Shown in pieces: positions 1-63,245 of a stretch of DNA of 63,245 nucleotides; the stretch's first letter is position 1; every line of letters begins with the position of its first letter. A program made the position numbers and the translations under genes. Location of the stretch: the NCBI GenBank assembly GCA_036376135.1, contig DASVAW010000107.1:1-63245 (forward strand), in the 5' to 3' direction. The notes below the pieces were generated by a model, which was not told where the DNA came from, did no database searches, and saw only the letters and a program-made list of their open reading frames with translations. Source of the DNA: Candidatus Polarisedimenticolaceae bacterium (GTDB taxonomy: Bacteria > Acidobacteriota > Polarisedimenticolia > Polarisedimenticolales > DASRJG01).

Positions 1-573
1 GGCGTTGGCATAGAGGCGGGTCGAGCTGCGCATCACCTCGTCGACGATGACGAGGCCGTTCGCCCTGAGCGTGGCGCCGGTCGCCGTGTTGTCGACGATG
101 ACGTCGGCGTCCTCGGGGGGGAAGACCTCCGTGGCGCCGAACGAGAGGACGAAGGTGGCGTCGAGGGCGCGCCGCTGCATCCACGCACGCGTCAGCCTCT
201 CGTATTCCGAGGCGACGACGAGCGGGCGCGACGGCAGCGCGCCCTCCACGAGCAGCGAGGCCGGAGCGGCGGCGACGAGGCGGACCGGATCGAGGCCGGT
301 GTCCAGGAGCTCGACGAGGTTCCCGCCGAGCTCCGCGACCCAGTCCGCGCCGGCGAAGCCGACGTCGCGCGTCCCAAGGTGGAGCATCTCGACGATCGTC
401 TGCGGCTTGAGGATCTTCGCCTCGACCCCCTCGAACGCCACCGAGGGGCGGTAGCCGCGGGCTCCCGTCTGGATGCGGATGCCGGCGTCGCCGAGGAGGC
501 GGAACACCCCCTCCTGCATGCGTCCCTTCGGGAGGGCCAGCTTCAGATTCGATCGATCCTGGAGGGGCGTCAT
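1..573 (-). CDS. hisG: ATP phosphoribosyltransferase HisG, 3' end outside window
   Basis: HisG condenses ATP with PRPP in the first committed step of histidine synthesis in the cytoplasm. The visible 191 codons begin with ATG and show the family's start (KLALPKGRMQEG near residue 10). They continue through the motifs VGFAGADW and VIVDNTATGATL, the latter being the PRPP-binding region. The gene runs off the left edge, so I cannot tell the short HisZ-dependent form from the long form with its own regulatory domain. A Shine-Dalgarno (AAGGAG on the minus strand, bases 580-585) lies 6 nt before the start. The upstream stretch 574-769 holds a histidine-rich leader peptide and alternative hairpins, so regulation by histidyl-tRNA supply is likely. 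Confidence 0.93.
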   Translation of the reverse strand, partial: MTPLQDRSNLKLALPKGRMQEGVFRLLGDAGIRIQTGARGYRPSVAFEGVEAKILKPQTIVEMLHLGTRDVGFAGADWVAELGGNLVELLDTGLDPVRLVAAAPASLLVEGALPSRPLVVASEYERLTRAWMQRRALDATFVLSFGATEVFPPEDADVIVDNTATGATLRANGLVIVDEVMRSSTRLYANA

Positions 574-643
574 TCGGGGCTCCTTCGACGCCGGCCCCGG
601 AGCCTGTCCCCTGAAACGGGAACGCCGGCCCCGGGGCCGGCGT
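571..643 (-). promoter_or_regulatory. Candidate histidine-responsive RNA switch before hisG
   Basis: On the hisG strand the leader transcript holds a perfect 22-bp palindrome (622-643, arms of 11). The 13-base element at 622-634 is repeated exactly at 588-600, next to the hisG Shine-Dalgarno. The 5' arm of the palindrome (bases 633-643) can therefore pair either with its own partner or with the distal copy. A third helix pairs 599-604 with 578-583 and would bury the Shine-Dalgarno. No U-run follows the palindrome, so control of translation is more likely than termination. The pairings are visible in the sequence; the switching is inferred. Confidence 0.6.
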
Positions 644-673
644 CCGTGGGTCAGACCAAGCTGTTCCGCACGA

Positions 674-733
674 TCACGCCGTCCCCTCGGGATGGGGGAG
701 GAGATGGGCGTGATGGTGCCGGAGCGAGTTCAC
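674..733 (-). CDS. Histidine-rich leader peptide of hisG (19 aa)
   Basis: A 20-codon frame on the hisG strand starts with GTG and encodes MNSLRHHHAHLLPHPEGTA. Five of nine consecutive residues (6-14) are histidine. It ends 100 nt before the hisG start and just upstream of the alternative hairpins. This is the arrangement of known his operon leader peptides, where ribosome stalling at His codons resets RNA folding. No Shine-Dalgarno precedes the GTG. A promoter -10 box ends 7 nt before it, so the peptide is probably read from a leaderless transcript. It does not need to be stable; translation itself would be the signal. Confidence 0.65.
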   Translation of the reverse strand: MNSLRHHHAHLLPHPEGTA

Positions 734-740
734 GTCGGAG

Positions 741-769
741 AGGGTACCGAGCGATCCGGGGCCCGGCAA
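741..769 (-). promoter_or_regulatory. Predicted sigma-70 promoter for the his leader and hisG
   Basis: The minus strand carries TTGCCG (769-764), a 17-nt spacer, and TACCCT (746-741). The expected start of transcription falls at about base 734, at the GTG of the leader peptide (733). The spacing is ideal and the -35 is a good match; the -10 is only fair. Confidence 0.5.
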
Positions 770-887
770 CCCGCGCGAGGTTGACTTCCGATAAATCACG
801 GTGCGGATGCAGCGGGGGTTTCGAAAGGGGACGGCGCACGGGAACCCGCGGTCGCATCGTCGGTCTCATCAAGGGAAGGAGGCCGCC

Positions 888-1601
888 ATGTCGGACACGA
901 CCCTCGCCCGTCCGTTCGGAGTGGCCCTGGGACTTCATCTCGGCGCGGGGAGCACGATCGCGTTGCTCTCGTGGCTGTCGCTGGGTGCGACCCCCGCTCC
1001 TCCGGAGCTCCCGCTGGTCTTCCGCACGCCGCCGCACCGCGTGATCCTCGACGGCGGGGGGCGGCCCGCGCCGCGCCGGGCGGCGCCGCGCCCCGCTCCC
1101 GCGCGGCGGGAGCTGCAGCAGCCGATCCCGACGCCGGAGCCGGCGCGCCCCGAGCCCCCCGGACCGCCGGTCGACACCGATCTGAAGGGGGATCCGACGT
1201 TCCAGGGGGTTCCCGGTCCCTACGACGGCGCGGGAGGGCACGGCACCGGTCCCGAAGGTCCGGGTTGGGGCGACGGCCCTCCCGGTGACGATTCCGGATC
1301 GTCGCACGAGGCTCCGATCGACGTGACCGGCACGATGACCCCGCCGCGACTGATCCTGAAGGTGAGCCCGGAGTACCCGAGGATCCCGCTGCGCATGGGA
1401 CTGTCCGGCACCGTCCTCCTGCGCGCGGTGATCGGCCCGGACGGCTCGGTCGAGGAGGTCGCGCTCGTGCGCGCGACGAGTCCGCTGTTCGTGGAGGCGG
1501 CGACCGACGCGGTGAGGCGGTGGCGCTACACCCCGGCGCTGCAGTCGGGACGACCGGTGCGCGTCTACTTCGATGCGGTCGTGGAGTTCAAGATCCGTTG
1601 A
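888..1601 (+). CDS. tonB: TonB energy-transducing protein
   Basis: TonB spans the periplasm and passes proton-motive energy from ExbB/ExbD to outer-membrane receptors. The 237-aa product has a short cytoplasmic N-terminus and one membrane segment (about residues 10-30). A long proline-, arginine- and glycine-rich linker follows (about 40-140), then a C-terminal TonB domain (about 145-237) with the SPEYP and WRYTPA signatures. The ATG at 888 is chosen because a strong Shine-Dalgarno (AAGGAGG, about 875-881) precedes it; an in-frame start further upstream has none. No exbBD lies in the window, but a TonB-dependent receptor sits at the far right. A possible -35 (TTGACT, 781-786) lies upstream, with only a weak -10. 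Confidence 0.88.
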   Translation: MSDTTLARPFGVALGLHLGAGSTIALLSWLSLGATPAPPELPLVFRTPPHRVILDGGGRPAPRRAAPRPAPARRELQQPIPTPEPARPEPPGPPVDTDLKGDPTFQGVPGPYDGAGGHGTGPEGPGWGDGPPGDDSGSSHEAPIDVTGTMTPPRLILKVSPEYPRIPLRMGLSGTVLLRAVIGPDGSVEEVALVRATSPLFVEAATDAVRRWRYTPALQSGRPVRVYFDAVVEFKIR

Positions 1602-1607
1602 CGACGC

Positions 1608-1613
1608 TACACT
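1608..1613 (+). promoter_or_regulatory. Predicted -10 box for the PspC-domain gene
   Basis: TACACT lies 20 nt before the gene start and just after the tonB stop. It is followed by a GGAGGAGG Shine-Dalgarno. No convincing -35 is visible, so the call rests on the -10 and its position. Confidence 0.35.
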
Positions 1614-1633
1614 GCCTCGCGGAGGAGGTCCGC

Positions 1634-1816
1634 ATGGCAGGCAAGCTGGTCCGGAAGGAAGGGATGATCGCAGGCGTCTGCGCGGGGATCGCCGACTGGA
1701 TCGGCTGGGACGTGACGACGGTCCGCGTGTTGTACGTCGTCCTCTCGATCCTCTCCGCGGCGTTCCCCGGGATTCTGGTGTACCTGATCCTGTGGCTGGT
1801 GATGCCGAAGGACTGA
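1634..1816 (+). CDS. Small PspC-domain membrane protein (60 aa)
   Basis: The whole protein is one PspC domain. A basic N-terminus (MAGKLVRKEGMIAGVCAGIA) is followed by an amphipathic segment and one membrane helix (about residues 32-56) ending LWLVMPKD. Proteins of this size act at the inner membrane, and the family is named for the phage-shock (envelope stress) protein PspC. No other psp gene is present. The start follows a strong GGAGGAGG at 1621-1628. The stop lies 2 bp from the converging tspO stop, leaving no room for a separate terminator. Confidence 0.85.
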   Translation: MAGKLVRKEGMIAGVCAGIADWIGWDVTTVRVLYVVLSILSAAFPGILVYLILWLVMPKD

Positions 1817-1818
1817 GG

Positions 1819-2289
1819 TCAGTTCAGCCGCCAGATCGCCGCGTTCAACGCCGTCGCGAACGTGACCCACGCCAGGTAGGGGACCATCAGCCATGCGGCG
1901 GGACGCGAGCGCCGTTGGAAGACGACGATCGTCGCCGATATCGCGAGCCACAGGAGCAGGATGTTGAGAAGCGCCGCCCCCGGGGCGCGCATGCCGAAGA
2001 ACGCGATCGACCAGTGCGCGTTCAGGGTCAGCTGGATCCCCCACAACGCCAGCTCCCGCCGCGCGGAGCGGAAGTTCCCCGCGGCGCGCCACACGAGCCA
2101 CGCCGCAACCCCCATCGTCGCGTAGAGAACGGTCCACACCGGCCCGAACAGCCACGACGGCGGCGTCCACGTGGGCTTCGCGAGCGTCGGATACCACTCG
2201 ACGACGCCGCGCGCGGTGGCGAGGCCGCCGATCGCGGCGGCCGAGAACGCCGCGACGAGGAAGACGAACAGCACGCCGACGGACTTCAC
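1819..2289 (-). CDS. tspO: TspO/MBR family tryptophan-rich sensory protein
   Basis: The 156-aa protein has five predicted membrane helices and the family's tryptophan- and proline-rich signatures: PTWTPPSWLFGPVWT near residue 40 and a LNAHWSIAFFG segment near residue 90. TspO proteins bind tetrapyrroles in the membrane and are linked to porphyrin handling and stress. The GTG start overlaps the stop of the dehydrogenase gene as GTGA, so the two are translationally coupled. The length matches the family. It is the last gene of a minus-strand operon after an FAD oxidoreductase and a fused E1 subunit. Confidence 0.9.
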   Translation of the reverse strand: MKSVGVLFVFLVAAFSAAAIGGLATARGVVEWYPTLAKPTWTPPSWLFGPVWTVLYATMGVAAWLVWRAAGNFRSARRELALWGIQLTLNAHWSIAFFGMRAPGAALLNILLLWLAISATIVVFQRRSRPAAWLMVPYLAWVTFATALNAAIWRLN

Positions 2290-4265
2290 CACGACAGCAG
2301 GGTCCTGAGGGTCGGCACCAGCCGCGCCTTGGGGGAGAAGACCTCCTCCAGGTGCTTCGAGAACGGGACCGGCGTGTCGAGCCCGCCCAGGCGCTCGACC
2401 GGCGCGTCGAGGTGCTGGAAGCAGTCGTGCGCGATCGTCGCCGCGACCTCCGCCCCGAAGCCGCCGGTGATCGGAGCCTCGTGCAGGACGAGGACCTTCG
2501 ACGTCTTGCGCACGGAGGCGTCGACCGTCTCCCGGTCCCACGGCAGGAGCGTGCGCAGGTCGATCACCTCGACCTCGTACCCTTCGAACGCGAGCTCCTT
2601 CGCGGCCTCGACGGCCCAGGACACCCCGGCACCCCACGTCACGACCGTGGCCTCCCAGCCCTCGCGGACGACGGCGGCCTTCCCGAGCGGAAGGGTGTAG
2701 TGCCCCTCGGGGACCATCCCCTTCACCGAGCGGTAGAGCTGCTTGTGCTCGAGGTAGAGGATCGGGTTTCCGTCCTCGAAGGCGGAGAGCAGGAGCCCCT
2801 TCGCGTCGTACGGCGTGGCGGGGGCGATCACCTTGAGCCCGGCGACGTGCGTGAACCACGCCTCGACGTTCTGCGAGTGGAACGGCCCCGCGCCGGTGCC
2901 GCCGCCGATCGGCGCCCGGATCACGACGGGGACGCGCGCGCCCCAGCGGTAGTGGTTCTTGGCGAGATTGTTGACGATCTGGTTGAAGCCGCAGGTGATG
3001 AAATCGCCGAACTGCATCTCGATCATCGGCACGAACCCGTCGAGCGCGAGCCCCATCGCGCACCCGACCGCACCGGATTCGATGATCGGCGTGTTGCGCA
3101 CCCGTTCCCGCCCGAACTCTTCGGCGAACCCCTCCGTCGCCTTGAAGACGCCGCCGTACTCCGCGATGTCCTGCCCCATCAGGATGATCTTCGGGTCGCG
3201 GCGCATCGCGACCTGCATCGCGTCCTTCACCGCGTCCACGTAACGCAGCTCGCGCATCGGGGCGTCGGGAGCGGGGGGGACGGGGACGAGGCTCGAAGGT
3301 GCGTAGACGTCGGCCACCTCGCGCTCCGGCGTCGAGTCGGGATCGGCCGCCGCGTACGCCTCGTCCACGAGGCCGTCGATCCGCGCCTTGAGCTCGAGAC
3401 GGATCCTCGCCTTCGCCGTCTCGTCGAGAAACCCGCGTTCGGCGAGGTGCGCCTCGTAACGCAGGATCGGATCCTTCTTCCCCCACTCCTCGAAGAGGTG
3501 CTTCGGGACGTAGGCGGTCCCCGAAGCCTCCTCGTGGCCGCGCATCCGGAAGGTCTTGAACTCGAGAAGCGTCGGGCCGTCCCCCTTCCGGGCCCGTTCC
3601 GCGGCGCGCGAGACGGCGTCGACGACGGCGAGGACGTCGTTGCCGTCCACGACTTCGCCGGGGATCCCGTATCCGATCGCCTTGTCGGCGATGTCCTTGC
3701 ACGCGTACTGCTCGGCGGTCGGGGTCGAAAGCCCCCACTGGTTGTTCTCGACCACGAAGAGCACCGGGAGCTTCCACACGGCGGCGAGATTGACGGCCTC
3801 GTGAAAATCGCCTTCGCTCGTGGCGCCGTCGCCGGTGAAGGCGCAGGCGACGCGTCGTTCCCCGCGGAGCTTCGCCGCCAGGGCGAGCCCGTCGGCGACG
3901 GGGAGCATCGCGCCGAGGTGGCTGATCATCCCGACGATCCGGTGCTCGAGGGTCCCGAAGTGGAAGGTGCGGTCGCGCCCCTTGGTGAACCCGCCTTCCT
4001 TTCCGAGGAGCTGGTGGAACAGCTTGACGAGGTCGAGGCCGCGCGTCGTGAACACCGCGAGGTTGCGGTGCATCGGGAGGATCCAGTCGTCCTTGTCGAG
4101 GGCGGTCACGACCCCCGCGGCGATCGCCTCCTGGCCGATGCCGGAGAACCACTTCGACAGGCGCCCCTGCCGGAGGAGCAGGAGCATCTTCTCCTCGATC
4201 ATCCGCGGGAGGAGGATCGTGCGATAGAGCTCGAGGGCGCGGGTCTCGTCGGGGGCTTCGCGCAT
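2286..4265 (-). CDS. Fused E1 alpha/beta subunit of a branched-chain-type 2-oxoacid dehydrogenase
   Basis: This thiamine-diphosphate enzyme decarboxylates a 2-oxo acid and passes the acyl group to a lipoyl E2 protein. The first half (about 1-330) is an E1 alpha subunit with the ThDP motif GDGATSEGDFHEA and a downstream ENNQWGLST. The second half (about 340-659) is a complete E1 beta subunit, including GQDIAEYGGVFKAT and the C-terminal transketolase domain. A single chain carrying both halves is known for branched-chain 2-oxoacid dehydrogenases of several phyla. No E2 or E3 gene is in the window. The ATG lies 11 nt past the upstream oxidoreductase stop, and the 3' end overlaps tspO. Confidence 0.9.
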   Translation of the reverse strand: MREAPDETRALELYRTILLPRMIEEKMLLLLRQGRLSKWFSGIGQEAIAAGVVTALDKDDWILPMHRNLAVFTTRGLDLVKLFHQLLGKEGGFTKGRDRTFHFGTLEHRIVGMISHLGAMLPVADGLALAAKLRGERRVACAFTGDGATSEGDFHEAVNLAAVWKLPVLFVVENNQWGLSTPTAEQYACKDIADKAIGYGIPGEVVDGNDVLAVVDAVSRAAERARKGDGPTLLEFKTFRMRGHEEASGTAYVPKHLFEEWGKKDPILRYEAHLAERGFLDETAKARIRLELKARIDGLVDEAYAAADPDSTPEREVADVYAPSSLVPVPPAPDAPMRELRYVDAVKDAMQVAMRRDPKIILMGQDIAEYGGVFKATEGFAEEFGRERVRNTPIIESGAVGCAMGLALDGFVPMIEMQFGDFITCGFNQIVNNLAKNHYRWGARVPVVIRAPIGGGTGAGPFHSQNVEAWFTHVAGLKVIAPATPYDAKGLLLSAFEDGNPILYLEHKQLYRSVKGMVPEGHYTLPLGKAAVVREGWEATVVTWGAGVSWAVEAAKELAFEGYEVEVIDLRTLLPWDRETVDASVRKTSKVLVLHEAPITGGFGAEVAATIAHDCFQHLDAPVERLGGLDTPVPFSKHLEEVFSPKARLVPTLRTLLSW

Positions 4266-4276
4266 GGGCCGGAATC

Positions 4277-5242
4277 CTAGCGCAAGGCCGAAAGGACCAG
4301 GCGCGCGGCCTCCTCCGCGCACCCCCAGCTCATCGTCACCCCCGCGCCGCCGTGCCCGTAGTTGTGCACGAGGGTGCCGTCGCGCCGGATCTCCGCCTCC
4401 AGGCGTACCTCGCGCCGCCACGGGCGCAGCCCCACCGCGTGCGAGACCACGGGAGCGGCTCGCAGGCCGGGCTCGAGCTGCTCGCAGCGCGCCACGATCC
4501 CCCGCGCGACCGCGGGGTCGACCGAGGTGTCCCAGGCGTCCTCGTCCTGGGTGCCGCCGAGGATCACGCAGTCGGGACGCGGGATGACGTAGGCGAGCTC
4601 CCCCGGGCCGTGGTCGGCCTGGACGAAGCGCCGCGCTCCGCCCGGGGCGACGCGGACGATCTGGCCCCGCACCGGGCGGACGTCGCGGTCGCCGAGGAGG
4701 TCTCGCGCCCCGAGTCCCGTCGCGTTCACGACGACCGGCGCTTCCGCGAAACAGGCGTCGAGCGAGTCGACCTCGCGCTCCTCGACGAAGACGCCTCGCG
4801 ACGCGAGGCGGGCCTCGAGCCACTTCAGGTAGACCGGCATGCGTACGACGGGGGCCTCGAGGACGAATCCGCCGCCGAACCCGGGCGGAAGCTCGGCGGC
4901 CGCCGCGCGGCGGAACGCGGGAACCGCGTCCTTCCACCAGGGCTCCTCGGCCCCCGCGTCGGGGTAGAGGTCGATCCCCGGCAGCCACGTGACCCCCGCC
5001 TCGGGGATGCCGAGCAGGGTTCGGAAGACCTCGAGAGTCCGGCGGCTCCAGGCGAGGGCGCGGTCGGGAGGGCCGACGCGGAACGGGTACCAGACCGCCG
5101 CGGCGACGTCGGAGGTCGTGTGCGGCGAACGCTCCCGCGCGATCACGCGGACCCGCACCCCCTCGCGCGCGAGGACGAGTGCGGTCGAAAGCCCGGCGAC
5201 GCCGGCGCCGACGACCACGATCGGCGGCTGCGGGGCGTTCAT
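4277..5242 (-). CDS. FAD-dependent oxidoreductase, D-amino-acid oxidase (DAO) family
   Basis: The 321-aa protein opens with a Rossmann dinucleotide site (VVVGAGVAGLSTALVLA, residues about 9-25). It ends with a second FAD contact, YGHGGAGVTMSWG, near residue 300. GLRPWR near residue 275 and overall length match D-amino-acid and D-aspartate oxidases, which turn D-amino acids into 2-oxo acids, ammonia and peroxide. It lacks a signal peptide and is probably cytoplasmic. It is first in the operon with the 2-oxoacid dehydrogenase, which could use the 2-oxo acid it makes; that link is inference. Its start lies 41 bp from the divergent alpha-2-macroglobulin gene. Confidence 0.85.
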   Translation of the reverse strand: MNAPQPPIVVVGAGVAGLSTALVLAREGVRVRVIARERSPHTTSDVAAAVWYPFRVGPPDRALAWSRRTLEVFRTLLGIPEAGVTWLPGIDLYPDAGAEEPWWKDAVPAFRRAAAAELPPGFGGGFVLEAPVVRMPVYLKWLEARLASRGVFVEEREVDSLDACFAEAPVVVNATGLGARDLLGDRDVRPVRGQIVRVAPGGARRFVQADHGPGELAYVIPRPDCVILGGTQDEDAWDTSVDPAVARGIVARCEQLEPGLRAAPVVSHAVGLRPWRREVRLEAEIRRDGTLVHNYGHGGAGVTMSWGCAEEAARLVLSALR

Positions 5243-5283
5243 GGCGGTGGTAGCCTAGCGCCGACACACCCGCCGGAGGACCC

Positions 5284-8200
5284 ATGAAATCCGTTCGCCC
5301 CCTCGCGGCGATCCTCGCGATCGTCCCCGCCATCGTGTGTTCGCCTTCGTTCGCCGCCGACGCGCCGCGGGTGACCGCCGCGACCGGCGACGCGACGCGG
5401 ATCCAGCTCGTCTTCGACCGCGCCGTCGTCGCGCTCGGCGCGGCCGACCCGTCCGGCACCCCGCCGGCGTGGCTCCGGATGGAGCCGAAGGCGGAGGTGA
5501 GGTGGCGCTGGGCGGGGACCTCGACCCTCGTCGGCGAGCCGGCGAAGCCGCTCCCGCGCGCGACGACCTTCCGGATCTCCGTCGGGGCGGAGGTCGCGCC
5601 GTACGCCTTCGAATTCTCCACCCCCGCGCCGCGGGCGGTGCTTCTCGCCCAGGGGCCTCCCGACGCGGAGCTTCTCGCCTGGGCGGAGTGGGCGTTCGAC
5701 TCCGGGAACACCGGAACGGGGGGAGCGATCGCCCCGGACGAGGCGCTGCGGGTGGTCTTCGACCAGCCGGTGGAACCGGCGAGCGTGGCCGCGGCGATCG
5801 CGGCTTCCACGACGCCGCGACCGCTCGCGGGGGCCGCGAGCCTGCTGGATGCGCCGGCGCGCCGGAAGTTGTCCCCCGACCAACTCGCGGCGTACGAGGC
5901 GTTCGTCGCCTCCGCGAAAGGGACGAAGCAGCCGAAGGTCGCGGTGCGCGTCGAGCCGATCGCGGGGACCGACGGGCGGGCCTTCCGTGTCTCCCCGTTG
6001 GGGACGTGGCCGGAGTCGGCGGTGCTGAGGCTCGCCGTCGCCGCGGGCGTGCGATCGACGGAAGGGCCCAACCCGGGAGCCGCCGCGTCCGCGACCTTTG
6101 ACACTCCCTGGCCGTTCGGGCCGGCGTCGATCGAGGGACGGGCGGCGATGCGCGCGAAGGGGTTCGACCCCGAGTCGACGGCGGTGCGTTTCTCCTCGCC
6201 GGTGCGCTGGGCGGACGCGGTGGAGCGGGTCACGCTGCGCGACGCCTCCGGGAAGGTCGTGAACCCGGTCCCGGCCGAGGCGGCGTGGTACTGGACCTGG
6301 GCCGAGCCGATCCTCCGTCTCGATCCGTTCGACGTCCAGGGCGGCGGGCGGTACACGTTGTGCGTCGAGGCGGGGATGAAGGACGCCTGGGGGCGGACCC
6401 TGGGCTTCCCCTGGTGCGGGTCGTTCGAGACCGCGCACTTCGCGCCGCGCCTGCAGGTCGTGGAGGCGCAGGGCGTGCTCGAGTCCGACGGGCCGCGCAT
6501 GATCCCCGTCGGCGTCCTCAACGTCACGAGTTACCGGGTGGAGCATCGCGCGATCGCCGAGGAGGACCTCGTCGCCGCGCTCCAGGCGCCCGAGCAGGCG
6601 CCGGGCTCCGGGGCGGCCGCGGTGCAGACGAAGGTCCCGCAGGACCGGTGGCGCACGATCGCCCTCGACCTCGACGCGGTGCTTCGCGGCCGGCCCGGAA
6701 TCGTCCGATCGACGCTCGCGGTGAACGGCGTCGTGCCCGACTCGGAGTTCGACGCGAACGAGGGGGCCCGGCTTCGCGAGCCCAGGACGGCGATCACGCA
6801 GGTCACGGGGATCGGGCTCACGGTGAAGTCGAGCGTGCGTGCGGGGACGCTCGTGTGGGCGACCCGCCTTCGCGACGCGATGCCGGTCGAGGGGGCGGAG
6901 ATCACCCTGCGCGACAAGGACAACGCCGTGATGTGGCGCGGCCGCACCGACGCGCGCGGCCTCGCGCGCACGGCGACCGACCTCGACCCGAAGAAGGTCT
7001 TCGTCGTCACCGCGAGGCAGGGGGACGATCTCGCCTACACGAGAGCGAGCTGGTCCGAGGGGCACCGGGGCTGGGAGTTCAACCTCCCCGTCGACTGGCG
7101 CGACGAGAAGCCGGTCGAGGGCACGATCTGGACCGACCGCGGGGTCGTCCGCCCGGGAGAGTCGGTCCACGTGAAGGCGGTCCTTCGCGACCGCAGCGAC
7201 TCCGGACTTCGCCGCCCGGCCGCGAAGGAGGTCGCCTTCCTCGTTCGCGACGCGCGCGGGGCGGAGGTCGCGACCTCGACCGCGCCGGTCGACGCGTGGG
7301 GGCTCGCGGAGACCGAGGTCAAGGTCCCGGCGGGAGCCTCGCTCGGCTTCTGGACCGTGGAGGCGAAGGGGACGTTCGTCTCGGGAGCGTTCCGCGTCGC
7401 CGAGTTCCGTCGCCCGAAGTTCCGCGTGTCGGTGGACGCCCCGGCGCGTCGCGTGATCGCGGGGGACGAGGTCGCCGCCGGGATCGAGGGGGCCTTCCTC
7501 GCCGGCGGCCCGATGCGCGGGGCGGCGGCGCGGTGGGTCGTGCGCAGCGAGCCGTCGTGGTGGCGCCCGGAGGGGAACGCCTGGGACGGCTGGTCGTTCG
7601 TCGCCGACGCCTTCGACGATTTCGAGGCGCCGTCGTCGGGGGAGCGGGTGATCGCCCAGGGCGAGGGGGTTCTCGACGCGCAGGGACGGCTCGCGGTCGC
7701 GATCGCGCGCGCGGAGGGCGTATCGACCCGCCCGGCGCGCCTGACGATCGAGGCCGAGGTCGAGGACGTCGACCGTCAGACCTCCGCCTCGCGCACGGGG
7801 GTGGACGTGCTCCCCGGCGAGTTCCTCGCGGCGGTTCGGCGCCCCCCGTATTTCCTCGAGGCGAAGCCCGCGACGTTCGAGGTCGCCGCCGTCGACCCGT
7901 CGGGAAACGCGGTCGCGGGGCGCGAGCTCGTGGTCGCCCTCGAGCGGCGCCGCTGGGACAGCGTGCGGCGCCGGGACGCCGTCGGGCGATTCGCCTACGA
8001 GTCCCGGCCGGTCGTCGAGAAGCTCGCCGAGACGACGGTCGAGTCCGGTCAGGCCCCGGTCGAGGTTCGTTTCGACCTCGCGGAGGGGGGCGAATACGCG
8101 GTCGTCGCGCGGTCGAAGGACGCGCGTGGAAACGCGGTCGCCGCGAGCGCGCCGTTCTACGTCCTCGGCCCCGGGTTCACGCCGTGGCGGCGCGACCGCG

Positions 8201-10896
8201 AGAACCGCATCGAGATCGTCGCGGAGAAGCAGGTCTACGCTCCCGGCGAGACGGCGCGGCTGCTGGTGAAGTCGCCGTGGGAGAAGGCGCACGCCCTCGT
8301 GACGATCGAGCGGGCGGGGGTGATCGAGGCGCGCCTGCAGACCCTCGAAGGGACGATGCCGGTCGTCGAGATCCCCGTGCTCGACGCCTACGCCCCGAAC
8401 GTCTTCGTCTCGGTCGTGCTGATGCGCGGGCGGGTCGAGGCGTCGGCCTCCGCCGAGGCGATCGATCCGGGGCGGCCGCAGTACCGGATCGGCTACGCGG
8501 AGATCACGGTCCCGCCGCAGGGGCGCAGGCTCGCGGTCGAGGCGAAGGCGGTGAAGGACGAGTACCGCCCCGGCCAGATCGCGTCGGTGAAGGTGAAGGT
8601 CGCGGGGGACGACGGCGGTCCCCGCCGCGCGGCGGTCACGTTGTGGGCCGTCGACGCCGGGGTGCTCGCGCTGAGCGGCTACCGGGCCCCGGACCTCGTC
8701 GAGGTCTTCTTCGAGAGGCAGGGGCTCGGCGTCACGACGGCGGAGTCGCGCACGCGGCTGATCGGCCGTCGCTCGTACGGGACGAAGGGGGACAAGGCCG
8801 GCGGCGGCGGCGGGCGCGACCCCGGGGAACAGGCGCTGCGCCGCGACTTCCGCGCGCTGGCGGTCTGGCGCGGCGACCTCGTCACGGGCGAGGACGGGAC
8901 CGCCGTCGTCGACTTCCCCGTTCCCGACAGCCTGACGACTTATCGCCTGATGGCGGTCGCGGTCGGCGGCGACGAGCTCTTCGGGACCGGCGAGTCCGAG
9001 TTCCGCGTCACGAAGCCGATCGGGGTCGAGCCCGCGCTCCCGCGGTTCCTGCGCCCGGGAGATCGCGCCCAGGCGGGGGTCGTCGCGCGCAATCGCACCG
9101 CCGCCGACGCGGAGTTCGAGGTGACGGCTTCGGTCGCCGCGGGACCGCTCGCGATCGAGGGCGACGCCGTGCGCAGGGTGCGCGTGCCGTCGGGAGGCTC
9201 GGTCGAGGTGCCCTTCGCCTGGACGGCCGCGGCGCCCGGGGAGGCGAGGCTGCGTTTCGAGGCGACGGCGGGCGCCGAGCGCGACGCGATGGAGGTCGTG
9301 CTCCCGGTCGTCGCCGTCGCGCCGACGGAGACGTCGGCGACGTTCTTCGCGGTCGAGGGGAAGGCGGATCAGCGCGTTCGGGTTCCCGACGACGTGTTCG
9401 CGTCCGCCGGCGGGCTCGAGGTGCGGCTCGCATCGTCGGTCCTCCTCGAGTCGATCGCCGCGTGGCGCTGGCTCGCGGACTACCCCTACGGTTGCGCGGA
9501 ACAGACGTCCTCGAAGGTGCTCGGCCTCGTCGCCGCGAAGCGGCTCGGGTACGAGGCGTTCGGGGCCGACCTCCAGTCGCTCGCGGATCGCCTCGCCACC
9601 TTCCAGCGTCCCGACGGCGGGTTCGCGTTGTGGACGTCGGGGGATCGCAGCTGGGAGTCGTTGTCCCCGTACGTCGCGTGGGCGCTCGTGGAGGCACGGC
9701 GCGGCGGGGCCACGGTCGACCCCGCGGTGCTGAAGCGCGCGGGGGACTACCTCTCCGCGCTGCTCCGCCTCGGGGGGTTCGGCTTCGGGGAGCGCGACGG
9801 GTGGACGACCCGGGTGACCGCGCTCCACGCGCTCGAGAAGCTCGGGCGTCCCGAGCCGGCGTATTTCCAGGACCTCTTCGACCGGCGCGCCGACGGGCGG
9901 CCGACGTGGGCGAGGGCGATCCTCGCGAGGACGATGCTCGCCTCGAACCCGAAGGACCCGCGCGCGGGGGTGCTCGCGCAGGAGGTGCGCGGCCGCCTCG
10001 CCGTCGAGGCGCGCGCGGCGCGGCTGCGGGAGCCCGTCCCGGAGTGGGCGTACTGGTTCTTCGGCGGCGACGGTCGCGCGGACGCCTCGGTGCTGATGCT
10101 CCTCGTCGAGACCGACCCCGAGCTCGCCGACAAGCTCGCCCGGTCGATCCTCGAGCAGACGACGAAGCGCGGTTCGCGCACGACCCACGACAGCGCCTGG
10201 GCGCTCCAGGCGCTCGCGCGATACCGCGAGGTGCGCGAGGCGGGCGCCGGGCCGCGCGAGGCGGAGGCGCGCGTGGACGGCAAGCGCGTGGTGGAGGGAC
10301 GGTTCTCCGGCGACGCCGCGCAGCAGGTCGCGGGGTCCATGACGATGGAGTCGCTCCTGAAGCGCGCGGCGAAGGCGAAGGACCGCACGCTCGCGCTGAC
10401 CGTCGAGACGACGGGGAGCGGCCCCGTCCACGCGGGCGCGATCCTGAGTTACGCCCCGCGTTCGGAACGCCCGGCGATCACACGGGGACTGAAGCTCGAG
10501 CGGCGCCTTCCCATGCGGGCGGCCGCGGGGGAGGAGGTCGTCCTCGAGATCGCGATCGAGGCGACGGGGCCGGTGCGTTACGTCGCGATCGACGTCCCGA
10601 TCCCCGCGGGGCTCGAGGCGATCGACCCGGGGCTCGCGACGACCTCGACGGAACCGGCGGCGGAGGAGGAGCGGCCCTGGTGGGAGCCGGGGATCGACCA
10701 CGTCGAGCGGCACGACGACCGCGTGACCCTGTTCGCGACCGAGCTGCCGATGGGACGCACGGTGCACCGCGTCCCGTGCCGGGCGACGACGCCGGGAACG
10801 TACGCGGTCGCCCCCGCCCGGGCCGAGGCGATGTACGCCCCCGAGATCTTCGGCACCGTCTCCGGCGGCACGTTCCGGGTGGAGCCGGCCGAATGA
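5284..10896 (+). CDS. Bacterial alpha-2-macroglobulin with thioester
   Basis: Bacterial alpha-2-macroglobulins trap proteases in the periplasm. The 1870-aa chain starts with a Sec signal peptide (cleavage near residue 24, SFA/ADA) and has no lipobox. The macroglobulin bait-side domains follow, including the TDR...RPGE signature at residues 617-626. The central A2M domain carries WRGDLVTGEDG near 1194. The thioester motif Cys1404-Ala-Glu-Gln1407 sits in the alpha-helical TED domain. Length and motif order match the YfhM type, and the thioester is intact. The stop overlaps the pbpC start as ATGA. That pairing is typical: PBP1C is thought to repair the wall where the macroglobulin acts. A GGAGGA Shine-Dalgarno lies at 5275-5280. 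Confidence 0.95.
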   Translation: MKSVRPLAAILAIVPAIVCSPSFAADAPRVTAATGDATRIQLVFDRAVVALGAADPSGTPPAWLRMEPKAEVRWRWAGTSTLVGEPAKPLPRATTFRISVGAEVAPYAFEFSTPAPRAVLLAQGPPDAELLAWAEWAFDSGNTGTGGAIAPDEALRVVFDQPVEPASVAAAIAASTTPRPLAGAASLLDAPARRKLSPDQLAAYEAFVASAKGTKQPKVAVRVEPIAGTDGRAFRVSPLGTWPESAVLRLAVAAGVRSTEGPNPGAAASATFDTPWPFGPASIEGRAAMRAKGFDPESTAVRFSSPVRWADAVERVTLRDASGKVVNPVPAEAAWYWTWAEPILRLDPFDVQGGGRYTLCVEAGMKDAWGRTLGFPWCGSFETAHFAPRLQVVEAQGVLESDGPRMIPVGVLNVTSYRVEHRAIAEEDLVAALQAPEQAPGSGAAAVQTKVPQDRWRTIALDLDAVLRGRPGIVRSTLAVNGVVPDSEFDANEGARLREPRTAITQVTGIGLTVKSSVRAGTLVWATRLRDAMPVEGAEITLRDKDNAVMWRGRTDARGLARTATDLDPKKVFVVTARQGDDLAYTRASWSEGHRGWEFNLPVDWRDEKPVEGTIWTDRGVVRPGESVHVKAVLRDRSDSGLRRPAAKEVAFLVRDARGAEVATSTAPVDAWGLAETEVKVPAGASLGFWTVEAKGTFVSGAFRVAEFRRPKFRVSVDAPARRVIAGDEVAAGIEGAFLAGGPMRGAAARWVVRSEPSWWRPEGNAWDGWSFVADAFDDFEAPSSGERVIAQGEGVLDAQGRLAVAIARAEGVSTRPARLTIEAEVEDVDRQTSASRTGVDVLPGEFLAAVRRPPYFLEAKPATFEVAAVDPSGNAVAGRELVVALERRRWDSVRRRDAVGRFAYESRPVVEKLAETTVESGQAPVEVRFDLAEGGEYAVVARSKDARGNAVAASAPFYVLGPGFTPWRRDRENRIEIVAEKQVYAPGETARLLVKSPWEKAHALVTIERAGVIEARLQTLEGTMPVVEIPVLDAYAPNVFVSVVLMRGRVEASASAEAIDPGRPQYRIGYAEITVPPQGRRLAVEAKAVKDEYRPGQIASVKVKVAGDDGGPRRAAVTLWAVDAGVLALSGYRAPDLVEVFFERQGLGVTTAESRTRLIGRRSYGTKGDKAGGGGGRDPGEQALRRDFRALAVWRGDLVTGEDGTAVVDFPVPDSLTTYRLMAVAVGGDELFGTGESEFRVTKPIGVEPALPRFLRPGDRAQAGVVARNRTAADAEFEVTASVAAGPLAIEGDAVRRVRVPSGGSVEVPFAWTAAAPGEARLRFEATAGAERDAMEVVLPVVAVAPTETSATFFAVEGKADQRVRVPDDVFASAGGLEVRLASSVLLESIAAWRWLADYPYGCAEQTSSKVLGLVAAKRLGYEAFGADLQSLADRLATFQRPDGGFALWTSGDRSWESLSPYVAWALVEARRGGATVDPAVLKRAGDYLSALLRLGGFGFGERDGWTTRVTALHALEKLGRPEPAYFQDLFDRRADGRPTWARAILARTMLASNPKDPRAGVLAQEVRGRLAVEARAARLREPVPEWAYWFFGGDGRADASVLMLLVETDPELADKLARSILEQTTKRGSRTTHDSAWALQALARYREVREAGAGPREAEARVDGKRVVEGRFSGDAAQQVAGSMTMESLLKRAAKAKDRTLALTVETTGSGPVHAGAILSYAPRSERPAITRGLKLERRLPMRAAAGEEVVLEIAIEATGPVRYVAIDVPIPAGLEAIDPGLATTSTEPAAEEERPWWEPGIDHVERHDDRVTLFATELPMGRTVHRVPCRATTPGTYAVAPARAEAMYAPEIFGTVSGGTFRVEPAE

Positions 10897-13127
10897 GACG
10901 GCGACTGCTGGCCGTCGCGGGCGGCGTGGGGCTGCTCGCCGCGGCGCCGTGGGTGCTGGCGCCGGCGCCGGGTCCCCTCCTCGCGAGGGCGCCGCGACCG
11001 ACCGTCGAGGTCGTCGATCGTCACGGCCGGCTGCTCCGCTCGGTGCCGGACGACGACGGCACGCGGTACCTGCCGGTCGTGCTCGCCGAGACTTCGCCGC
11101 ACCTACGCGACGCGGTACTCGCCGCCGAGGACGGTCGTTTCCGCGTGCACCCCGGGATCGATCCGATCGCCCTCGCGCGCGCCGCCGTGCAGAACGCGCG
11201 CGCGGGGGCGGTCGTCTCCGGCGGGTCGACCCTCACCATGCAGCTCGCGCGGATCCTCGATCCGAGGCCGCGCGGGCTCGCCGCGAAGGTCCGCCAGGCG
11301 GCGCTCGCGGTGCGCCTCGAGGGGGCGTTGTCGAAGGACGCGATCCTCGAGGCCTACCTCTCGCGCGCGCCGATGGGGAACCGGCTCGTCGGTTACGAAG
11401 CGGCCTCCCGCGCCTATCTCGGCAAGCCCGCGTCGCAACTTTCCCCGGCGGAGGCGGCGCTGCTCGCGGCGATCCCTCGCGCGCCCTCCGCGCAGAACCC
11501 CCGACGCGACCTCGAGGGGCTCCGGCGGCGCCGCGACCGCATTCTCGACCGGATGGAGGGGATCGACGACGCGGCGCGCGAGGCCGCGAAGGCGGAAGCG
11601 ATCGTGCTCGCGGACGACCCGTTCCGGAGCGAGGCCGCGGAGGCGGTGGCACGTGCGCTCGAGGAGGCTCCCGCGGGGAGCGCGCGCGTCGAGACGGGGA
11701 TCGATCTCGAGCTCCAGCGGCGCGTCGAGCGCATCGCCGCCGGGCAGCTCCACCGACTGGAAGGTCACGGCGTCACCGCGGTCGCCGTCGCCGTCCTCGA
11801 CGTGCGGGACGGGACCTGGCTCGCCCTCGAGGGCTCCGGACACGAAGGGCCGGGGATCGACGGCACGCGCGCGCCGCGCCAGCCGGGCTCGGCGCTCAAG
11901 CCGTTCACCTACGCCCTGGCCTTCGACCGCGGATTCACGCCGGCGACGGTGATCCCCGACCTGCCGCGGGCGTTCGTCGCCCCCGACGGGACGTGGGTGC
12001 CGCGCAATTACGACGACGCCTTCCACGGCCCGCTCCGCGCGCGCGACGCGCTCGCCTGCTCCGTCAACGTTCCGGCGGCGGTGGTGCTCGACGCCGTCGG
12101 TCCCGGCGAACTGCTGCGCACGCTGCGCGCGGCGGGGATCTCGACCCTCGCGCAGGACGCGGAGTGGTACGGGCTCGGCCTGACCCTCGGCGCCGGGGAG
12201 GTCCGCCTCGACGAGCTGACCGCGGCGTACGCTTCGCTGCTTCGGGGTGGGAGGTGGCGGCGGGCGTCGGTGCTGAAGGGGACGCCGGGCGAGTCGCGTC
12301 GCGTGGTTTCGGAAGCCGCGGCGGCGCAGGTCGCCGACATCCTCGCCGACCCCGAGGCGCGCGCTCCGGCCTTCGGCGCGTGGAGCGTGCTGCGCCTGCC
12401 GTTCCCTGCGGCGGTGAAAACCGGCACGAGCGAGGGGTTCCGCGACAACTGGGCGATCGGCGGCACGAGCGAGGTCGTCGTCGGCGTGTGGGCGGGGAGC
12501 TTCGACCGCGCGCCGATGGGGAACGTCTCGGGAGTCACCGGAGCCGGGAGCGTCTGGCACGAGGTGATGCTCGCCTGGCGGGAGGTCGCGGCGCGGGACT
12601 TCGAGCCCGGCCTCCCGGACCCTTCCTCGGGTCTCGAGCGCGCGCGGGTCTGCGCGTTGTCGGGGATGCGCTCCGCGTCGGCCTGCCCGCGAAGCGTCGC
12701 GGAGTGGTTTCGGCCGGGATCGCGGCCCGACGATCCCTGCTCCTGGCACCGCGTGCGCGACGACGGCCGCGTCGCGGTGCGCTGGCCCGCGGCGTACCTC
12801 GACTGGGCGGCGAAGGAAGGCCTGCTCGAGAACGATCCTCCTGCGGTGGCACGCGCGAGCGGTCCGCCCGAGATCACCGCCCCCGCCGAGGGGGACGCGT
12901 TCCTCCTCGCGGCCGACCTGCCGCGGCGGTTCCAGACGGTGGAGCTGCGCGCGGCGGTGCCGGGGAATCCGCGCGAGGTCGTCTGGATCGTCAACGGTCG
13001 CGAGCTCGCGCGGGCCGCGGCTCCGTACTCGGTCCGCTTCACGCTCGAGCCGGGGACCCACCGCATCGAGGCCCGCGCCGACGGCCGGATCTCGCGCCCG
13101 GTGACCTTCACGGTGTACGGAGGCTGA
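10893..13127 (+). CDS. pbpC: Penicillin-binding protein 1C (bifunctional glycosyltransferase/transpeptidase)
   Basis: PBP1C polymerises and crosslinks peptidoglycan from the inner membrane. The 744-aa protein has an N-terminal membrane anchor (about 5-25). The GT51 domain has catalytic Glu79 in AAEDGRF, followed by SGGSTLTMQ. The transpeptidase domain has Ser333-x-x-Lys336, a following SVN, and KTGTSEGFRDNW. A C-terminal BiPBP_C domain (about 655-744) is specific to the 1C class. All catalytic motifs are present. The start overlaps the macroglobulin stop as ATGA, so production of the two is coupled. Confidence 0.95.
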   Translation: MRRRLLAVAGGVGLLAAAPWVLAPAPGPLLARAPRPTVEVVDRHGRLLRSVPDDDGTRYLPVVLAETSPHLRDAVLAAEDGRFRVHPGIDPIALARAAVQNARAGAVVSGGSTLTMQLARILDPRPRGLAAKVRQAALAVRLEGALSKDAILEAYLSRAPMGNRLVGYEAASRAYLGKPASQLSPAEAALLAAIPRAPSAQNPRRDLEGLRRRRDRILDRMEGIDDAAREAAKAEAIVLADDPFRSEAAEAVARALEEAPAGSARVETGIDLELQRRVERIAAGQLHRLEGHGVTAVAVAVLDVRDGTWLALEGSGHEGPGIDGTRAPRQPGSALKPFTYALAFDRGFTPATVIPDLPRAFVAPDGTWVPRNYDDAFHGPLRARDALACSVNVPAAVVLDAVGPGELLRTLRAAGISTLAQDAEWYGLGLTLGAGEVRLDELTAAYASLLRGGRWRRASVLKGTPGESRRVVSEAAAAQVADILADPEARAPAFGAWSVLRLPFPAAVKTGTSEGFRDNWAIGGTSEVVVGVWAGSFDRAPMGNVSGVTGAGSVWHEVMLAWREVAARDFEPGLPDPSSGLERARVCALSGMRSASACPRSVAEWFRPGSRPDDPCSWHRVRDDGRVAVRWPAAYLDWAAKEGLLENDPPAVARASGPPEITAPAEGDAFLLAADLPRRFQTVELRAAVPGNPREVVWIVNGRELARAAAPYSVRFTLEPGTHRIEARADGRISRPVTFTVYGG

Positions 13128-13140
13128 CCGCGCGCTCTGC

Positions 13141-13146
13141 TACGAT
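13141..13146 (+). promoter_or_regulatory. Predicted -10 box, leaderless start of the S9 peptidase gene
   Basis: TACGAT lies only 8 nt before the ATG at 13155 and no Shine-Dalgarno is present between them. Transcription would begin at or within a few bases of the start codon. No good -35 is visible. Confidence 0.4.
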
Positions 13147-13154
13147 CCGGCGTC

Positions 13155-14978
13155 ATGACGCGACGTATCCCTCTCGAGGATTTCTTCCGCAAGCCCGAGC
13201 GCACCGGGTTCGAGTTGTCCCCCTCGGGGAGCCACCTCGCCTTCCTCGCCCCATGGGAGCGCAGGCTCAACGTGCACGTGCTCGACCTCGACACGGGGAT
13301 CGAGCGACGCGTGACCGACGCCCGCGCGCGCGACGTCGCCGGTTTTCTCTGGGCCGACGACGACCGCATCGTCTACGTGCAGGACGCGGGAGGCGACGAG
13401 AACTGGCGGCTGCACGCGGTGTCGCGCGACGGTGGGAACCCGCTCGACTTGACCCCGTTCGAAGGGGTGCAGTGCCGCGTCGTGGACGATCTCGAGGAGG
13501 TCCCCGGCGAGATCCTCTTCGAGATGAACCGCCGCGACCCGCACGTCTTCGACGTCTACCGCCTGAACGTGAACACCGGCGCGATGACGGCGATCGCCGA
13601 GAACCCGGGGAACGTCCAGGGCTGGTACACCGACCACGAGGGGCGCCTGCGCCTGGCGACGACGACCGACGGCGTGAACACGTCGATCCTCTTCCGGGAG
13701 TCGGAGACCGATCCCTGGCGGACCGTCGCCACCTACGACTTCCGCGAGACCGCGCAGCCGCTGAAGTTCACCTTCGACAACCGGAACGTCTTCGTCTCCT
13801 CCAACGTCGGCCGCGACCGCCGCGCGATCTTCGAATACGACCTCGCGGCGGGGAAGGAGACGCGCCTGGTCTTCGAGCACCCCGAGGTCGACGTCTCGCA
13901 CCTGCTCGTCTCGAAGGTGCGCAAGGCCGTCACCGGGGTGTTGTTCGAGACCGACAAGCCCCGCTACGTGTTCTTCGACGAGAAGCGTCTCGGGATTCAG
14001 CGGCGCATCGACGAGCGACTCCCCGACACGTTCAACGCGATCGCGTCGACCTCCCGCGACGAGAATCGCTGGATCGTCCACGCGACGAGCGACCGCACGC
14101 GCGGCGCGTATTGGCTCTACGACGCGCCGGCGGGCACTTTGCGCAAGCTCTTCGACGCGTCGCCGTGGCTTCGCGCGGCCGAGATGGCGGAGATGCGCCC
14201 CGTCGCCTTCACCTCCCGCGACGGCCTGCCGCTTCGCGGGTACCTGACGCTGCCCGCGGCGCGCGAGGCGAAGGGGCTCCCCCTCGTCGTGAACCCCCAC
14301 GGCGGCCCCTGGCACCGCGACGGCTGGGGATTCGACCCGGAGATCCAGTTCCTCGCGAACCGCGGCTTCGCGGTGTTGCAGGTGAACTTCCGCGGATCGA
14401 CCGGATACGGGCGGAAGTTCCTCGAGGCGAGTTTCGGCCAGTGGGGGCTCGCGATGCAGGACGACATCGCGGACGCCGTCGCGTGGGCGGTCGCCGAGGG
14501 GATCGCCGACCCTGCGCGGGTCGCGATCTACGGCGGGAGCTACGGCGGCTACGCGGCGCTGTCGGGACTCACGAAACACCCCGAGCTGTACGCCTGCGGG
14601 ATCAGCTACGTCGGCGTGTCGAACCTCTTCACGTGGCTTGCCGCGATCCCGCCGTATTGGAAGCCGTACCTCGAGATGATGCACGTGATGGTCGGCCACC
14701 CCGAGCGCGACGCCGAGCGCTTCCGCGCGACCTCGCCGTTTTTCCACGCCGACCGGATCCGCGTGCCGCTGCTCGTGGTGCAGGGCGCCAACGATCCCCG
14801 CGTCCGCAAGGAGGAGTCCGACCAGATCGTCGCCGCGTTACGCGGGCGCGGCGTCGCGGTCGAGTACCTCGTGAAGGACGACGAGGGGCACGGCTTCCGG
14901 AACGAGGAGAACCTCTTCGAGCTCTACCGCACCGTCGAATCGTTCCTCGAGCGTCACCTCGGGGAGCCCGCATCGTAA
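13155..14978 (+). CDS. S9 family peptidase (prolyl oligopeptidase superfamily)
   Basis: The 607-aa protein has an N-terminal beta-propeller (about 1-345) and a C-terminal alpha/beta hydrolase domain. The nucleophile is Ser462 in GGSYGGYAAL. The predicted acid is Asp547 (GANDPRV) and the base His579 (EGHGF). Such enzymes cleave small peptides, often after proline or alanine; the exact specificity cannot be read. No signal peptide is visible, so it is probably cytoplasmic. The last 25 nt overlap the converging esterase gene. It appears to have its own promoter in the 27-bp gap after pbpC. Confidence 0.92.
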   Translation: MTRRIPLEDFFRKPERTGFELSPSGSHLAFLAPWERRLNVHVLDLDTGIERRVTDARARDVAGFLWADDDRIVYVQDAGGDENWRLHAVSRDGGNPLDLTPFEGVQCRVVDDLEEVPGEILFEMNRRDPHVFDVYRLNVNTGAMTAIAENPGNVQGWYTDHEGRLRLATTTDGVNTSILFRESETDPWRTVATYDFRETAQPLKFTFDNRNVFVSSNVGRDRRAIFEYDLAAGKETRLVFEHPEVDVSHLLVSKVRKAVTGVLFETDKPRYVFFDEKRLGIQRRIDERLPDTFNAIASTSRDENRWIVHATSDRTRGAYWLYDAPAGTLRKLFDASPWLRAAEMAEMRPVAFTSRDGLPLRGYLTLPAAREAKGLPLVVNPHGGPWHRDGWGFDPEIQFLANRGFAVLQVNFRGSTGYGRKFLEASFGQWGLAMQDDIADAVAWAVAEGIADPARVAIYGGSYGGYAALSGLTKHPELYACGISYVGVSNLFTWLAAIPPYWKPYLEMMHVMVGHPERDAERFRATSPFFHADRIRVPLLVVQGANDPRVRKEESDQIVAALRGRGVAVEYLVKDDEGHGFRNEENLFELYRTVESFLERHLGEPAS

Positions 14979-16186
14979 GGCTCGTCGGGATTCCTCCCGA
15001 GCAGCCGCGTCAGCGCCCGACCGAGCTCCGCCCGCCAGAATCCCCACGAATGCCCGTCCGGGGCCTCGTGCGTCGTGACGTCGTAGCCGCGCTCCTTCAG
15101 CGCGGCGGCGAAGCGGCGCTGGGGCTCGAGCAGGCGGTCGTAGGTGCCGACGGCGAGATGGAAGCTCACGTCGCGCTTGGGCCCTTCGCGAACGTCGCGG
15201 ATCACGGCGTCGTCCCCCCGGTGGTACGCGCCGGACTGGCCGACCACGTTCCCGAAGAGGTCGGGTCGGGCGAGGGCGAGGCGCGCGGCCCCGAGCGCCC
15301 CCATCGACGGGCCGATCACGACGTTCAGCTCCGGGGCACGGTTGAGGCCGTACCGCTCGCGCACGTACGGGACGAGCTCTTCGGTGAAGAACTTCAGGAA
15401 GGCGTCCCCGCCGACGTCGTATTCCTCCATCCGCCGCACCGGCGGCACGAAGACCGCGACGACCGGCGGGATGTCGCCGCGCGCGATCAACACGTCGAGG
15501 GTGCGCCAGGCATCGGCGAAGTCCAGGTAGTCCTTCCCGTCGAGAAACCACAACGTCCGCATCCCCGCGGGGCTCTTGTACCCGCCCGGGACGTACATCG
15601 CATAGGGACGCTTCTCGCCGAGGACGGCGCTTTCGATCTCGAGGTCGGCGACGTACCCCTCCCACACGAACAGGCCGGAAGGCTGCGGGCCGAGCTCGGG
15701 GGGCGGGACGTACCCCGGCATCCGGAGCTCGGAATTGGGTCCGTACCCGCCGACTACCTGGCGCAGGCAGCGCGGATCGAGGATCCACTCCTCGCCGTTC
15801 CGCAGGAACTTGTAGTCGAGCCGGGCCTCGTACGCGAGCGGCGCCGCGAGCCACCACAGGTCGGTCCCCTCGACGCGCGCGAGGTCCGGGGCCTTGTCCT
15901 CGTCCCACTGCGATGCGTCCCCGATCCACTGGACGCGATTCGCCTCGCCGCGCCAGAAGAGAACCGCGCGCTCCCGGTCGACCAGGGGCGTCGTCACCGT
16001 CGCGTCGAGCCGCGCGTCCACCTCGCGCCGTCGCGCCTCCGGATCCATCGCGCCGAGCGCGGCGACCCAGCGCTCGAACCCGGCGGGGCTCGCGTCGAAG
16101 GGGGCCGGCGCCGGGGCCGGCGTGCGACGCGCTCCCGCGCACGCGATGGAAACCAGCAGCATCGGAACCACGGCGAGTCGTTTCAT
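14954..16186 (-). CDS. Secreted enterochelin-esterase-like alpha/beta hydrolase
   Basis: The 410-aa protein starts with a hydrophobic signal ending SIAC (Cys16). This resembles a lipobox but has Ser at -3, so lipidation is uncertain. An early-set/CBM48-like domain (about 75-160) has FWRGEANRVQWIGD and a following DYKFLRNG segment. An esterase D/Fes-type catalytic domain (about 175-400) has Ser294 in GPSMGALGA. Family members cleave esters such as siderophores or acylated sugars; the substrate here is unknown. The downstream DGHSW supplies the likely catalytic histidine. It converges on and overlaps the S9 peptidase gene by 25 nt. Confidence 0.82.
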   Translation of the reverse strand: MKRLAVVPMLLVSIACAGARRTPAPAPAPFDASPAGFERWVAALGAMDPEARRREVDARLDATVTTPLVDRERAVLFWRGEANRVQWIGDASQWDEDKAPDLARVEGTDLWWLAAPLAYEARLDYKFLRNGEEWILDPRCLRQVVGGYGPNSELRMPGYVPPPELGPQPSGLFVWEGYVADLEIESAVLGEKRPYAMYVPGGYKSPAGMRTLWFLDGKDYLDFADAWRTLDVLIARGDIPPVVAVFVPPVRRMEEYDVGGDAFLKFFTEELVPYVRERYGLNRAPELNVVIGPSMGALGAARLALARPDLFGNVVGQSGAYHRGDDAVIRDVREGPKRDVSFHLAVGTYDRLLEPQRRFAAALKERGYDVTTHEAPDGHSWGFWRAELGRALTRLLGRNPDEPYDAGSPR

Positions 16187-16223
16187 CCGCGCCAGTCTAC
16201 CGGCGATGCGCTCGCCCCGGTTC

Positions 16224-16229
16224 TATACT
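16224..16229 (+). promoter_or_regulatory. Predicted -10 box for the GST-Rieske operon
   Basis: TATACT is a near-consensus -10. It lies 13 nt before a GGAGGG Shine-Dalgarno (16243-16248) and 26 nt before the ATG at 16256, in the gap between divergent genes. The -35 is poor. Confidence 0.45.
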
Positions 16230-16255
16230 CGCAACGTCGCATGGAGGGCGCCGTC

Positions 16256-16915
16256 ATGGTCAAGCTCTACCACCTCGATCGATCCCCCTTCGGATGGAAG
16301 GTCCGCTTCGTCCTCGCCGAGAAGGGGATCCCCTACGAGGGGATCGTCCCCCTGAACAAGGCCGACGACCCCGGCTTCGCGAAGCTCAACCCCTACCGCC
16401 TCACCCCCGTCCTGCAGGTCGAGGACGGGCGCACGCTCTACGAATCCACCGTCATCTGCGAGTACCTCGAGGACGTCCACCCCGAGCCGGCGCTGCTCCC
16501 GAAGGAGCCCTTCGCGCGCGCGCGGATGCGCCTCCTCGAAGACACGACCGATCAGTACCTCTACGCCGCGCTGCGCGAATACCGGGCCTCGCTGTTCGAG
16601 TACAGGCCCCCGGTGCTCGTGCGCAAGCCCGAGTCCCAGGTCGACCACAGGGCGCTCGAGGCCTCGCGCACGAAAGTCCACGACCACCTGGCCCGGCTCG
16701 AGGCCGAGCTCGGCGACAAGGCCTGGTTCGGCGGGACGCAGTTCACCCTCGCCGACATCACCCTCGCCCCCGCGCTCACCGGGACGCTCGAGCTCCTGGG
16801 CGTGCTCCCCGACCCGAAGCGGTACCCGAACCTCGCCGCCTGGCGCGCGCGCATCGTCGAGCGCCCGGCGTACGACGCGTCGAAACCCAAGGAGCCGCTG
16901 CGCATCCAGGGATGA
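16256..16915 (+). CDS. Glutathione S-transferase family protein
   Basis: The 219-aa cytoplasmic protein has a thioredoxin-like N-terminal domain (1-80). YHLDRSPFGWKVRFVLAEKG carries the likely active Ser or Tyr, and a VEDGRTLYESTVI segment contains the usual ES glutathione contact. An all-helical C-terminal domain (about 90-210) includes FTLADITLAPAL. Most relatives conjugate or reduce electrophiles with glutathione or a related thiol. The ATG at 16256 is preferred over one 15 nt upstream because GGAGGG sits 7 nt before it. The stop overlaps the Rieske gene start as ATGA. Confidence 0.9.
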   Translation: MVKLYHLDRSPFGWKVRFVLAEKGIPYEGIVPLNKADDPGFAKLNPYRLTPVLQVEDGRTLYESTVICEYLEDVHPEPALLPKEPFARARMRLLEDTTDQYLYAALREYRASLFEYRPPVLVRKPESQVDHRALEASRTKVHDHLARLEAELGDKAWFGGTQFTLADITLAPALTGTLELLGVLPDPKRYPNLAAWRARIVERPAYDASKPKEPLRIQG

Positions 16916-17331
16916 GCGACGCGGGGAAGTGGGTCGCGGTCGGCCGCGCCGAGCTCTGGGTCGAGGGGCGCGGCCGCGCCGTCCCGTGCGACGGCGCGAC
17001 GGTGGCGGTGTTCCGTCACAAGGGGCGCTGGATCGCCCTCGACGACAAGTGCCCGCACATGGGCGCCTCCCTCGCGGCGGGGTTCGTCGCGGGAGACGAG
17101 GTCCAGTGCTCGTGGCACGAGTGGCGGTACTCGGTCGAGACCGGGCAGTGCCCGCTCCGCCCGTGGGCGAAGGTGCGCGTCTTCGACGTGAAGGTCGAGC
17201 AGGGCGAGGTTTGGCTGCGGGCTCCGGAGCCGGAGGCGCCGCCTCCGGAGGCCCCGCGACCGGAAGAGGACGAGCCGGAGTGGCTCGGCTGGGACCCGGA
17301 GAGGTTCTTCAAGAAGAAGGAAGCGGATTGA
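16912..17331 (+). CDS. Rieske [2Fe-2S] ferredoxin-like protein
   Basis: The 139-aa protein is a single Rieske domain with Cys47-x-His49 and Cys66-x2-His69 ligands (CPHMG and CSWHEW). This is the small ferredoxin type found with dioxygenases and nitrite reductases, with no signal peptide or membrane anchor. The tail (about 100-139) is rich in Pro and Glu and ends in basic residues. It would shuttle electrons in the cytoplasm; its partner is not in the window. Translational coupling to the glutathione S-transferase suggests joint use in oxidation and detoxification of a small molecule, which is inference. Confidence 0.9.
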   Translation: MSDAGKWVAVGRAELWVEGRGRAVPCDGATVAVFRHKGRWIALDDKCPHMGASLAAGFVAGDEVQCSWHEWRYSVETGQCPLRPWAKVRVFDVKVEQGEVWLRAPEPEAPPPEAPRPEEDEPEWLGWDPERFFKKKEAD

Positions 17332-17371
17332 CCCCTGCCATTCGGCGTATATAGTTACGCCATCTGGCAGG
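17328..17371 (+). promoter_or_regulatory. Toxin-antitoxin promoter with palindromic operator
   Basis: A good promoter is present: TTGACC (17328-17333), a 16-nt spacer, then TATAGT (17350-17355). A perfect two-part palindrome overlies it. CCTGCCA (17334-17340) pairs with TGGCAGG (17365-17371), and GGCGTA (17344-17349) with TACGCC (17356-17361), with the -10 box as the centre. This is the form expected of an operator bound by the antitoxin or the toxin-antitoxin complex. The right arm also overlaps the antitoxin Shine-Dalgarno (17369-17374). Confidence 0.7.
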
Positions 17372-17379
17372 AGGTCGTC

Positions 17380-17868
17380 ATGGCCCGTTCGCGCTCCTCG
17401 AACCACGAGTCCGATGCCGATCGATATCGGCGGTTCTCCGTCGGGGAGCCGCGCCTCGAGAACCCCTACGTCGCCTTCCTGGGGATGAGCGGGAAGCCCG
17501 ACGCCGCACTCGTCCGGGAACTGAGCACGGGGCTCCCGTTCACCGCCTTCGCGCGCCTCCAGGACAACCTCGCGGTCACCGCGACCGAGCTCGCGATCCC
17601 CCTCGGGATTCCCGTTCGCACGCTCGCGCGACGACGAGCGCAGGGACGGCTGACGACCGACGAGTCCGACCGGCTCGTCCGGGTCTCCCGGGTCTTCGCG
17701 GCGACGGTCGATCTCTTCGACGGCCACCTCGACTCCGCGCGGCAGTGGTGGAAGTCCGAGATCCGCGGCCTGGGGTACGTCCGCCCCCTCGACGCGGTGC
17801 GGACGGAGGTCGGAACGCGCGCCGTCGAGACGCTGATCCACCAGCTCGCGCACGGGGTGTTTCCGTGA
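17380..17868 (+). CDS. Antitoxin of the Xre/MbcA/ParS family
   Basis: The 162-aa protein pairs with a RES-domain toxin encoded directly after it. Residues about 60-100 form a Xre-like helix-turn-helix (TATELAIPLGIPVRTLARRR). The C-terminal part (about 100-162) is the MbcA/ParS toxin-binding domain, with a tryptophan-rich ARQWWKSEIRGLG-type segment and final LIHQLAHGVFP. Such antitoxins cover the toxin's active site and repress their own promoter. A long palindrome lies at the promoter just upstream. The stop overlaps the toxin start as GTGA, the usual order and coupling for this class. Confidence 0.88.
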   Translation: MARSRSSNHESDADRYRRFSVGEPRLENPYVAFLGMSGKPDAALVRELSTGLPFTAFARLQDNLAVTATELAIPLGIPVRTLARRRAQGRLTTDESDRLVRVSRVFAATVDLFDGHLDSARQWWKSEIRGLGYVRPLDAVRTEVGTRAVETLIHQLAHGVFP

Positions 17869-18329
17869 CGCTTACCGCGTGGCGCGTCGTCCATCCGCGC
17901 TACGCTCCCTCCGCCTTCGACGGGGAAGGTGCCTCCTTCGGGGGCGGTCGCTGGACGAGTGCGGGGCACCGGGCGGTCTACGTCGCCGACTCGATCGCCC
18001 TCGCGCTGCTCGAGGTCTTCGTGCACGAGCCGCTCACGCTACTCCCGAGCTACGAGGTCGTCCCCGTGAGCTTCGACGAGGACGAGATGGAGACGGTCGA
18101 AGCAGGCCTCCTTCCCCGCGATTGGAGGGCGCCGGTCGCGCCGGCGGCGAATCGAGCGCTCGGCGACGCTTGGCTCGACCGCGCGCGCCTCCCGGTCCTC
18201 CGCGTGCCGAGCGCGGTCGTTCCGCGCTCGTGGAACTTCGTCCTCAACCCGGCGCATCCACGGTTCGCGGGTCTGGCGGTCGGTTCGGGCGAAGTCCTGA
18301 CGATCGATCCTCGCCTCCGACGGAGGTGA
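17865..18329 (+). CDS. RES-domain toxin (NAD+-consuming family)
   Basis: The 154-aa protein is a full RES domain. It has the conserved arginine in WRVVHPRY near residue 7, the GGGRWTSAGHRAVYVAD segment around 30, the glutamate in ALLEVFVH near 50, and the final ILTIDPRL-like end (VLTIDPRL). Characterised RES toxins (such as MbcT and Res) degrade NAD+ and arrest growth. All main motifs are retained, so it is probably active unless bound by the upstream antitoxin. Its GTG start overlaps the antitoxin stop. The next gene begins 4 nt after its stop. Confidence 0.88.
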   Translation: MTLTAWRVVHPRYAPSAFDGEGASFGGGRWTSAGHRAVYVADSIALALLEVFVHEPLTLLPSYEVVPVSFDEDEMETVEAGLLPRDWRAPVAPAANRALGDAWLDRARLPVLRVPSAVVPRSWNFVLNPAHPRFAGLAVGSGEVLTIDPRLRRR

Positions 18330-18333
18330 GGCG

Positions 18334-18966
18334 ATGTCCCTCGCCCTCCAGGGCCTCCTCCTCTTCCTCTTCATCCCCCTCGTGCTCGTCCTCTACCTGC
18401 GGATGCCGCTCGGCCTCCCCGCGAGCGTCCTCGGCGGGATCGCCATCATGCTCGCGCACCGGTTCGTCGCGCGGCCGTGGATGGAGCGTCACCTATCGGC
18501 CCGTTGCTTCTGGTGCGGGCGCTCCGGAGCGTCCGTCGACGCGAACTTCGCGTCGAAGGGGGCGACGATCGCCGCGCGCACCTGCACCGAGGATCATCGC
18601 GACGACCTCCACGCCTTCGCACACGTCGTCGCGACGGCGAAGCCGCTTCTCGCGCTCCTGATCCTCGTCCCCGTCGCCCTCTACCTCCTCAACGCCCTCG
18701 TCGCGATCGCCGGATGGACGATCGTCCCGCTCGGGGCGGCGGCGTGGGGTTTCAAGATCCCGATCGCCCTCGCCGTCGTGACGCTGTCGTTCGCCTGGCC
18801 CCTGGGCCGGTTCCTGTCTCGGGAGCCCGCGATCGACTTCCCCGTCCACAACCTGTTCCTCCTCGGTGTGAACAAGACCTTCTGGGTCTTCCGGATCGTG
18901 GGGTTGTTCTGGCTGGGGCAGGGGGTGTGGTCGGTGCTCGAGCGGGGATCCGGAGGCGGTTGGTGA
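18334..18966 (+). CDS. Membrane protein of unknown function with CxxC motif
   Basis: I do not recognise this 210-aa family. It has two membrane segments near the N-terminus (about 5-23 and 28-45). A short soluble stretch with a Cys-Phe-Trp-Cys motif near residue 58 and another Cys near 83 suggests a metal or disulfide site. Two more membrane segments lie at about 105-155, and a hydrophobic C-terminal part ends in a glycine-rich tail. The ATG follows GGAGGTGAGG, which overlaps the toxin gene's stop, so it may be read with the toxin-antitoxin operon. Its own stop overlaps the next start as GTGA. Confidence 0.75.
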   Translation: MSLALQGLLLFLFIPLVLVLYLRMPLGLPASVLGGIAIMLAHRFVARPWMERHLSARCFWCGRSGASVDANFASKGATIAARTCTEDHRDDLHAFAHVVATAKPLLALLILVPVALYLLNALVAIAGWTIVPLGAAAWGFKIPIALAVVTLSFAWPLGRFLSREPAIDFPVHNLFLLGVNKTFWVFRIVGLFWLGQGVWSVLERGSGGGW

Positions 18967-19787
18967 TCGACCCCGAGACTCGGCAGACGCTGTTCCGGGT
19001 CGCGTCCTCCGTCGGAGTCGGCGTCTTCCTCTACTACGCCTTCCTGTTCTTCATGCAGCGCGGCGTGATGTACCCGGCGCCGCGTGGTCCGTGGAACGGA
19101 ACGGCTCCGGACGGGGCCCGCCGCGTGGCGTTGACCTCCGCCACGGGGCCGGTGGAGGCGTGGTTCCTCCCGCCGCTCGCCGCGAGCGAAGGGGCCGTTC
19201 CGGCGGTCGTCTACACGCACGGCAATGCCGAACGGGCCGAGTGGACCCTCCACGAGTTCGAGACCCTCCGACGCGCCGGCATGGCGATCGTCGTCCCCGA
19301 GTACCCCGGCTACGGGAGCGCTCCGGGCTCGCCGAGCGAGGAATCGATCACCGCCGCCGTCCTTGCCGCGTACGACTGGCTCGTGGTGCAGCCCGGGATC
19401 GACCCGGCACGGATCGTCGCGCACGGCCGGTCGATCGGAGGAGGTGCGGCGACGCGCCTGGCGGCACGACGCCCCGTCGCGGCGATCGTCCTCGAGTCGG
19501 CATTCACGAGCGCGCGCGTCTTCGCGCGGCGCTTCCTCGCGCCGGGGTTCCTCGTGCGCGACCCCTTCGACAACCTCGCCGCGCTGCGGGGTTGCCGCGG
19601 GCCGCTCCTGGTGATCCACGGCCGCCACGACACGATCGCCCCCTTCGAGCACGGCGAGCGCCTCGCCGCGGCCGTGCCGGGGGCGCGCCTGGTCCCGCTC
19701 GAGTGCGATCACAACGACTGCCCGAGGGCCTGGGGGGAGGTCCTGGAGTTCCTCGCCGGGGCCGGGGTGGTGCGCGCGGCGGCCTGA
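18963..19787 (+). CDS. Membrane-anchored alpha/beta hydrolase (BEM46-like)
   Basis: The 274-aa protein has an N-terminal membrane anchor (about residues 14-32) followed by an alpha/beta hydrolase domain. The oxyanion region is YTHGNAER, the nucleophile Ser157 in HGRSIGGG, the acid lies in HGRHDTIAP and the base in CDHND. The layout matches BEM46/ABHD13-type serine hydrolases; the substrate is unknown. The GTG start overlaps the upstream membrane-protein stop, so the pair are coupled and may form one membrane unit. Confidence 0.82.
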   Translation: MIDPETRQTLFRVASSVGVGVFLYYAFLFFMQRGVMYPAPRGPWNGTAPDGARRVALTSATGPVEAWFLPPLAASEGAVPAVVYTHGNAERAEWTLHEFETLRRAGMAIVVPEYPGYGSAPGSPSEESITAAVLAAYDWLVVQPGIDPARIVAHGRSIGGGAATRLAARRPVAAIVLESAFTSARVFARRFLAPGFLVRDPFDNLAALRGCRGPLLVIHGRHDTIAPFEHGERLAAAVPGARLVPLECDHNDCPRAWGEVLEFLAGAGVVRAAA

Positions 19788-19832
19788 AGAGGGGCGAGTT
19801 GTGCGATCCTCCGCCGACCCTGGAGGGGCCCC

Positions 19833-20870
19833 ATGCGTTCGACCGTGTTCCCGATCTTCCTCGCGGTCCTCTTCGTCGCCGCTTCCGCGCGCGCGGCCGA
19901 TCCGCCGGCGTCTCCCGCGATGGCCGCTGCCGCGAAGGCGTTCCTCGCGTCGCTCGACCCCGGCAAGCGGGCGAAGGCGAACCTCCCGTTCAACTCCGAC
20001 GAACGCCTCAATTGGCACTTCATCCCGCGCGAGCGGCAGGGGGTCTCGTTCAAGGAGATGACCCCCGGGGAGCGCGAGACCGCAGGCGCCCTCCTGAAGT
20101 CGAGCCTGTCGGCGGTGGGATACGACAAGGCGGAGACGATCCGTCGCCTCGAGGAGGTGCTGTTCGCCCAGTCGAAGAACCCCGTCCGCGACACGGAGCT
20201 GTTCTTCTTCACCGTCTTCGGCGAGCCGTCGCCGAAGGGGGCGTGGGGCTGGCGGTACGAGGGGCATCACCTCTCGTTCAACTGGACGGTCGTGGACGGG
20301 AAACTCGCGGCGTCGACCCCGCAGTTCTTCGGCGCCAACCCCGCCGACGTCCGCGAGGGGCCGCAGAAGGGAACGCGGGCCCTCGCCGCCGAGGAGGACC
20401 TCGGACGCGCGCTCGTGAAGTCGCTGCGGCCGGAGCAGCTCGCGCAGGCGCTCGTCGGCGAGGCTTCTCCGGGGGAGATCCTCACCGAAGCGTCCCGGAT
20501 CGCGTCGATCCAGAAGGACGAGGGGATCCCCTACGGGAAACTCGACGCCGAGCAGCAGGGGCTGGTGCTCTCGCTGATCCGGGAGTACGCCGCCTCGCAG
20601 GCGCCCGCGGAGGCGCAGACGCGCCTCACGCGGGTGAAGGGGGACCTCGCCAACCTGAAGTTCGCGTGGATGGGCGGGCTCGAGAAGGGGCAGGGGCACT
20701 ACTACCGGATCCAGGGCTCGACCGACCTGATCGAATACGACAACACCCAGAACGGCGCGAACCACATCCACTGCGTGTGGCGGGCGTTCCGTGGGGACTG
20801 GGGAAGGGACCTGCTCGAGGAGCACTACAAGACGGCGCCGCATCATTCGCCGTCGGGCGGCGCGAGGTGA
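19833..20870 (+). CDS. Secreted DUF3500 protein
   Basis: The 345-aa protein has a clear Sec signal (cleavage near residue 22, ARA/ADP). The rest is a DUF3500 domain, recognisable by the NWHFIPRERQG segment, the GWRYEGHHLSFNWT segment and the late HYYRIQGSTDLIEYDN and ANHIHCVWR signatures. The histidines resemble a metal or substrate site, but no activity is established for the family. A GGAGGG Shine-Dalgarno lies 7 nt before the ATG. The stop overlaps the next gene's GTG. Confidence 0.85.
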   Translation: MRSTVFPIFLAVLFVAASARAADPPASPAMAAAAKAFLASLDPGKRAKANLPFNSDERLNWHFIPRERQGVSFKEMTPGERETAGALLKSSLSAVGYDKAETIRRLEEVLFAQSKNPVRDTELFFFTVFGEPSPKGAWGWRYEGHHLSFNWTVVDGKLAASTPQFFGANPADVREGPQKGTRALAAEEDLGRALVKSLRPEQLAQALVGEASPGEILTEASRIASIQKDEGIPYGKLDAEQQGLVLSLIREYAASQAPAEAQTRLTRVKGDLANLKFAWMGGLEKGQGHYYRIQGSTDLIEYDNTQNGANHIHCVWRAFRGDWGRDLLEEHYKTAPHHSPSGGAR

Positions 20871-21685
20871 AACGCGCGGCGTACGTCGTGCTCTGCATCC
20901 TCCCGTGCGTGGTCCTGCCGCTCGCGGCGATTCGCGACCTGCGGGTATCCGGGCTGTCCCAGGCGATCGGCTGGCTGCTCTTCGCGACGCTCGCCGCGGC
21001 GGTGTGGGTGCTCTCGCGCGGCCGGCAGACGGCGGGGGAGTCCGATCCGCGCCTGCGCATCGGCGGGCTGCTCCTGCTCGTCCCGATCGCGTTGATGGCT
21101 TGCGAGTGGGTGGGAATCGGGACGCCGTGGGACGCGACGCCCGAGGAGAACAGGATGCGGTACGCCGTGCTCCTCGCCATGGCGATCGCGGTCGCTGCCG
21201 GTTCGTACGTGGTGGCGGACGCGCTCCGCGACGCGGGCGAGAAGCGATTCGCCCCGCTCGCCCTCGTCCTGGGCCTGCTTTCCGGCTCGGCGTACGTCGT
21301 GTGGACCTCCTTCCAGCTCGGCGACTTCGCGCTCCGGATCGCCGGCGGCGAGCGCGCGCCCGGGACGGCCGCGATCAACAACGTCTTCGACGCGCTGCTG
21401 TTCGCCGCGGGGGTGCTCGCCTACCTCGCGACCGCGTGTCTCGCCTGCGCCCTCGGGCGGGCGGGGCGGCTCGGGCCGGTCGCGGCGCACGTCTACCTCG
21501 GGTTGAATCTGCTCGCCTGCGTGATGCTCCTGGCCCGCGGCGTTTCGTACCCGACGCCGGCGAGCGGCCTCGAAGCGTGGTACACGCGCCCCGGGTTCAT
21601 CGCCGGCATTCCGGCGATGCCGTGGATCATGCCGTATTTTCTGGGGGTGATCTTGGTTCGCGACCGCGGTGGTGCCTCGGCCTGA
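20867..21685 (+). CDS. Polytopic membrane protein, unknown function
   Basis: The 272-aa product has about seven to eight hydrophobic segments, beginning with one at residues 4-22 and ending with a helix that includes MPWIMPYFLGVILV. No catalytic motif is recognisable. It begins with a GTG overlapping the stop of the DUF3500 gene, so the two are probably made together; a shared function is inferred only from this. Transporters and sensors are possible alternatives. Confidence 0.72.
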   Translation: MKRAAYVVLCILPCVVLPLAAIRDLRVSGLSQAIGWLLFATLAAAVWVLSRGRQTAGESDPRLRIGGLLLLVPIALMACEWVGIGTPWDATPEENRMRYAVLLAMAIAVAAGSYVVADALRDAGEKRFAPLALVLGLLSGSAYVVWTSFQLGDFALRIAGGERAPGTAAINNVFDALLFAAGVLAYLATACLACALGRAGRLGPVAAHVYLGLNLLACVMLLARGVSYPTPASGLEAWYTRPGFIAGIPAMPWIMPYFLGVILVRDRGGASA

Positions 21686-21711
21686 CCGTCGCGACGAAGG
21701 AGGGAATCCAC

Positions 21712-22623
21712 GTGCCCCGCAAGACCGCCCACGACTTCGACCAGGAAGTGCTTTCGTTGTTCGACGCCTACGTCCACGGCCTGATCGACCGTCGCGCCTT
21801 CCTGGACAAGGCCGCCAAGTACGCCGTGGGAGGCCTTACCGCGGCGATGCTCCTCGACCAGCTCAGCCCCAACTTCGCCGAGGCGGGCGAGGTGAAGCCC
21901 GACGACGGGCGGATCGCGGCGGAGCACCTGGAGTTCGACTCTCCAGCAGGCCACGGGAAGATGCGCGGGTACTTCGTCCGTCCTCGGGCTGCGAAGGGGA
22001 AGCTACCCGGCGTACTGGTCATCCACGAGAACCGCGGGCTCAACCCGCACATCGAGGACGTCACGCGGCGCCTCGCCCTTCACGACTTCGTCGCCTTCGC
22101 CCCCGACGCGCTCTTCCCGCTCGGCGGCTACCCGGGGGACGAGGACAAGGCGCGCGCGCAGTTCCAGCAGCTCGAGCGCGAGAAGTCGCGGGAGGACTTC
22201 GTCGTCGCGGCCGGGTGGCTGAAGGCGCGCCCCGAATGCACGGGGAAGATCGGCGCCGTGGGGTTCTGCTGGGGCGGCGGCATGGTGAACTACCTGGCCA
22301 CGCGCCTGGGCGGCGACCTGTCCGCCGGCGTGCCGTTCTACGGCTCGGCCGCCGACACCGCGGACGTTTCGAAGATCCGGTGCCCGCTGCTCGTGCAGTC
22401 GGCCGAGGTGGACGAACGCATCAACGCGAGCTGGCCGGAGTTCGAGAAGGCCCTGAAGGCGGCGAACGTCAAATACGAGCGCCACCTCTACCCGGGCACG
22501 CAGCACGGCTTCAACAACGACACGACGCCGCGTTACGACGCGGCGGCGGCGAAGCTCGCCTGGGAGCGGACGATCGCGTTTCTCGACGAACACGTGCGCG
22601 GGGCCGCCGACGGGAAGCCGTGA
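21712..22623 (+). CDS. Dienelactone hydrolase family protein with Tat-like N-terminus
   Basis: The 303-aa protein begins with a conserved leader of about 60 residues containing a twin-arginine-like DRRAFLDKAAKY and a hydrophobic stretch. The hydrolase domain follows, with catalytic Cys186 in GFCWGGGM, the acid in SAEVDERIN and the histidine in GTQHGFNN. Classical members open lactone rings; this YghX-like branch is poorly characterised. The GTG start is supported by AAGGAGGG 7 nt upstream. The stop overlaps the methyltransferase start. Export through Tat is possible but not certain. Confidence 0.85.
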   Translation: MPRKTAHDFDQEVLSLFDAYVHGLIDRRAFLDKAAKYAVGGLTAAMLLDQLSPNFAEAGEVKPDDGRIAAEHLEFDSPAGHGKMRGYFVRPRAAKGKLPGVLVIHENRGLNPHIEDVTRRLALHDFVAFAPDALFPLGGYPGDEDKARAQFQQLEREKSREDFVVAAGWLKARPECTGKIGAVGFCWGGGMVNYLATRLGGDLSAGVPFYGSAADTADVSKIRCPLLVQSAEVDERINASWPEFEKALKAANVKYERHLYPGTQHGFNNDTTPRYDAAAAKLAWERTIAFLDEHVRGAADGKP

Positions 22624-23363
22624 TCGCTCCGATCGACGTTTCCACCCGCGCGACGGCGGAGTTCATCGCGGCGCACGTCCCGACCGGAGGATCGGTCCTC
22701 GAAGTGGGATGCGGCGAGGGGCACCTCGCGCTCGAGCTTCGGTCCCGCGGCTTCGACGTCATCGGCGTGGACGCGGACGAAACGAACGTCCTGCGCGCCC
22801 GGGAGCGCGGCGTCTGCGTGGTGCGCGCGTCGTGGCCGGAGATCGACGTGGCCCCCGTGGATGCCGTCGCCTTCACGAGGTCGCTGCACCACATCCATCC
22901 GCTGGACGGGGCGGTGCGCAAGGCGCGGGAGGTCCTGCGGCCCGCGGGGACGCTCCTGGTCGACGACTTCGCGTTCGACCGGGCCGATCGGGCGACGATG
23001 CGCTGGTTCCTGGACGTCGTGCGATCCGGAGCCGTCCGGGCGCTTCTGACCGCGTCGCGTCACGAATTCGTCACGATGCTGCTGGCCGCCGCGGACCCCA
23101 TGGACGCGTGGCGCATGAGGCACGATCACGAGCTTCATTCGATGGAGGCCATGACCCGGTCCATCTCGGAGTGCTTCGCCATCCGGGAGGCGCGGCCGGT
23201 TCCTTATCTCTACCGCTACCTCGTGCCGGTTTTCCCGGAGACCCCCGACGCCGCCGCGCTCGTCGACGAGGTGCATCGCGAGGAGGAGCGCCTGGGCGGG
23301 CTAGGAGAGATCGTCCTCATCGGCCGCCGCGTCGTGGGGTCGCATCGGGAACCGGGCGAATAG
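22620..23363 (+). CDS. Class I SAM-dependent methyltransferase
   Basis: The 247-aa protein carries the SAM-binding motif VLEVGCGEGHLALEL near residue 25 and the acidic loop IGVDADE near 46. FTRSLHHIHPL and a VLRPAGTLLVDDF segment follow; this is the Methyltransf_11/25 fold. The substrate cannot be read. The GTG start overlaps the hydrolase stop as GTGA, and the TAG stop shares one base with the next GTG. Confidence 0.85.
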   Translation: MIAPIDVSTRATAEFIAAHVPTGGSVLEVGCGEGHLALELRSRGFDVIGVDADETNVLRARERGVCVVRASWPEIDVAPVDAVAFTRSLHHIHPLDGAVRKAREVLRPAGTLLVDDFAFDRADRATMRWFLDVVRSGAVRALLTASRHEFVTMLLAAADPMDAWRMRHDHELHSMEAMTRSISECFAIREARPVPYLYRYLVPVFPETPDAAALVDEVHREEERLGGLGEIVLIGRRVVGSHREPGE

Positions 23364-23869
23364 TGCCGTCGGCTTTCCTCGCGAGGCTCAGGGACGCGCC
23401 CCCTCTCCGGGCGATTCTCGGCGCGGGCCTCGTCGCCGGGGCCCTGGACATCACGGCCGCGTTCGGCTTCTACGCCCTGCGCGGCGTGAGCCCGGTCCGC
23501 ATCCTCCAGTCGGTGGCCAGCGGCGTGATGGGATCCGCCGCGTTCTCGGGCGGAGCCTCCACGGCGGCGCTCGGTGCCGCGTTGCATTTCTTCATCGCCA
23601 CGAGCGCGGCCGCCGTCTTCTATCTGGCGAGTCGGCGCCTGCCGCTACTCGTCCAGCGGCCGTTGGTGTCGGGAGCGGCCTACGGCGTCGCCGTGTACCT
23701 GTTCATGAACCACGTCGTCCTGCCGCTCTCGGCGGTCGCGAACCGGCCGTTCGTCCTCGGCACCGCGATCGTGATGGTGGGCATTCACATCGTGTGCGTC
23801 GGATTGCCGATCGCGCTCATCGTTCGACGTGCGGTCCCCGGCACGAGCATCGGCACCCGTCGACGGTAG
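23363..23869 (+). CDS. Four-helix membrane protein, unknown
   Basis: The 168-aa product shows four hydrophobic segments (about residues 15-38, 62-84, 93-115 and 128-152). The first carries a GAGLVAGALDITAAF stretch. Similar small proteins are annotated only as hypothetical membrane proteins (YagU/DUF1440-like at best). It begins one base into the methyltransferase stop (TAGTG). Its last 85 nt lie over the converging MddA-like gene. Both reading frames look real, but the 3' end of this one is the less certain. Confidence 0.65.
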   Translation: MPSAFLARLRDAPPLRAILGAGLVAGALDITAAFGFYALRGVSPVRILQSVASGVMGSAAFSGGASTAALGAALHFFIATSAAAVFYLASRRLPLLVQRPLVSGAAYGVAVYLFMNHVVLPLSAVANRPFVLGTAIVMVGIHIVCVGLPIALIVRRAVPGTSIGTRRR

Positions 23870-24555
23870 CTCTCGTACGCGGCGCCGTGTTCGGCGACGA
23901 GGTCGCGCTCCTCGAGCCGGATGGCGACGAAGATGTACGCGGTTGTCATGATCGCGAAGGTCAGGTGCGCGGCGGTCATCGTCGGCGTCGCCCAGAAGGC
24001 GAAGAACCATCCGACGTAGAGCGGGTGCCGGACCAGCTTGTACGGCCCCGGCTGCACGAACCGGAGCGGGGTGTAGGGCCGGTCGAGGAGGGCGAGCCAC
24101 ACCTGCCGCAGCCCGAACAGGTCGAAGTGGTTGATCAGGAAGGTGGTGACGAGGACGAGCCCCCAGCCGAAGGCGAACAGGGCGTACGCGAGACCCCGGG
24201 CGATCGGCGACTCGAGGCTCCAGACCGTTCCCCCCAGCGGCTGCCAGAACACGAACATCGCGATCAGGCACAGGCTCGAGGCGAGCACGTAGATCGGCCG
24301 CTCGAGGGGCGGCGCGACGATGCGGGTCCACCACCGCTTGAAGGCGGGACGCGCCATCGCGCTGTGCTGGACGGCGAACAGGGCGAGCAGGCCCAGGTCC
24401 ACGGCGAGCGCGGCGCCGAAGGGGATCCGCGGGGGGCCGTCGAGCGTCGTCGGCACGAGGAATCCTCCGACGAAGCCGAACGCGTAGAGGAAGGTCCCCA
24501 GGAAGGTCAGGTAGCTGACGCAGCCGAAGGCGAAGATGGCGAGGCGGCGGATCAT
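23785..24555 (-). CDS. Methanethiol S-methyltransferase (MddA)-like membrane protein
   Basis: The 256-aa protein has about six membrane helices and belongs to the NnrU/isoprenylcysteine methyltransferase fold. AVQHSAMARPAFKRWW near residue 65, LINHFDLFGLRQVW near 142 and PGPYKLVRHPLYVGW near 170 match MddA, which makes dimethyl sulfide from methanethiol using SAM. The RHP..G motif near the C-terminal half is the SAM-binding part. It faces away from the LuxR-hydrolase gene with 137 bp between starts. Specificity for methanethiol rests on resemblance only. Confidence 0.7.
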   Translation of the reverse strand: MIRRLAIFAFGCVSYLTFLGTFLYAFGFVGGFLVPTTLDGPPRIPFGAALAVDLGLLALFAVQHSAMARPAFKRWWTRIVAPPLERPIYVLASSLCLIAMFVFWQPLGGTVWSLESPIARGLAYALFAFGWGLVLVTTFLINHFDLFGLRQVWLALLDRPYTPLRFVQPGPYKLVRHPLYVGWFFAFWATPTMTAAHLTFAIMTTAYIFVAIRLEERDLVAEHGAAYESYRRRVPMLVPGTARRTMSAIGNPTHTM

Positions 24556-24611
24556 GGCGGGTTCCTCCGCCGGTCAAGGTGCGCCGGCGGGTCGATTCCT
24601 CCCATCGGCCG

Positions 24612-24663
24612 AATGTCCCGACGGGGCTAGAATCGACCGGCGGGACCCCCGACAAATGTCCCG
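24612..24663. promoter_or_regulatory. Divergent intergenic region with direct repeats
   Basis: Between the divergent mddA-like and hydrolase-LuxR genes, AATGTCCCG occurs at 24612-24620 and again at 24655-24663. The copies are 43 bp apart, close to four helical turns. A -10-like TAGAAT lies between them (24628-24633). They could be binding sites for a regulator, perhaps the LuxR-domain protein encoded next door. Confidence 0.35.
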
Positions 24664-24692
24664 GACCCCGCCGTCCGAGGAGTCACGGACCG

Positions 24693-25805
24693 GTGAGCGA
24701 ACCGACCCCACGCCAGGCCATCCGCTACCTGCGCTCGTCCGACGGGGCCCGGCTGGCGTGGGCGGAGGCCGGGAGCGGCCCGACGCTGGTCAAGGCGTCG
24801 AACTGGATGACCCACCTCGAGCTCGAGTGGCACAGCCCCGTCTGGCGGCATTGGCTGCGCTTCCTCGCCGGGAACTTCCGGTTCGTGCGCTACGACGAGC
24901 GCGGCTGTGGGATGAGCGACTGGGATGTCGAGGACGTGAGTCCCCCGCGATGGGTCGAGGACCTCTCCGCGGTCGTGGCCTCCGCCGTCCCGGAGCCGAC
25001 GTTCGCCCTGCTCGGCATCTCCCAGGGCGCGGTCCCCGCGATCGAGTTCGCCGTGCGCCACCCCGAGCGGGTCAGCCACCTCGTGTTGTACGGCGGCTAC
25101 AGCCAGGGCTGGGCGGCGCGCGGCGACGAGGCCACCCGCCGCCGGTACGCGGCGATGGTCGAGCTGATCGAGCACGGCTGGGGCCGGCGCAACCCGGTCT
25201 TCCGCCAGCTGTTCACCTCGCGGTTCATCCCGGGCGGCACCGACGAGCAGCTCGACTGGTTCAACGAGCTCTGCCGGAAGACGACCTCCCCGAAGAATGC
25301 CGCGCGGCTTCTGCAGTCCCGATCGGAGGTCGACATCCGCGCGCTGCTCCCGGAGGTCCGGGTCCCGACCCTCGTCGTGCACGCGCGCAACGACGATGTG
25401 ATCCCGATCGGCGTCGGCCGGGTCCTCGCGGCCGAGATCCCCGGCGCCCAGTTCGTCGAGCTCGACTCCGCGAACCACATCCTGCTCGAGGACGAGCCCG
25501 CGTGGGGCCGCTTCTGCGACGCGGTGCTCGATTTCACGGGCGTCGCGGCGGCGTATGATCCCGCCTCTCCTTTCGCGACGCTCTCTCCCCGCGAGCGGGA
25601 GGTGCTCGCCCTCGTCACCGACGGGCTCGCGAACGCCGAGATCGGCGAGCGCCTGGGGATCAGCGAGAAGACGGTGCGCAACCACGTCTCGAACGTCTTC
25701 GACAAGCTCGGCGTCTGGACGCGGGCGCAGGCGATCGTGTTCGCCAGGGACCGGGGGTTCCGGGGGTCTGAGCCCCGCGGGGAGGGATCGGAGTCGAAGC
25801 GGTGA
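24693..25805 (+). CDS. Alpha/beta hydrolase fused to a LuxR-type DNA-binding domain
   Basis: The 370-aa protein joins two parts. Residues about 10-280 are an alpha/beta hydrolase with Ser110 in LGISQGAVPA, the acid in ARNDDVIP and the base in SANHILL. Residues about 296-355 are a GerE/LuxR helix-turn-helix (LSPREREVLALVTDGLANAE, then ISEKTVRNHVSNVFDKLGV). A catalytic or ligand-binding domain joined to a DNA-binding domain suggests a one-component sensor. The GTG start is preceded by GAGGAG. The stop overlaps the racemase-like gene as GTGA. Confidence 0.88.
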   Translation: MSEPTPRQAIRYLRSSDGARLAWAEAGSGPTLVKASNWMTHLELEWHSPVWRHWLRFLAGNFRFVRYDERGCGMSDWDVEDVSPPRWVEDLSAVVASAVPEPTFALLGISQGAVPAIEFAVRHPERVSHLVLYGGYSQGWAARGDEATRRRYAAMVELIEHGWGRRNPVFRQLFTSRFIPGGTDEQLDWFNELCRKTTSPKNAARLLQSRSEVDIRALLPEVRVPTLVVHARNDDVIPIGVGRVLAAEIPGAQFVELDSANHILLEDEPAWGRFCDAVLDFTGVAAAYDPASPFATLSPREREVLALVTDGLANAEIGERLGISEKTVRNHVSNVFDKLGVWTRAQAIVFARDRGFRGSEPRGEGSESKR

Positions 25806-26551
25806 CCACGAAACCTCCCGAGCCGAAGCCCCTCCACATCGGCATCGTCGCCTGTTCCGCCGAAGGGGCGGCGCTTTGTTACCGGACGATCTGCTCGGAG
25901 GGCTCGGCGCTGCTGGGGCCCCACGACCACCCCGAGGTCTCGCTTCACACGAACCCGCTCGCCGGATACCGGGACTGCCTCGACCGCGGCGACCTCGACG
26001 GCGTGGCCGAGCTCATGCTCGACTCCGCACGGAAGCTCGCCGCCGCGGGGGCCGACTTCCTCATCTGCCCGGACAACACGAGCCACCGGGCCTACTCGCG
26101 GGTCGTGCGGACGTCACCCCTGCCTTGGCTGCACATCGCCGACTGCGTCGCGGACGAGGCGGTCGCACGCGGGAACCGGCGGCTCGGGCTCACCGGCACG
26201 CACTGGCTCGTCGCCAGCGAGGTGTACCCCGAGAGATTGCAGGCTCGCGGCCTCGCATGCGTGCGCCCGTCGGACGCCGAGCGCGACGAGATGGGCCGAC
26301 TCATCATGGACGAGCTCGTGTACGGCGTCTTCAAGCCCGAAACGGTCGCGCGATTCCTGGCGATCGTCCGGAATCTGCTGGCCAAGGGCTGCGACGCGGT
26401 GATCCTCGGGTGCACGGAGATCCCGCTGATCCTCGACGACACGAACTCGCCGCTGCCGACGCTGGATTCCACGCGCCTTCTGGCGCGGGCGGCGCTGCGG
26501 AGGGCGGTGGAGGGGGCCGGCCAAGCCCGCGGGGGCGGAACGGGCGTATAG
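25802..26551 (+). CDS. Aspartate/glutamate racemase superfamily protein, first Cys replaced
   Basis: The 249-aa protein has the two-domain Asp/Glu racemase fold. The C-terminal catalytic cysteine is in the usual GCTEIPLIL near residue 202. The first motif, normally Cys-Asn-Thr, reads CPDNTSH near residue 81, so Asp stands where the first catalytic Cys is expected; a Cys lies two residues earlier. This may mean altered chemistry (decarboxylase or lyase branches exist) or one-sided racemisation. It is coupled to the hydrolase-LuxR gene by a GTGA overlap. Confidence 0.8.
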   Translation: MTTKPPEPKPLHIGIVACSAEGAALCYRTICSEGSALLGPHDHPEVSLHTNPLAGYRDCLDRGDLDGVAELMLDSARKLAAAGADFLICPDNTSHRAYSRVVRTSPLPWLHIADCVADEAVARGNRRLGLTGTHWLVASEVYPERLQARGLACVRPSDAERDEMGRLIMDELVYGVFKPETVARFLAIVRNLLAKGCDAVILGCTEIPLILDDTNSPLPTLDSTRLLARAALRRAVEGAGQARGGGTGV

Positions 26552-26696
26552 TGCGACCACGTTTCCGTGCCGGGGGGGGGCAAGCTGTGAAGCCATTCCG
26601 GTTGTGGTCGTTACCGCGTAATCCAGAACTGGGCTTACCGCTTGACCTGGTCAGGCCGAAATCTCGTGATGCGGACCACGACAGGAGCCAGCACAG
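26552..26696. other. Intergenic start of a lower-GC block
   Basis: Base composition drops visibly from here. I see a run of eight G near 26572-26580, two copies of TTACCGC, and a small inverted repeat TGACC-T-GGTCA at 26643-26653 that overlaps a -35-like TTGACC (26642-26647). No gene, recombination site or terminal repeat was found. Confidence 0.4.
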
Positions 26697-27161
26697 ATGA
26701 GCAAGGTAACCCCGTTCCTGATGTTCAACGACCAGCTCGAGTCCGCCATCGAGTTCTACACTTCAACGTTCCCGGACTCCAGGGTCACGAATGTCGCCCG
26801 CACTGGCGAAGATGGCCCCATCAACTCGGCCGAATTCGTCATCGGCGGTCAGTCCTTCATGGGCTACAACGGCGGTCCGTACTTCACCTTCTCCGAAGGC
26901 TTCTCGCTGTTCGTGGAGTGCGAGGACCAGGAGGAAGTGGACGCGTACTGGAATAAGCTCGTCAAGGCCGGAGCCACCAAAATGCAGTGTGGCTGGATCA
27001 AGGACCAGTTCGGCCTATCTTGGCAGATTGTCCCGAAGCGATTCATCGAACTCATCCGCGACAAGAACCCTGCGAAAGTGAAGGCCGTCATGGACGCCAT
27101 GATGCAAATGGTGAAGCTCGACGTGGCGGCCCTTGAGAGAGCGTACGACTCGGTGCGATGA
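26697..27161 (+). CDS. PhnB-like VOC-family protein
   Basis: The 154-aa protein is a glyoxalase/VOC fold of the PhnB (3-demethylubiquinone methyltransferase-like) group. FLMFNDQLESAIEFYTSTFP near residue 7 is the first beta-alpha-beta unit, GEDGPINSAEFVIGGQSFMG the second, and DQFGLSWQIVP near 101 the family's end motif. Members bind small molecules or metals; most have no assigned reaction. Codon use is noticeably less GC-biased than in the flanking racemase gene, which suggests recent acquisition. Confidence 0.85.
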   Translation: MSKVTPFLMFNDQLESAIEFYTSTFPDSRVTNVARTGEDGPINSAEFVIGGQSFMGYNGGPYFTFSEGFSLFVECEDQEEVDAYWNKLVKAGATKMQCGWIKDQFGLSWQIVPKRFIELIRDKNPAKVKAVMDAMMQMVKLDVAALERAYDSVR

Positions 27162-27296
27162 GCGTAGCGCCCGATCCAAGACGCCGCCCGGGGCCGGGCC
27201 TGCCGCCGCAAGAGAGCGCGGGACCGTTCGGCGGGGCGCGGACGCGGAGCGCGATCGTTCGGCGTCTCATGACCTCGCCACAAGGAGGCACGCGTG

Positions 27297-27737
27297 ATGT
27301 TCAAGGGAATCGTGTTCCTCTGCGCGATGGGAGCCTCGATGCTTGCGGCCGACGTCCAAGCGCAGACTGTGGCGGACGAGCTTCGAAGCGTGGAGCGCAA
27401 GCGGACCCGGGCTCTTGTGGAAGGCAACATGGAGGTGGCGCGGCCGTTGCACGCGGATGACTTCCAACTGATAAACCCGATGGGCGGTGTTCTCTCGAAG
27501 CAGGAGTACTTGGGGCTGGTTGCCTCCGGCGAGATCGACTATCTCGAGTGGGAACCGGAATCGATCGAGGTGAGGTTGTTCGGTAACGCCGCGGTCCTCC
27601 GATATCGTGCACCGTTGAAGATCGTCGTGAAGGCCGCGCCAAACGCACCATCGGGCCGCTTCTGGTTCACGGACCTCTATGAGAAGAGGGATGGCCGGTG
27701 GCAGATCGTCTGGTCGCAAGGAACTCAAACCCAATAA
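27297..27737 (+). CDS. Secreted DUF4440/SnoaL-like protein
   Basis: The 146-aa product has a Sec signal (cleavage near residue 22, VQA/QTV) followed by one NTF2-like domain of the DUF4440 type. A stretch LVEGNMEVARPLHADDFQLI and a final YEKRDGRWQIVWSQ are typical. Such domains form cone-shaped dimers that bind or isomerise small molecules. The ATG at 27297 is preferred over GTG 27294 because AAGGAGG lies 8 nt before it. It is the second gene of the lower-GC block. Confidence 0.8.
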   Translation: MFKGIVFLCAMGASMLAADVQAQTVADELRSVERKRTRALVEGNMEVARPLHADDFQLINPMGGVLSKQEYLGLVASGEIDYLEWEPESIEVRLFGNAAVLRYRAPLKIVVKAAPNAPSGRFWFTDLYEKRDGRWQIVWSQGTQTQ

Positions 27738-27855
27738 CTCGGAGGGCCGGCACAAGGAACGCCGAACGAGCAGATCCGGCCGGGACCGGTCTTACGCACC
27801 CGTCGACCGGTGGGAGTTTCGTCTTCGAGCGCGGGCGCAAGCCAGGGGGAGAACG

Positions 27856-28227
27856 ATGAACAAGCTGTTGTGGGTTCTGCAGGTCCTCGCCGCGTTGCTC
27901 TACGCGGCTTCGGGCGTCATGAAGGTCTTCATGTTCGAGAAGATCAGCCAGGACGTCCCGTCGTTCGGCGCGCTGCCGCGGGAAGCGTGGACGGCGCTCG
28001 GCATCCTGGAGCTCGCCTGCACCATCGGGCTCATCGTCCCCGGCGTCCTCCACTGGCGACCGCAACTGACCGTCGTGGCGGCCGCGCTCCTGGCGGCGGA
28101 GAGCCTCGTGTTCATCTGGGTGCACGTCAGGTACCACGAAATGGCGCCCATCATCTTCAGTGGCGTCCTGGGCCTCGTCATGGCGTTCATCGCGTATGGC
28201 CGGATGGTTCTCCGGCCCATCGCCTGA
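27856..28227 (+). CDS. DoxX-like membrane protein
   Basis: The 123-aa protein has four membrane helices with the DoxX pattern: a first helix with a [10 protein letters not shown] stretch, then a helix beginning [16 protein letters not shown], and two more. DoxX proteins are small inner-membrane proteins, some acting with quinol or sulfur oxidation; function here is not defined. A GGGGGAGA Shine-Dalgarno lies just upstream. The gene lies in the same-strand run of small genes between the racemase-like gene and metH. Confidence 0.82.
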
Positions 28228-28258
28228 CGAGCCGGTTCGAGGCGCAGGAGGAGTGACG

Positions 28259-28609
28259 ATGGCCGAGCATCGAGTGTTCGCGATGAAGTTCTCGAAGATC
28301 TATCCGATGTACGTCGCCAAGGCGGAACGCAAGAACCGGACGAAGGCGGAAGTCGACCGGATCATCTGCTGGCTGACGGGGTACGACCCGGCCGGGTTGC
28401 GGCGGCAGATCGAGCAGGAGAACGATCTCGAGACCTTCTTCGCTCAGGCCCCGGCCTTCCACCCGAAAAGTTCGCTCATCAAGGGGGTCGTGTGCGGGGT
28501 TCGCGTCGAGGATGTCGAGGATCCGCTGATGCGGAAGGTGCGATACCTCGACAAGCTGATCGACGAGCTCGCCAAGGGAAAGACGATGGAGAAGATCCTG
28601 AGGGATTAG
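28259..28609 (+). CDS. DUF2200 family protein
   Basis: The 116-aa cytoplasmic protein matches DUF2200 over its full length. It begins with a [20 protein letters not shown] stretch and has [10 protein letters not shown] near residue 36, [15 protein letters not shown] near 78 and a conserved basic end. The family is small, soluble and uncharacterised, and is often found in accessory gene clusters. AGGAGGAG lies at 28247-28254, 4 nt before the ATG. It is the last gene of the lower-GC block, 28 bp from the converging metH stop. Confidence 0.85.
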
Positions 28610-28637
28610 CGGGGCTCGCCGGGGTCGCCGGCGCCGG

Positions 28638-32308
<3,671 letters not shown>

Positions 32309-32312
<4 letters not shown>

Positions 32313-32854
32313 TCCGGGGTCACCACGAGATCGAAGGTCAGCTTGAGGTTCTTCTGCCCCATCGTGGCGTCCACGAGCCTGGGCTCGACGCGCATCGGAC
32401 CGCGATGCGCCGCGACCTTCCAGGAGGTGTCGGTCGTGATCGGAAGCGGGGGGAGGAGGGGGGCGATGTCGACGGTCCCCGTCATGGGGAGCGGCAGCTT
32501 CACCTCCTCGAAGCGCAGGTAGGCGACCTTCCGGCCGTTCGCCTCCTTGAACTGGAGGGACAGCCGGGGCGCGACGGGGACGTTGACGCCGAGCTCGGGG
32601 ATGCTCAGCTGGAGCGAGCTCAACAGGTGGCCGCGGTCTCCCGCCGCCGGCTCGAAGCCGTTGATGCGCAGGTCGCCCAGGCGAAGCTCGAGCGAGCGGC
32701 CCCCGCCCAGCGAGACGGAGACCCGCTCCGGGGCCATCTTCCCGAGAAGGTCGTTGAGGGTGGCCGTGTCGAGCGTGACGTCCACCCGGGCCTCGGCGGC
32801 CGGGGCGAATGCAAAAAGGGCGGCGGCGAAGCCCAGGGTCAGGGCCTTATTCAA
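32309..32854 (-). CDS. Secreted protein of unknown function, TTG start
   Basis: I do not recognise the family. The 181-aa protein has a Sec signal (cleavage near residue 22, AEA/RVD). A beta-rich region follows, alternating hydrophobic and charged residues. The start is TTG, chosen because GGGAGGA lies 5 nt before it and no ATG or GTG is suitably placed. It precedes metH with a GTGA overlap, so an envelope protein and a cytoplasmic enzyme share a transcript. A -10-like TACACT lies on the minus strand at 32896-32891. Confidence 0.72.
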
Positions 32855-32955
32855 TGGAGTCCTCCCTGCAGATTCCCCTCGAACGGCGGAAGTGTACCGT
32901 CCCGGAGCGCCGCGGCGCTTGCGGGCCGCGGGGGGGTCCGGCAGGATTTCGCGTC

Positions 32956-33404
32956 ATGGTCGCCGCCTGGCTGCTCGCCGCGTCCCTCCTCCCCGCCGGC
33001 CCGGAGCGGATCCTGGGGGAGGTCCGGCGCCCCGGTGCCGCGGTCGTCGTCCTGAACGTCTGGGCGACGTGGTGCCAGCCCTGCCGGGAGGAGTTTCCCG
33101 ACCTGCTCCGCCTCGAGCGCGAGTACCGCGCGAAGGGGGTGCGCCTGGTCCTCGTCTCCGCCGATTTTCCCGACGCCGTCGCGGAGGCCGAGGCGTTCCT
33201 GAGGCGGCACGGCGTCGCGTTCCAGACGTTCCTGAAGGACGGCGACGTCCCCGACCAGGCATTCATCGACGGCCTCGACCCCCGCTGGAGCGGGGCCCTT
33301 CCCGCGACGATCGTGTTCGACGGGGCCGGACGCAAGACCGCCTTCTGGGAAGGGAAGGCCGACTACGCCACGCTCGAACGACACGTGAAGGAGGCCCTGA
33401 ACCC

Positions 33405-33408
<4 letters not shown>
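32956..33408 (+). CDS. TlpA-like thiol-disulfide oxidoreductase
   Basis: The 150-aa protein has a short hydrophobic signal or anchor and a thioredoxin fold with Cys40-Gln-Pro-Cys43 in WATWCQPC. The cis-proline loop is LPATIVFDGAG. Periplasmic TlpA-like proteins reduce cysteines of haem proteins or copper sites, which fits the respiratory cluster that begins 600 bp later. The stop overlaps the next gene as ATGA. Confidence 0.85.
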
Positions 33409-33992
<584 letters not shown>

Positions 33993-34008
33993 CGCGGCGC
34001 GACAAGCC

Positions 34009-34038
34009 TTGAAGCGGGTTGGGGTGGGTTGCTACGAT
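34009..34038 (+). promoter_or_regulatory. Predicted promoter of the respiratory (act-cox) operon
   Basis: TTGAAG (34009-34014), an 18-nt spacer and TACGAT (34033-34038) lie upstream of actA. Only 11 nt separate the -10 from the ATG and no Shine-Dalgarno is present, so the transcript start would be within a few bases of the start codon. Confidence 0.5.
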
Positions 34039-34049
34039 CCACCCCACAC

Positions 34050-34718
34050 ATGAATCAGGACCAGGTCGGTACCTTTTCGTTTCCCAAGTGGGTGGACCGT
34101 CTCCGCGACGTCCTGGGCGCCATCCTACTGGGCATCCTCCCCATCTATCTCGTGATCTTGGTTTGGTACGGCGCCTCGCCACGCACCACCGACGTGGGGT
34201 ATGCGCCGGTCCAGCCGATCCCGTACAGCCATGCGCTGCACGCGGGGCAGCTCGGCATCGACTGCCGTTACTGCCACAACACGGTCGAGAACGCCGCGCA
34301 CGCGGCGATCCCGCCGACGCAGACGTGCATGAACTGTCACGCCAAGATCCGGACCACCTCGCCGAAGCTCGTCGCGCTTCGCGAGAGCTACACCACCGGG
34401 ATGCCGATCCCGTGGGTGAAGGTGCACGACCTTCCCGACTACGCCTACTTCAACCACAGCGCGCACGTGCGCCGTGGCGTGGGCTGCGTCGAATGCCACG
34501 GACGCGTGGACAAGATGGAGGTCGTCTACCAGGCGCAGACGCTCAGCATGGGCTGGTGCCTGGACTGCCATCGCAACCCCGAGCCGCGCCTGAGGCCGGT
34601 GGATCAGGTGACGAACATGGCGTGGCAACCCGAGGGCGACCGCGCGGAGCTGGGCAGGAAGCTCCGCGCCGCGCTGAACCTCAATCCATCGCAGGACTGC
34701 AGCACATGTCATCGATGA
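34050..34718 (+). CDS. actA: Alternative complex III pentahaem cytochrome ActA
   Basis: ActA is the multihaem cytochrome c of alternative complex III, a quinol oxidase module that replaces the bc1 complex. The 222-aa protein has one N-terminal membrane helix (about 18-38) and five CxxCH haem sites (CRYCH, CMNCH, CVECH, CLDCH, CSTCH). The haems face the periplasm. The stop overlaps the actB start as ATGA. It is first of a same-direction run reaching to base 47318. It lacks a Shine-Dalgarno and may be read from a leaderless transcript. Confidence 0.95.
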   Translation: MNQDQVGTFSFPKWVDRLRDVLGAILLGILPIYLVILVWYGASPRTTDVGYAPVQPIPYSHALHAGQLGIDCRYCHNTVENAAHAAIPPTQTCMNCHAKIRTTSPKLVALRESYTTGMPIPWVKVHDLPDYAYFNHSAHVRRGVGCVECHGRVDKMEVVYQAQTLSMGWCLDCHRNPEPRLRPVDQVTNMAWQPEGDRAELGRKLRAALNLNPSQDCSTCHR

Positions 34719-37700
34719 CCGACGAGCACCACGACGGCCGGGCGTACTGGCGCAGCCTCGACGACCTGGCCGACAAGCCCGAGTTCCGGGAGCTCGTCCG
34801 GCGGGAGTTCCCGCTCTTCGCGGACGAGATGCTCGCCCCGTCGCGGCGGGACTTCCTCAAGCTGATGGGCGCCTCGGTCGCGCTCGCGGGCCTGACCGGC
34901 TGCCGCCGCTGGCCGGCGGAGCTACTCGTCCCGTTCGCGCACCGCCCCGAGGGGTACGTCCCCGGCGTGCCGGTGCAGTACGCGACGTCGATGGAGATCG
35001 GCGGCTCGGTCCAGGGGCTGCTCGTCACCGCTTACGACGGGCGCCCGATCAAGGTCGACGGGAACCCGATGCACCCCGCCTCGCTCGGGGGGACCGACCA
35101 CCTCGCGCAGGCGAGCGTCCTCCAGATGTACGACCCCGACCGCGAGGTCCGGGTGTCGGAGCGGCAGGGCGAGGTCTTCGTCGAGCGCGGCTGGGACGCC
35201 TTCCTCGCGCACGCCCTGCCGACGATGCGCGAGCACAAGGCCGACGGCGGCCGCGGACTTCGCGTCCTGTGCGAGGCCTCCTCCTCCCCGAGCCTCGCCG
35301 ATCTCAAGGCGCGCTTCCTCGCGGCCTACCCCAACGCGTCGTGGCACACCTGGGAGCCGCTGAACCGCGACCAGGAGCGCGAAGGGGCGCGCCTGGCGTT
35401 CGGACGGGCCGTCCGGACCCATTACGCGCTCGCCGAGGCCGAGGTCGTCCTCGCGCTCGACGCGGATCTGCTGATGGCGCACCCCGACGGCGTCCGGTAC
35501 GCGCGCCACTGGGGCTCGCGCCGCTCGGCGGCCGGCGGGTCGATGAACCGCCTCTACGCCGTCGAGAGCGTGTATTCGCTCACCGGCGGCGTCGCGGATG
35601 TCCGCATTCCCGTGCAGGCCCGCATGGTGGCGGTGGTCGCAGGCAAGGTCGCCGCAGCCCTCCTGAAGGCGGGGGTCGCGCTTCCCGAGAGCCTCCAGTC
35701 GATTCGCCCGGCGATCGATGCGTTCGGGCGCAACGCCTTCACCGACCCCGCGATCGAGAAGATCGCCGCCGACCTCGCCGCGAACCGCGGGCGGTCGATC
35801 GTCGCGGCGGGGCCGCGGCAGCCCGCCGTCGTCCACGCGCTCGCCCACGCGATCAACGCGATGCTCGGCAACGCCGGGACGACGGTGCGCTACACCGAGG
35901 ATCCCGAGGGCGACCGCCCGGCGCACGCCGCGTCGCTGGGTGCCCTCACCGCCGCGATCGGTAACGGCGGCGTGAAGACGCTGATCCTGCTCGGGGGCAA
36001 CCCCGTCTTCGACGCCCCCGCCGACGCCGGCCTCCCCGCGGCTCTCGGCAAGGTCCGCGAGACCTGGCGGCTGGGGGACTACCTCGACGAGACGTCGGAG
36101 GTGTGCTCCTGGCACCTGCCGAAGGCCCATTACCTCGAGGCGTGGAGCGACCTCCGCTCGTGGGACGGAACGTGGGGGGTGACGCAGCCCGTCCTCGAGC
36201 CGCTCTACGACGGGAGAACCGCGGCCGAGACCCTCGCGCTCCTGCTCGAGGAGCCGACCGCGAAGGGGTACGACCTCGTCCGCCGCTCGCTCGGCGGCGC
36301 GCTCGGGACCCCCGATTTCGAGCCGCGCTGGAGACAGGTGCTCCACGACGGCATCGTCGCGGACAGCGCCTTCCCCGCGATCGTCCCCGAGATCACCGCG
36401 GCCGCATGGTCGTCGGAGCTCGCCGCGGCGGCGGGGACGACCGCCGTCGAGGGGTCGAAGCTCGAGGTCGTCTTCGAGCGCTCGATCCCCGTGCACGACG
36501 GCCGCTTCGCCAACCTCGGCTGGCTGCAGGAGATGCCCGAGCCGTTCACGAAGACGACGTGGGACAACCCCGCGATCGTCGGTCCCGCGACCGCGAAGGC
36601 GCTGGGCGTCGGAACCGGCGACGTGGTCAAGGTCACGGTGGACGGGCGCTCGATCGAGATCCCCGTCTTCGTGCTCCCCGGGACCGCCGCGAACACGATC
36701 GTCCTCCACACCGGCTGGGGCAGGCGCCGCGCGGGCCGCGTGGGGACGGGGCGGGGGTTCGACGTCTACCCGGTGCGCAGCGCGGCCTCGTCGTGGTTCG
36801 GAGTCGCCGAGGTCGCCGGGACCGGGGCGACCTACGACATCGTCTCCGTCCAGGACCACCACGTCGTCGACGATCTCGGCAAGACCGAGCGCGACCGGCG
36901 CGCGCTGCACCTGGTCCGCGAGGCGGACCTGGATTACTTCCGGGAGCATCCCGACTTCGCGCAGCACATGGTGCACGTCCCGGGCGACATCCAGCTGTGG
37001 AGCCCCCACGCCTACGAGGGGTACAAGTGGGGGATGACGATCGACCTGTCGTCCTGCATCGGGTGCGGGGCGTGCGCGGTCGCCTGTTACGCCGAGAACA
37101 ACATCCCGGTGGTCGGCAAGGCGGAGGTAAGGCGCGGCCGCGAGATGAGCTGGCTGCGCATCGACCGGTACTTCCAGGGAAGCCCCGACCGGCCGCACTC
37201 GCTCGCCTTCCAGCCGATGACCTGCCACCACTGCGAGAACGCCCCCTGCGAGCAGGTGTGCCCCGTGGCGGCCACCGTGCACGACCAGGAAGGCCTCAAC
37301 GTGATGGTCTACAACCGCTGCATCGGCACGCGGTACTGCTCGAACAACTGCCCGTACAAGGTGCGGCGGTTCAACTACTTCAACAACCACAAGCACCCCA
37401 ACGCGATCGAGTCGATGGTCTACAACCCCGAGGTCACGGTCCGCTCGCGAGGCGTGATGGAGAAGTGCACCTTCTGCATCCAGCGGATCGAGGGGGCCAA
37501 GATCCGGGCGAAGAACGATCAGCGGCGCGTGCAGGACGGCGAGATCGTCACCGCCTGCCAGCAGGCCTGCCCGACGCAGGCGATCGTCTTCGGCGACCTG
37601 AACGACGAGGGGAGCCGCGTCGCGGCGGCCTTCGGGGACAAGCGCAGCTACGGCGTCCTCGAGGAGATCAACACCAAGCCGCGGCTGAAGTACATGGCGC

Positions 37701-37783
37701 GCCTCAAGAACCGGCCGGAGGGGTTCACGGTCGAGCCCCCGACGTCCGGCCACGGCGGCGGCCACCACGGCTCGGAGGCCTAG
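34715..37783 (+). CDS. actB: Alternative complex III ActB (molybdopterin-like plus Fe-S subunit)
   Basis: The 1022-aa protein has a Tat signal ([10 protein letters not shown], Arg44-Arg45) followed by LTGC, which resembles a lipobox. Residues about 70-720 are a molybdopterin-oxidoreductase-like part. Known ActB proteins carry no cofactor there. Residues about 770-1000 hold four clusters' worth of cysteines ([39 protein letters not shown]...CQQAC), consistent with three 4Fe-4S and one 3Fe-4S cluster. It takes electrons from quinol towards ActA and ActE. An alternative ATG lies 9 nt upstream; the ATGA overlap favours 34715. Confidence 0.95.
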
Positions 37784-37787
37784 AGGC

Positions 37788-39206
37788 ATGGGCGTCATCT
37801 CCATCGATCGCCGGGAAGTCCTCGACAACACGACGGACGACCCGACCCGGCGCGCGCCGCTGATCCTCGGCGAGAACGACTACGCGTCGGTCACCGAGAA
37901 GGTCTGCCGGATCGTCGAGGCGCCGAAGCCCCCGAAGGCGTGGTACGTCGGTTTCGCCGTCGCCTCGTTCTTCGCGGGGATCCTCGGCGCGATGATCCTC
38001 TACCTGTTCACGACGGGCGTGGGCGTCTGGGGCCTGAACAAGCCGGTGAGCTGGGGCTTCGACATCACCAACTTCGTGTTCTGGGTCGGCATCGGCCACG
38101 CCGGGACGCTGATCTCCGCGATCCTCTTCCTGTTCCGGCAGAACTGGCGGACCTCGATCAACCGGTTCGCCGAGGCGATGACGATCTTCGCGGTCATCTG
38201 CGCCGCGACCTTCCCGGGGATCCACGTCGGCCGGGTCTGGTTCGCATACTGGCTCTTCCCGATCCCGAACCAGATGCAGATGTGGCCGAACTTCCGCAGC
38301 CCGCTGCTCTGGGACGTCTTCGCGGTCTCCACGTACGCGACCGTGTCGCTGGTCTTCTGGTTCATGGGGATGATCCCCGACCTCGCCACGATCCGGGACC
38401 GGGCCTCCGGCAAGATCCGGCAGTTCGCCTACGGCCTGTTCAGCCTCGGCTGGCGCGGCTCGCACCGGCACTGGCACCGCTACGAGCGCGCCTACCTGCT
38501 GCTCGCCGCGCTCGCGACGCCGCTTGTCCTCTCGGTGCACTCGGTCGTGTCGTTCGACTTCGCGACCTCGATGCTCCCGGGCTGGCACGCGACGATCTTC
38601 CCGCCCTACTTCGTGGCGGGCGCGATCTTCGGCGGATTCGCGATGGTGCTCGTGCTGATCGTCCCCGCGCGCGAGTGGTTCGGCCTCAAGGAGATCATCA
38701 CCCTCCGGCACATCGACAACATGTGCAAGATCCTGCTCGCGACCGGGATGATGGTCGGCTACGCGTACGCGATCGAGTTCTTCATCGCCTGGTACAGCGG
38801 CAGCCCCACCGAGCGCTTCGTCTTCATCAACCGCGCCTTCGGCCCGTACTGGTGGGCGTACTGGACGATGGTCACCTGCAACGTGATCGTGCCGCAGGTC
38901 TTCTGGTCGAAGGCGGCGCGCTCGAACGTCTGGGTCGTGTGGACCGTCGGCGTGCTCGTCAACGTGGGCATGTGGTTCGAGCGCTTCGTCATCATCGTCA
39001 CCTCGCTCCACCGCGACTTCATCCCGTCGAACTGGTCGATGTACGAGCCGACGTGGGTCGAGTACCTGACCCTCGCCGGGAGCTTCGGCCTGTTCTTCAC
39101 CCTCTTCCTGCTGTTCCTGCGGTTCCTCCCGATGATCGCGATGGCGGAGGTGAAGAGCGTCATGCCGCAGCCGCACCCGCAGGGCCGCGCGGAGGGCCAC
39201 CGATGA
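37788..39206 (+). CDS. actC: Alternative complex III membrane subunit ActC (NrfD family)
   Basis: ActC is a ten-helix NrfD-like quinol-binding subunit. The 472-aa protein has regularly spaced hydrophobic segments from about residue 55 to 450. The conserved [20 protein letters not shown] stretch lies near residue 104, HSVVSFDFA near 252, and an FIAWYSG segment near 330. It anchors ActB and supplies the quinol site on the periplasmic side, together with ActF. The stop overlaps actD as ATGA. Confidence 0.95.
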
Positions 39207-39748
39207 GCGGCGCCGGCGGTCGCGCCCTCTGGGGCCTGCTCGCGGAGTTCCGGACTCCCGCCGAGCTCGTGCACGCCGCCGAGGCGGTGCGCGACGCGGG
39301 ATTCTCGAAGTGGGACTGTCACGCGCCGTTCCCCGTGCACGGGCTCGACGGCGCGATGGGGATCAAGCCGACCAAGCTCCCCTGGGTCGTGCTCGGCGCC
39401 GGGCTGACGGGGTGTTTCGGCGGATTCCTCATGCAGTGGTGGATGAACGCCTACGACTACCGCGTCATCATCAGCGGCAAGCCGTTCTGGTCGATTCCCG
39501 CGAACGTCCCGGTGGCGTTCGAGCTGACGATCCTGCTCAGCGCGCTCACCGCGTTCGGCGGCATGCTCGCGTTCAACGGCCTGCCGCAGTGGTTCCACCC
39601 GCTGCTGCGCAACGCACGCTTCAAGCGCACCACCGACGACCGGTTCTTCATCAGCATCGAGGCGACCGACCCGAGGTTCGACGTCGAGGCGACGGAAAAG
39701 CTCCTTCGCGACGCCGGCAGCCTCCACGTCGAGTGGATCGAGGAGTAG
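39203..39748 (+). CDS. actD: Alternative complex III subunit ActD
   Basis: The 181-aa protein is a DUF3341/ActD membrane subunit. An N-terminal soluble part ([20 protein letters not shown]) and [16 protein letters not shown] lead to two membrane helices (about 57-80 and 105-128). A periplasmic or cytoplasmic tail follows, with [13 protein letters not shown]. It overlaps actC as ATGA and is followed by actE with a 3-bp gap. No cofactor site is expected or seen. Confidence 0.94.
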
Positions 39749-39751
39749 GGG

Positions 39752-40402
39752 ATGTTGCCGCGCTCGCTGCGCCTCACGCTGATCGCCGTCGCCGTCGTGG
39801 CGCTGGTGCCGTTCGCGTACCTGTTCAAGGCCCGCTACACGCTCTCGCCGCTCCCGCGGGTCCACCCGATCCAGGGCATGGACAACCAGCCGAAGTACAA
39901 GGCCCAGCGCTCCAACCCGGTCTTCTCGGACACGCGCGCGCAGCGCCCGCCGGTCGCCGGCACCGTCGCCCGCGGCCAGCTGCGCAACGACGACCGGTTC
40001 TACCGCGGCCTCGAGAACGGGCAGTGGGTCACGGCGATTCCGGTCGAGGTGACGCCCGCGCTGCTCCATCGCGGTCAAGAGCGGTTCGGCATCTACTGCT
40101 CCCCCTGCCACGGCCTGTCGGGGTACGGCGACGGCATCGTCGGCGTGCGCGCCGACCGGCTGCAGGAGGGGACCTGGGTCCCGCCCGCGAATCTCCATGA
40201 CGACCAGGTCCGGCAGCGCGCCGACGGCCACCTCTTCAACACGATCACGAACGGCATCCGCACCATGTCGGCCTACGGGCCGATCATCCCCGAGCAGGAC
40301 CGCTGGGCGATCGTGTCGTACGTCCGCGCCCTGCAGCGCAGCCAGCACGGGACCGACACCGACGTTCCGGCCGACCTTCGGGCCCGGCTGGCGGAGAAGT
40401 AG
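39752..40402 (+). CDS. actE: Alternative complex III monohaem cytochrome c ActE
   Basis: The 216-aa protein has an N-terminal membrane helix (about 7-25) and a single haem site, Cys116-Ser-Pro-Cys119-His120. A downstream methionine (RTMSAYG) is the likely sixth ligand. ActE passes electrons from the complex to a terminal acceptor, here probably the cytochrome c domain of CoxB. The family position between actD and actF is conserved. Confidence 0.94.
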   Translation: MLPRSLRLTLIAVAVVALVPFAYLFKARYTLSPLPRVHPIQGMDNQPKYKAQRSNPVFSDTRAQRPPVAGTVARGQLRNDDRFYRGLENGQWVTAIPVEVTPALLHRGQERFGIYCSPCHGLSGYGDGIVGVRADRLQEGTWVPPANLHDDQVRQRADGHLFNTITNGIRTMSAYGPIIPEQDRWAIVSYVRALQRSQHGTDTDVPADLRARLAEK

Positions 40403-40404
40403 CC

Positions 40405-41622
40405 GTGGCCTCGCACAAGCACGTGGACCTCGCCTCCGAGCGCCTGACCCTCGACGAGATCGGTCCCCGCTGGCAGATGATCGCGCTGGCGGTGGGCGCC
40501 ATCGGGTTCGTCGGGGCGTTCGTCGCCGGCGGCGGCCTCGACGGAGGCTGGCGCCAGTTCTGGCACTCGTGGCTCGCGAACGCGGCCTTCTTCACGAGCC
40601 TCGCGCTCGGCGGGCTGTTCTTCACCCTGATCCAGCACCTCACGCGGGCGGGGTGGAGCGTCGTCGTCCGGCGCTTCGCCGAGGCGGTCGCCGCCAACAT
40701 CCTGCTCCCCGCCCTGATCCTGCTGGCCCCGATCGCCTTCAAGCTGTCGACCGTCTTTCCCTGGGCCGACCCGGCCGTCGCCCACGGCGACCCGCTGGTC
40801 GAGGCGAAGCTCGGGTACCTCAACCCGACCTTCTTCCTCATCCGCACGGCCGTGTATTTCCTGATCTGGGGAGCGCTCGCGCACTGGTTCCTCTCGCGTT
40901 CCACCGAGCAGGACGCCTCGGGCGACCCGGATCTGACGGTCCGGATGCAGCGCTGGGCCGCCCCGGGCACGCTGCTGTTCGCCCTGAGCGCCACCTTCTT
41001 CTCGTTCGACTGGCTCATGTCGCTCAAGCCGCAGTGGTTCTCGACGATCTTCGGGGTCTACTTCTTCGCCGGCTGCGTCGTCGGGTTCTTCGCGCTGCTC
41101 CCCCTGATCGCGATGCTCGTGCAGGGCGCCGGAAGGGTCCGCGGCCTCGTGAACGACGAGCACTACCACGACATGGGCAAACTCGTCTTCGCCTTCGTGG
41201 TCTTCTGGGCCTACATCGGCTTCTCGCAGTTCATGCTCATGTGGTACGCGAACCTCCCCGAGGAGACGGTCTGGTACGCCTATCGGATGAACGACGCCTG
41301 GGCGCCCGTGTCGTGGCTCATGCTCTTCGGTCACTTCGTCGCGCCGTTCTTCCTGCTGATGTCGCGCCACATGAAGCGCCGCAAGCCCATCCTCGCGTTC
41401 GGCGCCTGCTGGATGCTGGCGATGCACTGGATGGACCTCTACTGGATCGTGATGCCGCAGGCGTTCCCCGAGCACCTGCCGTTCTCGATGGTCGACGGGG
41501 CGCTGTTCCTGGGGATGGGCGGACTGTTCGCCTTCTTCGCGCTGCGCCGCCTGTCGAGCCGCGCGCTGGTGCCGCGGAAGGACCCGCGCCTGGCCGAGTC
41601 GATCCGGTTCGAGAACATCTAG
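40405..41622 (+). CDS. actF: Alternative complex III membrane subunit ActF (NrfD family)
   Basis: ActF is the second NrfD-like ten-helix subunit. The 405-aa protein starts with GTG two bases after the actE stop. Its helices run from about residue 28 to 385, with conserved SFDWLMSLKPQWFSTIFG near 195 and WAYIGFSQFMLMWYANLPEE near 268, typical of ActF. It pairs with ActC in the membrane. Six subunits ABCDEF are now all present; no break or gap is seen. Confidence 0.94.
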   Translation: MASHKHVDLASERLTLDEIGPRWQMIALAVGAIGFVGAFVAGGGLDGGWRQFWHSWLANAAFFTSLALGGLFFTLIQHLTRAGWSVVVRRFAEAVAANILLPALILLAPIAFKLSTVFPWADPAVAHGDPLVEAKLGYLNPTFFLIRTAVYFLIWGALAHWFLSRSTEQDASGDPDLTVRMQRWAAPGTLLFALSATFFSFDWLMSLKPQWFSTIFGVYFFAGCVVGFFALLPLIAMLVQGAGRVRGLVNDEHYHDMGKLVFAFVVFWAYIGFSQFMLMWYANLPEETVWYAYRMNDAWAPVSWLMLFGHFVAPFFLLMSRHMKRRKPILAFGACWMLAMHWMDLYWIVMPQAFPEHLPFSMVDGALFLGMGGLFAFFALRRLSSRALVPRKDPRLAESIRFENI

Positions 41623-41632
41623 GGAGCCCGTG

Positions 41633-41953
41633 ATGAACGAACCCGCCCTCTCCCACGTCGCCGAGGACAACCCCGACATCGCGGGGACCGTCGCCACGGG
41701 CGTCATCGGCGTCGCGCTGCTCGTCGGCATCGTGGTGGCCCTGCAGGGGCTCTACGACAAGGCCGACGCCGCGGAGTTCCGGCAGAAGGTGGAGGCGCAG
41801 GCCCCCGTCGAGCTGCAGGACCTCCAGGCCCGCCAGCGCGACAAGATCTCCCGCTGGGTGAAGGATCCCGCGACGGGGGTCGTGCGGATGCCGATCGACC
41901 GCGCGATGGAGCTCGTCGTGACCGAGCGCGCCGGACAGGCCGCGCGCCCATGA
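41633..41953 (+). CDS. Small single-pass membrane protein of the ACIII operon
   Basis: The 106-aa protein has one membrane helix (about residues 18-40) flanked by an acidic N-terminus. A charged C-terminal part holds IPVEL-like APVELQDLQARQRDKISRWV and RMPIDRAMELVV. The order cytochrome-linker-helix-IDRAM resembles a short accessory protein seen between act and SCO genes in related operons. I do not know its function; assembly or stabilisation of the ACIII-oxidase supercomplex is a guess. The start follows AGGGAG. The stop overlaps the SCO gene as ATGA. Confidence 0.78.
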   Translation: MNEPALSHVAEDNPDIAGTVATGVIGVALLVGIVVALQGLYDKADAAEFRQKVEAQAPVELQDLQARQRDKISRWVKDPATGVVRMPIDRAMELVVTERAGQAARP

Positions 41954-42759
41954 ACGCGTTCGCCCTCGCCGTGGTCCTCGCCGCGACGGCCGTTCCGGCC
42001 GTGTCGGCGGACCGCACCGAGCCCCTCCCCAAGGAGCTCGAGGGCGTGGGCGTGGACGAGAAGCTCGACGCGCAGGTCCCGCTCGACCTCGAGTTCACCG
42101 ACGACCTGGGCCGCAAGGTCACCCTGCGCGACTTCGTTCGCGGGGACAAACCGGTCGTGCTGACGCTGAACTACTACCGGTGCCCGATGTTGTGCACCCT
42201 GGTGCTCAACGGCTACATCGAGGGGCTCAAGGCGCTCGACTGGTACCCCGGCGGGGAGTTCACGTCGGTCACCGTCAGCATCGACCCGAGGGAGCTGCCG
42301 ACGCTCGCGCGGGCGAAGAAGCAGAATTACCTCGAGGAGTACGGGAAGCCGCTCGCCGACCGCGGCTGGCCGTTCCTCGTCGGAAGCGCCGAGAGCGTCA
42401 AGCGGCTGACCGACGCGGTCGGGTTCCGCTACACGTACGACGCGCAAGCCGACCAGTACGCGCACGCGGCCGTCATCCTCGTCCTGACCCCCGAGGGGCG
42501 CGTGTCGAAGTACCTGTACGGCGTGAAGTTCGAGCCGGCGACGCTGCGACTCGCCCTCGTCGAGGCCTCCGAGGGGCGGATCGGCTCCGCTTTGGATCAG
42601 CTGATTCTCTATTGTTACCATTACGACCCGAGCACGGGCACCTACGCCCCGGCAGCGCTGAAGATCATGCGGTTCGGAGCGATCCTGACGACGCTGGTTC
42701 TGGCCGTCGTCCTGGGCTCGTTCTGGGCGCGGGAATTCCGCCGCCGGAGCGTGGCGTGA
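41950..42759 (+). CDS. SCO1/SenC copper chaperone
   Basis: SCO proteins deliver copper to the CuA site of cytochrome oxidase. The 269-aa protein has a Sec signal (about 1-20) and a thioredoxin-like domain with Cys78-Pro-Met-Leu-Cys82 and the ligand His172 (QYAHAA). A C-terminal membrane helix (about 237-258) tethers it to the inner membrane; many SCOs have the anchor at the N-terminus instead. It lies directly before coxB, whose CuA site it would load. The start overlaps the small protein's stop. Confidence 0.92.
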   Translation: MNAFALAVVLAATAVPAVSADRTEPLPKELEGVGVDEKLDAQVPLDLEFTDDLGRKVTLRDFVRGDKPVVLTLNYYRCPMLCTLVLNGYIEGLKALDWYPGGEFTSVTVSIDPRELPTLARAKKQNYLEEYGKPLADRGWPFLVGSAESVKRLTDAVGFRYTYDAQADQYAHAAVILVLTPEGRVSKYLYGVKFEPATLRLALVEASEGRIGSALDQLILYCYHYDPSTGTYAPAALKIMRFGAILTTLVLAVVLGSFWAREFRRRSVA

Positions 42760-42779
42760 GAGGAGCGGAAGGCTTCGGC

Positions 42780-43763
42780 ATGACGGCCAGCTTGTGGAAC
42801 GCGATCCAGGCGACCGGGCGCGACGCGACGGCGTGGCTCCCGCAACAGGCGTCCGAGCAGGCGCCGGTCGTCGACTGGCTCTTCGACGTCGTGACGTGGA
42901 TCTCGATCTTCTTCTTCGTCCTCATCACCGCCGTGCTCCTCGTCTTCATCGCGAAGTACCGCCGGCGCCCCGGGCACGTCGAGCAGCAGACGGCGACCCA
43001 CCACCAGGCCCTCGAGGTCACCTGGACGGTGATCCCGCTGTTCATCGTGATCTGGATCTTCTGGGAGGGGTTCACGCGGTACCTCGACCTGCACAGCGCA
43101 CCGCTGAACTCCTACGAGATCCAGGTCCTGGCCCAGAAGTGGAACTGGTCGTTCACCTACCCGAACGGGTACGTCGACGCGAACCTGCACGTCCCGGCCG
43201 GCCAGAACGTCAAGCTGACGATGACCTCGCAGGACGTGCTCCACAGCCTGTACGTCCCGAACTTCCGGGTGAAGAAGGACGTGGTGCCGGGCCGGTACAC
43301 CTCGTTGTGGTTCCGCTCCGAGCGCCCGGGGGACTACGACCTGTTCTGCACCGAATACTGCGGGACCAGCCACTCGAACATGCTCGCGCGGGTGATCGTG
43401 CATCCCCCGGGGGAGTTCGAGAAGTGGCTCGCCGACGCCGCGAACTACATCGACAAGCTCCCCCCGGAGAAGCTCTGGGAGGCGGGGCAGAAGCTCTACC
43501 AGCAGCGCGGGTGCGCGCAGTGTCATTCGGTCGACGGCAAGACGGGGACCGGCCCGAGCTTCAAGGGCATCTGGAACCACCCGGCCGAGCTGAAGACCGG
43601 CGAGAAGGTGCTCGTCGACGAGAACTACGTCCGGAGCTCGATCCTCAACCCGCAGGGCCAGATCGTCGCGGGGTACGAGCCGGTGATGCCCACCTATCAG
43701 GGTCGCCTGAAGGACAAGGAGATCACCGCGATCATCGAGTACATCAAGACCCTCGAGAAGTGA
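42780..43763 (+). CDS. coxB: Cytochrome c oxidase subunit II with C-terminal cytochrome c (caa3 type)
   Basis: The 327-aa protein has two membrane helices (about 37-60 and 78-98). The CuA domain carries Cys190, Cys194, His198 and Met201 in [13 protein letters not shown] fused monohaem cytochrome c domain at the end has Cys245-Ala-Gln-Cys248-His249. Subunit II receives electrons and passes them via CuA to haem a. The fused haem suits direct transfer from ActE without a soluble cytochrome. It follows the SCO gene by 20 bp. Confidence 0.95.
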
Positions 43764-43779
43764 GGCGGGAGAAACACCG

Positions 43780-45456
<1,677 letters not shown>

Positions 45457-45462
45457 TCCGCG

Positions 45463-46329
45463 ATGAGTCACGCCGCCCACGACCACGATCATCCGGCGCA
45501 CCTCCAGCATCACTTCGAGACGCCGGCGCAGCAGTTCGACTCGGGAAAGCTCGGGATCTGGCTGTTCCTCGCCACCGAGATCCTGATGTTCGGAGGCCTC
45601 TTCGTCGCGTACGCGGTCTACCGGGCGAACCACCCGGAGATCTTCCTGTACGCGCACCGGTTCCTCGACAGCACGCTCGGGGGGATCAACACCGTCGTCC
45701 TGCTGTGCTCCTCGCTGACGATGGCGTGGGCGGTCCGCTGCGCGCAGCTCGGAAAACAGAAGGCCCTCAAGGTCCTCCTCGCGCTGACGATCCTCGGCGG
45801 CTTCGGCTTCATGGGGATCAAGTACGTCGAGTACCGGCACAAGTGGCACGAGGGGCTGATGTGGGGCACCAAATACGCCCCGTCGGAGCACGCGAAGGAG
45901 GCCGCCTTCGGCCACCACGAGACGAAGGCCGCCGAGAAGCCCGCCCCCGCGCCGGCGCTCCCGCCGGTCGCCCCGATGACGCCGCTCGCCAAGGACGTCG
46001 TCTTCGAGCAGTCGAAGGTCGCGCCGGCGCCGCAGGGCCCGACGGGAACCGTGTCGAAGGAGGCGCGCGGCGACGCCGAGCACGCCACCCACACGGCGAG
46101 GGAAGCGAAGAACGTGCAGGTCTTCTTCGGGATCTACTTCCTGATGACGGGCCTGCACGGGATCCACGTCGTGGTCGGGATCGGGCTGATCAGCTGGATC
46201 CTCAAGAAGGCCGCGGCGGGCGCGTACGGCCCCCAGTACTTCACGCCGGTCGACTTCGTCGGTCTCTACTGGCACCTCGTCGACCTGATCTGGATCTTCC
46301 TCTTCCCGCTCCTGTACCTGATCCACTGA
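45463..46329 (+). CDS. coxC: Cytochrome c oxidase subunit III with internal linker
   Basis: The 288-aa protein has a His-rich N-terminus ([15 protein letters not shown]) and five hydrophobic helices. Three lie before and two after an unusual soluble insertion of about 75 residues (about 142-215) rich in Ala, Pro and Lys. Helices IV-V carry the subunit III core ([35 protein letters not shown]). It stabilises subunit I and proton uptake. The linker probably lies in the cytoplasm or periplasm between helices III and IV. Confidence 0.92.
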
Positions 46330-46338
46330 GGTAAGACG

Positions 46339-46695
46339 ATGGCGCACGGTCACGGTGAAGGACATCCGATCGTCGGGCACGTGGTGCCGTTCCGGCTCCT
46401 GGTCTCGGTCCTGGGCGCGCTTTTGGTCCTGACCGTGGCGACGGTGGGCGCGACGCGGTTCGACCTCGGCAGCTACAACGTCTGGATCGCGCTCGCGATC
46501 GCCGTCGTGAAGGCGGCCCTGGTCGTCCTCTACTTCATGCACATGCGCTGGGAGAGGCCGTTCAACGCCGTGATCTTCATCACCGCGCTGTTCCTCGTCG
46601 CCCTGTTCATCGGCATCGCCCTCGCCGACACGCACGCCTACAAGCCCGACCAGATCCCCGGCTACGCGCCGAAGATGGGAACCGTGGTCCAGTGA
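46339..46695 (+). CDS. Cytochrome c oxidase subunit IV (prokaryotic type)
   Basis: The 118-aa protein has a short N-terminal stretch and three membrane helices (about 15-40, 48-66 and 75-95) with ALVVLYFMHMRWERPFNAVI near residue 60. This is typical of prokaryotic subunit IV/CtaF. It begins 9 nt after coxC with GAGGTAAG and its stop overlaps the next gene as GTGA. It is a structural subunit. Confidence 0.85.
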   Translation: MAHGHGEGHPIVGHVVPFRLLVSVLGALLVLTVATVGATRFDLGSYNVWIALAIAVVKAALVVLYFMHMRWERPFNAVIFITALFLVALFIGIALADTHAYKPDQIPGYAPKMGTVVQ

Positions 46696-47318
46696 CCCCC
46701 GGGCTGCGGTCCGTCGTCGGGGGGCCGGACACCGGGGACCCCCGCAAGGACCGCGAGGGCCCTTCGCCTCCGGGGAGCGGCGTCCTCGGGATGTGGGTCT
46801 TCCTGGCCTCGCTCGCGATCCTCTTCATCGCCAGCATCGCCGGATACCTCGTGGTCCGCTTCCGCGCCGCGGAGTGGCCCCCGCCCGGAATGCCGCGCCT
46901 TCCGGGCGGCCTGATCCTCGCGACGCTGGTGCTGATCGGCTGCAGCGTGGCCGTGCACCTCGCGCTCGGCGCGATCCGCAAGGGGAGCCCCACCGCGATG
47001 ACGCGGTGGCTGTTCGTGACGTTCGGGCTGGGCGTGTTGTTCCTGGCGATGCAGGCCTGGAACTGGTGGGGGCTCATCACCGCCCAGTTCGGGCCCGACA
47101 CGAAGAACCTCTACGCCTTCACCTTCTACATGCTCACCGGGCTCCACGCGGCCCACGTCGTCGGCGGGCTCGTCCAGCTCGGCTGGGTGATCGTCAAGGC
47201 GATGCTCGGGAAATACGGGAGCGGCTGGCACCCCGGCGTCCTCTACAGCGCCATGTACTGGCACTTCCTCGACGCCGTGTGGATCGTGATGTTCCTCGTG
47301 ATGTTCGTGTTCGCGTAG
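46692..47318 (+). CDS. Second cytochrome oxidase subunit III homologue
   Basis: The 208-aa protein carries a charged N-terminal arm (about 1-30) and five helices with the subunit III signatures GMWVFLASLAILFIASI, FYMLTGLHAAHVVGG and YWHFLDAVWIVMFLVM. It is a shorter paralogue of the CoxC encoded 360 bp earlier, without the insertion. Such tandem subunit III copies may form two forms of the enzyme or a split complex. It starts with GTG overlapping the subunit IV stop, and ends 3 bp from a converging gene. Confidence 0.85.
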   Translation: MTPGLRSVVGGPDTGDPRKDREGPSPPGSGVLGMWVFLASLAILFIASIAGYLVVRFRAAEWPPPGMPRLPGGLILATLVLIGCSVAVHLALGAIRKGSPTAMTRWLFVTFGLGVLFLAMQAWNWWGLITAQFGPDTKNLYAFTFYMLTGLHAAHVVGGLVQLGWVIVKAMLGKYGSGWHPGVLYSAMYWHFLDAVWIVMFLVMFVFA

Positions 47319-47321
47319 GGG

Positions 47322-48332
47322 CTACGGCTCGATCGTCCCCGGATCCTCCGGGTGCGCCGCGTACCAGGCGAACCAGAAGGCGTAGACCCCGTCGAAGACG
47401 GCGCCGTCGTCGGGCCCGACCGCGGAATCGCTGCGGATCTGGTCCTTCGGCGTCACGAGCGGGACCACGCGCCGGGCCCCGGCGTCGCCCACCACGAGCA
47501 CCCGCTGCTTGGGCGCGAGCGAGTCCGCGGGAGGCATCGGGTCCACGGGGTACCGGATGATGTCCGAGTTGAAGTAGGTCCCGTAGGCGTCCTTCTTGTA
47601 CTCGTTCACCTCGGCGAGGATCGGCGCCAGGACGTCCGACTCCGGGTGCCGCTCGGTCCACTTGTCGAAACGGGACAGGGCGCACGGGATCCGCGTCAGC
47701 GTCGCCCCCGCGGCCGGGCCGGCGATCGCGCGGGCCTGGAGCTGGCTCCAGAGGCTTTCCTTCCCCGGCGCGTCCCGGCGGTCGTACATCAGCAGGTTCG
47801 AGTTGTGGAGGAGTCCCGAGACGCCGAACTTCAGCGTCTCGCCGTTCACCCGGCGGTCGTAGACCGCGACCCCTTCCGAGAGCGGGTTGTAGGTGACGAC
47901 GATCGGCACGCCGCCGACGACGTCGTTGACGACCTCGTGCCAGTTCAGGACCCGAAGCGGGTACGCCCGCGACTGGCCGTTGATCTCGACCCCGATGACC
48001 CGGTCGCTCGCGACGAGGTACTTCCCGCGCTCGACCTCGGCCATCAGCGGGACCTTCTTCGGGTCCATCGTCGCGGGATCGTCGAGCGCCTTCAGCGCGT
48101 CCACGACCATTCCGCTCGAGACGATCGTGTCCTTCGGGACGAGGGTCTTCGAGAGATCGAATCCGTACGAGGCGGGGGAGCGCCCGTCGCCGCGCGGCTT
48201 CACCCGGTTGGGGTCGAACAGGGGGGCGAGGTTCCAGACGGTCCCGACGGCGGTGAAGGCGAAGGCGAGAAGGAGCACCCATCCGGCACTGGCGAAGGTG
48301 AACAGGCGTTCCTTCTTCGGGGCGGCTTCCAT
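47322..48332 (-). CDS. Membrane-anchored DUF3179 protein
   Basis: The 336-aa protein has one N-terminal membrane helix (about 12-33) and a large exported DUF3179 domain. The domain shows ALDDPATMDP, INGQSRAYPLRVLNWHEVVND near residue 117 and NSNLLMYDR near 180. The usual CPLC cysteine pair reads YNPLSE here, so a disulfide or metal site found in relatives seems absent. Its role is not known. It is divergent from heme A synthase and converges on the cox cluster. Confidence 0.85.
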   Translation of the reverse strand: MEAAPKKERLFTFASAGWVLLLAFAFTAVGTVWNLAPLFDPNRVKPRGDGRSPASYGFDLSKTLVPKDTIVSSGMVVDALKALDDPATMDPKKVPLMAEVERGKYLVASDRVIGVEINGQSRAYPLRVLNWHEVVNDVVGGVPIVVTYNPLSEGVAVYDRRVNGETLKFGVSGLLHNSNLLMYDRRDAPGKESLWSQLQARAIAGPAAGATLTRIPCALSRFDKWTERHPESDVLAPILAEVNEYKKDAYGTYFNSDIIRYPVDPMPPADSLAPKQRVLVVGDAGARRVVPLVTPKDQIRSDSAVGPDDGAVFDGVYAFWFAWYAAHPEDPGTIEP

Positions 48333-48350
48333 GGGAATCCTCCGAGAGGA

Positions 48351-48381
48351 CCGGAGACCGTAGCACAGCTACAATCTCCGG
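48351..48381. promoter_or_regulatory. Palindromic divergent promoter between DUF3179 and ctaA genes
   Basis: A near-perfect 31-bp palindrome is centred at 48366: CCGGAGA...TCTCCGG outside and GTAGC...GCTAC inside. It contains a plus-strand -10 (TACAAT, 48370-48375) and a minus-strand -10 (TACGGT, 48362-48357). Both flanks also resemble each other, with GGAGGA Shine-Dalgarno sites on each strand. Confidence 0.55.
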
Positions 48382-48397
48382 TCTTCCTGGAGGACCC

Positions 48398-49738
48398 ATG
48401 AAGAAAGGCTCGGCCGATCTTCTCGCCGCAGGGTTCGGGATCACCGTCGCGATGTGGGCCGTCGCCTACGTCGGACGGCTGCCCGTCGTCGAAGCGCCGA
48501 GCTTCCTGATCGGGCTCGCCGCCCTCGCCGCGCCGGTCGCGGGGGGGTGGATCGCCGGCACCCGCGGCACGCGCGGGTGGAAGGGCGGGGCGGCCTCCGG
48601 CGCGATCGCGGGGCTGCTGAACCTCCTGGTGATCGGGAGCCTGATCTCCGGCGACACGCCGAATGCGATCCACCCGGGAGCGGCGGTGTGGGCACCGCTT
48701 TCGATCGCGGCGATGGCGCTCCTCGGGGCGCTCGGGGCGGCGGCCGGCGCGAAGCGCTTCGACCCGGCCCGTCCGGCGCCTCCCTGGACCGCGTGGTTCG
48801 CACGCGTCGCGACCGCCGCGACCTTCCTGCTGCTCGTCGCGGGCGGGGTCGTGACCTCGAACCAGGCGGGGCTCGCCGTCGTCGATTGGCCGAACAGCTT
48901 CGGCTACAACATGTTCCTGTACCCGGTCACCCGGATGACCGGAGGCATCTACTACGAGCACGCCCACCGCCTGCTCGGCTCCCTCGTCGGGCTCACGACG
49001 CTCGTCCTGGCGATCCACCTCCTGCGCACCGAGTCGCGGGCCTGGGTGAAGCGCGTCGCGATCGCGGCGTTCGCGCTCGTCGTGCTCCAGGGGATCCTCG
49101 GCGGGCTGCGGGTGACGGGGAAGTTCACCCTGTCCGACGACCCTGCGTTCACGGAGCCGAACATCTACCTCGCGGTGGCGCACGGGATCCTGGGGCAGGT
49201 CTTCTTCGCCGTCATGGCGACCCTCGCGGCGATCGTCTCCCCGACCTGGACCTCCCCGCGCGCGGCGGCGCCGCATCGGGCGGCGTCCACCGACCGGGGG
49301 CTCGGCGCCACCCTGGTCGCGCTCCTCGTCGTCCAGCTCGCCCTCGGCGCGTTGCAGCGCCACCTGGCGTGGGGGCTCTGGATCCACCTGACGTTGGCCT
49401 TCGCGGTCGCAGGGCTCGCCGTCGCCGTCGGCGTGCGCGCGTGGGGGATCCACCCCGACAAACCCGAGCTCGCCCGCGCGGGGAAGATCCTCATGGGGGT
49501 CACGGCGCTGCAGTTCGGACTCGGCTTCGGAGCGTTCGTGGTGACGGGCGGGCTGACGGGGAGCGCGATCTCCGGCGCCTGGAACGTCGTGGTGCGCACC
49601 GCGCATCACGGGACGGGGGCGATCCTTCTCGCCGCGGCCGTCGTGTGCGTGGCGTGGGGGCGGCGCCTGGTGGCGCTCCCGCTTCAGCGCCCCTTCGACA
49701 CCGCCTCGGCCAGCGAGGGGCTCTCGAGCGCCCGGTAG
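48398..49738 (+). CDS. ctaA: Heme A synthase (CtaA/COX15) with N-terminal membrane extension
   Basis: Heme A synthase oxidises heme O to the heme A needed by the caa3 oxidase encoded just before. The 446-aa protein has an N-terminal region of about 120 residues with three or four extra helices. The eight-helix CtaA core (about 130-430) follows, with Glu187-His-Ala-His190-Arg in helix I, AHGILGQ near residue 270 and RTAHHG near 397 as haem-ligating histidines. The cysteine pair of Bacillus-type loops is not evident. SD GGAGGA lies at 48389-48394. The last 55 nt overlap the converging TPR gene. Confidence 0.9.
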   Translation: MKKGSADLLAAGFGITVAMWAVAYVGRLPVVEAPSFLIGLAALAAPVAGGWIAGTRGTRGWKGGAASGAIAGLLNLLVIGSLISGDTPNAIHPGAAVWAPLSIAAMALLGALGAAAGAKRFDPARPAPPWTAWFARVATAATFLLLVAGGVVTSNQAGLAVVDWPNSFGYNMFLYPVTRMTGGIYYEHAHRLLGSLVGLTTLVLAIHLLRTESRAWVKRVAIAAFALVVLQGILGGLRVTGKFTLSDDPAFTEPNIYLAVAHGILGQVFFAVMATLAAIVSPTWTSPRAAAPHRAASTDRGLGATLVALLVVQLALGALQRHLAWGLWIHLTLAFAVAGLAVAVGVRAWGIHPDKPELARAGKILMGVTALQFGLGFGAFVVTGGLTGSAISGAWNVVVRTAHHGTGAILLAAAVVCVAWGRRLVALPLQRPFDTASASEGLSSAR

Positions 49739-50802
49739 ACCGCCGCGAGGTGCTCGCGCGCCTTTGCATCGGCGGGCTTCGCCTTGAGGTAACGGTCGAG
49801 GAGCGGAATCGCGAGCAGCTCCTGCTTCGCGCCGATCACCTTCTGGGCGAGGCTCGAGGCCGCCGCCGAGCCCGGCCCCTGCGCCGCCACCGTCGCGAAC
49901 TCCGACGCGAGCGTCAGCATCGCGGGGGGCGCCGACGCGGTGGGGGTGGCGAGCTCCTGGAACAGCTCCTTCGAGGAGGCCGGGTCGTGCCCGTACGCGG
50001 CGACCGCGGCGGCGAAGCGGTCGGATTCCTGTTTCCCCGCGGAGAAGGCGGCCTCGTAGGCCGAGCGGGCCTTGGGGTAGTCGCGGAGGATCAGCGCGGC
50101 CGTGGCGCGCATCTTGAGGATGCGCAGGTCGCGCGGGGCGACGGAGACCGCCCGGTCGAGCGCCGCGAGGGCCTCGTTCTTCCTGCCCAGGCGCGCGAGG
50201 CTCAGCCCGAGGTCGGCCCGGATCGCCCCCTCCTGGGGGAAGGCGTCGGCGACGATCGTGAGGAGCTGCACGCCCCCGGCCGGGTCGCCGCGCCGGGTCC
50301 GCTCGGCGCCGAACCGGGAGAGCTCCGACGCGAGCCCGGGCTCTCGCGGGAGCTTCGCGATCGCGTCGCGCAACGCCGCGGCCGCACGGTCGAGGCGCGC
50401 CCCGTCGGTGAGCAGGAACAGCTGCATCGACCGGAGGTCCTTGCGCGCCGGGGCGCGCTTGATTCCTTCGGCGAGGTTGAGCAGCGCCTCCTCGTAATAC
50501 GTCGCCTCGTACCCCGGGGTGATCTTGCCCGCCTCGAGCGTCTCGCGCGTGATCTTCACCTTGCCGGAGGCGAGATCGCTCGGCGTTCCCGACAACTCGA
50601 CGAGCTTCTCGACGCGACGGCCCCGGGCGGCGAGCGCCTTCGCCGCCGCGAGCCGGACCTCGACGTCGTCGGGGTGCGCGAGGACCGCCGCGCGACCCTT
50701 CACGACCGCCTCGTCGAGCTTGCCGGACTCCAGGAGCGCCTCGATCGCGGCGGGATCGGAGGCCGCCCCGGCCGTGAGGAGGAGCAGGACCGCGAAGGTC
50801 AT
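49684..50802 (-). CDS. Secreted TPR-repeat protein
   Basis: The 372-aa protein has a short signal peptide (cleavage near residue 16, AGA/ASD). The mature part is mostly helical repeats: an early pair (about 19-55) and several TPR units between 130 and 370, such as IRADLGLSLARLGRKNEALA. TPRs bind other proteins. Its ATG overlaps the stop of the PDZ gene as ATGA, so both are made together in the envelope. Confidence 0.82.
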   Translation of the reverse strand: MTFAVLLLLTAGAASDPAAIEALLESGKLDEAVVKGRAAVLAHPDDVEVRLAAAKALAARGRRVEKLVELSGTPSDLASGKVKITRETLEAGKITPGYEATYYEEALLNLAEGIKRAPARKDLRSMQLFLLTDGARLDRAAAALRDAIAKLPREPGLASELSRFGAERTRRGDPAGGVQLLTIVADAFPQEGAIRADLGLSLARLGRKNEALAALDRAVSVAPRDLRILKMRATAALILRDYPKARSAYEAAFSAGKQESDRFAAAVAAYGHDPASSKELFQELATPTASAPPAMLTLASEFATVAAQGPGSAAASSLAQKVIGAKQELLAIPLLDRYLKAKPADAKAREHLAAVYRALESPSLAEAVSKGR

Positions 50803-51473
50803 TCGTTCTCCCGGGGAGGGGCCTTGGCCACCACGATCTCGAGGGTCAGCGGGGCGCCGTCGCGGCCGACGGCGATCTCGACGGGGTTCCCGACCCCCGA
50901 CTGGGAGACGAGGCGATAGAGCTCGCCGGGACCGGCCACGGGCTCGCCGTCGATCTCGTAGATCACGTCCCCGAGCTCGAGGCCTCCCGCCTCCGCGGGT
51001 CCCCCGGGAACGAGGTCGGAGACCATGATCCCGGCCTCTTCGCGCGCGCCGAAGTGGACGCGCAGGGAAGGGGGAAGGTCGATCGTCCGGACGCCGATCC
51101 ACCCGCGGACGAGCTTCAGCGGGCCGCCTTCCGCCGGGCGCTCTCCGAGTCGGACGTCGATCTGCCGTTCGGCGCCGCGGCGAACGACGCGAAGCCCGAT
51201 CCACGAGTTCGGCGGGAGCTTCCGGATCCGCTCGATCAGCTCCGCCGGCGAGTTCACGTTCACGCCGTCGATCCCGACGATCACGTCGCGCCCGCGCAGC
51301 CCCGCCTTTTCCGCGGGGGAGTCCTCGACGATCTGCGACACGAACACGCCGGAGGTCTCGGTCGCCGCGTCTTCGACGGGGGCGAGGGAGGCGCCGAGCC
51401 ACCCCTGAGGGGAGTCGCCCGGGGCCGCCCACGCGGCCGAGCACAGGAGGAGGGTCAGCACGATTCGCAGCAT
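50799..51473 (-). CDS. Secreted protein of two PDZ domains
   Basis: The 224-aa protein has a Sec signal (cleavage near residue 16, AWA/APG). Two PDZ domains follow (about 25-110 and 120-220) with QIVEDSPAEKAGLRGRDVI and DLVPGGPAEAGGLELGDVIY. No protease domain is present, unlike HtrA. It could act as a peptide-binding adaptor with the TPR partner encoded next. The start is an ATG with weak upstream purines. Confidence 0.85.
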   Translation of the reverse strand: MLRIVLTLLLCSAAWAAPGDSPQGWLGASLAPVEDAATETSGVFVSQIVEDSPAEKAGLRGRDVIVGIDGVNVNSPAELIERIRKLPPNSWIGLRVVRRGAERQIDVRLGERPAEGGPLKLVRGWIGVRTIDLPPSLRVHFGAREEAGIMVSDLVPGGPAEAGGLELGDVIYEIDGEPVAGPGELYRLVSQSGVGNPVEIAVGRDGAPLTLEIVVAKAPPRENE

Positions 51474-51516
51474 GCCGGGAGTCTACGGCCCCTGCTTGGC
51501 CCGGGCCAGCGGCGTG

Positions 51517-51522
51517 TACAAT
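51517..51522 (+). promoter_or_regulatory. Predicted -10 box of the 51.5 kb secreted-protein gene
   Basis: TACAAT is a good -10 and lies 28 nt before the ATG. A GGGAGGG Shine-Dalgarno follows at about 51535-51541. The -35 (TTGGCC, 51496-51501) has a short 15-nt spacer. Confidence 0.45.
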
Positions 51523-51550
51523 CGGACGTCGCACGGGAGGGTTCCAGACC

Positions 51551-52084
51551 ATGAGGCTCGGATCGGGAGTGCTCGCGATCGCCCTGCTCGCCCTCGGCGC
51601 GGACGCGGCGCAGGCCGGCGTCTTCGGCAAGCGATCCGGGATCCTCGACGAGTTCAACGTGGACGTCTATCGCGGAGCCGAGACGGCGCGCGTCGCCGGC
51701 GGGCTCACCTTCGGGGACGTCTTCGACACCGGCTTCTGGTGGTTCTACGGCGGCCGCGCGGCATGGACGCAGTACCTCGACGATGCGCCGAAGGTCACCG
51801 GGTGGGCGCTCGGCGGCACGATCGGGGTCGGCTGCCGGCCGGACCGGACCGTCTCACCGGTCGCCGGGTTGAACCTCGAGAAGCCGTTCGGCACCGACGA
51901 CCGCATCTCCTACCAGACGCAGGTCTACGCGGGGGCGCGGATCCGGCTCGGCTCGGCCCCGGAGCACTTCGCCTTCACGTTCGCGATCTATCGAGCGGCG
52001 ATCCAGGGGAGCTCCGGTTTCGGCGACAAGTCCGACACCGGTCTCGCGATCCTCTACTCCGCGTCGCGGCTCGCGTCGCGCTGA
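51551..52084 (+). CDS. Secreted beta-rich protein of unknown function
   Basis: I do not recognise the family. The 177-aa protein has a Sec signal (cleavage near residue 22, AQA/GVF). The rest alternates hydrophobic and polar residues with many aromatics (FDTGFWWFYGGRAAW, YQTQVYAGARIRLG), the look of a small outer-membrane beta-barrel. It does not end in an aromatic residue, which weighs against a classical porin-type barrel. The 3' end overlaps a converging gene by 31 nt. Confidence 0.7.
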   Translation: MRLGSGVLAIALLALGADAAQAGVFGKRSGILDEFNVDVYRGAETARVAGGLTFGDVFDTGFWWFYGGRAAWTQYLDDAPKVTGWALGGTIGVGCRPDRTVSPVAGLNLEKPFGTDDRISYQTQVYAGARIRLGSAPEHFAFTFAIYRAAIQGSSGFGDKSDTGLAILYSASRLASR

Positions 52085-52401
52085 GGCGCGATCAGCAACG
52101 CCGCGCGGACCGTCCGCCCGTCATCGGTGATCGCCTCGGCGTGGGCGCTCCCGGTGCCGGCCGGGACGCGGAGGACGACCTCGAGCCGTTTCGAGGGGGC
52201 CTTCGGAACCACGCGGACCGGCTCGGCTCCCACGAAGCCGACCTTCAACTCGCGCATCGGGCGCGAGGCGTCGACCGCGAGTGTCACCTCGGTCCCCGCG
52301 GCGGCGCGGTCCGGCGTGGCGTGCAGGTGCAGCCCCTTCGACGCCCCGTGACCGAAGGCGGGGGTGACGGCGAGCGCGACGAGCAGCAAGCCTCGCTTCA
52401 T
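52054..52401 (-). CDS. Small secreted protein, unknown, after GH38 gene
   Basis: The 115-aa protein has a signal peptide (cleavage near residue 17, AFG/HGA). A short His-rich start (HGASKGLHLHATPD) leads into one beta-sandwich-like domain. Histidines at the mature N-terminus resemble exported copper-binding or CopC-like proteins, but no motif is complete. It overlaps the GH38 stop as ATGA and may help the enzyme or simply share a transcript. Confidence 0.68.
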   Translation of the reverse strand: MKRGLLLVALAVTPAFGHGASKGLHLHATPDRAAAGTEVTLAVDASRPMRELKVGFVGAEPVRVVPKAPSKRLEVVLRVPAGTGSAHAEAITDDGRTVRAALLIAPQRDASRDAE

Positions 52402-55400
52402 CGCACGAGGTAGAACCAGTTCTTCCCGTCGCCGAGCACGGGATCGGAGGCCGCCGTCGCCGGCTGCTCGTCGGCCAGGGTCGACGGGTTCGTCGTGAAC
52501 GCGGCGTTCTCCGCCCGCGTCACGGTGTAGGGGGCGCGCCCGCCGCTCCACGTGAGCGACACCGACCCGTTCCCGGGGTCCTTGCCGACCGAAAGCGTGA
52601 TCGGGGACCAGTTCGGCGCCGCACGGACGCGAACCGTCGCCGTCTCGTACGGCTGCAGCGGCACGAGGAACCCGTCGCCGTCCATCGCCAGGGGCGCGCC
52701 GGCGTCCTCGTCCTGCTCGACCCGCTCCGGGACGGACCAGGTGAACGCCTCCGAGGCGAAGCGGGCGGTTGAGGCGACGCCGGTCAGCTCGGTCATGCGG
52801 AACACGATCCCGGGGCCCGTTTCCGCATTCTTCATCGTGTACACGAGGACCCCCGGCGCGTCGACGCCCGCGAAGCTCGCGGCGGCGTCGGGGAGATTCC
52901 CCGGCCGTCGGCGCAGGAACCGCGACAGGACGGGGTTGAGCGCCTCGAACCCGAATCGGCTCGCCGCGGCCGGGTCGAACGACGGCGCCGTGGCGCGGAT
53001 GTGATGGGTGAACTTCAGGATCGGGTCGGTTCCGGGCTCGATCGTGTAGGGACCGATCGAACCGCCCTCGAACTCGTATTCGTCCGCCTTGTCCTTCATC
53101 CGCGTGAGGACGAGGGCGGTTCCCGTCGCCCACGTCGGCGGCGGCAGCGTCGAGAAACGCTCGAAGCTGTGCGCGTCCGATGCGTCGACGGCGTAGAGGA
53201 CCCCCTTCTGCGCGTCGTGGAAGGCGAGGGTGTGCTCGACGTTGTGCCAGTCGAACACCGAGGTGCGCGGGAAGCCGTCGGCGACGGGGTTCAGGAACCG
53301 GGTCGTCGTCTCGCTGCGGATCTGGAAGTTCTTGACGTCGAAGGGAAGCGAGACCGTGTACGCGCGCACGCCGGTCGCGTTGGGGACGTAAGGCATCTGC
53401 GCCTGATCCAGGGTGTTCTCGATCTCGACGCGGTCCTCGCCGCGCCGGAGGCGGTAGACCGACCGCACGTGCGGCGTGCCGGTACGCGTCACCTGGATCG
53501 AGGCGACGAGCGGGCCCGACTCGAGGACCACGGCCGACGCCGAACCCGGGACGACCGCGACGGGCGCCTGCGCCGCGTCCATCTGCTGCTTCGTCGCCGC
53601 CGCGAGCTCGTTGAAGTCGAAGGTCGACGCGCCGTCGACGAGCTCTCTCGCGCGAACCTTGTCGTAGAGGCTCGTCAGGGACCCGTCCGTCCCGTCGACC
53701 ACGACCCGGTAGAAGTCGTTCTCGAGGGTCGTCGCCGTCACCGAGAGGACCCCCGTCGGGCTCGCCGTCGGGGAGCCCGGCACCAGGTCGTGGACGCGGT
53801 ATCCGAACGCCGGCACGCCCGTCGCGGCGAAGGTGATGCTCTGCGCGGCGGCGTCCCGCTGGAAGGGGATCTCGGTCCCCGTGCCCCGCTCGACGACGCG
53901 GAAGGTCGTCGCGTAGACCTCCGGCGGCAGCACCTGGCGCACGAACCCGTCGCGCGGCCGCCCGAGGGGATTCACCGCGACGACGGCGTCTCCCGCGACC
54001 GGCAGGTCGGCGAGCGCCCGGTCGAGCCCCTGCTCGACCAGCGCGTCGGCGGTCCCCTTGGCGTCCTGCGCGTACTGGAGGTGCTGGACGTTGTTCGCGT
54101 CCATCTCCTGAGGGGTGAAGTACCCCGGCCAGCCCCCCGCACCCGAGTGCTCGTCGACCTGCAGCATCATCCGGTAGGCGAAGTCGATCGACGCCGCGGG
54201 AACCGCCCCGCCGTCGATCGTCGAACCCGCCGCGATCAGCGCCTCGGCCGCGCGCGCGTCCCGGTGCGACTCGCGCACCATCGCCTCCGTGTGCGGCGCG
54301 TTCGCGTGCGAGCCCGACCACGCCGCGCCGAAATCCCCCGAGAACGACGGGAACGCCGCGGCGCCGTGCGTGGCGAGCATGTGGTCGAGGAACTCCTCGG
54401 CGGTCGCGAGCCGGAACTTCGGGTTGTCGTAGGTCGCGTTCCACTGGTCGACGAGGTTTCGCGCGTGGAATCCCTGGTAGTGGTTGTCGAAGGCGCGCAT
54501 GAGGAGCAGGTCGGCCCAGGGGTATCCGGCCTCCTCCTGCTCGGGGAGCTTCTTCCCCATCTTCTTGTACATGACGCCGAGGTTGTCGAAGAACGAGAAC
54601 CCGTAGTCGAAGGCCTCGGCGTACGAGTCGAACGTGATCCACGAGAGAACCGAGCTCCCGTCGGGTCCCGTCCACCAGAACGGCCGGTCGCCGTGATCGG
54701 GCTGGGTGATCCTCCCGCCGAAGGGGGTGTTCATCCCGCCGACGAAGAAGTCGATCCCGGAGCGCTTCAGGATCTCGGGAACCGCGAAGCTCGTTCCCGG
54801 AACGTCGTCGGTGATCCAGGTCCGAAGCGGGATCCCGTGCGTGCGCGCGAATCGCGAGGCCCAGTAGACGTTGCGCGTGAGCTCCTCGTGCCCCGCGGTC
54901 GTCGTGTGCAGGCTGGCGTATCCGGCGGTGAGGACGATCCTCCCGGCCCGCAGCGCGTCGACCATGCGTTGCCGTTCGACGTCGGTCGAGACCTCCCACC
55001 AGCGGTCGAGGTCCCATCCCGCCTCGATCGTCCAGCGGTAGTCCGCGTCGGCGTCGAGGTTGTCGAGCACCTGGTCGAGGTGCGTCTTCTGGAACGCCGC
55101 CACGACGTCCGGCGGATCGGTGAAGCCGATGTCGAGGTGGCTGAGCTCCATGAGCCAGATCGTCCGGATCGACGAGGCGCACCCTTCCGAGCCGTCCCCC
55201 CACACGTCGAGGTCGTCCACCCACGTCTCGATCCCGCGCGGGCCGTCGGCGGTGAGCTCGTAACGGTGGACGCGATCGAGGGTGTCGTTCGCGTCGAGGA
55301 AGTCGAGATTCCACGTCGCGGGCTCGGCGGTGGCGCTCGTCCCCCAGACACGCACGCGCACGCGCGGGTGTCCGGTGCCGTCGGGCTCGATCGCGAAGCG

Positions 55401-55886
55401 GACCCACCGCTTCTGGTTCACCGGGATCGTTCCCGAGCCGGTCGCGGCGACCTGGGCGAAGACCCCCGCGGTCGTCCTCCACAACGAGACCACGCCGTTG
55501 CCGTCGATGCGCATGCGGTAGCGGCGCGCGACCGGCGCGCGCTGCTCGAGATCGAGGTCGAACAGGTACCCCGCGCCCAGCTCGGCGCGGTGCTCGAAGG
55601 CGATCGAGAAGGCGGTGGCCGGCGTGGGCTGGACGTAGTGCCGGGCCCAGTGCCGCGTCTGGTTGTTCCCGCCGGGGCCGATCCCGTCCGCGTAGAAGGC
55701 CTTGTCGACCCCGTCCACCACCTGCGTCCAGGGGGCCGGGTTCCCGAGATACCCGTTCTGCTGCTCCCAGTCGGCGTCGAGGGTCCCGTTGAAGTTCTCG
55801 GTGAAGAGCGTTCCGCTCCCCGGGGTGTAGGCGAGGGCGGGAGCCCCGCATGCCGCGAGAGCCGTGACCAGGACGAACGCGCGCAT
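52398..55886 (-). CDS. Secreted modular GH38 alpha-mannosidase
   Basis: The 1162-aa enzyme has a signal peptide (about 1-19). An N-terminal concanavalin/laminin-G-like domain (about 20-225) is likely to bind carbohydrate. The GH38 catalytic domain (about 235-520) has metal ligands His250 and Asp252 (SHLDIGFTD) and the likely nucleophile Asp361 in DDVPGTS. GH38 middle and C-terminal beta domains follow, then a short fibronectin-III-like end (about 1070-1162). GH38 removes alpha-mannose from glycans. Secretion and added domains point to polysaccharide or glycoprotein use outside the cytoplasm. It overlaps the downstream gene as ATGA. Confidence 0.88.
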   Translation of the reverse strand: MRAFVLVTALAACGAPALAYTPGSGTLFTENFNGTLDADWEQQNGYLGNPAPWTQVVDGVDKAFYADGIGPGGNNQTRHWARHYVQPTPATAFSIAFEHRAELGAGYLFDLDLEQRAPVARRYRMRIDGNGVVSLWRTTAGVFAQVAATGSGTIPVNQKRWVRFAIEPDGTGHPRVRVRVWGTSATAEPATWNLDFLDANDTLDRVHRYELTADGPRGIETWVDDLDVWGDGSEGCASSIRTIWLMELSHLDIGFTDPPDVVAAFQKTHLDQVLDNLDADADYRWTIEAGWDLDRWWEVSTDVERQRMVDALRAGRIVLTAGYASLHTTTAGHEELTRNVYWASRFARTHGIPLRTWITDDVPGTSFAVPEILKRSGIDFFVGGMNTPFGGRITQPDHGDRPFWWTGPDGSSVLSWITFDSYAEAFDYGFSFFDNLGVMYKKMGKKLPEQEEAGYPWADLLLMRAFDNHYQGFHARNLVDQWNATYDNPKFRLATAEEFLDHMLATHGAAAFPSFSGDFGAAWSGSHANAPHTEAMVRESHRDARAAEALIAAGSTIDGGAVPAASIDFAYRMMLQVDEHSGAGGWPGYFTPQEMDANNVQHLQYAQDAKGTADALVEQGLDRALADLPVAGDAVVAVNPLGRPRDGFVRQVLPPEVYATTFRVVERGTGTEIPFQRDAAAQSITFAATGVPAFGYRVHDLVPGSPTASPTGVLSVTATTLENDFYRVVVDGTDGSLTSLYDKVRARELVDGASTFDFNELAAATKQQMDAAQAPVAVVPGSASAVVLESGPLVASIQVTRTGTPHVRSVYRLRRGEDRVEIENTLDQAQMPYVPNATGVRAYTVSLPFDVKNFQIRSETTTRFLNPVADGFPRTSVFDWHNVEHTLAFHDAQKGVLYAVDASDAHSFERFSTLPPPTWATGTALVLTRMKDKADEYEFEGGSIGPYTIEPGTDPILKFTHHIRATAPSFDPAAASRFGFEALNPVLSRFLRRRPGNLPDAAASFAGVDAPGVLVYTMKNAETGPGIVFRMTELTGVASTARFASEAFTWSVPERVEQDEDAGAPLAMDGDGFLVPLQPYETATVRVRAAPNWSPITLSVGKDPGNGSVSLTWSGGRAPYTVTRAENAAFTTNPSTLADEQPATAASDPVLGDGKNWFYLVR

Positions 55887-55911
55887 TGCGGGACGATACG
55901 TCGATCGACGC

Positions 55912-56889
55912 CTAGAGCCAACCCTTCCGCTTGAAGAACAGGTAGGGGAGGACCGCCGACATCACCATCAGCCCTAGGGCGAAGGGGTAGCCGTGGACCC
56001 ACTCGAGCTCCGGCATGACCTTGAAGTTCATGCCGTAGATGCTCGCGACGAGCGTCGGGGGCAGGAAGACGACCGCGGCGACCGAGAAGATCTTGATGAT
56101 CGCGTTCTGCTCGATGTTGATCATGCCGAGCGTCGCGTCGAGCAGGAAGACGACCTTGTTCGCCTCGAACGAGGCGTGTTCGGAGAGCCACGCGAGGTCG
56201 GACTGGATCTCCTTCAGGCGGTTCTTGAGCTCCTTGCGGCCGTTGAGATCGATCGTCTGGATCGAGAACCGCAGGATCCGGCTGAGGGACAGCAGGCTCT
56301 CGCGCGCGGTCGAGGCGAGATCGTCGTTGCGGCCGAGCGAGCGCAACGCCCCCCGGAGGTCGAGCTGGCTCGGGCCGATCCGCTGCGGGTCCTCGTGGAA
56401 GATCTTCTGGGACAGGTGGTCGAGGTCGAGCGCCACCTTCTCGAGGATGTCCGCGATCCGGTCGATGAAGCTCTCGACGAGCCCGAGAAACGCGTCCTCG
56501 GGGGTCGCACAGGCCCCCGGCTGCTTGACGAGGCGCTGGGCGAACGTCGAAAGCGGCCTGGGATCGACGTAACGCAGCGTGAGCAGCGTCTTGCGCGTGA
56601 GGATGAACGTGATCACGTCGCTCGAGGGGTTCGGCGCGTCGGCGTGCGTGATCACGGTCGCCGTCATGTACGTGGCGTCCCCGTCGACGTAGAGCCGGCT
56701 CGACGGCTCGATCTCCAGCATGTCCTCGCGCGACGGCAGCTCCACGAAGAGCTGCCTGTCGACCTGGCGTCGCTCCTCGTCGGTGGGAGCGTGGAGGTCG
56801 ATCCACACCGCCCCGTCGGGGAGGAGCTGGCCGGGCTGGACCTCGAGGCGGTCCACCGCCGCGGCACGCGGGACGTACGCGTGGATCAT
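55912..56889 (-). CDS. corA: CorA-type magnesium/cobalt channel
   Basis: The 325-aa protein has a soluble N-terminal funnel domain (about 1-260) with long helices. Two C-terminal membrane helices follow; the first ends with the selectivity motif Tyr285-Gly-Met-Asn288-Phe. CorA is a homopentameric Mg2+ (or Co2+/Ni2+) channel in the inner membrane. The tail ends FFKRKGWL, typical of the family. A 32-residue membrane peptide gene stops immediately before its ATG (TAG then ATG). Confidence 0.95.
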   Translation of the reverse strand: MIHAYVPRAAAVDRLEVQPGQLLPDGAVWIDLHAPTDEERRQVDRQLFVELPSREDMLEIEPSSRLYVDGDATYMTATVITHADAPNPSSDVITFILTRKTLLTLRYVDPRPLSTFAQRLVKQPGACATPEDAFLGLVESFIDRIADILEKVALDLDHLSQKIFHEDPQRIGPSQLDLRGALRSLGRNDDLASTARESLLSLSRILRFSIQTIDLNGRKELKNRLKEIQSDLAWLSEHASFEANKVVFLLDATLGMINIEQNAIIKIFSVAAVVFLPPTLVASIYGMNFKVMPELEWVHGYPFALGLMVMSAVLPYLFFKRKGWL

Positions 56890-56988
56890 CTAGATGAGGG
56901 CGGCGACCGAGGCGGCGACGACGCCGGCGAGGGTGCGGCTCAGCGGGTCGTTCCAGACGAAGCGGGCACGTTCCACGACGAATCGCAT
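56890..56988 (-). CDS. Small membrane peptide (32 aa) directly upstream of corA
   Basis: A 33-codon frame begins with ATG after a clear GGAGGA Shine-Dalgarno, 4 nt upstream. It encodes MRFVVERARFVWNDP, followed by a short hydrophobic helix ending AASVAALI. The stop TAG abuts the corA ATG with no gap. The first half is amphipathic and basic, the second membrane-spanning. Position and ribosome site suggest a real peptide, perhaps regulating or stabilising CorA. It could instead serve only as a coupling frame. Confidence 0.6.
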   Translation of the reverse strand: MRFVVERARFVWNDPLSRTLAGVVAASVAALI

Positions 56989-57019
56989 GGGGTCCTCCGG
57001 ATGGTCGGCGAGCCGGATT

Positions 57020-58873
57020 CTACCGCGACCGGAGCCGCTCGAGGGCACGGCGGACGTTCTCGTCGGAAGGATTGAGCTCGAGCGCCCGTTCGAACGCCTT
57101 GCGCGCCCCCGCAACGTCGCCACGCGACAGCGCCAGCAGCCCCGCCTGGACCTCGATTTCGGCGTCCTCGAGCCGGAGGGCCCGGGCCGAGGAGAGCAGC
57201 ACCTCGGCGCGCGCGGGTTCCTTCCGCTCCCGGAGCATCGAGAGGGCGTTGACGTACGTGTCGGCGTCGCGCGGGGCGATCGCCAGCGCCTTCCCATACG
57301 CCGCCATCGCTTCGTCCACCGTGCCGGTCTTGGAGAGCGCGTTTCCGAGATGGAACCAGGCGAGCGCGTTCCCGGGATTCGCCTCGGTCGCGCGGCGGAA
57401 CACCTTCCCCGCGCCGGCGTCGTCCCCCCGGCGTGCGCGCGCCTGGCCGAGCACGAGCAGCGCCGGGACGTTCCCCGGATTGCGCGCGAGCAGTCGCTGC
57501 GCCGCCGCGGCGGCCTTCGCGGGGTCGCCGACCTGCAGTTCCCGCCTTCCCTCGTCGAGGTCGGACAGCCACGCGACTCCGTCCTTGGGGTCGATCGACT
57601 CGGTTCCCGACGGTCCCGCCGAGCCGCCGACGTACCCGAGCGCCTCGAGCCTTCGCCTCCGCTCCGCCGCGTCGGGGGCGTCGGACTCGGGGACCGGCGT
57701 GTCGTCGCCGACGCGTTTGCCGAGTCGCGCGGCCAGTCGGCTCGCCTCGTCCGTGCGGTCCCCGCTGCGGTCCTTCAGCTCCCGAGGATCGCGCGCGAGG
57801 TCGTACAGCTCCGGCCGCGGGGCCTCGATGTATTTGTTCCCCCCGACGACGAGCGCGCGCAGCGGCGACCAGCCGTACGCGAACGCGGGGAAGAAGGTCT
57901 CCATCTCGTACGCCGGCGGCGCCGCGGGTTTCCCGCCGCGCATCCGCGCGACGAGCGAGACGCCGTCCGTGTCCCGCGGCGCGGGGAGCCCGGCCAGCGC
58001 GAGCACGGTCGGTGCGAGATCGACGAGACCGACGGGCGTCGCCGCGGACGACGGATCGCGCAGTCCGCCCACGCCGTGTCCCGCGACGATCAGCGGGACG
58101 CGCTGCGTCGCCTGGTAGACGAAGACGCCGTGCGTCGGCTCGCCGTGCTCGCCGAGGCTCTCGCCGTGATCTCCCGCGGCGACGACGAGCAGGTGGCTCG
58201 CGCTCTTCGCGCGCGCGGCGGCGAGCAGCCGTCCGATCTCCGCATCCATGAAGGCGACCTCGGCGTCGTACGGCCGATCGGGGAATCGACTCTCGTACGG
58301 CTCGGGGGCCAGGTAAGGCTGGTGCGGGTCGAAGTAGTGGACCCAGAGGAAGAAGGGCTTCTCGCCGGAGCCGATCCACGCGACCGCGGCGTCGGTCACG
58401 GCGCTCGCGGGGCGCTCCTTCCAGTCGTAGGCGGCGCGCGGCCCCCGCCGCACGCCGTCGTCGTAGACCTCGAAGCCGCGATCGAGCCCTCCCGAGCGAT
58501 CGAGGACCGCCGAGGCGACGAACGCCGCCGTGCGCCGCCCGTGTTTCGAGAAGGTCTCCGCCAGCGTGGGAATCCCGTCCTTCAGCTTGAATCCGGCGTT
58601 GTCGCGCACCCCGTGCCGCCGCGGCGCGAGCCCGGTGAGGATCGTCGCGTGGCTCGGGAGGGTCAGCGGGGCGGGACTCAACGCCTGCTCGAACTTCACC
58701 CCCGATTTCGCCAGGGCGTCGAGGTTCGGGGTCGAGGCGAACGTCGCGCCGTAACAACCGAGGTGGTCCGCGCGGGTCGTGTCGAGGGTGATCAGCAGGA
58801 CGCTCGGGGGCGGGGGCGGGGGAGCGGCCGCGGGGGTGGCGGCGAGGGACAGGGTGAGCGCGGCGGCGAGCAT
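57020..58873 (-). CDS. Sulfatase-like hydrolase with C-terminal TPRs
   Basis: The 617-aa protein has a Sec signal (about 1-19) and proline run. An alkaline-phosphatase-superfamily domain (about 24-400) has metal residue Asp31 (LDTTRADHLGCYG) and the pair in GDHGESLGEHG near 265. The formylglycine position, expected C/S-x-P-x-R, reads Thr71-Leu-Pro-Ser-His75. A Cys/Ser-based sulfatase is thus unlikely; Thr nucleophiles occur in phosphodiesterases of the superfamily. TPR repeats follow (about 470-615). The ATG is chosen at the signal peptide; an upstream in-frame extension has no such look. Confidence 0.85.
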   Translation of the reverse strand: MLAAALTLSLAATPAAAPPPPPPSVLLITLDTTRADHLGCYGATFASTPNLDALAKSGVKFEQALSPAPLTLPSHATILTGLAPRRHGVRDNAGFKLKDGIPTLAETFSKHGRRTAAFVASAVLDRSGGLDRGFEVYDDGVRRGPRAAYDWKERPASAVTDAAVAWIGSGEKPFFLWVHYFDPHQPYLAPEPYESRFPDRPYDAEVAFMDAEIGRLLAAARAKSASHLLVVAAGDHGESLGEHGEPTHGVFVYQATQRVPLIVAGHGVGGLRDPSSAATPVGLVDLAPTVLALAGLPAPRDTDGVSLVARMRGGKPAAPPAYEMETFFPAFAYGWSPLRALVVGGNKYIEAPRPELYDLARDPRELKDRSGDRTDEASRLAARLGKRVGDDTPVPESDAPDAAERRRRLEALGYVGGSAGPSGTESIDPKDGVAWLSDLDEGRRELQVGDPAKAAAAAQRLLARNPGNVPALLVLGQARARRGDDAGAGKVFRRATEANPGNALAWFHLGNALSKTGTVDEAMAAYGKALAIAPRDADTYVNALSMLRERKEPARAEVLLSSARALRLEDAEIEVQAGLLALSRGDVAGARKAFERALELNPSDENVRRALERLRSR

Positions 58874-58962
58874 GGGCGTCGATTGTAGACGCCAGGGGTC
58901 CCACTCCCCGCACCCTCCCTGCGTCTCGCGGCCTGCGGGCGGTCGGGGCTCCACGCCGGTGC

Positions 58963-58968
58963 TACCGT
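58963..58968 (+). promoter_or_regulatory. Predicted -10 box with near-leaderless start
   Basis: TACCGT lies 6 nt before the GTG at 58975 and there is no Shine-Dalgarno. The layout copies those before the S9 peptidase and actA genes. Confidence 0.3.
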
Positions 58969-58974
58969 TTCCGG

Positions 58975-60339
58975 GTGCTGACGCCCCTCTTGTTGTTCCT
59001 GGCGTCGTCGCTTCCACCCGGGCAGATCCACGCCGCGGTGGGCGCCGAGGCCGACCCGAAGCAGACCTACGCCCTCTACCTTCCGTCGTATTACGACCCC
59101 GCGAAGGCGTGGCCGATCCTCTACGGCCTCGACGCCGGAGCGCGCGGGAAACTCGTCGTCGAGACCTACCGCGACGCCGCCGAGAAACACGGGTGGATCG
59201 TCGCCGCGTCGAACGTCTCGAGGAACGGACCGTGGACGGTCATCCGCGAAGCGACCGAGGCGATGGTCGCCGACACACGCGCCCATCTCAACGTCGATCC
59301 GAAACGCGTCTACTTCACCGGATTCTCGGGAGGGGCTCGCGCCTCGTTCGACTACGCGTCGCGCCACCCCGGGACGGTCGCCGGGATCGTGGCGGCCGGG
59401 ATGGGGCTCCCCGACGACCGCGACGCCTGGAGCACCAAGGTCCCGGTCTTCTTCGTCGCGGGGGACGAGGACTTCAACTACCGGCCGGCGCGCGACGCCG
59501 CCGAGGCGCTGGTCTCGGCGGGCGGGATCTCCCGTTTCCGGGTCTTCGCGGGGGTCCACGCGTGGTTCCCGCCGATCGTCGCGATGCAGGCGATCGAGTG
59601 GCACGAGGCGCTCGCGATGCGGTCGGGGGTCGCGCCGAAGGACCCGAAGAAGATCGAGACGTTGTGGGCGACCGCGCTCGGTCGCGCGAAGGAGGCCGAG
59701 AAGCTCGACGACGTGCGCGAGGCGCAGGCGGCGTACGCCGCGGCGGCGCAGGCGTTCTTCGGGCTCCGCGACACCGCGGAGGCGACGGCCGCGGCCCGGC
59801 GCCTCGAGCGGTCGCAGGCGTTCCGCACCCGCCGGACGTTCGAGCGGGAAATCGACCGCCGGGAGGACCGCTTCGTCGCGGAGCTCCGTCGCCAGTTCGG
59901 GGCGAAGGCGCCGTGGAGCGCCGATCGCGAGGTGCGGGCGAAGCGGATCGCCGCGATCGGAGTCCCGGAGCTCCTGCGCACCTGGCGCGAGAAGCGCGGG
60001 ACCCCCGAGGCGGAGTCGGCGGCGCGCCTGCTCACGGTGGCGCAGAGCAGCGCCAGGGCGCAGGGGACGCAGGCCCTCCTCGACGGGGACGCCAAGCGGG
60101 CGATCGTGATCCTCGAGCTCGCGGTGGCGATCGCCCCGCAGGACGCGCTCGCGCAATACAACCTCGCCTGCGCGTGGGCGTCGCTCGGGAAGGTCGACGA
60201 GGGGATCCGCGCGCTGCGCGCGTCGGCCGAGGCGGGGTTCGCCGACGCCGCCATGGCGGAGACCGACGCCGACCTCGCGCCGCTGCGCGGCACGCCGGAG
60301 TTCGCCGGTTTGCTCGACCGCATGCGCGCGAACCGCTGA
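58975..60339 (+). CDS. Secreted alpha/beta hydrolase with C-terminal TPR region
   Basis: The 454-aa protein has a short signal-like start. An esterase-like alpha/beta hydrolase domain (about 25-235) has Ser118 in TGFSGGARAS and acid/base candidates in AGDEDFNY and AGVHAWFP. A long helical C-terminal part ends in a TPR-like unit (about 375-440, LAVAIAPQDALAQYNLACAW). The fold resembles PHB depolymerase-type esterases. It starts with GTG. The gene is divergent from the sulfatase-like gene. Confidence 0.78.
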   Translation: MLTPLLLFLASSLPPGQIHAAVGAEADPKQTYALYLPSYYDPAKAWPILYGLDAGARGKLVVETYRDAAEKHGWIVAASNVSRNGPWTVIREATEAMVADTRAHLNVDPKRVYFTGFSGGARASFDYASRHPGTVAGIVAAGMGLPDDRDAWSTKVPVFFVAGDEDFNYRPARDAAEALVSAGGISRFRVFAGVHAWFPPIVAMQAIEWHEALAMRSGVAPKDPKKIETLWATALGRAKEAEKLDDVREAQAAYAAAAQAFFGLRDTAEATAAARRLERSQAFRTRRTFEREIDRREDRFVAELRRQFGAKAPWSADREVRAKRIAAIGVPELLRTWREKRGTPEAESAARLLTVAQSSARAQGTQALLDGDAKRAIVILELAVAIAPQDALAQYNLACAWASLGKVDEGIRALRASAEAGFADAAMAETDADLAPLRGTPEFAGLLDRMRANR

Positions 60340-60380
60340 ACCGGCGGTATATTCCCGCGGTCGGTCCCCGGGGGAGCTCG

Positions 60381-60980
60381 ATGCGACGGATGGCGGCGAT
60401 CGTACTCTTGGCGGGACCCGCCATGGCGGCGGAGCCCGAGATCGCCTGGGAGAGCGGACTGGCGCGGGCCCAGCAGGCGGCGCGGGCCGCGCACAAGCCG
60501 ATCCTCGTCGACGTCTGGGCGACGTGGTGCGCCCCCTGCAAGCTCATGGACAAGACGACGTACCGCGACGAGGAGGTGCTCTCCATCCTCCCGGCGTTCG
60601 TCCCCGTGAAGCTCGACGCCGACGCCAACGAGGCGTTCCTCGAGCGATTCCGCGTCGAGGCGTTCCCGACCGTCCTCGTCCTCGACGAGGACGGGCGCGA
60701 GATCGGCCGGCGGCGCGGGTACGTCTCGGCGAAGGATCTCGGCGCGCTCATGCGCGACGCGGCCGGGGGGTATTCGTCCTATCGAGGTGCCCGCACCCGC
60801 AAGGACGACGCCGTCGCGATGCACACGGTGGGCATCTATCTCGCGCGCGTGGGCAATCCGGAGGCCGTCGGCTGGCTCAAGAAGGCGGCGAACAAGGCGA
60901 ACGATCCCGCGCTCAAGCAGGCCGTGCAGGAGACGCTCGACGGTTTCGTGAGCTCGGCGACGGCGGCTCAGCGCCCGTAG
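60381..60980 (+). CDS. Secreted thioredoxin-family protein
   Basis: The 199-aa protein has a Sec signal (cleavage near residue 15-16, AMA/AEP). A thioredoxin domain follows, with Cys50-Ala-Pro-Cys53 in WATWCAPC and cis-proline in EAFPTVLVLDEDG. A helical C-terminal tail (about 130-199) completes it. The layout is that of DsbD-gamma or thioredoxin_7-like periplasmic reductases. A -10-like TATATT (60348-60353) lies 27 nt upstream. The last 13 nt overlap the converging receptor gene. Confidence 0.86.
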   Translation: MRRMAAIVLLAGPAMAAEPEIAWESGLARAQQAARAAHKPILVDVWATWCAPCKLMDKTTYRDEEVLSILPAFVPVKLDADANEAFLERFRVEAFPTVLVLDEDGREIGRRRGYVSAKDLGALMRDAAGGYSSYRGARTRKDDAVAMHTVGIYLARVGNPEAVGWLKKAANKANDPALKQAVQETLDGFVSSATAAQRP

Positions 60981-62983
60981 CGATAACCCATCCCCGCGTA
61001 GAAGTAGCGGCCCCGCAGCGGTCCCCAGTCGTGGTCGATGGCCGGGTTCCCGAGGTCCGTCTGGATGTAGTCCGTGACGTTGTCGACGCCGACGTAGGCG
61101 TCGATCCCCTTCGGGAACGTCCGGCCGATCCGGACGTTCATCGTCCAGAACGACGGGGTGGGGATCAGCCACGGCTGGGTTTCGGAATACAACGCGTCGG
61201 GCTGGAGGTTGTCGCGGTCGAAATACTGGACGACCATCGCGCCCTGGTGCTGGAACGAGGCGGAGATCGTGGTGGCCCGGTCGGGCTTGACGTCGATCGT
61301 CGCGGCGGCCGTCCGGCACGCCAGGTACGGGATCCGCTGGGTGGTGAGCGTGTAGCTCACGGGGCTGCCGAAATCGGCGACGACCGGGACGGCGTCGGCG
61401 TCGCTGGTGTTGTCGGGGTTGAGCCAGGAGATCGAGCCGCGTACGCCGATCCACGGCCGAATCTGCCAGCGCCCTTCGAGGCTCAGGGCGTCGAAACGGG
61501 CCTGGGGCACGCTCATGTTCTGGTAGGTCGGTCCGTAACCGTAGGTGAGCGACACCGCCTTGAGGACGTAGTCGTCGAATTCGGTACGGAAATACGATCC
61601 CGAGACCTTCACGTCCGGGCCGGGCTGCCAGGTCGCCTCCACCCCTGCGGCGAAGGAGTCCTCCATGCCGATGCCGCGATTCCCGCGGTACTTCCGGCCG
61701 CAGCAGACCTCGGAGTAGGTCTGCCCGGGGACGCGAAATCCGGAGCCCGCCGAGGTGCGCAGCGTCCAGGCCGGAACGGGCTTCCACGTGATCGCCAGTC
61801 GTGGGAGCGTCTTCGAGCCTCCGGGGAGGGGATAGGCGAGCCAGGCGGCTCGCGTCTCCGTGTCCTCGTACTCGACGTCGACGAATCGCAGCCCCGCTTC
61901 GATCTCGAGGCCGTCGCGCGGGGTCCACAGAGTCTCGGCCCACACGCCGGTCTCGGTCGAGTTTTCGGTGAACTCCGCGGAGAACCACGCCTCGGGCGGA
62001 AGGCCGAGCGCGAAGGCGTTGTACCGGACGTCCACGACATCGGCTTCGTGCGCCGACCATGCCACGCCGGCGCGCAGCGCCCAGGAGAAGCCGAACGAGC
62101 GGGACCACGACCCCTGCGCGAGCCCGGTCGTGTCGGCGATCTTGTAGGTCTGGATCATCGGCTGGTTCGCCGTGAGCTCCTCGAAGATGTCCTCGTCGCG
62201 ATCGGCGAAGAGGCCGCCGATCTTCACGCGGGAACCGTCCCCGAAACCGATCTCGTAGCCGACGTCGGCCTGGGTGCGTGCAAGGTCGACGTCCTGCCGG
62301 TTGTAGCGGAGGTCCGTTTCCCCGGAGATCACGTAGGTGGCGAAGTCGAAGGCGCCGCGGCCTTCCTCCTGCGACTCGTCGTAACCGGAGAGCCCCGCGC
62401 GCAGCGTCTGATCGCTCCCGATCCGCCACTCGCCGCGGGCATCCCAGGTCTTCCGGTCGAACGAGCCGAGCTCGTTCGTCCCGTCGCCGTTGGCGTCGAT
62501 CGTGTCCGAGGTCGCCCAGGAGGCGACGACCGCGCCGCGCAGCTTCTCGCCGCCGCCGCTGACGTCCACGCGGGCGCCGCCCCAGCCGTAGGAGCCGGCG
62601 TCGGCGGAGGTGAACAGCTGCAAGCCCGGTTTGGCCTCGCGTCGCTCGAGCTTGATCGATCCCCCGACGGCGCTCCCCTCGAGCTCCGCGGAGTACGGCC
62701 CCCGCTTCACCGCGATCCTGTCGACGACGGTGGGCGGGGCGACGGAGAGGAGGTAGACCTGCGCGAGTCCCTTCGGGACCGGAAGGTCGTCGCACACGAT
62801 CGGCACGTGGTCGTTGCCGAGCCCGCCGAGCGAAAGGTCGGCGTTGTTGCAGTTCGTGCAGACCGTCTGGATCGCGACTCCGGAGGCCTCGAGTTGATCT
62901 TCCGTGCGCTCGGGAGTCGGAGCTTCCGCGACGACCGTCCCGCCCAGGAGCAGGACGGCCGCCGCGAGGATGATTCGCCTCAC
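60968..62983 (-). CDS. TonB-dependent outer-membrane receptor with CxxC in plug
   Basis: The 671-aa protein has a signal peptide (cleavage near residue 19, VVA/EAP) and a short N-terminal arm. The plug domain (about 20-150) has a Cys-Thr-Asn-Cys pair near residue 42 and another Cys near 63, then VDRIAVKRGPYSAELEGSAV. A long beta-barrel ends YFYAGMGYRYGR. Such receptors import bulky ligands with TonB energy; the cysteine pair hints at a metal, heme or thiol ligand. The GTG at 62983 overlaps the stop of an upstream redoxin-like gene as GTGA. The ligand is not identified. Confidence 0.88.
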   Translation of the reverse strand: MRRIILAAAVLLLGGTVVAEAPTPERTEDQLEASGVAIQTVCTNCNNADLSLGGLGNDHVPIVCDDLPVPKGLAQVYLLSVAPPTVVDRIAVKRGPYSAELEGSAVGGSIKLERREAKPGLQLFTSADAGSYGWGGARVDVSGGGEKLRGAVVASWATSDTIDANGDGTNELGSFDRKTWDARGEWRIGSDQTLRAGLSGYDESQEEGRGAFDFATYVISGETDLRYNRQDVDLARTQADVGYEIGFGDGSRVKIGGLFADRDEDIFEELTANQPMIQTYKIADTTGLAQGSWSRSFGFSWALRAGVAWSAHEADVVDVRYNAFALGLPPEAWFSAEFTENSTETGVWAETLWTPRDGLEIEAGLRFVDVEYEDTETRAAWLAYPLPGGSKTLPRLAITWKPVPAWTLRTSAGSGFRVPGQTYSEVCCGRKYRGNRGIGMEDSFAAGVEATWQPGPDVKVSGSYFRTEFDDYVLKAVSLTYGYGPTYQNMSVPQARFDALSLEGRWQIRPWIGVRGSISWLNPDNTSDADAVPVVADFGSPVSYTLTTQRIPYLACRTAAATIDVKPDRATTISASFQHQGAMVVQYFDRDNLQPDALYSETQPWLIPTPSFWTMNVRIGRTFPKGIDAYVGVDNVTDYIQTDLGNPAIDHDWGPLRGRYFYAGMGYRYGR

Positions 62984-63245
62984 TGCAGACACGCGTCGGC
63001 AGCGCCGACGAGCCGGTTGAGCCGGTCGCGGATCGTGGTCTCGGAGTAACCCGCGCCCGAATAGACGACTCGAAGGCCGGAGTCCAGGACGACGTTCGTC
63101 GGGACGGCGCCGAACTTGTTGTACTTCGGCCAAGCGACCCGGGCATTGGACGTGAGGGTATCGGCCCAGCAGGGGAAAGTGTGGTCTGGATTCGTGCCGG
63201 AGCGGTCGCTCCAGTTTCTGCACTCCGCGTTACTCGGGCGTCCCT
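62980..63245 (-). CDS. Redoxin/TlpA-like protein, 5' end outside window
   Basis: The visible 87 residues are the C-terminal half of a thioredoxin-fold protein. The stretch PKYNKFGAVPTNVVLDSGLR holds the cis-proline loop, and VVYSGAGYSETTIRDRLNRL the last strand and helix. Three further cysteines lie in the visible part, one in FPCW and one near the end (ADACLQ); the catalytic CxxC would be beyond the edge. It is coupled to the TonB-dependent receptor by a GTGA overlap, so the two probably work on the same ligand. Confidence 0.7.
   Translation of the reverse strand, partial: GRPSNAECRNWSDRSGTNPDHTFPCWADTLTSNARVAWPKYNKFGAVPTNVVLDSGLRVVYSGAGYSETTIRDRLNRLVGAADACLQ

Follow-up and report, generated by a model that had tools for sequence, protein, structure and literature searches.

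A conserved His-codon leader upstream of hisG in several bacterial phyla: a probable transcription attenuator with a predicted leaderless start

The hisG locus and its leader

The DNA analysed here (the window, 63,245 nucleotides) is the whole of one contig, C107, of an acidobacterial genome of 4.38 Mb that is 97.6% complete. At its left end hisG runs on the reverse strand from an ATG at position 573 to position 1, where it is interrupted by the contig end. On another contig, C170, hisD was identified through PF00815; upstream of hisD, the sequence can be read as further his genes. On the same strand as hisG, and separated from it by 100 nt, lies a short open reading frame of 19 codons (GTG AAC TCG CTC CGG CAC CAT CAC GCC CAT CTC CTC CCC CAT ... 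GCG TGA). Reading and translating the sequence bears out the preliminary description, which had reported a 19-residue frame with five His codons in nine upstream of hisG. The features of the locus are collected in Table 1.

Table 1. Features of the hisG upstream region in the window
Feature	Position	Strand	Basis or remark
-35 box TTGCCG, predicted promoter	764..769	-	read directly; homologues mostly TTGAC(A/G), same spacing
-10 box TACCCT (TAnnnT)	741..746	-	17 nt from -35; ends 7 nt before GTG
His leader peptide ORF GTG...TGA, VNSLRHHHAHLLPHPEGTA	674..733	-	codons 6-14 with five His
Segment 2, GGCG-TGA-TCGTGCG around leader stop	667..680	-	folding with His-stalled ribosome; whole-leader fold
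Segment 3, CCACGGACGCCGGCC, common to antiterminator (2:3) and terminator (3:4)	635..649	-	folding
Terminator hairpin GGACGCCGGCC-CCGG-GGCCGGCGTTC, 11 bp	620..645	-	core conserved in homologues
Weak U tract CCGTTTCAG, 3 T in 9, after terminator hairpin	611..619	-	read from sequence
Second complement of terminator 5' arm, CCGGGGCCGGCGTC, 14 nt, perfect	587..600	-	just upstream of hisG Shine-Dalgarno
hisG Shine-Dalgarno AAGGAG	580..585	-	read directly
hisG (ATP phosphoribosyltransferase), partial	1..573	-	Pfam PF01634, 105 bits, over cut-off

Short open reading frames with at least five His in nine codons were counted on both strands in 353 kb of the 4.38 Mb. The hisG leader is the only one, and shuffling the 314-nt region upstream of hisG 5000 times produced such a run once. 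The frame itself remains open upstream as far as a GTG at position 799; the predicted promoter, however, places only the GTG at 733.

Conservation of the leader and the position of its promoter

The comparison of hisG upstream regions that the preliminary description had proposed was made on 97 distinct hisG loci, relatives of the window's HisG taken from whole genomes and a named genome collection. A leader was counted wherever a short open reading frame before hisG contained four or more His within ten codons. By this rule 65 of the 97 loci have a His-rich leader; locus L094, with a GTG start, is a 66th that the automatic rule missed, and about 30 loci lack a detectable one. According to their MAG labels the carriers belong to Acidobacteriota, Planctomycetota, Gemmatimonadota, Myxococcota, Spirochaetota, Pseudomonadota, Sumerlaeota and, in one case, Acidimicrobiia. 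The element before hisG is real and conserved. The residues flanking the His run differ greatly, as in MNFSCRQHHHHCHPFRGVR, MQSHRHHHHLWARRVRCMVGFMAD and MSNKRSIRINHLHHHGHAYAVTMIVIP, which implies that the His codons rather than the peptide are kept. The Spirochaetota leaders (L040, L043, L054, L066 and L084) have a long common tail, HLHHHGHAxAVxMIVIP, and its C-terminal codons may be fixed by RNA pairing, not by the peptide.

HisG itself is unevenly distributed in the window's class, with a match in only 9 of 41 genomes. As for the other 32, near-complete ones included, histidine synthesis may have been widely lost or be lacking, or the enzyme may be a very different one. Acidobacteria bacterium Mor1 is a member of the window's order, and its hisG locus matches CP011806; its HisG groups with Planctomycetota (96/87 support), apart from the HisG of the window, in a star-like tree whose bootstrap had not settled.

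The promoter stands at a nearly fixed distance from the leader. Leader starts were taken as the ATG, GTG or TTG nearest to the His run and were picked blind to promoters. Nevertheless, the -10 box of the best promoter ends 6-10 nt short of the leader's start codon in 58 of 65 loci, and the -35 and -10 boxes of the best sigma-70-type pair are separated by 16-18 nt in 62 of 65. A -10 end 5-9 nt before the start was found for 80% of the leaders, as against 4.9% when the upstream bases were shuffled. Several of the exceptions to this spacing behave alike: at L010, L070 and L080, a second in-frame ATG restores the promoter distance.

Shine-Dalgarno sequences are absent from these starts. The base composition of the homologous leaders shows no purine-rich Shine-Dalgarno ahead of the start codon, and the mean anti-Shine-Dalgarno pairing is -2.1 kcal/mol for the leaders compared with -5.2 for the hisG starts of the same operons. 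In the window the values are -3.1 kcal/mol for the leader GTG and -8.0 for hisG. The E. coli hisL leader, treated by the same method as a control, is 38 nt away from its -10 box, as opposed to 7 nt in the window; its anti-Shine-Dalgarno energy is weak as well (-2.9 kcal/mol), so that spacing, and not the Shine-Dalgarno score, is the feature that discriminates. In 22 of the 58 leaders, the start codon itself supplies, with its first base, the first purine open to RNA polymerase; in the remainder this purine lies 1-4 nt ahead of the start codon. The term leaderless accordingly means here a 5' UTR of 0-4 nt.

These results agree with what had been proposed for the window: a promoter TTGCCG-17-TACCCT ending 7 nt before the GTG, with the Shine-Dalgarno lacking and the transcript starting at the GTG. 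The boxes, the spacer and the gap were all recovered, the -10 box falling within 5-9 nt of the start, and the conserved promoter-to-start spacing in homologous leaders favours the predicted start site. RNA polymerase would most likely start at the leader GTG or 1-2 nt upstream of it.

Leaderless starts may be common in this genome. Among 189 called genes (loci L111-L130 and the window), promoter-like pairs 5-9 nt before an in-frame start numbered 9, against 2.3 per bin, and this modest, roughly four-fold excess suggests that leaderless genes occur there generally. An average of 13.3% leaderless genes has been given for Acidobacteria (PMC3160421).

Other amino-acid leaders were also seen in the class. 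Short open reading frames with Trp codons (for example MTTSIRYAWWWYASLREVATD) precede trpE in four genomes, G031, G001, G005 (Mor1) and G018 (loci L131, L132, L133 and L134). Read by eye, their starts follow a TTGnnn...TAnnnn pair at a distance of about 6-10 nt, and they look like leaderless trp leaders. No convincing Leu leader was found before the leuA-like genes of the window's class.

Competing hairpins between the leader and hisG

Downstream of the leader stop, in the window and in its homologues, lie segments that can form mutually exclusive helices. The terminator hairpin of the window begins 28 nt past the leader stop and ends 46 nt ahead of hisG. In homologues a GC-rich hairpin mostly occurs 20-50 nt after the stop, and its core, CGCCGGCC/GGCCGGCG, hardly varies; a CGCCG core was found in 53 of 62 terminators and a T-rich tail in 52 of 62. 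Segment 2, which contains the leader stop codon, has two alternative partners, the His codon region (1:2) and segment 3 (2:3, the antiterminator). In consensus, the segment at the leader stop, GGCCGG-nTGATGGT, is complementary to ACCATC-GACGCCGGCC, which is the 5' arm of the terminator with its preceding bases, and TGATGGTG is also able to pair with CACCATCA of the His codons. The versions of the stop-codon segment and its complement in the window are GGCGTGATCGTG and CACGGACGCC.

Both helices show covariation. In an alignment of 36 sequences, 97.2% of terminator pairs are standard, with 14 double-change cells; none of 500 shuffles scored as high, and only 21-58% remained paired if the arms were slid by 1-3 columns. 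For the antiterminator, 70.6% of positions are paired, against at most 46% when slid, with 18 double-change cells and 0 of 500 shuffles as high, counts that rest on a MAFFT alignment in which segment 2 is misplaced in a few Gemmatimonadota rows. At column 91, where three sequences have A in place of G, the partners in the terminator (column 105) and in the antiterminator (column 28) change together, and pairing is kept in both. The hisG upstream region contains a His-run reading frame before a his gene, a terminator between the two, and an antiterminator that excludes it according to predicted folds and covariation.

RNA folding with a ribosome placed on the leader gave a graded picture. Upstream pairing took up 78% of the terminator 5' arm when the ribosome was stalled at the His codons and 39% when it stood at the stop; the shuffled control gave 60%. 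In these models the effect of the stalled ribosome on the terminator arm is real, yet GC-rich arms pair readily anyway. When the 3' arm is included, the terminator wins the equilibrium folds in most sequences despite a stalled ribosome (mean 82% of the arm), so that read-through would depend on kinetic trapping.

The window has one additional element, the second complement of the terminator 5' arm listed in Table 1. It pairs with positions 632-645, and the whole-leader fold prefers the resulting 18-bp helix over the terminator. It is largely particular to the genome of the window and may be an extra layer of control or a relic. As a conserved element, a further (fifth) pairing segment close to the start of hisG was rejected: an excess was present at only 8 of 55 loci and was strong only in the window.

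The covariance model of the element, R1, was run on 297 genomes sampled across the phylum. It matches the window at 611-700 on the reverse strand with 55.6 bits, the window being one of its training sequences. Matches above 50 bits occurred in only five of the 297 genomes, all within the window's class, and one of these five (G029), from outside the training set, has the same promoter, leader and terminator. Many further matches of 26-35 bits were rejected as His attenuators, since they resemble terminators of a generic CGCCGGCC kind and all six that were inspected lack a His leader. In two other families of Acidobacteriota (L012 and L013), where HisG is distant (about 34% identical), a His leader lies 8 nt after a -10 box and before an open reading frame that reads as HisI; hisG follows farther along, and the terminator has a different shape. 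Judged from these sequences, the distribution suggests that hisG and its leader have spread horizontally, with at least one separate association besides, though on a tree too poorly resolved for a count of such events.

The attenuation model, its alternatives and known leaders

The element probably controls the his operon by ribosome-mediated transcription attenuation, with a leader peptide made from a leaderless transcript (5' UTR of 0-4 nt); confidence in this reading as a whole is good though not complete. Taken separately, attenuation is very likely and the leaderless start likely. RNA polymerase would start at or beside the leader GTG or ATG, and a ribosome would initiate at the 5' end of the transcript without a Shine-Dalgarno. 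With His-tRNA plentiful, the ribosome would reach the stop codon inside segment 2 and mask this segment; segment 3 would then be available to segment 4, and the GC-rich terminator that they form would halt transcription before hisG. With His-tRNA scarce, the ribosome would stall at the His codons and leave segment 2 unmasked; segments 2 and 3 would pair with each other, so that the terminator could not form and hisG would be transcribed. The preliminary description had seen the signature of his attenuation in the His codons, and the His-rich leaders at 65 of 97 loci, with a conserved terminator and competing antiterminator downstream, agree with it. The -35 box and U tract of the window fit the model less well, being poorer than those of most homologues.

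Three other explanations deserve attention. The His run would be a functionless chance feature of a GC-rich intergenic region if a single genome with CAC/CAT-rich DNA were considered, and this is hardly credible: beyond its rarity in the 353 kb and in shuffles, its position and architecture are conserved while the residues around it differ, and conservation refutes it. Initiation independent of a Shine-Dalgarno exists on leadered mRNAs, and the frame is open to GTG 799. A His attenuator could therefore be carried by a leadered transcript, with a promoter farther upstream and initiation at an unrecognised site or in a longer frame from GTG 799 or TTG 769. This is improbable; in homologues across phyla the promoter and the leader start stay equally far apart, and peptide conservation sets in at the start placed by the promoter, the upstream frames not being conserved.

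Slightly less probable still is control of translation, in which an alternative helix hides the hisG Shine-Dalgarno and transcription is not terminated. The genome of the window gives it some substance, with GGCTCC...GGAGCC and the 14-nt second complement of the terminator arm at this Shine-Dalgarno, and with a weak U tract. Against it, the accessibility of the Shine-Dalgarno across 36 homologues equals that in shuffles (0.43 and 0.43), so that sequestering control of hisG found no support across the homologues; in the window's own genome the site is more accessible (0.59 vs 0.42), and in most homologues the hairpin is followed by T-rich sequence.

A leaderless attenuator has precedents for other amino acids. 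In Sinorhizobium meliloti the trpL (rnTrpL) RNA has the leader-peptide ATG at its very 5' end and acts through transcription attenuation (PMC7298713), and in Streptomyces lividans the leuL, trpL, ilvL, metL and thrL leader peptides are leaderless by RNA-seq start sites (PMC8079986). The former senses Trp before trpE(G) and is described in one lineage, whereas the leader found here encodes a His run before hisG; the S. lividans list contains no His leader. The preliminary description had regarded a leaderless attenuator peptide before hisG as an unusual design. Its leaderless part is supported, but the design is less unusual than was held, because leaderless trp, leu and ilv peptides are already published; what the sequences appear to add is a leaderless His attenuator across phyla.

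The enterobacterial his attenuator (hisL) likewise has a His-codon leader before hisG and an antiterminator and terminator that sense His-tRNA (PMC9413887). The present element differs in its hairpins, in the stop codon inside segment 2 and in its CGCCGGCC core. Rfam His_leader (RF00514) gave no match in the window or in eight homologous loci, the E. coli control scoring 131.6 bits; membership of this family was rejected with the gathering-score match absent at all of them, and the model misses the whole present group of His leaders. Outside Proteobacteria, His-codon leaders with terminator and antiterminator are described from the Bacillus cereus group, Erysipelotrichales and others (PMC9413887, PMC2965389); the portions of these papers that concern them place them in Firmicutes only and do not mention leaderless transcription, and it is by these descriptions that they are set apart here. 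A survey of Actinobacteria reported no conserved RNA elements before his operons, and found conserved GGCC-type triples in the terminators and antiterminators of trp attenuators (PMC1262725). The open-access papers searched were found to describe neither a leaderless His attenuator nor any His leader from the non-proteobacterial phyla of the present set.

A wider proposal, offered tentatively and with a little less than even confidence, is that leaderless initiation is the standard, selected design of a His attenuator found in several phyla, transferred together with this type of hisG. A start at the 5' terminus would let the ribosome load as the RNA emerges and would need no host-specific Shine-Dalgarno; trp leaders of the same class appear to be alike.

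Textbook attenuation is based on leadered transcripts, such as those of E. coli hisL and trpL. If the present reading is true, a conserved leaderless version before hisG would extend peptide attenuation to phyla in which almost none is annotated, namely Acidobacteriota, Planctomycetota, Gemmatimonadota, Myxococcota and Spirochaetota. For Acidobacteria, its near-absence from annotation was remarked on in 2010 (PMC2965389). Conserved short leaderless reading frames with termination as their readout would, moreover, provide a handle on how leaderless initiation manages to keep up with RNA polymerase.
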